DNA from: a virus
Virus record (IMG/VR): IMGVR_UViG_3300042554_000389
Location: 1-25,196 of that record
Direction: 5' to 3' (one strand)
Length of the DNA stretch: 25,196 bases
Of the stretch, positions 1 to 25,196 are shown piece by piece; positions within the stretch are counted from its first letter, which is position 1; the number at the start of each line of letters is the position of its first letter. Both the position numbers and the translations under genes were made by a program. The notes beneath the pieces were generated by a model. It ran no database searches. It saw only the letters and a list, made by a program, of their open reading frames with translations, and was not told where the DNA came from.

Positions 1-4
1 ACCT

Positions 5-32
5 ATAAAAAAAGGAGGGAATCAACCCCTCC
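5..32 (-). terminator. Intrinsic terminator of the micro-operon
   Basis: On the minus strand a 6-bp GC-rich stem (GGAGGG at 32-27 pairing with CCCTCC at 19-14) with a 7-nt loop is followed directly by seven T (13-7). It lies 5 nt after the stop codon of the 27-residue gene, so it closes the three-gene micro-operon. Confidence 0.9.
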
Positions 33-37
33 GATTT

Positions 38-121
38 CTACTTAAATAAAAATTGAATATAAAGCGACAATAAAACAAGTACAACCGCAGATCCTGCGGC
101 AATTTGTAATATTGCAAACAT
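38..121 (-). CDS. 27-residue single-pass membrane micro-protein
   Basis: ATG at 121-119, TAG stop at 40-38. The start overlaps the previous gene's TGA by one base (TGATG), and a GGAG ribosome-binding site sits 7 nt upstream inside that gene, so translation is probably coupled. Nearly the whole product is one hydrophobic helix (residues 2-26: two Ala, Gly-Ser, then a Val/Leu-rich stretch) ending in Lys, which suggests a single membrane-spanning segment in the host membrane. I do not recognise a family. Short hydrophobic phage proteins can act in lysis, membrane remodelling or superinfection exclusion, but nothing here selects among these. The ribosome-binding site, the overlap and the terminator immediately downstream argue that it is a real gene. 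Confidence 0.68.
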   Translation of the reverse strand: MFAILQIAAGSAVVLVLLSLYIQFLFK

Positions 122-219
122 CACTTTACTCCAACGAGTTGTGCTAATTGTGCCTGATGGCGACGCTCTTCTTTTTGTTTTTGTTCTTTAATAAGTTGTA
201 GGAAGTTAAGTTTCTTCAC
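121..219 (-). CDS. 32-residue charged helical micro-protein
   Basis: GTG start at 219-217, TGA stop at 123-121. The GTG shares GTGA with the end of the preceding gene, and a strong GGAGG site lies 7 nt upstream, which makes the GTG convincing despite the short length. The product is almost entirely helix-prone and basic: a Leu/Phe N-terminal part (residues 4-10), a Lys/Gln/Glu/Arg-rich centre (11-25) and a Leu-rich end. It has no Cys and no membrane segment. The function is unknown; it could be an amphipathic peptide or a small host-protein binder. Its tight coupling to both neighbours suggests the three products are made together and may act together, which is inference. Confidence 0.68.
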   Translation of the reverse strand: MKKLNFLQLIKEQKQKEERRHQAQLAQLVGVK

Positions 220-353
220 TTGTGTCCCTCCTTTACAAACTTAACACCACGATAGGTTTCGTTGTATTGTTGGGCTTGTTGTTGCATTTGCTGTTGGTAT
301 TCAATACGCTTTTGAGTATCGTATTCAACACCACGGTATACGACTTTCGACAT
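216..353 (-). CDS. DUF4278-like YRG-repeat small protein (45 residues)
   Basis: ATG at 353-351 with an AAGGAG site 7 nt upstream; TGA stop at 218-216 overlapping the next gene's GTG. The protein has two copies of a Tyr-Arg-Gly-Val motif (residues 6-9 and 34-37) separated by a Gln-rich linker (residues 20-29). Paired YRG motifs at this spacing are the hallmark of the small DUF4278 family, found in cyanobacteria and their phages; the assignment is from memory of the pattern, not a search. The molecular function of that family is not established. It is the first gene of a three-gene micro-operon preceded by a structured leader and a promoter region. Confidence 0.8.
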   Translation of the reverse strand: MSKVVYRGVEYDTQKRIEYQQQMQQQAQQYNETYRGVKFVKEGHK

Positions 354-505
354 TGGTTTTCTCCTTAGTTTTTTAGGTTAAAGAGCGTTCCTTCAGTCGG
401 CGTTTGCGTTCGCTATTTGTAGATAGCGAATGAACGATCCGTTCCGCGTCGGCTTACTTCCGTCTGGATTTCCAGATGAACGATAGGAGTATTATACTCC
501 CTTTC
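354..505 (-). promoter_or_regulatory. Structured 5' leader of the micro-operon
   Basis: About 150 nt of untranslated leader on the minus strand, more GC-rich than its surroundings. It holds an 8-bp hairpin (TTCGCTAT at 430-423 with ATAGCGAA at 416-409, 6-nt loop), a 5-bp hairpin with a 4-nt loop (476-463), and two direct repeats: ATCGTTCAT at 484-476 and 438-430, and GCCGAC...GGAACG at 453-440 and 401-386. No reading frame with a ribosome-binding site is visible in it. It may control translation or stability of the micro-operon; the function is inferred only from structure and position. Confidence 0.55.
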
Positions 506-520
506 AGGGATATTTAGCAA
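491..520 (-). promoter_or_regulatory. Overlapping late (T4-type) and sigma70-like promoters
   Basis: On the minus strand CTAAATA (517-511) matches the late promoter box of T4-like cyanophages. It overlaps a possible sigma70 promoter: TTGCTA (520-515), an 18-nt spacer and a perfect TATAAT (496-491). The TATAAT sits in a palindrome (500-486, GGAGTAT / ATACTCC arms), and a small CCCT-GAA-AGGG hairpin lies between the boxes. Either promoter would drive the leader and micro-operon below. Confidence 0.6.
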
Positions 521-563
521 CAATTAGTTGTATAAAATGTTACAATTTTAAAAACCTTCGCGT

Positions 564-591
564 GAGAAAATTTTGCCGGAAAATTTTCCTC
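564..591 (-). terminator. Possible terminator hairpin after the 123-residue gene
   Basis: Reading the minus strand, GAG-G-AAAATTTT (591-580) can pair with AAAATTTT-CTC (574-564) around a 5-nt loop CCGGC, giving 11 bp with one bulged base, 12 nt after the stop codon at 604. A T5 run follows only about 10 nt later (554-550), so it may be a weak terminator or an RNA 3'-end stabiliser. The remainder of 521-603 is AT-rich, with nothing else I can name. Confidence 0.4.
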
Positions 592-603
592 CGATTTGGG
601 AAA

Positions 604-975
604 TCACTTGCGCTTTTTGGTTTTGGGTGCTTGATATCCCCAGAGTCTAGGATTCACCCGTCCATCTGCCCATTCAATTTTTTTGAGTGCATCACCAAAC
701 TTATCCCAGTACATATCAAAGATATTAGACATCTTATTAGACCGAGTAATATCATAAGACATTTTTCCACCACGAACATAAGAAACCAAATGAGCATCAC
801 TAGGTAGTTGTGGATTCTTGGCGTCTATCTTATTGCAATTCTCTTGAATTACTTCACATCCATAACGAGACCTAGAAAGTTCTTTTTCGTGTGCCGACCA
901 AACTTCATTTGTCTCCTTACTGGATGCCTCTTCTTTTTCTGTCGGCATCTTCTTTCGTGTAATATTTTTTTCCAT
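604..975 (-). CDS. Uncharacterised phage protein (123 residues)
   Basis: ATG at 975-973 with a GGAG site about 9 nt upstream, which favours this start over the internal Met10. The product is soluble and charged: a Lys/Glu/Ser-rich N-terminal third (residues 1-35, probably disordered), a central part with a Cys pair (about residues 40 and 47), a compact C-terminal region rich in Tyr, Trp and Met (about 65-113), and a basic tail ending in Lys-Lys-Arg-Lys. It has no signal peptide or membrane segment. I do not recognise the family. It lies 25 nt after the 210-residue gene in the same direction, so it probably shares its transcript, and a possible terminator hairpin follows. The basic tail could bind nucleic acid, but that is only suggestive. 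Confidence 0.75.
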   Translation of the reverse strand: MEKNITRKKMPTEKEEASSKETNEVWSAHEKELSRSRYGCEVIQENCNKIDAKNPQLPSDAHLVSYVRGGKMSYDITRSNKMSNIFDMYWDKFGDALKKIEWADGRVNPRLWGYQAPKTKKRK

Positions 976-1000
976 TATAATAACTCCAATATATTATGTA

Positions 1001-1633
1001 TTAGGAACGACCTCCCCAATGAATATCGGGATAAGCTTCTGAGACAATTTCTTTTGTGATTTTATATTTTGTTTGAAGTTGCTTATCTTTTATCAGACAA
1101 ATAATCTCTGCTTCAAGAGGATGCAAACCTTCAAGAATACTAATGAACATTGATTCTCTACGAATGTTGTTCAGACCATCATTACCACCTTTAATAAAGT
1201 GATAAAAGTTCTTGAACTCTTTACGGATCGTCGTGCGTTGTTGAGTATCATTAATTCCCATTGAGAACGAACCCGTTTCGTGCATTCTACGAATATCTTC
1301 AGTAATCTTGGTGCTCAGAGACCCACTATAAGAAGTCTGCTCTGAGTATCCAGAATAAGGAACAGGTCCTTCTGGAACCATTGAAATAATACTCTCATCA
1401 AAATTCCAAATAAAAATTGCTTTGAGAGAAGGATGTTCATACTTCTTTAAAATCTCTACCTTTTTAGCACTTGAACGCTGTCTGGATACAAGGTCCAGAA
1501 CTTCAAATGCAAAAGGATTTTTTGGTAAATCTGGAATGACTTCTGGAGTCTTAGCAACTTTTGGTGTTGCTGATTTTGTCGTAGATGTCTTTGCTCTACT
1601 CGTCGTCTTCGTCGTTGTCATAATTTTCGTCAT
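1001..1633 (-). CDS. Conserved T4-like cyanophage protein of unknown function (210 residues)
   Basis: An ATG at 1633 is preferred over the TTG one codon earlier; another ATG at 1621 is possible, and neither has a clear ribosome-binding site. The first ~35 residues are Thr/Lys/Ala/Ser-rich and look disordered. The body opens with an Asn-Pro-Phe-Ala-Phe-Glu-Val segment, followed by Lys-Lys-Tyr-Glu-His-Pro-Ser-Leu-Lys and Trp-Asn-Phe-Asp-Glu motifs that I associate with a protein family widespread in T4-like cyanophages (possibly DUF6433, from memory and unchecked). The C-terminal half is helical, with a Gly-Gly-Asn-Asp-Gly turn and a Leu-His-Pro-Leu-Glu-Ala-Glu segment. Function is not known to me. 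Its start overlaps the small membrane protein gene by 38 nt in another frame, so the two are likely translated in a coupled way. Confidence 0.85.
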   Translation of the reverse strand: MTKIMTTTKTTSRAKTSTTKSATPKVAKTPEVIPDLPKNPFAFEVLDLVSRQRSSAKKVEILKKYEHPSLKAIFIWNFDESIISMVPEGPVPYSGYSEQTSYSGSLSTKITEDIRRMHETGSFSMGINDTQQRTTIRKEFKNFYHFIKGGNDGLNNIRRESMFISILEGLHPLEAEIICLIKDKQLQTKYKITKEIVSEAYPDIHWGGRS

Positions 1634-1832
1634 CAAAATAATCTGGATTAAATGATATGGCTAGAACTTCATCAGGAATAACATTTCCATTGTGATCGTA
1701 GAATTCTGGATGTAACTTAGGAATTTCCCTATAATTCATCATATATTCTCTTGCTACCCAACCACCTATAAGTCCCACTATAAGAAACAATACTGTTAGA
1801 AAGGAACCAAATACTAGACTAACTGCTAACAT
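1596..1832 (-). CDS. Small single-pass membrane protein with acidic tail (78 residues)
   Basis: ATG at 1832-1830 with a clear GGAG site about 9 nt upstream. Residues 4-26 form a hydrophobic transmembrane segment with Gly-Leu-Ile-Gly-Gly-Trp near its end. A soluble part follows with a Lys-Leu-His-Pro-Glu-Phe-Tyr-Asp motif and Asn-Gly-Asn-Val-Ile-Pro-Asp-Glu, and the last 15 residues are almost all Asp, Glu, Asn and Tyr. The topology suggests an anchored protein with a strongly acidic tail, but the side of the membrane is not evident. The acidic tail is encoded by the same bases that encode the Thr/Lys-rich start of the next gene in another frame. The function is unknown; proteins of this layout occur in many T4-like cyanophages as conserved hypotheticals (recalled, not searched). 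Confidence 0.82.
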   Translation of the reverse strand: MLAVSLVFGSFLTVLFLIVGLIGGWVAREYMMNYREIPKLHPEFYDHNGNVIPDEVLAISFNPDYFDDENYDNDEDDE

Positions 1833-2015
1833 TTCTTTTTCTCCGGGAAATTACTTTTCTTTTCCTTGATTTAAAGGAAAACTCAAAATAGATGGTTACC
1901 TCCCGATTTAGAAAGCAAACCATCTTCTCAAAGATGATATGAAAGGGTTGAGTCTGCTTTCTTTTTCCTCCATTAAGTATCAATTCAATACCACGATTGA
2001 AGTGGTCTTCCTTTT
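1833..2015 (-). promoter_or_regulatory. Long hairpin-rich leader before the membrane protein
   Basis: This 180-nt stretch between a late box and the 78-residue gene has several minus-strand hairpins: ACCAC/GTGGT (2006-1990, 7-nt loop); an outer 7-bp GAAAGCA/TGCTTTC pair (1961-1955 with 1917-1911) enclosing a CATCTT-TGAG-AAGATG tetraloop hairpin (1936-1921); and a perfect 8-bp TTTTCCTT/AAGGAAAA stem (1881-1874 with 1867-1860). A weak reading frame with a TTG start also spans it but lacks a ribosome-binding site, so I treat it as a leader. Confidence 0.45.
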
Positions 2016-2022
2016 TATTTAG
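2016..2022 (-). promoter_or_regulatory. Late promoter box CTAAATA
   Basis: A CTAAATA box on the minus strand begins 8 nt after the glutaredoxin stop codon and points toward the membrane protein and its downstream genes. It matches the box used by T4-like cyanophage late promoters. Confidence 0.55.
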
Positions 2023-2029
2023 GTTCTTA

Positions 2030-2266
2030 TCAGACAATTTGCTTCTCTTTGAGGAATTTGATGGTCTCAACAGAACCTCCTAACTTCTGGTCGTCACATA
2101 CTACTTGAGGGAAGGTGGAACCTTCACCAAACTCAGAGTAAAACTCATCACGGGTAAAGTCTTCACCCAAAGTATACACTACAAAGTTACTATTTGTCAA
2201 TTCAAGGACTTGTTTAACTTTATAACAATAAGGGCAATCTTCTTTCGAATAGACAGTAAAGTTCAT
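2030..2266 (-). CDS. grx: Glutaredoxin
   Basis: This 78-residue protein has the full length of a phage glutaredoxin. The redox motif Cys-Pro-Tyr-Cys lies at residues 11-14 after a beta strand; Thr-Phe-Pro-Gln-Val (51-55) supplies the cis-proline; Gly-Gly (63-64) followed by Ser and Glu is the usual glutathione-contact turn. It reduces disulfides with glutathione. In T4-like phages its best-known partner is ribonucleotide reductase, which makes dNTPs for replication, though no such gene is in this window. ATG at 2266-2264 has an AT-rich upstream region with no clear ribosome-binding site. A sigma70-type promoter, interrupted by a terminator, lies upstream, and a late box follows the gene. The family call is certain; the in vivo substrate is inferred. 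Confidence 0.95.
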   Translation of the reverse strand: MNFTVYSKEDCPYCYKVKQVLELTNSNFVVYTLGEDFTRDEFYSEFGEGSTFPQVVCDDQKLGGSVETIKFLKEKQIV

Positions 2267-2299
2267 TGTTTCTTATAATTTTATAATAATTTATAATAG

Positions 2300-2326
2300 A
2301 AAAAAAGAGGGCATAAAACCCTCTTT
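2300..2326 (-). terminator. Intrinsic terminator upstream of glutaredoxin
   Basis: A perfect 8-bp minus-strand stem (AAAGAGGG at 2326-2319, CCCTCTTT at 2311-2304) with loop TTTTATG continues into a T7 run (2306-2300). It would end transcripts of the fibre block and also those from the sigma70 promoter at 2406-2434. Its 5' arm can alternatively pair with an 8-nt segment upstream (2366-2359). Confidence 0.9.
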
Positions 2327-2399
2327 AGTAACCACCAACTCACCTCTTCACACCACCGAAGAGGGTCTTCATTCCCAAAGTTACAAGGATGTTGAAGAC
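2300..2399 (-). ncRNA. Candidate ~100-nt small RNA or attenuated leader
   Basis: The expected transcript starts near 2399, about 7 nt after a consensus TATAAT, and ends at the terminator. It can fold into hairpin A (GTCTTCA 2399-2393 with TGAAGAC 2371-2365, 21-nt loop), hairpin B directly abutting it (CCTCTTC 2364-2358 with GAAGAGG 2349-2343, 8-nt loop), a 16-nt linker, and the terminator hairpin. Its only ATG frame is 10 codons (2372-2340) without a ribosome-binding site. Either it is a stand-alone small RNA or a leader controlling glutaredoxin by attenuation, because segment 2366-2359 can pair with either hairpin B or the terminator's 5' arm. The structure is seen in the sequence; expression is inferred. 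Confidence 0.6.
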
Positions 2400-2405
2400 T
2401 TGTAT

Positions 2406-2434
2406 ATTATACGGGAGTTTTGAAAAAAAGTCAA
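2406..2434 (-). promoter_or_regulatory. Consensus sigma70-type promoter
   Basis: The minus strand has TTGACT (2434-2429), a 17-nt spacer and TATAAT (2411-2406). It is the best host-type promoter in the window and is typical of early phage transcription. It reads toward the small-RNA segment and glutaredoxin. Confidence 0.85.
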
Positions 2435-2486
2435 GCAGTATGAATCTTTCTACTGTTTATATTATTTTGGCACATTTAGTAAGTGG

Positions 2487-2501
2487 GACTATAAGGTCTC
2501 A
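2487..2501. repeat. Shared 3'-end sequence, copy 1 (copy 2 at 3836-3850)
   Basis: The minus-strand 15-mer TGAGACCTTATAGTC is identical at the ends of the 2499 and 3838 genes, and similarity continues outward with a 3-4 nt insertion. In the 3838 gene it encodes the last residues and the TAG stop; in the 2499 gene the TGA within it is the stop, so the reading frames differ. It may mark a recombination junction. Confidence 0.7.
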
Positions 2502-3803
2502 GCGGATCAACCATTCCTCAACGGAATCGCTGATGTCGCGCATCTTGATCCAGCGGTTGCCAGTAGGTTGCCCTTTACGAAGGCGGAGCTTGCCCATCAG
2601 ACCGACGCAATCCCACTCTGGGCGTTGTTCGCGGGAAATGTATTCCGCATCTGGGTCATAGGCTGGATTCAGCTTGCGGCGCTGTTGAACGACCGTATTG
2701 CCATCTTCGTCTTCAACCTCGTAATCCTCAAGGATGTAGGTGCCGAACTCATCGCGCAGATACTTACCGCTCCACTTGTTCCAAGCTGCGTCACCGACAA
2801 CGGATGGATTACCAGAAATCACGCCGATGGGATCTTCACCATCTTCAGCAGGTCGGATCTTTTCGCCGTCAAGCACAACACTGATACCACGGCGGTCGTC
2901 TTTGTCAGGGTTGCCATCGCTCCATTCAAAGTATTCAGCGTAGTCAGCACCGCCGCCGGTCCAAGTACCATCGCATAAACCAGTGCCATCTCCGCGAAGA
3001 TTAAACTCTACATCTCCAAAATCACCGCTGAATAGTCTAATAAAGTTGTAAGCGGTATTGGCTGCTCTATTAGCATTAGCATATATCACAGTGCTTGCAT
3101 ACGAACCGTTTGTTGCGTATGCACTGATAACACCCGAACCGCTAGCTGCGTTTAAAACGGCAAGCTTATCGCCAGAATCAGCTTTACCCATTTCAATACT
3201 TCCGTCCGCCCGGATTCTCATTCGCTCTGTCGGGATGCTCGCTCCGGCGGCTGTTGTGGAAAATACGAGGCGCCCTGGCATACTGTTGACACCAACGGCA
3301 CTATCTGCATAGCACTCAATTTCAGCGGCGCGAACAAATTTGGCGCCGTCATTGCCTTGATAAGTGAGTCCGCCAATGCGGTCACCACTCTGAACTATAG
3401 TGTTCCCGGTTCCACGAGAGCGCCCAAGAATAAAGCGTGGGCCATCAGCATCATTTGAGTTGCGTGTAACAGAAAGACTGCAATCCCCGGAGGTGCTTCC
3501 CTCTACTTGAAGCAACGGATTAACAACACCATCGAAGAACCCAGTCCGCGCAGTCATCACCCCAACCAACAATCTTCCGGAACTATCGATGCGAGCTCGT
3601 TCACTACTACCAGTACCTAGTGTTAATACATTAGTCGCAGGAGAAAATATAGAGGCACCAGTACCGACTGTAAGAGTACCACCAGTCGTTCTTAAATCAG
3701 AAATCGTCGTGATACCTGCGATTACAACACCAGTATTACTGAGAGTTACGGTGCCTAATCCACTTTGGTTTGTGATTGAATTTACACGAATTACTGATGA
3801 CAT
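2499..3803 (-). CDS. Fibre protein with C-terminal Peptidase_G2-type autocleavage domain
   Basis: 434 residues. The N-terminal part (1-90) is made of short beta repeats of the Val-Gly-Thr-Gly and Ser-Ser-Gly-Arg-Leu-Leu-Val-Gly type seen in the other fibres. The middle (about 90-280) has fibre-like beta segments. From about residue 283 an Ala-Asp-Tyr-Ala-Glu-Tyr-Phe-Glu-Trp motif, Asp-Gly-Asn-Pro, an Asp-Arg-Arg-Gly segment and Gly-Val-Ile-Ser-Gly-Asn-Pro-Ser match the Peptidase_G2 intramolecular chaperone domain known from phi29-like appendage proteins. That domain assists trimer folding and then cuts itself off. The C-terminal coding part is clearly richer in GC (about 55-58% in lines sampled) than the other fibres (about 40%), suggesting acquisition. 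A late box lies 16 nt upstream of the ATG. The domain call is from motif recall; the fibre role is inferred from neighbours. Confidence 0.87.
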   Translation of the reverse strand: MSSVIRVNSITNQSGLGTVTLSNTGVVIAGITTISDLRTTGGTLTVGTGASIFSPATNVLTLGTGSSERARIDSSGRLLVGVMTARTGFFDGVVNPLLQVEGSTSGDCSLSVTRNSNDADGPRFILGRSRGTGNTIVQSGDRIGGLTYQGNDGAKFVRAAEIECYADSAVGVNSMPGRLVFSTTAAGASIPTERMRIRADGSIEMGKADSGDKLAVLNAASGSGVISAYATNGSYASTVIYANANRAANTAYNFIRLFSGDFGDVEFNLRGDGTGLCDGTWTGGGADYAEYFEWSDGNPDKDDRRGISVVLDGEKIRPAEDGEDPIGVISGNPSVVGDAAWNKWSGKYLRDEFGTYILEDYEVEDEDGNTVVQQRRKLNPAYDPDAEYISREQRPEWDCVGLMGKLRLRKGQPTGNRWIKMRDISDSVEEWLIR

Positions 3804-3818
3804 TATGAGTTTTTTAGT

Positions 3819-3825
3819 TATTTAT
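3819..3825 (-). promoter_or_regulatory. Late promoter box ATAAATA
   Basis: Minus strand CTAATAAATA lies between the 3838 stop and the 3803 start, 16 nt upstream of the ATG. It fits a late promoter for the Peptidase_G2 fibre gene. Confidence 0.65.
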
Positions 3826-3837
3826 TAGCGAGTAAGA

Positions 3838-5175
3838 CTATAAGGTCTCAAGGGCTGCAACTTTGGCTTCGAGGGCTTCGATCTTGGAGATGGCTTCCTG
3901 CAGCGCAGCGGTCAATAAAGGCACAACCTTAGAAAGATCAACCGTTTGATGCTCGGGATTGCCTTCCTCATCAACTGCGTCTTTTTCTCCGCATACAGCC
4001 TCAGGAACGACTTCTTGCAGTTCGTGAGCAATAAAACCACTGACTTGAGTGTCTGGATAATCGATGTAATTGTAGGTTGAAGGCTTAAGTAGTTGAACCT
4101 TTAACAAAGCACCTGCAAACGGTTCTACGTTTTCTTTTAGGCGATAATCAGAGTTCGATCCGTAATTAACGCCAGCACCACTAACCGCAATAGTTCCGTG
4201 ATGAGTGCCAGTTCCCGTCTTAAATGAAATCCAGTTTGAGAGTCTATCTTGAATTACAAATCTAGCTACATTTGTTTGTACGGTAGCAATAGATACGCTT
4301 CCTAATGTATGAACAGGATCAGTACCTACAGTTGCATTTTCGGTTGTGCCTAGTCGTAACTCACCAGTATTAAGTATTGAAACTCGTACAGTCTGGCTGC
4401 CAAGTCCGTCTGCACAGGTCGAAAATACAAGACGCCCCGGATAATCATTTGCTCCGGCGTTTGCATCTGCTTCACATCCAATAACAGCAAATGTATTCCC
4501 GGCATTATCAGACCAGTTGATATTTCCTATTCCTTCTCCTGCGGTGATATTTCCGCCAGCGGCAGCTTCGCCTCTTTGGATTGAGATGTTACCACCAGCT
4601 GTCGAGTCTGGAATTTGTCCCTGAACGACAAGTCGTGAGAATGATCCGTTACTGCCTGTAGGACTTGTACTTGTCCCGATCAACAATCTGCCGGAGCTGT
4701 CAATACCAGCTCTTACTGACGCAGTACTAACATCAACAACACGAAGACTTGGTGTTGAAGTACTACCGAAAACATCAATATACCAAGCAGTTGCATTATC
4801 ACTTGCTCTACCAAAACTTAACTGACCACCTTCATTGGTTGAATCAACTCTACCTGCTTTAATTTCTCCACCAACAACATCAAGTCTAATTCCTGATCCA
4901 GGATTTGTGGTTCCTACTCCAAGATTGCCAGAAACATAAGCACCACCAGTAACTTGAAGTGGTTGTGATGCGGTTCCTGTTGATGTTGCTGCACCAATGA
5001 ATACTGGACCACTCGCAAAAGTAGATACACCACTTATATTAATATTTGCACCGCTACTTATATTAACTCCACTTACATTTACATTTCCCCCAGAAACACT
5101 CTGAAACGCTAAGGTATTTGCAATTGAAGTAATACTATTAATACCAGTAATACCTGTTGGGGTAATAATCGTCAT
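3838..5175 (-). CDS. Fibre protein with C-terminal Peptidase_S74 chaperone
   Basis: 445 residues. Residues 1-60 are short Ile/Thr/Ser/Gly beta repeats. One copy of the shared module (Phe-Ile-Gly-Ala-Ala, Thr-Gly-Thr-Ala-Ser-Gln, Tyr-Val-Ser-Gly, Gly-Thr-Thr-Asn-Pro) is at about 58-97, and further beta-rich fibre sequence follows. From residue 342 the Ser-Asp-Tyr-Arg-Leu-Lys-Glu-Asn motif opens a Peptidase_S74 domain (342-445), with Ser342 and Lys347 at the spacing of the catalytic Ser-Lys dyad. A Gly-Phe-Ile-Ala-His-Glu-Leu-Gln segment and a C-terminal coiled coil follow. In this family the domain trimerises the fibre and then cleaves itself off just before the Ser, so the mature fibre would be about 341 residues. 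The ATG has a GGAG site and a late box upstream. The target is presumably a host surface glycan. Confidence 0.93.
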   Translation of the reverse strand: MTIITPTGITGINSITSIANTLAFQSVSGGNVNVSGVNISSGANINISGVSTFASGPVFIGAATSTGTASQPLQVTGGAYVSGNLGVGTTNPGSGIRLDVVGGEIKAGRVDSTNEGGQLSFGRASDNATAWYIDVFGSTSTPSLRVVDVSTASVRAGIDSSGRLLIGTSTSPTGSNGSFSRLVVQGQIPDSTAGGNISIQRGEAAAGGNITAGEGIGNINWSDNAGNTFAVIGCEADANAGANDYPGRLVFSTCADGLGSQTVRVSILNTGELRLGTTENATVGTDPVHTLGSVSIATVQTNVARFVIQDRLSNWISFKTGTGTHHGTIAVSGAGVNYGSNSDYRLKENVEPFAGALLKVQLLKPSTYNYIDYPDTQVSGFIAHELQEVVPEAVCGEKDAVDEEGNPEHQTVDLSKVVPLLTAALQEAISKIEALEAKVAALETL

Positions 5176-5196
5176 TTTATCTCTCTCCCATCCTCA

Positions 5197-5203
5197 TATT
5201 TAT
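5197..5203 (-). promoter_or_regulatory. Late promoter box ATAAATA
   Basis: Minus strand ATAAATA touches the stop codon of the 88-residue gene and lies 22 nt upstream of the 5175 ATG. It fits a late promoter for the S74 fibre gene. Confidence 0.65.
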
Positions 5204-5469
5204 CAAACAACAACATAGTTACCATCAATCGTCAAAACTCCATTAATGCTTACAGGTCCAGCCATCAGACCATTAAAATTAGTTCCAATATAATGATTAC
5301 CGTTCAGAGTATTATCCATTATTACCATACCATTCGAAACATAAAGTCCTTGAAATGAATTACCAGAACCAACTAGTCCAGAAGCACTTACGCTAACTGT
5401 ACCAATTCCAGACCTTCCATCAACAATAAAATTACCATAAACTCTTGTGCCTGATTTAAGTTTAGCCAT
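5203..5469 (-). CDS. Small beta-rich virion-type protein (88 residues)
   Basis: I place the start at the ATG 5469-5467, not at the TTG further up. It lies 2 nt after the stop of the large virion protein gene, with a GGAGG site about 13 nt upstream, and the protein then begins Met-Ala-Lys-Leu-Lys-Ser-Gly. The product is a run of short beta-strand repeats with Gly turns (Val-Asp-Gly-Arg-Ser-Gly, Asn-Gly-Met-Val, Asn-Gly-Asn-His, Ile-Asn-Gly-Val, Ile-Asp-Gly-Asn) and has no Cys or membrane segment. It resembles one segment of a fibre or a small spike or collar piece. The position between a conserved virion protein and an S74 fibre fits a structural role, perhaps a connector; that is inference. 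Confidence 0.8.
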   Translation of the reverse strand: MAKLKSGTRVYGNFIVDGRSGIGTVSVSASGLVGSGNSFQGLYVSNGMVIMDNTLNGNHYIGTNFNGLMAGPVSINGVLTIDGNYVVV

Positions 5470-5471
5470 TT

Positions 5472-8400
5472 TTATGCCTGTGCCTCCGTCCAAGAAAGTC
5501 TTGTAGCAACATTGGTTGATGTGCTTGTTAAATTAGTTGCAACAATCGTGAGAGTATCTGGTCCATCTGGATAGATATTTAGATTACTTGTTGCTCCACC
5601 TCCACCAAGAACACAATTACCCAAGTCACGAACATTTGATAAATCAATGCTATTTGCACCACTACCAACAAAGAATCCTGCAGTAACTTCACCACCACTT
5701 ACCTGAACACCTGTTGCTCCGCCCAAACCAGCATAATCTGCAATCTGTGCCAAACTAGAATTTTGAACACCAGCAACATCACCGACTGCATTTCTCCAAG
5801 TTGCTCCTACAGTTGGAGTTGAATTCAAATATGCTCTTACAAGAATATTAGAGTTTGTTGTAAGAGAGGTAAGATCAAGTTGACGAAGAACCAATTGCAT
5901 TCTATTAATCAGTTCTCTTGAACCAAATGATGCTGCTACACCATTATCAACTGATGGTGCAACACGAATTGCAATTAGTGCTCTTGTTGAACCGTTAGCT
6001 CCTGCTGCTGCAAGAGTTGTAATACCAGTCTGTCCATATGTAAACACCAAAGATTTATCATCGTCAAATCGCCCATCCATAATCACACTCGTTCCCCAGT
6101 GAGAGATAGAAGGTCCATAAGTTGGGAATGCAAGTTCAACAGCAACTGGGTCCGTGGCAGAGAAAGTAAATGCCTGACCTGTTGTTGCTCCCATAGCAAC
6201 TGCAGCAACTGTTGGGTTTGCTGATGTTGCTGCCTGACTTAAATAAACAGTTCCAACACCAATATTACTTATATAAGTGCCATCAGGAATACCAGTACTA
6301 CTAATAATCCGTTGTCCAATTTGTAGGTTTGTGGTGGTTGCAGTTGCCACATTCGAACCAGAAGCAACTGTAAGTGCAAGAGAAGCACTACCAAGTCTTC
6401 CTCTTGTAACTCCAGTAAATGCAGTCGTACCAATACCAGTATAATTTACATACTCATAAGTTTCTGAATTTCTGATCACCAATGTTCCAGCAGTTGGGAA
6501 TCCTGCAGTACTTGCAACACCTACAAAAGTATGAGATGCTGCTACACTATTGTTAATTTGAGTTGTTGGAGGTCTGCTTTCAGTTTCATATCGTGCTGGT
6601 AAGTTTCCAGAACGCATATATGCTTCTGTGTTTACATTATTATTCGGTACTTTATGGCAGCAAATTACATCACCAGTTGGACCTCTAAATCCCCAACGAA
6701 TAAATCCAGCACCATACCAAGAATAATCGATATAGAACATCTGCATCTTGGTGAGGTCAATATTAAATCCAGAAGGACCACTACCATCACACTTATCAAT
6801 ATTCCAGGATGATTGTGGGTATTTTGTATCTATTGTTTCTGAAATAATTACATACTGAGCAGTTGCTCCTCTATAAGAAGGAGAAATCGTCATCGAAGTA
6901 TCACTTGCAATATCAACAACACGATATGACTGCCCACGAAGAACAATAAAATCTCCAATACTCAGTTGTTTTGCAAATGCAGTTGGGAATGTTGCATTCG
7001 TTTGAGTTACAGTATTGCTTCCGTTTGTGACACTCACCTTTCCTGCAAGTTGGAAAGTGGAACTTCTACGAACCGCAGAAAGTGTTTGACCGTCATATTC
7101 AAAAAATACTCCATTTTGAGAATCAAATGCACCAAGACGATTGATACTTCCATACCAACTTGAAACAGAACAACTATAATTTCCTGATGCAACGGTAGAT
7201 CCAAGTCCTGCCGTTGAGGTGACTTGGAAAGAATTATATCCAGTTACAGAATTTACTGCATAAGTTCCATTGTATCCAGTTTCGTTTGCTCCAGAAATTG
7301 TAATTGTGGTTCCGGGAACTGCTGCCTGAATATTATGCTGCTCTTTTGTTTGAACTGTAATTGTGCTTCCGATGCTAGTTCCAGAGGCAGTTAATGAATC
7401 AAGTTGAAGATTTGGTTCAAGGCAAGTACCAGAACTAATTTGAATACCTTTACCAGATTGATAACGGAAGTATCTTCTTGTTTGACGAATTGCCGTTTCG
7501 AAATTGGAAGTTGCATTATTTGAGAAAATTACACCACCATCAAATGGACGATGTAAGAATTGTCCTGCAGGTCTTACATACACTAAACCACCAGTTGGGT
7601 TTGCTGCTGGTGCGGTATTTACATAATAAGTAAAGGTTCTTGAACTTGTAATACCAGCAACAAAGTATGAACCATTTACATTTATCTGGGATGTTCCAAC
7701 AATTGCAACTTGATTTCCAATTGCAAGACCGTGTGGAACTGTTGTGCTTACAGTGACTGCAGTTCCAACATTCCAATTAAATGTTGGAGCTCCACCGATT
7801 GGGGCATTGCTATAAGTAGTTCCACTAAAGATACCAGTTTTATTTGAGTCAAAAATTTGAGTAACTGTTCCAGTATTGGTTGCTCTTGCAGTATAAGTAA
7901 AGTTTGTTCTACCAGCACCAACAGATTCTACAAGGAAGTTTCCGTTTGCAATATTCAAATAAGTATCTTGAACCGTAATTGCTGTTCCGATTCCAGGAAC
8001 TGATGTTGTTCCACTTGCACCAACTACAACCGTAACTGTTCTTGAATTGGTAGGTAATGTGATTGTACCAATTCCAGTTATACCAACAGAAGAGGGAAAA
8101 GCAAAAGGGCGGTTGTTAATTAATGCAACATTTTCCCACTTTGTTACTTGAGTACCATACTCAAAGTCAGTATCAATTAGTGCTTGAGGTTGTGAGGTAC
8201 GAAGTTTATTTACAGGGTCTTGGAGTTCTTCAGAAGGAGTAAATGTTTCGGTGTAATCATCTATAATAATTTGAAGTTTATCAGTACTACTCATTCCAGT
8301 AGTATTATAATTCAATACGACTGTGGTTGTATTCGTACCACCAGAAGTTGAAACAGTGTAAGTATTTGCCTTTAGGTTTGCGTCAGAGAAATTATAGATT

Positions 8401-8525
8401 ACCGTGTTCGTCGTTACATTAGTAATCAATACTAATCGTTCTCTCGGTATAACACGAGGAATGACGATAGTATTTGTGGAAGGGGTAAATGTATATCCAG
8501 TTTCCAGTATTGCCTTTCTTGCCAT
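5472..8525 (-). CDS. Large conserved cyanophage virion structural protein (1017 residues)
   Basis: ATG 8525-8523 follows a late box. The N-terminal ~110 residues look like an attachment domain, with Ile-Pro-Arg-Val-Ile-Pro-Arg-Glu-Arg and an Asp-Asp-Tyr-Thr-Glu segment. Gly/Thr/Val beta domains follow, some repeated (a pattern of His-Gly-Leu, Ile-Gly-Asn-Gln-Val, Asn-Gly-Ser-Tyr at about 250-300 and its relative at about 395-440). A central conserved region runs through an Arg-Gln-Thr-Arg-Arg-Tyr-Phe-Arg-Tyr-Gln segment and a Trp/Tyr-rich stretch (Tyr-Ile-Asp-Tyr-Ser-Trp-Tyr-Gly-Ala-Gly-Phe, Trp-Gly-Phe-Arg-Gly-Pro) with a Cys-Cys-His. I recall this region as strongly conserved in T4-like cyanophage structural proteins. 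No enzyme motif is visible. It is probably a tail or baseplate-associated protein carrying fibres; the exact place in the virion is not known to me. Confidence 0.88.
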   Translation of the reverse strand: MARKAILETGYTFTPSTNTIVIPRVIPRERLVLITNVTTNTVIYNFSDANLKANTYTVSTSGGTNTTTVVLNYNTTGMSSTDKLQIIIDDYTETFTPSEELQDPVNKLRTSQPQALIDTDFEYGTQVTKWENVALINNRPFAFPSSVGITGIGTITLPTNSRTVTVVVGASGTTSVPGIGTAITVQDTYLNIANGNFLVESVGAGRTNFTYTARATNTGTVTQIFDSNKTGIFSGTTYSNAPIGGAPTFNWNVGTAVTVSTTVPHGLAIGNQVAIVGTSQINVNGSYFVAGITSSRTFTYYVNTAPAANPTGGLVYVRPAGQFLHRPFDGGVIFSNNATSNFETAIRQTRRYFRYQSGKGIQISSGTCLEPNLQLDSLTASGTSIGSTITVQTKEQHNIQAAVPGTTITISGANETGYNGTYAVNSVTGYNSFQVTSTAGLGSTVASGNYSCSVSSWYGSINRLGAFDSQNGVFFEYDGQTLSAVRRSSTFQLAGKVSVTNGSNTVTQTNATFPTAFAKQLSIGDFIVLRGQSYRVVDIASDTSMTISPSYRGATAQYVIISETIDTKYPQSSWNIDKCDGSGPSGFNIDLTKMQMFYIDYSWYGAGFIRWGFRGPTGDVICCHKVPNNNVNTEAYMRSGNLPARYETESRPPTTQINNSVAASHTFVGVASTAGFPTAGTLVIRNSETYEYVNYTGIGTTAFTGVTRGRLGSASLALTVASGSNVATATTTNLQIGQRIISSTGIPDGTYISNIGVGTVYLSQAATSANPTVAAVAMGATTGQAFTFSATDPVAVELAFPTYGPSISHWGTSVIMDGRFDDDKSLVFTYGQTGITTLAAAGANGSTRALIAIRVAPSVDNGVAASFGSRELINRMQLVLRQLDLTSLTTNSNILVRAYLNSTPTVGATWRNAVGDVAGVQNSSLAQIADYAGLGGATGVQVSGGEVTAGFFVGSGANSIDLSNVRDLGNCVLGGGGATSNLNIYPDGPDTLTIVATNLTSTSTNVATRLSWTEAQA

Positions 8526-8546
8526 AATTAATGAATACCTTTGTTA

Positions 8547-8553
8547 TATTTAT
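8547..8553 (-). promoter_or_regulatory. Late promoter box ATAAATA
   Basis: Minus strand CTAATAAATA lies between the stop at 8572 and the ATG at 8525, 22 nt upstream of the 1017-residue gene. Its context (ACTC..TAATAAATA) resembles the box at 3819. Confidence 0.65.
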
Positions 8554-8571
8554 TAGAGTAGAAATAAGAGG

Positions 8572-10185
8572 TCATAATCCAAACCTATGTTTTAGAGCAT
8601 TGTAATTTTGAGTGATTTCATTGTCAGTTAATGCCCTATTATACATTTTAAGTGCTGCAATATTTACATCAGAATGCCAACTGAAACTACTATTATAATT
8701 TGCAGTAGCAAGACGCAATGTATTACTTGTGGGAGTACCAGTACCAAGAACATTGATTGTTCCAGTATTTTGTAATGCCCCATTTAAATAAAGTTTAAGT
8801 TCAGTACCACTTCTTCTTGCAACAATTTGATTCCAAGTTCCAACAGAGGAATTTGAAAATGACAATGTATAAGCAGCATTTGCATTACTTCCATCTTTAC
8901 CCCATATTGAATATGTAAATGATGTAGCATCATAATAAAACATAGAGTGAAATCCAGTGTATACGACTAATGCACTTACACCTTCAGTTCCATCATAATT
9001 TGTTGGATTTCTGTTATTTGATCTAAACCATACTTCGGTGGTATGGTCATTATGCAAATATGTTAGTGCTGATAAACTTCCAGTAGTTGTAGTTGTAGCA
9101 TATCCACCATCTTCTGGAGTTGGAGATGTGGTTCTTGTAAATAAAATTGAACCATTATTAGAAGAACTATAAGAATAATATGTTGGATTTGTTAGTGTGA
9201 AATTAGTTGCTCCACCACTCAAATCAGTCCAAGTAGTTCCAGAACCATTGTAAGAAGCATTCATCCCTGCATCTAGATCTAAAACTAATCCTGTTCTTAC
9301 AATATCTCTAAAATCAGTAATTTCATCAATCTCATTATAAACAATCACCGACTTATCAGTATTTTGTCTCATATATCTTCCTTGCCCTGCACCGAATAAA
9401 GTTCCACCAAATTCATCATATACAAGGTCATAAGGAGCAAAGACATTTGCAGAAAGAAAAGTAGTAAAACCAACATTCTCATCAAATCCAGAACTATAAT
9501 ATGTTCCAAGTCCTGTGATGTTTGTGTTTGTTGTTGATGCAAGAACTCTATTGATTGCTGTGGTTGTTGTTGGTGTGTAATCTGTTGCTACTGAACCTAC
9601 TTCTAATTGTGCTCCCCAGATATAAACTCCTGATGTTCCGTCTCCTGTATATTGTGTTGTAGAACCATTATGTATTATAATGTTTGGTATATTGTTTGCA
9701 TTTACAGTACCCTTTGTTGCAGTTAAAACGCATCTATACCATCCGTTTGGATATGTTATTGCTGTCCCCAATATTGCAGTATAATCTGCATTTGCAGAAC
9801 CAGTAAATATAACTGCACCATTAGATAAATTAAAAGTTGCTTGTGCTACGGCATTTAAAAAATTGGAAAGTTGTAATGAAACATAACCTCTTTCTGCTGG
9901 TTTTGCAAATACACTAAAAGTTAAAGTTTCATTAGAACCATTTCTTGAAACATAAGCACTATGCTCTACATTAGATGCAGTATTTTCAACTAATTTATCT
10001 GCACTATTAGTTCCATTAGGTGCAGTCGTTGCTGATGTATTTGCAATAATACTTGCATTACCTTTAGTCCAATAAGCATTATCAAACTGCTCACTATAAG
10101 TAAGCAAGTTCTCACTCATAGAGTAGTCATCAAACTCTGCTGCGAGCATTGATGCATATTGATCTAATCTTCCTACAACACCCAT
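8572..10185 (-). CDS. Adhesin with carbohydrate-binding-like and LamG-like domains (537 residues)
   Basis: The layout is an N-terminal segment (1-23), a carbohydrate-binding-module-like beta domain (about 24-215), a second segment (about 220-293, with Phe-Ala-Pro-Tyr-Asp and Gly-Ala-Gly-Gln-Gly) and a C-terminal LamG/concanavalin-like domain (about 295-537). The last starts with Gly-Leu-Val-Leu-Asp-Leu-Asp-Ala-Gly and ends with Lys-Met-Tyr-Asn-Arg-Ala-Leu-Thr. The module at 24-215 has the same Tyr-Thr-Gly-Asp-Gly-Thr-Ser-Gly and Trp-Gly-Ala-Gln-Leu-Glu signature as the three paralogues upstream, and looks inserted into an anchor region that otherwise reads as continuous. Both modules are typical of glycan binding, so a host-surface receptor-binding role is likely but inferred. 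An AGGA site precedes the ATG. Confidence 0.87.
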   Translation of the reverse strand: MGVVGRLDQYASMLAAEFDDYSMSENLLTYSEQFDNAYWTKGNASIIANTSATTAPNGTNSADKLVENTASNVEHSAYVSRNGSNETLTFSVFAKPAERGYVSLQLSNFLNAVAQATFNLSNGAVIFTGSANADYTAILGTAITYPNGWYRCVLTATKGTVNANNIPNIIIHNGSTTQYTGDGTSGVYIWGAQLEVGSVATDYTPTTTTAINRVLASTTNTNITGLGTYYSSGFDENVGFTTFLSANVFAPYDLVYDEFGGTLFGAGQGRYMRQNTDKSVIVYNEIDEITDFRDIVRTGLVLDLDAGMNASYNGSGTTWTDLSGGATNFTLTNPTYYSYSSSNNGSILFTRTTSPTPEDGGYATTTTTGSLSALTYLHNDHTTEVWFRSNNRNPTNYDGTEGVSALVVYTGFHSMFYYDATSFTYSIWGKDGSNANAAYTLSFSNSSVGTWNQIVARRSGTELKLYLNGALQNTGTINVLGTGTPTSNTLRLATANYNSSFSWHSDVNIAALKMYNRALTDNEITQNYNALKHRFGL

Positions 10186-10189
10186 AATC

Positions 10190-12409
10190 TTATCCTGCTA
10201 CAAAATCTAAACTATTTGCAGTTGAGTTGTACTGTATGTAGAAGTTTGTTGTTCCTGCAGTTCCACCGAATCTCATTTTGTTTGTGGAAGTTACTCTTGC
10301 ATCACCAGCAATGTCTGCTGTGAATGAAGGACTTAAAGTATTAATACCTACTCTATTATTTGTTGCATCAACATAAAGTGTTCCACTATCTACAGTAAAG
10401 TTACTTGTAACCGTAGCAACACCAGAAATTAAGGCATTTCCTTGAACCGTAAGAGTAGATGTTGGCGTTGTGGTTCCTATACCAACATTGCCAGAGTTAT
10501 TAATTCTAATAACATCATTATTATTTGCACCTAATGCAAGTTGAACTGATGTTACACCTCTAATTGAAGATACAAGATTTGAATGAGTAATTGTAAGATC
10601 GCCCTGTGCAAGTTGGACAAATCTTGCACTTCCACCTTGAACTTCAAATTTAAAGGAAGTATTTGTATTACCAACTCCAAGATTACCACCAATATAAACA
10701 CTTGAATTAATACCAGCAACTTGAAGAACTTGACCTGATGTTCCTGTTGATGTTGCTGCTCCAATAATAACAGGTCCAGAAGAAACTTGAAGTTGTCCTA
10801 CTGGATTTGTGGTTCCGATGCCGACATTACCACTTGCAGTTATTCTAAGCTTTTCACTTGTAAGAATAGAACTATCATTAGAAGCACCATTTCTACCTAC
10901 ATTAATTGAAAAATATTCAGTGCCCCAAACTCCAGTCGAGAATCCACCAACTAAATCAACAGCTCTTCTTGGACCTAAATCTGCAGGAAAATTAGCAAAA
11001 GTAGGATAGAAAGAATAAACACCAATCTCACCACTTGTTAGACCCATTCCAGCAGCAGCAAATTGAGCTGAATTTGCACTTGCAGCATTTGTTGATAATC
11101 CTGCAATAACTCCCGGAAATACATTTGCAGAAAAGAAAGGCGAAGAAGTTGCTCTTATTGCAGTAGATCCAGAAGTTGAAGAATACGCATCAATCCTTGA
11201 CGATGGATTCGTCACACCAACTCCAAGATTACCAGATACATAACCACCACCAGTAACTTGAAGTCTTTGTGATGCTGTTCCTGTTGATGTTGCTGCACCT
11301 ATGAGAAAATTTCCACTAGGAGTAAATCTTGCCCACTCATTATTTGCAAATATATTTGTAAAAACAATAGGTGCTGATGAGCCAGAGGTTGCTGTTATAC
11401 CTGATTGGATATAAGTAGCACCTCCTACACCAACTAATCTTAAAAGGGCATCACCAGAAACTCCATGATAGGAAGAATTGTTAATATGAAGTTGCGATGA
11501 TGCTGATAATGGATTTGTGGTTCCTATGCCAACGCTACCACTTACATAAACACCACCAGATACTTGAAGTAATTGTGATGCTGTTCCTGTTGAAGTTGTA
11601 GTTCCAACTAAAAGTTCGCCAGATGCATTAAGCATCATTTGATCACCATTACCTGATCTAAATCTTATATTATTGCCAGTTGGACGATTTATGTAAAGAG
11701 TTTGGTCCGATGCCGATGAAAGAATATTATACTGACTGCTAACCGTACTATTGTTTAGTGTAATTCCATTATATCCAGAAAAAACTTCACCAATTCTTAC
11801 AAATCCATTTCCACCCTGAACATCAAGTTTTGCTGTTGGATTTGTTGAACCAATACCAACACTACCACTGACATAAGCACCACCAGATACTTGAAGTAAT
11901 TGTGATGCTGTTCCTGTTGAAGTTGTAGTTCCTACAAGAATGTTACCTATATTATCAATTCTTGCTTTTTCCGAAACTACATCTGAATTTCTTGTTGAAA
12001 ATGCTAATACAGAATTAACCCAGTTAGAACCTAAAGGTATTGCATCAACTGTAACTACTCTTTTTCCAGTTCCTGCAGTATCGTAAGCAAAAAATTCATA
12101 TCCAACAAATTTCGTAACATTATTTGCAGTACTTGTATTAGTAGCACGAATTGGATAATCTCCAGAACTATTATTTGTAGCAGATTCTAATTTTGATGCT
12201 GGATTTGTAACACCAACTCCAAGATTACCGGAAACATAAGCGCCACCACCATAAACTTGTAATATCTGCCCTGCTGTTCCGCTATCAACAAATGTAGAAC
12301 CTATGCCAACCTTATCAACACTTACATATGCCTTATCCTGGAACGCAAGGTTCCCCAACATACTATTGAGTGGGACCTGATTAGGATTTGTGCCAAATAA
12401 GTTTGCCAT
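10190..12409 (-). CDS. Long repeat fibre protein without a chaperone tail (739 residues)
   Basis: The protein is almost entirely repeats. About eight modules share the pattern Val-Gly-(Thr/Ala)-x-Thr-Ser-Thr-Gly-Thr-Ala-Ser-Gln, Leu-Gln-Val, Tyr-Val-Ser-Gly, Gly-(Ile/Val)-Gly-x-Thr-Asn-Pro, separated by variable beta-rich spacers. Extended fibres in T4-like cyanophages are built this way. There is no signal peptide, enzyme motif, S74 or G2 domain, and the end is an ordinary beta segment, so folding would need an external chaperone or a partner fibre. ATG 12409 lies 7 nt after the previous stop, with a GGAT-type site. DNA identity between modules makes the gene prone to recombination and length change. 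Confidence 0.88.
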   Translation of the reverse strand: MANLFGTNPNQVPLNSMLGNLAFQDKAYVSVDKVGIGSTFVDSGTAGQILQVYGGGAYVSGNLGVGVTNPASKLESATNNSSGDYPIRATNTSTANNVTKFVGYEFFAYDTAGTGKRVVTVDAIPLGSNWVNSVLAFSTRNSDVVSEKARIDNIGNILVGTTTSTGTASQLLQVSGGAYVSGSVGIGSTNPTAKLDVQGGNGFVRIGEVFSGYNGITLNNSTVSSQYNILSSASDQTLYINRPTGNNIRFRSGNGDQMMLNASGELLVGTTTSTGTASQLLQVSGGVYVSGSVGIGTTNPLSASSQLHINNSSYHGVSGDALLRLVGVGGATYIQSGITATSGSSAPIVFTNIFANNEWARFTPSGNFLIGAATSTGTASQRLQVTGGGYVSGNLGVGVTNPSSRIDAYSSTSGSTAIRATSSPFFSANVFPGVIAGLSTNAASANSAQFAAAGMGLTSGEIGVYSFYPTFANFPADLGPRRAVDLVGGFSTGVWGTEYFSINVGRNGASNDSSILTSEKLRITASGNVGIGTTNPVGQLQVSSGPVIIGAATSTGTSGQVLQVAGINSSVYIGGNLGVGNTNTSFKFEVQGGSARFVQLAQGDLTITHSNLVSSIRGVTSVQLALGANNNDVIRINNSGNVGIGTTTPTSTLTVQGNALISGVATVTSNFTVDSGTLYVDATNNRVGINTLSPSFTADIAGDARVTSTNKMRFGGTAGTTNFYIQYNSTANSLDFVAG

Positions 12410-12416
12410 CTACTTA

Positions 12417-12737
12417 TTATCCGAAAATGCGATAAGGTGTCTTGGGATTATCAATCACAAAGTCCTTTAAAGTTTCTGCAATATCACCACTTAATATTCT
12501 TACATTGATATGCCAATCATCAAGTTTTACAGGTTCTTCAATTGTAATCATCTCACCAGATTCATTTGGTTCCCACTTACCACCTTTGTAAATGGTTCCA
12601 ACCTCATCGACACAATACTGGTGAGTTGCTGAAATGATAAACTCTTTTCCTTCTTCATCAGCAGAAGTATATCCAGCATCTTTGAGTGCGGCGAATGCTT
12701 CTTCTTGTGATGAAAACTTTAAGTAATAGTCAAGCAT
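12417..12737 (-). CDS. Small phage protein between fibre genes (106 residues)
   Basis: The sequence opens with an aromatic strand (Asp-Tyr-Tyr-Leu-Lys-Phe), then an Ala-rich helix (residues 11-25), a Cys-Val-Asp-Glu-Val-Gly-Thr-Ile-Tyr-Lys strand, an acidic stretch, Asp-Asp-Trp-His-Ile-Asn-Val-Arg (about 74-81) and a Pro-rich end. The layout of a 'Tyr-Leu-Lys-Phe' start, a 'Gly-x-Ile-Tyr' strand and a 'Trp-His-(Ile/Val)-Asn-(Val/Leu)-Arg' strand is one I recall in many small tailed-phage proteins encoded near tail-fibre or baseplate genes. Their function is generally unassigned. It has its own late box 16 nt upstream and lies 7 nt before a fibre gene. It could be a fibre-assembly helper or a minor tail component; both are inference. 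Confidence 0.85.
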   Translation of the reverse strand: MLDYYLKFSSQEEAFAALKDAGYTSADEEGKEFIISATHQYCVDEVGTIYKGGKWEPNESGEMITIEEPVKLDDWHINVRILSGDIAETLKDFVIDNPKTPYRIFG

Positions 12738-12752
12738 AATATGTTTTATTAG

Positions 12753-12759
12753 TATTTAT
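12753..12759 (-). promoter_or_regulatory. Late promoter box ATAAATA
   Basis: Minus strand CATAAATA follows the 12767 stop and lies 16 nt upstream of the ATG at 12737. It would drive the 106-residue gene, the 739-residue fibre and the LamG adhesin. Confidence 0.65.
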
Positions 12760-12766
12760 GAGTATA

Positions 12767-14083
12767 TCAACTCGTTAAGTTGAGTAATTGTTGATTGGTG
12801 ATTTGGATTGGGTAATAAGTTATTCTTCTTATGTGTCCATTTAATCTATCAACAGTAGAACCATTTCCTCCTATTTCCATAAAACTCAAACTTGATGGAA
12901 GGTTTTTAGTAGATAAACCTTTTGAAACTACTTTACCATCAAAATAATAATTAAATTCACCAAACTTATAAGTGCCTGCAAATTTCTTATAAACTCCAGA
13001 TGTATTGGTTGGTCCTGTTGCTTCTATTAAATTTGCTGCTCCAACTCCTGCTCCAGGAGCATCAGCAAAATTCCTAACTAACCAAAGAACATAAGGAGTA
13101 TTTGTATTATAATAAAAGAATTGAATGGTATTACCAGAACCAGCACCCCTTGTAAAACCAATTGCAGGAAATTTATTAACTGTTTGATATGGTATTTCAC
13201 TATCCACACATAAAGTTCCTTCTGTGGAATTAAAGAAGTTTGAGAAGTTAGTTCCAGATATATTTGCAGTATCAGCACTTCTTGTGACTGTGGAACCTGA
13301 TGTTGGTATATAAGATGTTGGAAATGAACCTGCTTCTAATTGTGCTCCCCAGATATAGATGCCTGATGTTCCGTCTCCCGTATAAACAGCAGAACCACTA
13401 TTATTAACTGTTGAAATTGTTGGATAATTATTTGTATTTACACTTCCCTTAGTAGCAGTTAAAATACATCTATACCAACCATTTGGATATGCTATCATCG
13501 ATGCCGAAATGTTACTATAATCGGCATTACTTGAATTTGGACTTCCAGCAGTTCCAGTGGATAAATTATAAACTACTTGTGCTGTAGCATTTACACTATT
13601 AGACAACTGTAAAAAAACTCGTGTTCTTTCTGCTGCCTTACAAAAAACACTAAAAGTTACTGTTTCGTTACTTCCAGTTCTTGTTTTTAAAACAAAATGT
13701 TGTGCATTTGCAGTGTCTTCTACCAGTTTCTCTGCTGTTATAAGTCCATCTGGTGATGCAATCTGATTTGTTGATATAGAGGAACTTACTTTAATCCAAG
13801 AAGCATCACTAAAATCCTCACTATAAGTCAATAAGTTCTGCCTACTCTCCTCAATCAACAATCCTAAACTTTGCCCTGAAATTGGATCGTGGTCGAATCT
13901 TGGTTCATTTGCAATAGCAGTTTTCATAAGACCATCAGGACCAAAATAAGTTCCAGTGCTTCCGCGAGTGAATGTAATGCGTGGGTCTAACTTTTTCGCA
14001 AGAGCAAATCTCAAATCCAAAGATGGGCGAACATTTGGAAAGTCTGTGTTTTGTGATTGTTTTTGAAGAGAAAGTATAGACAT
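12767..14083 (-). CDS. Adhesin paralogue 1: conserved N-domain, CBM-like, LamG-like (438 residues)
   Basis: Residues 19-85 hold the conserved opening (Arg-Pro-Ser-Leu-Asp-Leu, Asp-Pro-Arg-Ile-Thr-Phe-Thr-Arg-Gly-Ser, Pro-Arg-Phe-Asp-His-Asp-Pro, Gly-Leu-Leu-Ile-Glu-Glu-Ser-Arg), which is common in phage structural adhesins. A carbohydrate-binding-like beta domain follows (about 86-260, with Asn-Gly-Trp-Tyr-Arg and Tyr-Thr-Gly-Asp-Gly-Thr-Ser-Gly). The last third (about 275-438) looks like a LamG-type jelly roll with a Phe-Tyr-Phe-Asp-Gly-Lys strand and a Thr-Tyr-Tyr-Pro end. ATG 14083 starts 1 nt after the upstream stop. With its two neighbours it forms a tandem set. A glycan-binding, host-recognition role is inferred. 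Confidence 0.87.
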   Translation of the reverse strand: MSILSLQKQSQNTDFPNVRPSLDLRFALAKKLDPRITFTRGSTGTYFGPDGLMKTAIANEPRFDHDPISGQSLGLLIEESRQNLLTYSEDFSDASWIKVSSSISTNQIASPDGLITAEKLVEDTANAQHFVLKTRTGSNETVTFSVFCKAAERTRVFLQLSNSVNATAQVVYNLSTGTAGSPNSSNADYSNISASMIAYPNGWYRCILTATKGSVNTNNYPTISTVNNSGSAVYTGDGTSGIYIWGAQLEAGSFPTSYIPTSGSTVTRSADTANISGTNFSNFFNSTEGTLCVDSEIPYQTVNKFPAIGFTRGAGSGNTIQFFYYNTNTPYVLWLVRNFADAPGAGVGAANLIEATGPTNTSGVYKKFAGTYKFGEFNYYFDGKVVSKGLSTKNLPSSLSFMEIGGNGSTVDRLNGHIRRITYYPIQITNQQLLNLTS

Positions 14084-14084
14084 C

Positions 14085-15332
14085 TTACTGTGTGAGTAGG
14101 ACTAATTGATTATCTTTAAGTCTTCTTGGATAATATGTGAGACGACTTATGGTTCCGTTGAGATAATTGTTTGCTGGTGTTCCAATAACATTATTCCATC
14201 CTATAAGTAATCTATTTACAGTTACACCAGAATTAAATGATGTTACATTTCCAGAAAATTTAGCATTAGAACAAGACAATATTGTGTTAGTTGTTGAAGG
14301 TAAAATAATAGAACAATTTTTTAACTTTGTTACATCTATACCAGTTACATCACCGATACTTGTTCCAGAACTTGAAGTATTTGGTCCTCTTACTGCTAAT
14401 CTGGAAGATGATGATGTGCTTGTATGATATAATGAATAACCATTTGCATAAGAACCATTATCCAAAGTCCAAGAACCAGTAGCTTCTGCTGTTAATGCTC
14501 TCGTGATACTTATATTTGAATAAATCGTCCCCTCACTAGAATTATACCAACTTGAGAAGTTTGTTCCAGTCATAGAAGCAAGGTCAGCAGAACGAGTAAC
14601 TGTGGATGCTGTTGTTGGTATGTATGAGGTTGGAAATGCTCCTGTTTCTAATTGAGCACCCCATATTGCAATTTGTGCTGTATTATTTTGATCGGCAATA
14701 AAAAACATACTAACACCAGTTTGAGCAGTCACATTAGTAAATGTTGTACTAAATCTTTTCCATTCTGTTGTTAAGTTGTTATTGTAACTTACTGTCGATC
14801 TGGTAAGAGCAGTTCCATTATGATATGATGCAGAAATTATAGTTCCTGTAGTTGGAACACTTCCTGTACCTGCGATTAGTTTTACCCAAACAGAACAAGT
14901 ATAAGTTGTGTTTGCACTTAAATTTACAGATTGATTTACAAATTCATTAGCACTACTTCCATTACCAGAAAAATAAACTGCAGTATTTGTTCCATCAGGT
15001 GCTGCTGTTACCCCAATTCTTGTAGTATTTGCGCCTTTGCCCCAAGGAGAAACCAAATTGTCAGGAGAATTTGATTGTAATAATAAGTTTTGCCTACTCT
15101 CCTCAATCAATAAACCCTTACACTCACCAGTCACAGGGTCATAATCAAATCTTGGTTGATTTGCAGCAACAGATTCAATCAAACGATTACGATTGACACG
15201 AGTTGCAGTGCTTCCTCTGGTGAATGTAATATGATTGTCTAATACTTCTTGTGTGAAATCCAAGTCTAAACTTGGACGGCAGATTGGATAATCTAAATCA
15301 ACATCGGATTTGTAGGTAAGTATTTTAGTCAT
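14085..15332 (-). CDS. Adhesin paralogue 2: conserved N-domain, CBM-like, LamG-like (415 residues)
   Basis: The architecture matches paralogue 1: the Arg-Pro-Ser-Leu-Asp-Leu opening and Ile-Thr-Phe-Thr-Arg-Gly-Ser-Thr motif (about 18-45), the Gly-Leu-Leu-Ile-Glu-Glu-Ser-Arg link (about 75), a carbohydrate-binding-like domain ending in Trp-Gly-Ala-Gln-Leu-Glu-Thr-Gly, and a LamG-like end with Leu-Thr-Tyr-Tyr-Pro-Arg-Arg. The binding-domain body differs strongly from paralogue 1, while the junctions are conserved. A 59-nt stretch (14563-14621) is identical to paralogue 3, and so is the DNA for the Ser-Arg-Leu-Thr-Tyr-Tyr-Pro segment near the end. It starts 4 nt after the preceding stop without a clear ribosome-binding site. 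Function is inferred from domain type and context. Confidence 0.86.
   Translation of the reverse strand: MTKILTYKSDVDLDYPICRPSLDLDFTQEVLDNHITFTRGSTATRVNRNRLIESVAANQPRFDYDPVTGECKGLLIEESRQNLLLQSNSPDNLVSPWGKGANTTRIGVTAAPDGTNTAVYFSGNGSSANEFVNQSVNLSANTTYTCSVWVKLIAGTGSVPTTGTIISASYHNGTALTRSTVSYNNNLTTEWKRFSTTFTNVTAQTGVSMFFIADQNNTAQIAIWGAQLETGAFPTSYIPTTASTVTRSADLASMTGTNFSSWYNSSEGTIYSNISITRALTAEATGSWTLDNGSYANGYSLYHTSTSSSSRLAVRGPNTSSSGTSIGDVTGIDVTKLKNCSIILPSTTNTILSCSNAKFSGNVTSFNSGVTVNRLLIGWNNVIGTPANNYLNGTISRLTYYPRRLKDNQLVLLTQ
14563..14621. repeat. 59-nt direct repeat, copy 1 (copy 2 at 15791-15849)
   Basis: The 59 bases 14563-14621 and 15791-15849 appear identical, 1228 bp apart in matching positions of paralogues 2 and 3. 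They encode the junction between the carbohydrate-binding-like and LamG-like domains (Leu-Ala-Ser-Met-Thr-Gly-Thr). It could support recombination that swaps or deletes whole adhesin genes. Confidence 0.85.
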
Positions 15333-15336
15333 AATA

Positions 15337-16581
15337 CTAACTCGTTATATATTGTAATTGTGATGGTGAAAGTGTTTTTGGATAATATGTGAGACGACTT
15401 ATGGTTCCATTCCAAGGATTTGCAAATCCATTAGAAGAACCTATATTCATCCTATCTACTGTTGGGAGCAATACAGAATTATCAGTAGCAGTTAAAGTCC
15501 CATTAACACAAAATTTTGAATTATTTGTTGAAAATGTATGTATAGATTTAAATAAATTTGTTGTAGATAGATTTACAAAAGCATACACAGTTTGAAGAAT
15601 TCCCCCTTTAATTATCCCATAATTTGTAAATTCAGTGCTTGCATCAACACCATATACTAGATAACGATTATTTGCTGTGCCGTCATTTATTGCATAAAGA
15701 TTTGGATATCCAGAAAAATTACCACCATATCCTCTTCTTGCTGCTACAAATATTGTCCCCTCACTTTGATTGAACCAACTTGAGAAGTTAGTTCCAGTCA
15801 TAGAAGCAAGGTCAGCAGAACGAGTAACTGTGGATGCTGTTGTTGGTATATAAGAAGTTGGAAATGCTCCTGCTTCTACTTGCATTCCATAGATGTAAAA
15901 TCCAGAACTTCCATCACCTTGATATAAAGAATTTGAACCAGTCCTATCCATTAAAAATATTTGCGCCCCTTCACTTGTTGTCGTTGCAGTCCAAACGACA
16001 TAAATTCTATACCAACCATTTGGATAAGGTATTACTCCACAAGTTCCAGTCGATGATAAAATTGAACCATTTATTAAATTTATAATGATGGTATTATTTA
16101 CTCCAACTTTTAATCTTCCATACAACTTACTTCCAGAATATTTTACAAACACAGAACCACAATAAGTTGTTCCTATGACTGCAGTAATATTTTGGGTGTA
16201 AAGTTTAAAGGATAATGTAGTTTTTTCAAATATTAAACTTGCGTTTGTAGTTCCATCAGGTGAAACAGCAGCACTTGCAGTTATTCCATAGTTTGTATCA
16301 CCACTACCAAAAGAATTGCTACTTGTAAGTAAATTTGCTCTACTTTCCTCAATCAAAAGTCCTCTACACTCACCACTAATCGGATCATAATCAAATCTTG
16401 GTTGATTTGCTGGTGCCGTTTCAATCAATCCATTCTTATTCACAAAAGTTCCAATTGAACCCCGAGTGAATGTAATGCGTGGATCTAAACTTTGTGAGTT
16501 TGCAAAGTCTAGATTAAGTGTTGGCGCTGTGACTGGTACATCTAAATCAGCACTCTGTAGTCCGTCTCTTATGATGCTCAT
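15337..16581 (-). CDS. Adhesin paralogue 3: conserved N-domain, CBM-like, LamG-like (414 residues)
   Basis: ATG 16581 overlaps the TGA of the 1761-residue fibre gene (ATGA), so it is probably translationally coupled to that fibre. It has the set's conserved opening (Ala-Pro-Thr-Leu-Asn-Leu, Asp-Pro-Arg-Ile-Thr-Phe-Thr-Arg-Gly-Ser, Pro-Arg-Phe-Asp-Tyr-Asp-Pro), then a carbohydrate-binding-like domain with Asn-Gly-Trp-Tyr-Arg and Tyr-Gln-Gly-Asp-Gly-Ser-Ser-Gly, and a LamG-like end with Ser-Arg-Leu-Thr-Tyr-Tyr-Pro. The coupling suggests it may form the tip or a partner of the long fibre, which lacks a chaperone of its own; this is inference. No enzyme motifs are visible. Confidence 0.86.
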   Translation of the reverse strand: MSIIRDGLQSADLDVPVTAPTLNLDFANSQSLDPRITFTRGSIGTFVNKNGLIETAPANQPRFDYDPISGECRGLLIEESRANLLTSSNSFGSGDTNYGITASAAVSPDGTTNASLIFEKTTLSFKLYTQNITAVIGTTYCGSVFVKYSGSKLYGRLKVGVNNTIIINLINGSILSSTGTCGVIPYPNGWYRIYVVWTATTTSEGAQIFLMDRTGSNSLYQGDGSSGFYIYGMQVEAGAFPTSYIPTTASTVTRSADLASMTGTNFSSWFNQSEGTIFVAARRGYGGNFSGYPNLYAINDGTANNRYLVYGVDASTEFTNYGIIKGGILQTVYAFVNLSTTNLFKSIHTFSTNNSKFCVNGTLTATDNSVLLPTVDRMNIGSSNGFANPWNGTISRLTYYPKTLSPSQLQYITS

Positions 16582-19500
16582 ACTGTAATTGCCTGTCTTG
16601 CAACTTTAATGTTGTTGTTTGGATAGGTTGGTGTGAATAGTAGTCTTGCATTCGCACCAGAAATATCAGCAGCAAAAGTTCCAAGAATATCATCATTTGC
16701 AATCGTTGCATACTCAACAAAATCCGCAGTCGTTCCATTTTGAAGAACCATCAAATCACTGACTTGATGATTTGTTGAAACACCACTGATTGCATTTGTA
16801 TAAGCGACTTGACCACCATCTCTAGCACTATTGCGGAAGAAACCAATTGAGAGTGAACTTCCAGTAGTGAATGTTGTTCCAACACCAACAGCAGATCCAA
16901 GAGTAAATGTAGTGGTGGTTGGAACAGTTACAACATAATAATCCGTGCCAGCAGTCAATCCATTAGAAGTTGAAGAAACTCTAACGACATCACTGACTCC
17001 AATACCGTGTGCTGTGAGTGATGTGAATGTAGAAACCCCAACAGAACCAGTGATTGTTGTAATCGTATTTGTTAAATCAGATCTAGTGATTGAAAGAACT
17101 GATGCAGTCGAATAGTTAGAACCAGAGTAATATGTGGTTCCACCAGTTCCTGTGGTTGGTTGTTGGAGCAGTGTAGAACTTGTGATGACACCATCAAAGA
17201 TGGTCGCAAGTCCTACGGCACCAGTTCCAGTTCCACCCAAGAATGTAAAAGATGTGGTTCCAGTTCCTGTAGTCGCATTATAATATCCGGTATAACCGAT
17301 GCCAGCAGAAGACAAAGTGAGTCCCGTAATTCTTCCTGTTGGTGAAGCAGTAGAAGCAACAGAAACTTGAAGTCCTGAACCACCTGATGCAGTTAGAACA
17401 TCACCAGTAACATAACCAGAACCACCAGTTGTTCCAAGACCAATTTGTCCTACAGTTCCATTTGAAACGACCAGAGTTCCTTGTGCTGCTGAACCATTAC
17501 CAGAAGAGGTTGTGAAGGTTACATTGTATGTTCCTGCAGTATATCCTCTTCCACCAGTTGTGATGCCACCCAAGACTGATATTTGACCAGGGCAGGTGAT
17601 TTGTGCCTGATATTTTGCAGAGCGGAATGTTGTAATTCCAAAACTATCGACTGCGACTTGTGAGGTAGTTGTGGTTGTTGTGTTTGTGGTTTCAAATGCC
17701 AGTGCATCTTTGACTTGGAGAGTTGATTGAGGGTTTGTGGTTCCGATTCCAACAGAACCAGTTGTATTTCTTACAACAAAATATGGTGAATTTGTGAAAT
17801 TAGTACTATCACCAATACCCCAGAAAGTAGCACCTGTTGATATACCAGCGTGCATTGTTCCTGAACTATTTTGATATCTAATATAACTTTCACCTGTGGA
17901 ATTTCTTTCTAAAATAAATCCAATTGCAGAACCACCAGTCAAATGCAGTAATGCTGATGGGTTTGTTCTACCAACTCCAAGATTACCAGAAACATAAGCA
18001 CCACCAGTATTTACTTGAAGTTGTTGTGATGCAGTTCCTGTCGATGCCCCAGTTCCAATTATTACTGGAAAGTTTGCAAAAACACTATTTCCAGATGTTT
18101 GGATATTAAATACATTAGAACTTAGAGCAGTGCTATAAAAAGTTAAATCTTTTGTTCCGTTTCCTTGTGTATCAGTTACTATTTGCCAATCTGGACTTGG
18201 AGCTCCTATTGTCCCACCAAGACCAATTGCTGCTCTTCGTGAAGTTGCGTGTAAAGTTGAAAGAACCTGAAGACTAATAGGAAACTGTGCTGTTTCTCCA
18301 GCAATAACTAATTTATTTCCTGGATTCGTAGCACCAACTCCAAGATTACCAGAAACATAAGCACCACCACCAACTTGAAGATATTGATTTGCAGTTCCAG
18401 TTCCCTGTGTAGTTCCAATACCAACAAATACTGTTGTAGCATTTGTTAAGTTTCTGGTTTGAAGATAAATTGGTCTGGACTGTCCTGTTTTTGCAACATT
18501 AATATAACCAGCATCAATATTATCATCATATCCCATCCACATAGTTCTTCCAGTATTTCCAGAAGAAAGTGCAAATGCGTGTGCTCCAGCTTCACCAGCA
18601 GTAGAAGGATTTGTTCCTGATTGTGTTACAAAAAGTCTAGATGTTGGATTTGTTGTTCCTATACCAACAAAACCAGAAACATAAGCACCACCAGTAACTT
18701 GAAGTGTTTGTGATGCGGTTCCTGTAAGACTTGTAGAACCAATGACTAACTCACCACTGCCTTTGAGGTCTGCGAGTTGTGTGGTTCCTGCATACCATTT
18801 GAATTGTGTAAATGAATTAGGAACAGAAGACCACAAGGTATTAGTATCAACACCAAATGCAAAATCAACATCAGAACCACTAATATTAGGATATAAAACT
18901 ATCTTGGTTCCTGCACTTCTTGTTGTAAATGAGGGGGCAGCAACACCATTAGTATTAAAGTCAATTCGGTTTCCGGTCGCACCATTCAGGTATATTTGAC
19001 CTCCACCAGTTGTTGTTGAGTTTGCTCCGTTCAGGGTAAGTCTTGCAGAGGTTGTGATACCAGCATTCCAGATACTGGTTGCCGTTAAGAAACCAACTGT
19101 TGAGACGCCAGAATTAACTTGAAGTCCTTGTGTTTGAAGAATACCAAAGACTGTTGCACCGTATCCAGTGGTTTCAAATTCTTTAGAGTTGTCGTAATAG
19201 AGTTCTACTGAACCATTTGTATTAAATACGGCAAGTAATTCACTAAAAGCAGCATTGTATAATATTATGCCATTACTTCCAGCAATAGCTAAATTTCCAG
19301 TTCCAGAATCACTAATTATACTGTTGGACCCATCGTGATAAATCTGCAGATCATTACTATCACCTAAAAGAATTTTATCATTATCACCAAGATTCACATT
19401 ACTTTGGAATGTAGAAACACCAGATACTTGAAGTTGAGTTAATGTTCCAACAGAAGTCAGTGAAGAATTAACAACAGTAGTTCCAAGTGTCGTGGAACTT

Positions 19501-21863
19501 AATACATTAGTTCCTCCGATTTCATAAACTTTTCCAGATGCAAGGTTCCAATCTTCGCTTGAAGTAAGAGCACCTGCAGTATTATTCCAAGTGATTGTCT
19601 TACGGATATTCGTAGAACCAATGCCAATACCAGCACCATCAAGAAGTGAATTAGTCCCTACAGTAGTTGCAATGCCAACATTAAAATCTGCAAGTTCAAT
19701 TGTAGTGGAATTAACAATAAATTGAGTTCCATCTACATATAAATCACCTTTGATTCTTACGGCACCCGTGTTGTCACCAACTGCTGCTGGGTCAATGATA
19801 AGTTCTGCTGGACCATAAATTGCACCAGTGAGTTTTATGTTTCCTCCAACATCAAGTCTTTCTGTCGGTGCTGTTGAACCGATACCAACTAATCCAGAAG
19901 GTGTCCAAGATATAGCATCTGTATTTACAGTATCACTAGAAGTTCTAGATCCAATTGCTCCAGTATCAGATCCATCACTTCCTCTCAAATAAACAAATCT
20001 ACTGCCAACAGAACTATATGCTCTTAAAGAACCAGTTGCTTGAATATTTCCAGAAACTTCAAATTTTTGTCCTGGATTTGTAACGCCAACTCCAAGATTA
20101 CCAGAAACATAAGCACCTAATGGAGTTGATGCAGTTCCTACTTGAAGTCTTTGTGATGCTGTTCCTGTTGATGTTGCAGAACCAACTAGGAATGTTCCAT
20201 TAGCATCTATTCTTCCTCTATCATTCGCACCACCAGTGAAGAATATAATACCTCTACCAGGATCTGAACGAACTGCAAGGTCTGTTCCAGAACCTCCCAA
20301 TACATTAGCAAGTCCAACTCCACCCAAAAAAGCAGCACCATTCCAGAAAGCTAGAGCACCAGATGCACTATCAATTCTGATATTATTACCAAGAACATGG
20401 AGTTTGTCTGATGGATTTGTGGTTCCTACACCAACAGCACCAGCAGCAGTCACAACAAAAGGACTTGCATCAGGATTTGTTTCATCCTCAACTACAAGAG
20501 CATTACCAGTTCCTAGTTGAGTAATACGAACCATATCTGCTGATGTGGTTCCAGAGAAGAGTCCAGCAATACCAGTCGATGTTGGAACTACATTTAAAGT
20601 TGCTCCTGGATTTGTGGTTCCTACACCGACAGAACCAGAAACATAAGTATTTCCTTGAACATTAAATTTTGCAAATGTTGCTGAAGTTCCAATACCAATA
20701 TTCCCATTTGTATCCAAATAAAGTTGATATGGATTGTTAAATGTTAGACCAGAACCACTAACATTTGTTTCAATTCTTATTGGTTTTGCAATACCGCCAG
20801 GAGCATACGAACTATCAATTCTAAATTCTGTTGATGATGAAACAATTCTTATATTGTCCCAAGCATTTGTATTTTGAAAATAATCATTACCAAAAAATTC
20901 AAATTGAGCATTTCCTGTTCCGTTTGGAAGTACTCTTAAAGTTGTTGAACCATTTGTCTGAGAATTTCTAAATGTGGGACTTCCTGAATTTGTGCCCGTT
21001 CCAAATGCAAAAAAGTCTAGATCACCAAGACGAATTCCTCCAGATTGCGTCCCTACACCTGCAATATGTAAAGATTTTTGGGGATTTGTGGTTCCAATGC
21101 CAACAGCACCAGAAGCAGTAACAACAAAAGGTGTTGAATCTGGACTTGTTTCATCTTCAACTACAAGAGCATTACCTGAACCAGTTTGAGTGATTCTTAA
21201 TACATCAGAAGAACTATTAACTGATATTGTTGAAATACCAGAAACATTTAGTTGCTGAGATTGTAAAGTTCCAAAGACCGTTGCACCGTATCCAGTGGTT
21301 TCAAATTTTTTAGAGTTGTCGTAATAGAGTTCTACTGCAGCATTATTTAAAAATCTTGCTCTTACTTCAGTAATTGCAGAATTGTAAATATCAACTGCAT
21401 TATCTCCTGCTAAAACAAGATTTCCAGTTCCAACATCTTTAATGACACTATTAGCGCCATCATGAAGTATCTGCAAATCATTACTATCACCAAGATTCAA
21501 ACTATCATTATCACCAAAGTAAGCAGAAGTTCCAAAACTTACGGCACCTGTGAATGTGGTGATACCAAGTGTAGAAACACCAGAAATATTAAGTTGCTGT
21601 GCTGTTAAATTAGTGGCACTAGTAACACCTAAAGTGCTTATACCAGTAACATTCAGATCAGCAAAAGTATTCGGAGCATTCTGGATTGCTGCTTCAATCG
21701 TTGCAGTCGTTGTTGCATCCAGAGAGGCAATATTTTGGAGTTGTCTTGCAGAACTAACAACTTGCGTATTACCGATGCTTACGGAAGTTACAGTTGCAAT
21801 ACCAGCATTAACTATATTTCTACTATCATCGATAATAGTAGAACCTATGATTTTTATTGCCAT
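16578..21863 (-). CDS. Giant repeat fibre protein (1761 residues)
   Basis: ATG 21863 lies 36 nt downstream of a late box. The N-terminus (1-60, Ile-Ile-Gly-Ser-Thr-Ile-Ile-Asp-Asp) is probably the attachment part. Two copies of a 'Leu-Gly-Asp-Ser-Asn-Asp-Leu-Gln-Ile ... Glu-Leu-Tyr-Tyr-Asp-Asn-Ser-Lys' domain lie at about 120-207 and 824-911. A distinctive segment with Asp-Pro-Ala-Ala-Val-Gly-Asp-Asn and Gly-Asp-Leu-Tyr-Val-Asp-Gly is at about 690-740. At least four Thr-Gly-Thr-Ala-Ser-Gln / Tyr-Val-Ser-Gly modules lie at about 560, 1045, 1155 and 1275. A Gly-x-Gly-Tyr-rich region spans about 1430-1580, and a conserved beta end follows. No S74 or G2 chaperone is present. It is probably a long tail fibre or side fibre; the size and modular build support that, but the attachment point is unknown. 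Confidence 0.9.
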   Translation of the reverse strand: MAIKIIGSTIIDDSRNIVNAGIATVTSVSIGNTQVVSSARQLQNIASLDATTTATIEAAIQNAPNTFADLNVTGISTLGVTSATNLTAQQLNISGVSTLGITTFTGAVSFGTSAYFGDNDSLNLGDSNDLQILHDGANSVIKDVGTGNLVLAGDNAVDIYNSAITEVRARFLNNAAVELYYDNSKKFETTGYGATVFGTLQSQQLNVSGISTISVNSSSDVLRITQTGSGNALVVEDETSPDSTPFVVTASGAVGIGTTNPQKSLHIAGVGTQSGGIRLGDLDFFAFGTGTNSGSPTFRNSQTNGSTTLRVLPNGTGNAQFEFFGNDYFQNTNAWDNIRIVSSSTEFRIDSSYAPGGIAKPIRIETNVSGSGLTFNNPYQLYLDTNGNIGIGTSATFAKFNVQGNTYVSGSVGVGTTNPGATLNVVPTSTGIAGLFSGTTSADMVRITQLGTGNALVVEDETNPDASPFVVTAAGAVGVGTTNPSDKLHVLGNNIRIDSASGALAFWNGAAFLGGVGLANVLGGSGTDLAVRSDPGRGIIFFTGGANDRGRIDANGTFLVGSATSTGTASQRLQVGTASTPLGAYVSGNLGVGVTNPGQKFEVSGNIQATGSLRAYSSVGSRFVYLRGSDGSDTGAIGSRTSSDTVNTDAISWTPSGLVGIGSTAPTERLDVGGNIKLTGAIYGPAELIIDPAAVGDNTGAVRIKGDLYVDGTQFIVNSTTIELADFNVGIATTVGTNSLLDGAGIGIGSTNIRKTITWNNTAGALTSSEDWNLASGKVYEIGGTNVLSSTTLGTTVVNSSLTSVGTLTQLQVSGVSTFQSNVNLGDNDKILLGDSNDLQIYHDGSNSIISDSGTGNLAIAGSNGIILYNAAFSELLAVFNTNGSVELYYDNSKEFETTGYGATVFGILQTQGLQVNSGVSTVGFLTATSIWNAGITTSARLTLNGANSTTTGGGQIYLNGATGNRIDFNTNGVAAPSFTTRSAGTKIVLYPNISGSDVDFAFGVDTNTLWSSVPNSFTQFKWYAGTTQLADLKGSGELVIGSTSLTGTASQTLQVTGGAYVSGFVGIGTTNPTSRLFVTQSGTNPSTAGEAGAHAFALSSGNTGRTMWMGYDDNIDAGYINVAKTGQSRPIYLQTRNLTNATTVFVGIGTTQGTGTANQYLQVGGGAYVSGNLGVGATNPGNKLVIAGETAQFPISLQVLSTLHATSRRAAIGLGGTIGAPSPDWQIVTDTQGNGTKDLTFYSTALSSNVFNIQTSGNSVFANFPVIIGTGASTGTASQQLQVNTGGAYVSGNLGVGRTNPSALLHLTGGSAIGFILERNSTGESYIRYQNSSGTMHAGISTGATFWGIGDSTNFTNSPYFVVRNTTGSVGIGTTNPQSTLQVKDALAFETTNTTTTTTSQVAVDSFGITTFRSAKYQAQITCPGQISVLGGITTGGRGYTAGTYNVTFTTSSGNGSAAQGTLVVSNGTVGQIGLGTTGGSGYVTGDVLTASGGSGLQVSVASTASPTGRITGLTLSSAGIGYTGYYNATTGTGTTSFTFLGGTGTGAVGLATIFDGVITSSTLLQQPTTGTGGTTYYSGSNYSTASVLSITRSDLTNTITTITGSVGVSTFTSLTAHGIGVSDVVRVSSTSNGLTAGTDYYVVTVPTTTTFTLGSAVGVGTTFTTGSSLSIGFFRNSARDGGQVAYTNAISGVSTNHQVSDLMVLQNGTTADFVEYATIANDDILGTFAADISGANARLLFTPTYPNNNIKVARQAITV
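21251..21360. repeat. 110-nt direct repeat between two fibre genes (copy 2 at 22789-22898)
   Basis: 21251-21360 and 22789-22898 match at about 107 of 110 positions by eye (three substitutions near one end). They encode the Glu-Leu-Tyr-Tyr-Asp-Asn-Ser-Lys-Lys-Phe-Glu-Thr-Thr-Gly-Tyr-Gly module in the two adjacent giant fibres. A more diverged third copy lies near 19131-19215. Recombination between the first two would fuse the fibre genes. Confidence 0.85.
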
Positions 21864-21898
21864 TTACCGTCTTCGTGTTTCCACTGGGTATTTTGTAT

Positions 21899-21905
21899 TA
21901 TTTAG
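21899..21905 (-). promoter_or_regulatory. Late promoter box CTAAATA
   Basis: Minus strand CTAAATA overlaps the TAA stop of the upstream S74 fibre and lies 36 nt before the ATG at 21863. It would drive the giant fibre and the three coupled adhesins. Confidence 0.65.
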
Positions 21906-24900
21906 TTGACCTTTTTCTTCAGTTCATCAATCTCTTCTTGCTGTTTCTTCACACATTCAATCAACAGACCAATCAATCCATTATAGTTTACTGTCTTAGT
22001 TTCTTCACCGTGAACCAGTTCTGGTAGGACTTTTTCAATCTCTTGTGCGATAACACCAGCAGAATTACGATTGCCTTCCTTCCAATTAAATGTCACACCA
22101 CGAATCTGCATTACCTTTTCAAGTGGGTCTGCAATTTGACTAATGTTTGTTTTGAGATTTATATCAGAGAGTGAATCAAAGTCAGTAGAAGTTGTGACTC
22201 CAGTAATATAAGCATTACCCTGAACTGTAAGTGTTGATGTTGGATTTGTGGTTCCAATACCAATAGAACCAGAAACATAAGCACCACCAGTGACTTGAAG
22301 AGTTTGAGATGCGGTTCCTGTTGAAGTTGCTGCACCTATTAATAATTCTCCTGATGGTTGAATTACTGCTTTTGTTGTTCCTGTAATTCTAAAAAATATA
22401 CTTTCCTGCTGAGAAGCATCAAATACTAATGGTTTTGCATTTATAAATGTAGATTCACTATAAACAAAGTTGCCGGAACTAGTTCCATAAAGTTTTATTC
22501 CTGCATTATTATTACTATCTCTCCTAGCAAAAATTGCTGGACCTACTGTTGTTCCATCACCAATAAAAGTTGAAACTCCAGAAACTAATACATTACCTTG
22601 AACTGTAAGTGTTGATGTTGGATTTGTGGTTCCTATACCAACTCTACCAGTACCAGTAACTACAAAAGGTGTTGAATCTGGATTTGTTTCATCTTCAACG
22701 ACCAGAACATTACCAGAACCAGTTTGAGTAATTCTTAATGCATCAGAAGAACTATTTGCGACTATTGTAGAAATACCTGTTACATTAAGTTGCTGAGATT
22801 GTAGAGTTCCAAAGACTGTGGCACCGTATCCAGTGGTTTCAAATTTTTTAGAGTTGTCGTAATAGAGTTCTACTGCAGCATTATTTAAAAATCTTGCTGC
22901 AGTTTCCGTATCATTGACTCGTATAACTACATTTGACCAGTTTGATATACTCAATAAACCAGTATTATCTGTATATCCTATTCCAGCAGTAAATGCACCA
23001 TCAACGACTCTGTATAATGTAGTTGGACCAAAAGCATCAATTACAAATCCACCAGATGATGTAGTAACATCGTTAACATCTAGTCCACTACCAATAGATA
23101 CATTTCCAGCAATTCCTACACCTCCACTCAGTTGAACGGAACCAGTATTTACATTTCCAAGTGTATTTGCAGTGGTATCAGTAAATGTTGAAATTCCAGT
23201 TACTAGTAAATCAGTAATAGTTGAAATTCCTGATATATTCAATTGCTGTGCTGTTAGGTCAGTAGCACTAGTGATTCCAAGAGTGCTTATACCAGTAGAA
23301 TTAATATTAGTGAAATTAGAATCGGTGCTTGTTAAGGTGGTAACAACACCAGTAACAACATTGGCAGTTCCAAAGTTGCCAGTAGTATAAGTTAAGTTGG
23401 AACCAGAAATTGTAGTAACAACACCAGTAACTATATTCGCAGTCCCAAAGTTGCCAGTTGTATAGGTTGCATTCGTACCGCTAAGAGTCGTAACAACACC
23501 AGTTACAATATTTGCGGTGTTTGCATTTAGTGTTGTAAGAGTACCTGTTGTATAAGTTGCATTCGTACCGCTAAGAGTCGTAACAACACCAGTTACAATA
23601 TTGGCAGTCGTAAAGTCACCAGTCGTATAAGTTGCTGTAGTGCCACTTAAAGTTGTTACAATACCAGTATTAATATAACCATTAGTAAAGTTACCAGCAC
23701 TATAAGTAACATTAGTTCCTGACAGAGTTGGAATTATTCCTACACCACTCGCATTAATGTTTCTTACAACAGATAAATCATTTTCAGTAAATTGAACTGA
23801 CCCAGCAGCAAGTCTTGTTCCATTAGGGAACTGTGTTGATCCAATACCAACTGCATAGTTCATTAACCAGGCATCAGTACCTAATCCAGCAAAATCACCA
23901 GTCTTGAACCACAGAATTTTCTTATATGTAGAAGGAAGTGTCTCAATACCAGCAGCAACAAGTTGGACAAGAGGAGTTCCTTCTGTTGAAGCAATGGCAA
24001 TACCACCGTGTCTTGCAGTATTATCATTTGAAGCATCATTATTAAAAGCATCAGTTCTATATCCAAGAATAATTTCGGCATCACTAATCGTAATTGTTTC
24101 TGCAAAAATTGCGGCAGAAGTTCCACCAATCGTAATGTTACCAGTTACATTTAAGTTACGATTGACTTGAAGGTCTCTTGTAACCGTTGCATCTTGTGGA
24201 ATAACTAGATTACTTGGAAGACTTAATACCGGCGTTGAACCTTCGCCAGTTCCAGAAGTAACTGTGATTTGATTTGATGTTCCTGTAATATCTCTTACAT
24301 AATCACCAGTCGTATCAGTTCCTAAACCGACACTATTGGGTTGAATGGTCGCTGCTAATGATACATTACCAGTTCCATCAAAGAAAATTGGTGAGGCAAC
24401 AACATCACCAGTAATTTCAAAAGTTCTTGGTGTTACAAGTTGTGTTGCTGATGCTGCAATACCAGTCAGATTTCCTACAAACCCACCAGTAGAAGTTGTA
24501 ACTCCAGATATGAGAAGATTACTTGCTGTAATAAGACCTGCAACTGATAGATTACCAGCCGCACTTAATCTCATTACCTGAGTTGTGTCACCATACCACT
24601 TGAATCCTTGTGCCTCTAAATTACTATCAACACCAAACCAAATGTGACTTCCTTCAACACCAATCGCATAATTAGTTTTGGTGTTATTATTGAAATCATA
24701 TAAACGAAGTCTTTCTCCAGAATAGTTTCCAGCAGTTGGTGCAAGAAGTGATGTGCTGGTTGAAATAAAAGCATTTCTGGTTGTTACAAATCCAAGAACA
24801 TTTAGATTATTTTGAACTGTAACTGTTGGAGTTGTGCTTCCAGTAAATTCAAGTGCCTTATATCCACCAGCACTATTAATCTGCCCAACACCAATTGTTC

Positions 24901-25196
24901 CCTGGAATGCTACATTACCAGTCGTATTATAAATGTAAAAGGAATTGGTTCCGTCTGCCGCTTGAATGTATCCAGTGCTGGGGCGGAATGTGGAACCAGT
25001 TACAATGCCAGATGAATTAATACTTTGAGCAGTCAAACGAGTTACTGTTGTAATTCCTAAAGTAGAAATACCAGAAACTGCTAGAGATGATGCCGTAACA
25101 TCTCCAGCATCAATTCTTGAAGCATTAGTGTTTCCAGTAATCGAAACATTACTATCAAGGAAGATTGTTCCACTAGATGCTTCAATTGTAAGTGGT
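21902..25196 (-). CDS. Long tail fibre with Peptidase_S74 chaperone, 5' end outside the window
   Basis: The frame stays open from the TAA at 21904-21902 to the window edge, so the N-terminus is missing and at least 1097 residues are encoded. The visible part starts with fibre repeats (Thr-Gly-Asn, Ser-Gly-Ile-Ser-Thr-Leu-Gly). A conserved domain with Ser-Asp-Ala-Glu-Ile-Ile-Leu-Gly-Tyr-Arg lies at about nt 24110-23850, a tandem array of about six units at 23715-23330, a Tyr-Tyr-Asp-Asn-Ser-Lys module at about 22900-22790, and a Thr-Gly-Thr-Ala-Ser-Gln module near 22340-22286. The last 88 residues are a Peptidase_S74 domain opening with Ser-Asp-Ile-Asn-Leu-Lys (Ser codon 22168-22166, Lys five residues on) and ending in a coiled coil. 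It should fold as a trimer and release its own C-terminus. A T4-type long-fibre role is likely. Confidence 0.93.
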   Translation of the reverse strand, partial: PLTIEASSGTIFLDSNVSITGNTNASRIDAGDVTASSLAVSGISTLGITTVTRLTAQSINSSGIVTGSTFRPSTGYIQAADGTNSFYIYNTTGNVAFQGTIGVGQINSAGGYKALEFTGSTTPTVTVQNNLNVLGFVTTRNAFISTSTSLLAPTAGNYSGERLRLYDFNNNTKTNYAIGVEGSHIWFGVDSNLEAQGFKWYGDTTQVMRLSAAGNLSVAGLITASNLLISGVTTSTGGFVGNLTGIAASATQLVTPRTFEITGDVVASPIFFDGTGNVSLAATIQPNSVGLGTDTTGDYVRDITGTSNQITVTSGTGEGSTPVLSLPSNLVIPQDATVTRDLQVNRNLNVTGNITIGGTSAAIFAETITISDAEIILGYRTDAFNNDASNDNTARHGGIAIASTEGTPLVQLVAAGIETLPSTYKKILWFKTGDFAGLGTDAWLMNYAVGIGSTQFPNGTRLAAGSVQFTENDLSVVRNINASGVGIIPTLSGTNVTYSAGNFTNGYINTGIVTTLSGTTATYTTGDFTTANIVTGVVTTLSGTNATYTTGTLTTLNANTANIVTGVVTTLSGTNATYTTGNFGTANIVTGVVTTISGSNLTYTTGNFGTANVVTGVVTTLTSTDSNFTNINSTGISTLGITSATDLTAQQLNISGISTITDLLVTGISTFTDTTANTLGNVNTGSVQLSGGVGIAGNVSIGSGLDVNDVTTSSGGFVIDAFGPTTLYRVVDGAFTAGIGYTDNTGLLSISNWSNVVIRVNDTETAARFLNNAAVELYYDNSKKFETTGYGATVFGTLQSQQLNVTGISTIVANSSSDALRITQTGSGNVLVVEDETNPDSTPFVVTGTGRVGIGTTNPTSTLTVQGNVLVSGVSTFIGDGTTVGPAIFARRDSNNNAGIKLYGTSSGNFVYSESTFINAKPLVFDASQQESIFFRITGTTKAVIQPSGELLIGAATSTGTASQTLQVTGGAYVSGSIGIGTTNPTSTLTVQGNAYITGVTTSTDFDSLSDINLKTNISQIADPLEKVMQIRGVTFNWKEGNRNSAGVIAQEIEKVLPELVHGEETKTVNYNGLIGLLIECVKKQQEEIDELKKKVN
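23330..23715. repeat. Tandem in-frame repeat array, 75-bp core unit
   Basis: About six imperfect in-frame units encode Thr-Ala-Asn-Ile-Val-Thr-Gly-Val-Val-Thr-Thr-Leu-Ser-Gly-Thr followed by Tyr-Thr-Thr-Gly-Asn-Phe. Most are 75 bp (25 residues), and one is 90 bp (30 residues). 23466-23512 and 23556-23602 are identical over 47 bp, which suggests a recent duplication. It probably forms a length-variable fibre shaft segment. Confidence 0.85.

Follow-up and report, generated by a model that had tools for sequence, protein, structure and literature searches.

A family of predicted small RNAs with its own promoter and terminator in T4-like cyanophages

Introduction

The window analysed here is the whole 25,196-nt stretch of viral DNA from IMG/VR record IMGVR_UViG_3300042554_000389 (positions 1 to 25,196). 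Between a tail-fibre gene and a glutaredoxin/thioredoxin-domain gene (grx) it contains a short minus-strand segment that carries a sigma70-type promoter at one end and an intrinsic terminator at the other. The first-pass annotation had offered two readings of this segment, a phage small RNA or an attenuator, and the question raised by the locus is whether it is a gene in its own right or a leader of the gene that follows. Here it is proposed that the cassette is quite probably a T4-like cyanophage gene for a free-standing small RNA, most likely trans-acting. Its layout, conservation, structure and several genomic contexts were established by computation.

Organization and predicted structure of the cassette

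The minus strand has TTGACT, a 17-nt spacer and TATAAT, followed by a segment of about 100 nt that ends in a terminator with seven T, as the first-pass annotation had described (Table 1). The terminator stem, given there as 8 bp, reaches 9 bp when a T-G pair is counted (2326-2318 with 2312-2304), and the seven-T run occupies 2306-2300. Both of the abutting hairpins proposed for the 5' part were recovered by folding, with the outer stem of hairpin 1 formed by 2399-2393 with 2371-2365 and the stem of hairpin 2 by 2364-2358 with 2349-2343, the latter being 8 bp long if the G-U closing pair is included. Hairpin 1 also has an inner 4-bp stem (2389-2386 with 2376-2373), absent from the first-pass annotation, which gives the fold (((((((...((((.........)))).))))))), with hairpin 2 directly after.

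Table 1. Coordinates of the cassette elements and of the neighbouring features in the window
Feature	Coordinates	Strand	Basis or remark
-35 hexamer TTGACT	2429..2434	-	Sequence match; TTGACA in 66/75 homologues
-10 hexamer TATAAT	2406..2411	-	6 nt from its end to hairpin 1, identical in 75/75 promoter-bearing homologues
Predicted small RNA, about 100 nt	2300..2399	-	Fold; covariance-model match at 2301-2399
Hairpin 1, outer 7-bp and inner 4-bp stem, conserved apical UUGUAACUUUG	2365..2399	-	Fold, covariation
Hairpin 2, 7-8 bp stem, loop GUGGUG (2356-2351)	2343..2364	-	Fold, covariation, compensated stem replacement in divergent subfamily
Single-stranded 16-nt linker with UUGGUGGU (2338-2331), conserved candidate contact site	2327..2342	-	Conservation
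Intrinsic terminator, 9-bp stem and seven T	2300..2326	-	Sequence, fold
TATAAAT, late-promoter-like box between terminator and grx	2289..2295	-	Sequence; cf. PMC2984593, PMC3037559
Glutaredoxin/thioredoxin-domain gene (grx), phrog_22	2030..2266	-	Downstream neighbour, outside the RNA
Tail-fibre gene	2499..3803	-	Upstream neighbour

The minimum folding energy of the predicted RNA is -35.8 kcal/mol, against -24.3 kcal/mol for shuffled sequences (z -3.52; 0 of 200 shuffles as good), and the RNA minus its terminator has a z of -2.49. A covariance model of the RNA (R1) scores 104.6 bits at the site, whereas the next best match in the window reaches 14 bits. When distinct copies were folded individually, with no alignment, all three hairpins formed in 70 of 80; several of those that fail are of the L021/L248 type, whose linker can base-pair with the 3' strand of hairpin 1. 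Pairing of the hairpin-1 loop (AACU/AUCU) with the linker (AGUU/AGAU) as a pseudoknot seemed possible for some copies; it was discarded, as the alignment shows AUCU loops together with GAGUU linkers. Promoter-like matches are at chance level by themselves (33 found vs 34.5 expected in 12 kb), so the case for the cassette rests on conservation.

In the rest of the window, a long array of minus-strand tail-fibre-like genes extends over 2499-25036, including genes that share the repeated motif FTRGST...LLIEESR.NLL (e.g. 12767-14083, 14085-15332 and 15337-16581). At the window edge (14-32), the minus strand has a strong terminator-like hairpin, GGAGGGGTTGATTCCCTCC and then seven T, and a plus-strand TAGACA/TATAAT match at 2250-2279 spans the start of grx.

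Distribution and sequence conservation

The same promoter-RNA-terminator layout recurs in over 100 related viral stretches. The nearest named phage, Synechococcus phage S-SRM01 (MW015081), which comes from a reservoir in Singapore and infects Synechococcus KCZYC6, has the cassette too, with the RNA at 10977-11078 and the glutaredoxin gene downstream. A simple search expression for the full cassette matched 45 of 83 grx upstream regions (80 IMG/VR loci, two reference phages and the window), the core pattern of hairpin 1 occurs at least 118 times, and model R1 gave 94 matches among the 99 sources searched. A single strong covariance-model match per genome was obtained in S-SRM01 and in three contigs of 211-236 kb, and two smaller contigs carry two strong matches. 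Weak additional matches in the same genomes (10-23 bits) looked like plain terminators or unrelated sequence in those cases inspected. With stricter filters, the covariance-model search gave no convincing copy in S-CRM01, DSL-LC02, DSL-LC03, S-PM2 (best score 19.5 bits), P-SSM2, S-SSM7, Syn30, S-SKS1, ACG-2014f, Sf-CH5, Sf-FS3 or AG-345-L05. Judging from S-SRM01 and from the absence in marine references, the carriers are apparently mainly freshwater (or brackish) T4-like cyanophages.

There is a sharp onset of conservation at the -35 box. Upstream of it (-36), pairwise identity averages about 0.28; within the -35 hexamer the first five positions reach 0.95-0.97, most of the spacer is low, and the RNA body stands at 0.84. 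The unit under conservation is the promoter together with the RNA and the terminator. The spacer is 17 nt long in 74 of 75 promoter-bearing copies and the -10 hexamer is TATAAT in 68, while the distance from its end to the first G of hairpin 1 is exactly 6 nt in all 75 distinct copies of this kind. No small open reading frame is conserved, the ATG frames being 2-53 aa long and varying in frame between copies, with none at all in 8 copies.

In the window, a same-strand tail-fibre gene precedes the RNA, and in loci of the L207 type the RNA follows a gene and its own promoter is absent, both of which would suit a role as stabiliser and terminator in the 3' UTR of a tail-fibre operon upstream, with no independent RNA. 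However, a near-consensus promoter stands at the fixed distance in 75 of the 77 distinct copies with a full upstream region, which would be pointless for a 3' UTR, and the genes upstream of the RNA vary among loci; a 3'-UTR element is accordingly a highly improbable explanation. In L207 itself, the copy without a recognisable promoter (1501-1599) begins about 25 nt past the stop codon of the upstream gene and is followed by another promoter and then by a collagen-like tail-fibre gene. L207-like promoterless copies are those of L104, L105, L111, L113, L125, L146, L160, L178, L179, L180 and L200.

Covariation and a divergent subfamily

In the 94 covariance-model matches (73 distinct), 95.4% of the cells can pair, and 16 of the 25 proposed pairs have changes on both sides. 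Covariation was assessed with a tree-based null in the spirit of R-scape, in which substitutions obtained by Fitch reconstruction on a FastTree phylogeny were re-placed on the same branches. A first run with 71 sequences, without the divergent subfamily, gave significant pairs in hairpin 2 only, and there only with testing restricted to the proposed pairs. Once the divergent subfamily was included, the top four of the 4465 column pairs all belonged to the proposed structure, two to each hairpin, which supports hairpin 1 as well as hairpin 2. In alignments that were fitted to the covariance model, and are therefore biased toward the proposed pairs, the hairpin-2 pair 48:68 has an E of 0.01 across all column pairs; within the set of 25 proposed pairs, E is 0.0015 for 52:63, 0.0019 for 18:30 and 0.0075 for 8:36. 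Loci that keep promoter and terminator with no compensatory changes in the two hairpins had been named in the first-pass annotation as evidence against its proposal; the test was made, compensatory changes were found, and the small-RNA half of the proposal was not refuted.

The divergent subfamily comprises six loci (L238, L242, L243, L244, L249 and L252) that score 53-57 bits. Their hairpin-2 stem changes from CCUCUC/GAGAGG to CUGUCC/GGACAG or CCGUCU/AGACGG, and they retain hairpin 1 with its apex and the GGUGG (UUGGUGGU) loop of hairpin 2. The gene downstream of these RNAs is a phage peptidase gene, phrog_459, not grx.

Genomic contexts

The cassette has at least six downstream contexts. Glutaredoxin follows the RNA in 97 of the 118 matches listed, and 11 more, from one near-identical population, are without a promoter, the gene downstream in L207 being the collagen-like tail-fibre gene. 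Four of the 118 precede a phrog_662 gene and a Phd-like antitoxin, as read in L221, and single matches precede a glycosyltransferase-like gene, a class read from the translation and not from a database match (L130), and a large gene (L166). Two matches are broken at GTGGTG and two more run off the contig end. In L221 (1667-2037), the cassette is directly 5' of a second sigma70-like promoter, the phrog_662 gene and the antitoxin gene, with no obvious toxin adjoining. Two apparent natural deletions were also observed: upstream of grx at 816 in L049, promoter and terminator are kept and the RNA body is missing, and in L330 (288-367), hairpin 2 is missing while hairpin 1, GGUGGUAUAAU and the terminator are kept.

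The predominance of grx among the matches listed points to a possible link between the RNA and this gene, and it is compatible with a grx attenuator or riboswitch-like leader, in which the hairpins, set against an antiterminator, would control read-through into grx. The 8-bp alternative pairing that the first-pass annotation had noticed for such a switch (2366-2359 with 2325-2318) does exist in the window sequence. However, the alternative helix is of similar length with a copy's own and with swapped terminators, it is only 5-7 bp in five listed copies of other types, and the terminator stem comes in two quite different sequence classes. Furthermore, TATAAAT occurs within 90 nt downstream of the terminator in 74 of 80 copies, separating it from the gene, so the downstream gene appears to own a late signal. 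Nor is the downstream gene consistent, since tail-fibre, glycosyltransferase, antitoxin and peptidase genes also follow the cassette. As the alternative pairing is no better with own than with swapped terminators and the cassette also occurs without grx, the attenuator half of the first-pass proposal is not supported and is a very unlikely explanation. The small-RNA half is backed by the fixed promoter-to-hairpin spacing, the terminator of its own, the lack of a conserved reading frame, the covariation and the several unrelated downstream genes.

The upstream side raises a further alternative, a conserved boundary or linker for recombination that swaps tail-fibre modules, in which the hairpins would be incidental. 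The upstream neighbour is a tail-fibre array, the upstream DNA is unrelated in 22 of 25 pairs of loci with nearly identical RNAs, and in two contigs, L089 (1665, reverse strand) and L182, the RNA gene breaks off at GTGGTG, where Gly-rich coding-like sequence takes over, junctions whose sequence suggests recombination at the GGTGG motif. The compensatory base changes in both hairpins and the invariant spacing of -35, -10 and start nevertheless require selection on the transcript, so the element is not solely a boundary, and the boundary reading by itself is very unlikely. The RNA element may double as a boundary.

Proposed function and search for targets

T4-like cyanophages are thought to use the unmodified RNA polymerase of the host at sigma70-type promoters early in infection and promoters of the NATAAATA/TATAAAT type late (PMC2984593, PMC3037559). 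In the mechanism proposed for the small RNA, host RNA polymerase would transcribe it from its sigma70-type (early-type) promoter, starting at or adjacent to the first G of hairpin 1 and ending at its own terminator, which would give a transcript of about 95-103 nt. With a stem at its 5' end and the terminator stem at its 3' end, the RNA would have almost no free ends and be stable, and the terminator would also insulate it from the downstream gene with its own late-type box. The elements predicted to be exposed are the hairpin-1 apex UUGURWCUUUG and the G/U-rich UGGUGG, in the hairpin-2 loop and/or the linker UUGGUGGU, and it is through these that the RNA would most likely act in trans, either base-pairing with host mRNAs or binding a protein. 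From the cassette we infer transcription, timing, stability and action in trans: the RNA is probably expressed early and probably trans-acting. More tentatively, it could be a mobile cassette shuffled among loci of freshwater T4-like cyanophages, its product an early host-takeover RNA whose loop and linker UGGUGG pair with CCACC(A) in host mRNAs or sequester an RNA-binding protein.

The search for targets among phage mRNAs gave no conserved strong duplex in 170 ortholog groups from four phage genomes. Similarly, the complement ACCACC is not enriched near gene starts, with 20 occurrences vs about 36 expected over four genomes, a shortfall that may be explained by base composition. A small conserved gene with the N-terminus MTTTFA[DE]Y... 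(L367 at 16690, which is S-SRM01; L383 at 18575, G001; and L393 at 5599, G002) has ACCACC in its start-codon region, shortly after TATAAT and partly complementary to UUGGUGGU; on this sequence match it is a possible target of the RNA.

Comparison with known phage RNAs

No family of Rfam 15 matched the window above its gathering score (best hit, on the opposite strand, 17.7 bits; threshold 50), and the search at a relaxed E-value gave nothing meaningful. Host homologues were sought with a narrow exact-core pattern, which may miss a diverged relative; across 84,980 prokaryote genomes it had four matches, each to an unrelated bacterium and none to a cyanobacterium. The S-SRM01 record has no annotated feature at the RNA site, and the words sRNA, promoter and terminator are absent from the main text of its genome paper. 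The RNA is proposed to be a new family of a known kind, the phage-encoded small RNAs. These include the stable RNAs C and D of phage T4, small RNAs of unknown function encoded in the T4 tRNA gene cluster; like the new RNA, they are small RNAs of a T4-type phage, a comparison made by description only.

In cyanophages, an abiF sRNA has been reported from S-CREM1 (PMC9964418); it is likewise a small RNA in a cyanophage, but the window matches neither abiF nor any Rfam family. The cyanophage cis-regulatory RNAs in Rfam, namely wcaG, manA, PhotoRC-II and glnA (PMC2864571, PMC9964418), are also structured RNAs common to cyanophages. According to their descriptions, these are cis elements tied to particular gene classes, whereas the new RNA has its own terminator, precedes unrelated genes and has no Rfam match. 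CfrI, an antisense RNA of about 225 nt with unknown function, has been described in cyanophage S-PM2 (PMC2984593). Both CfrI and the RNA of the window are non-coding RNAs of T4-like cyanophages; however, the antisense partners of CfrI are psbA and a homing-endonuclease gene, whereas the window RNA is intergenic, between the tail-fibre gene and grx, about 100 nt long and provided with its own promoter and terminator. To our knowledge, lytic phages have few known small RNAs, most of which, CfrI included, are of unknown function. The predicted RNA adds to them a well-bounded, structurally conserved family in phages of ecologically important picocyanobacteria and, because it is present in the cultured phage S-SRM01, its expression and function are open to direct testing.
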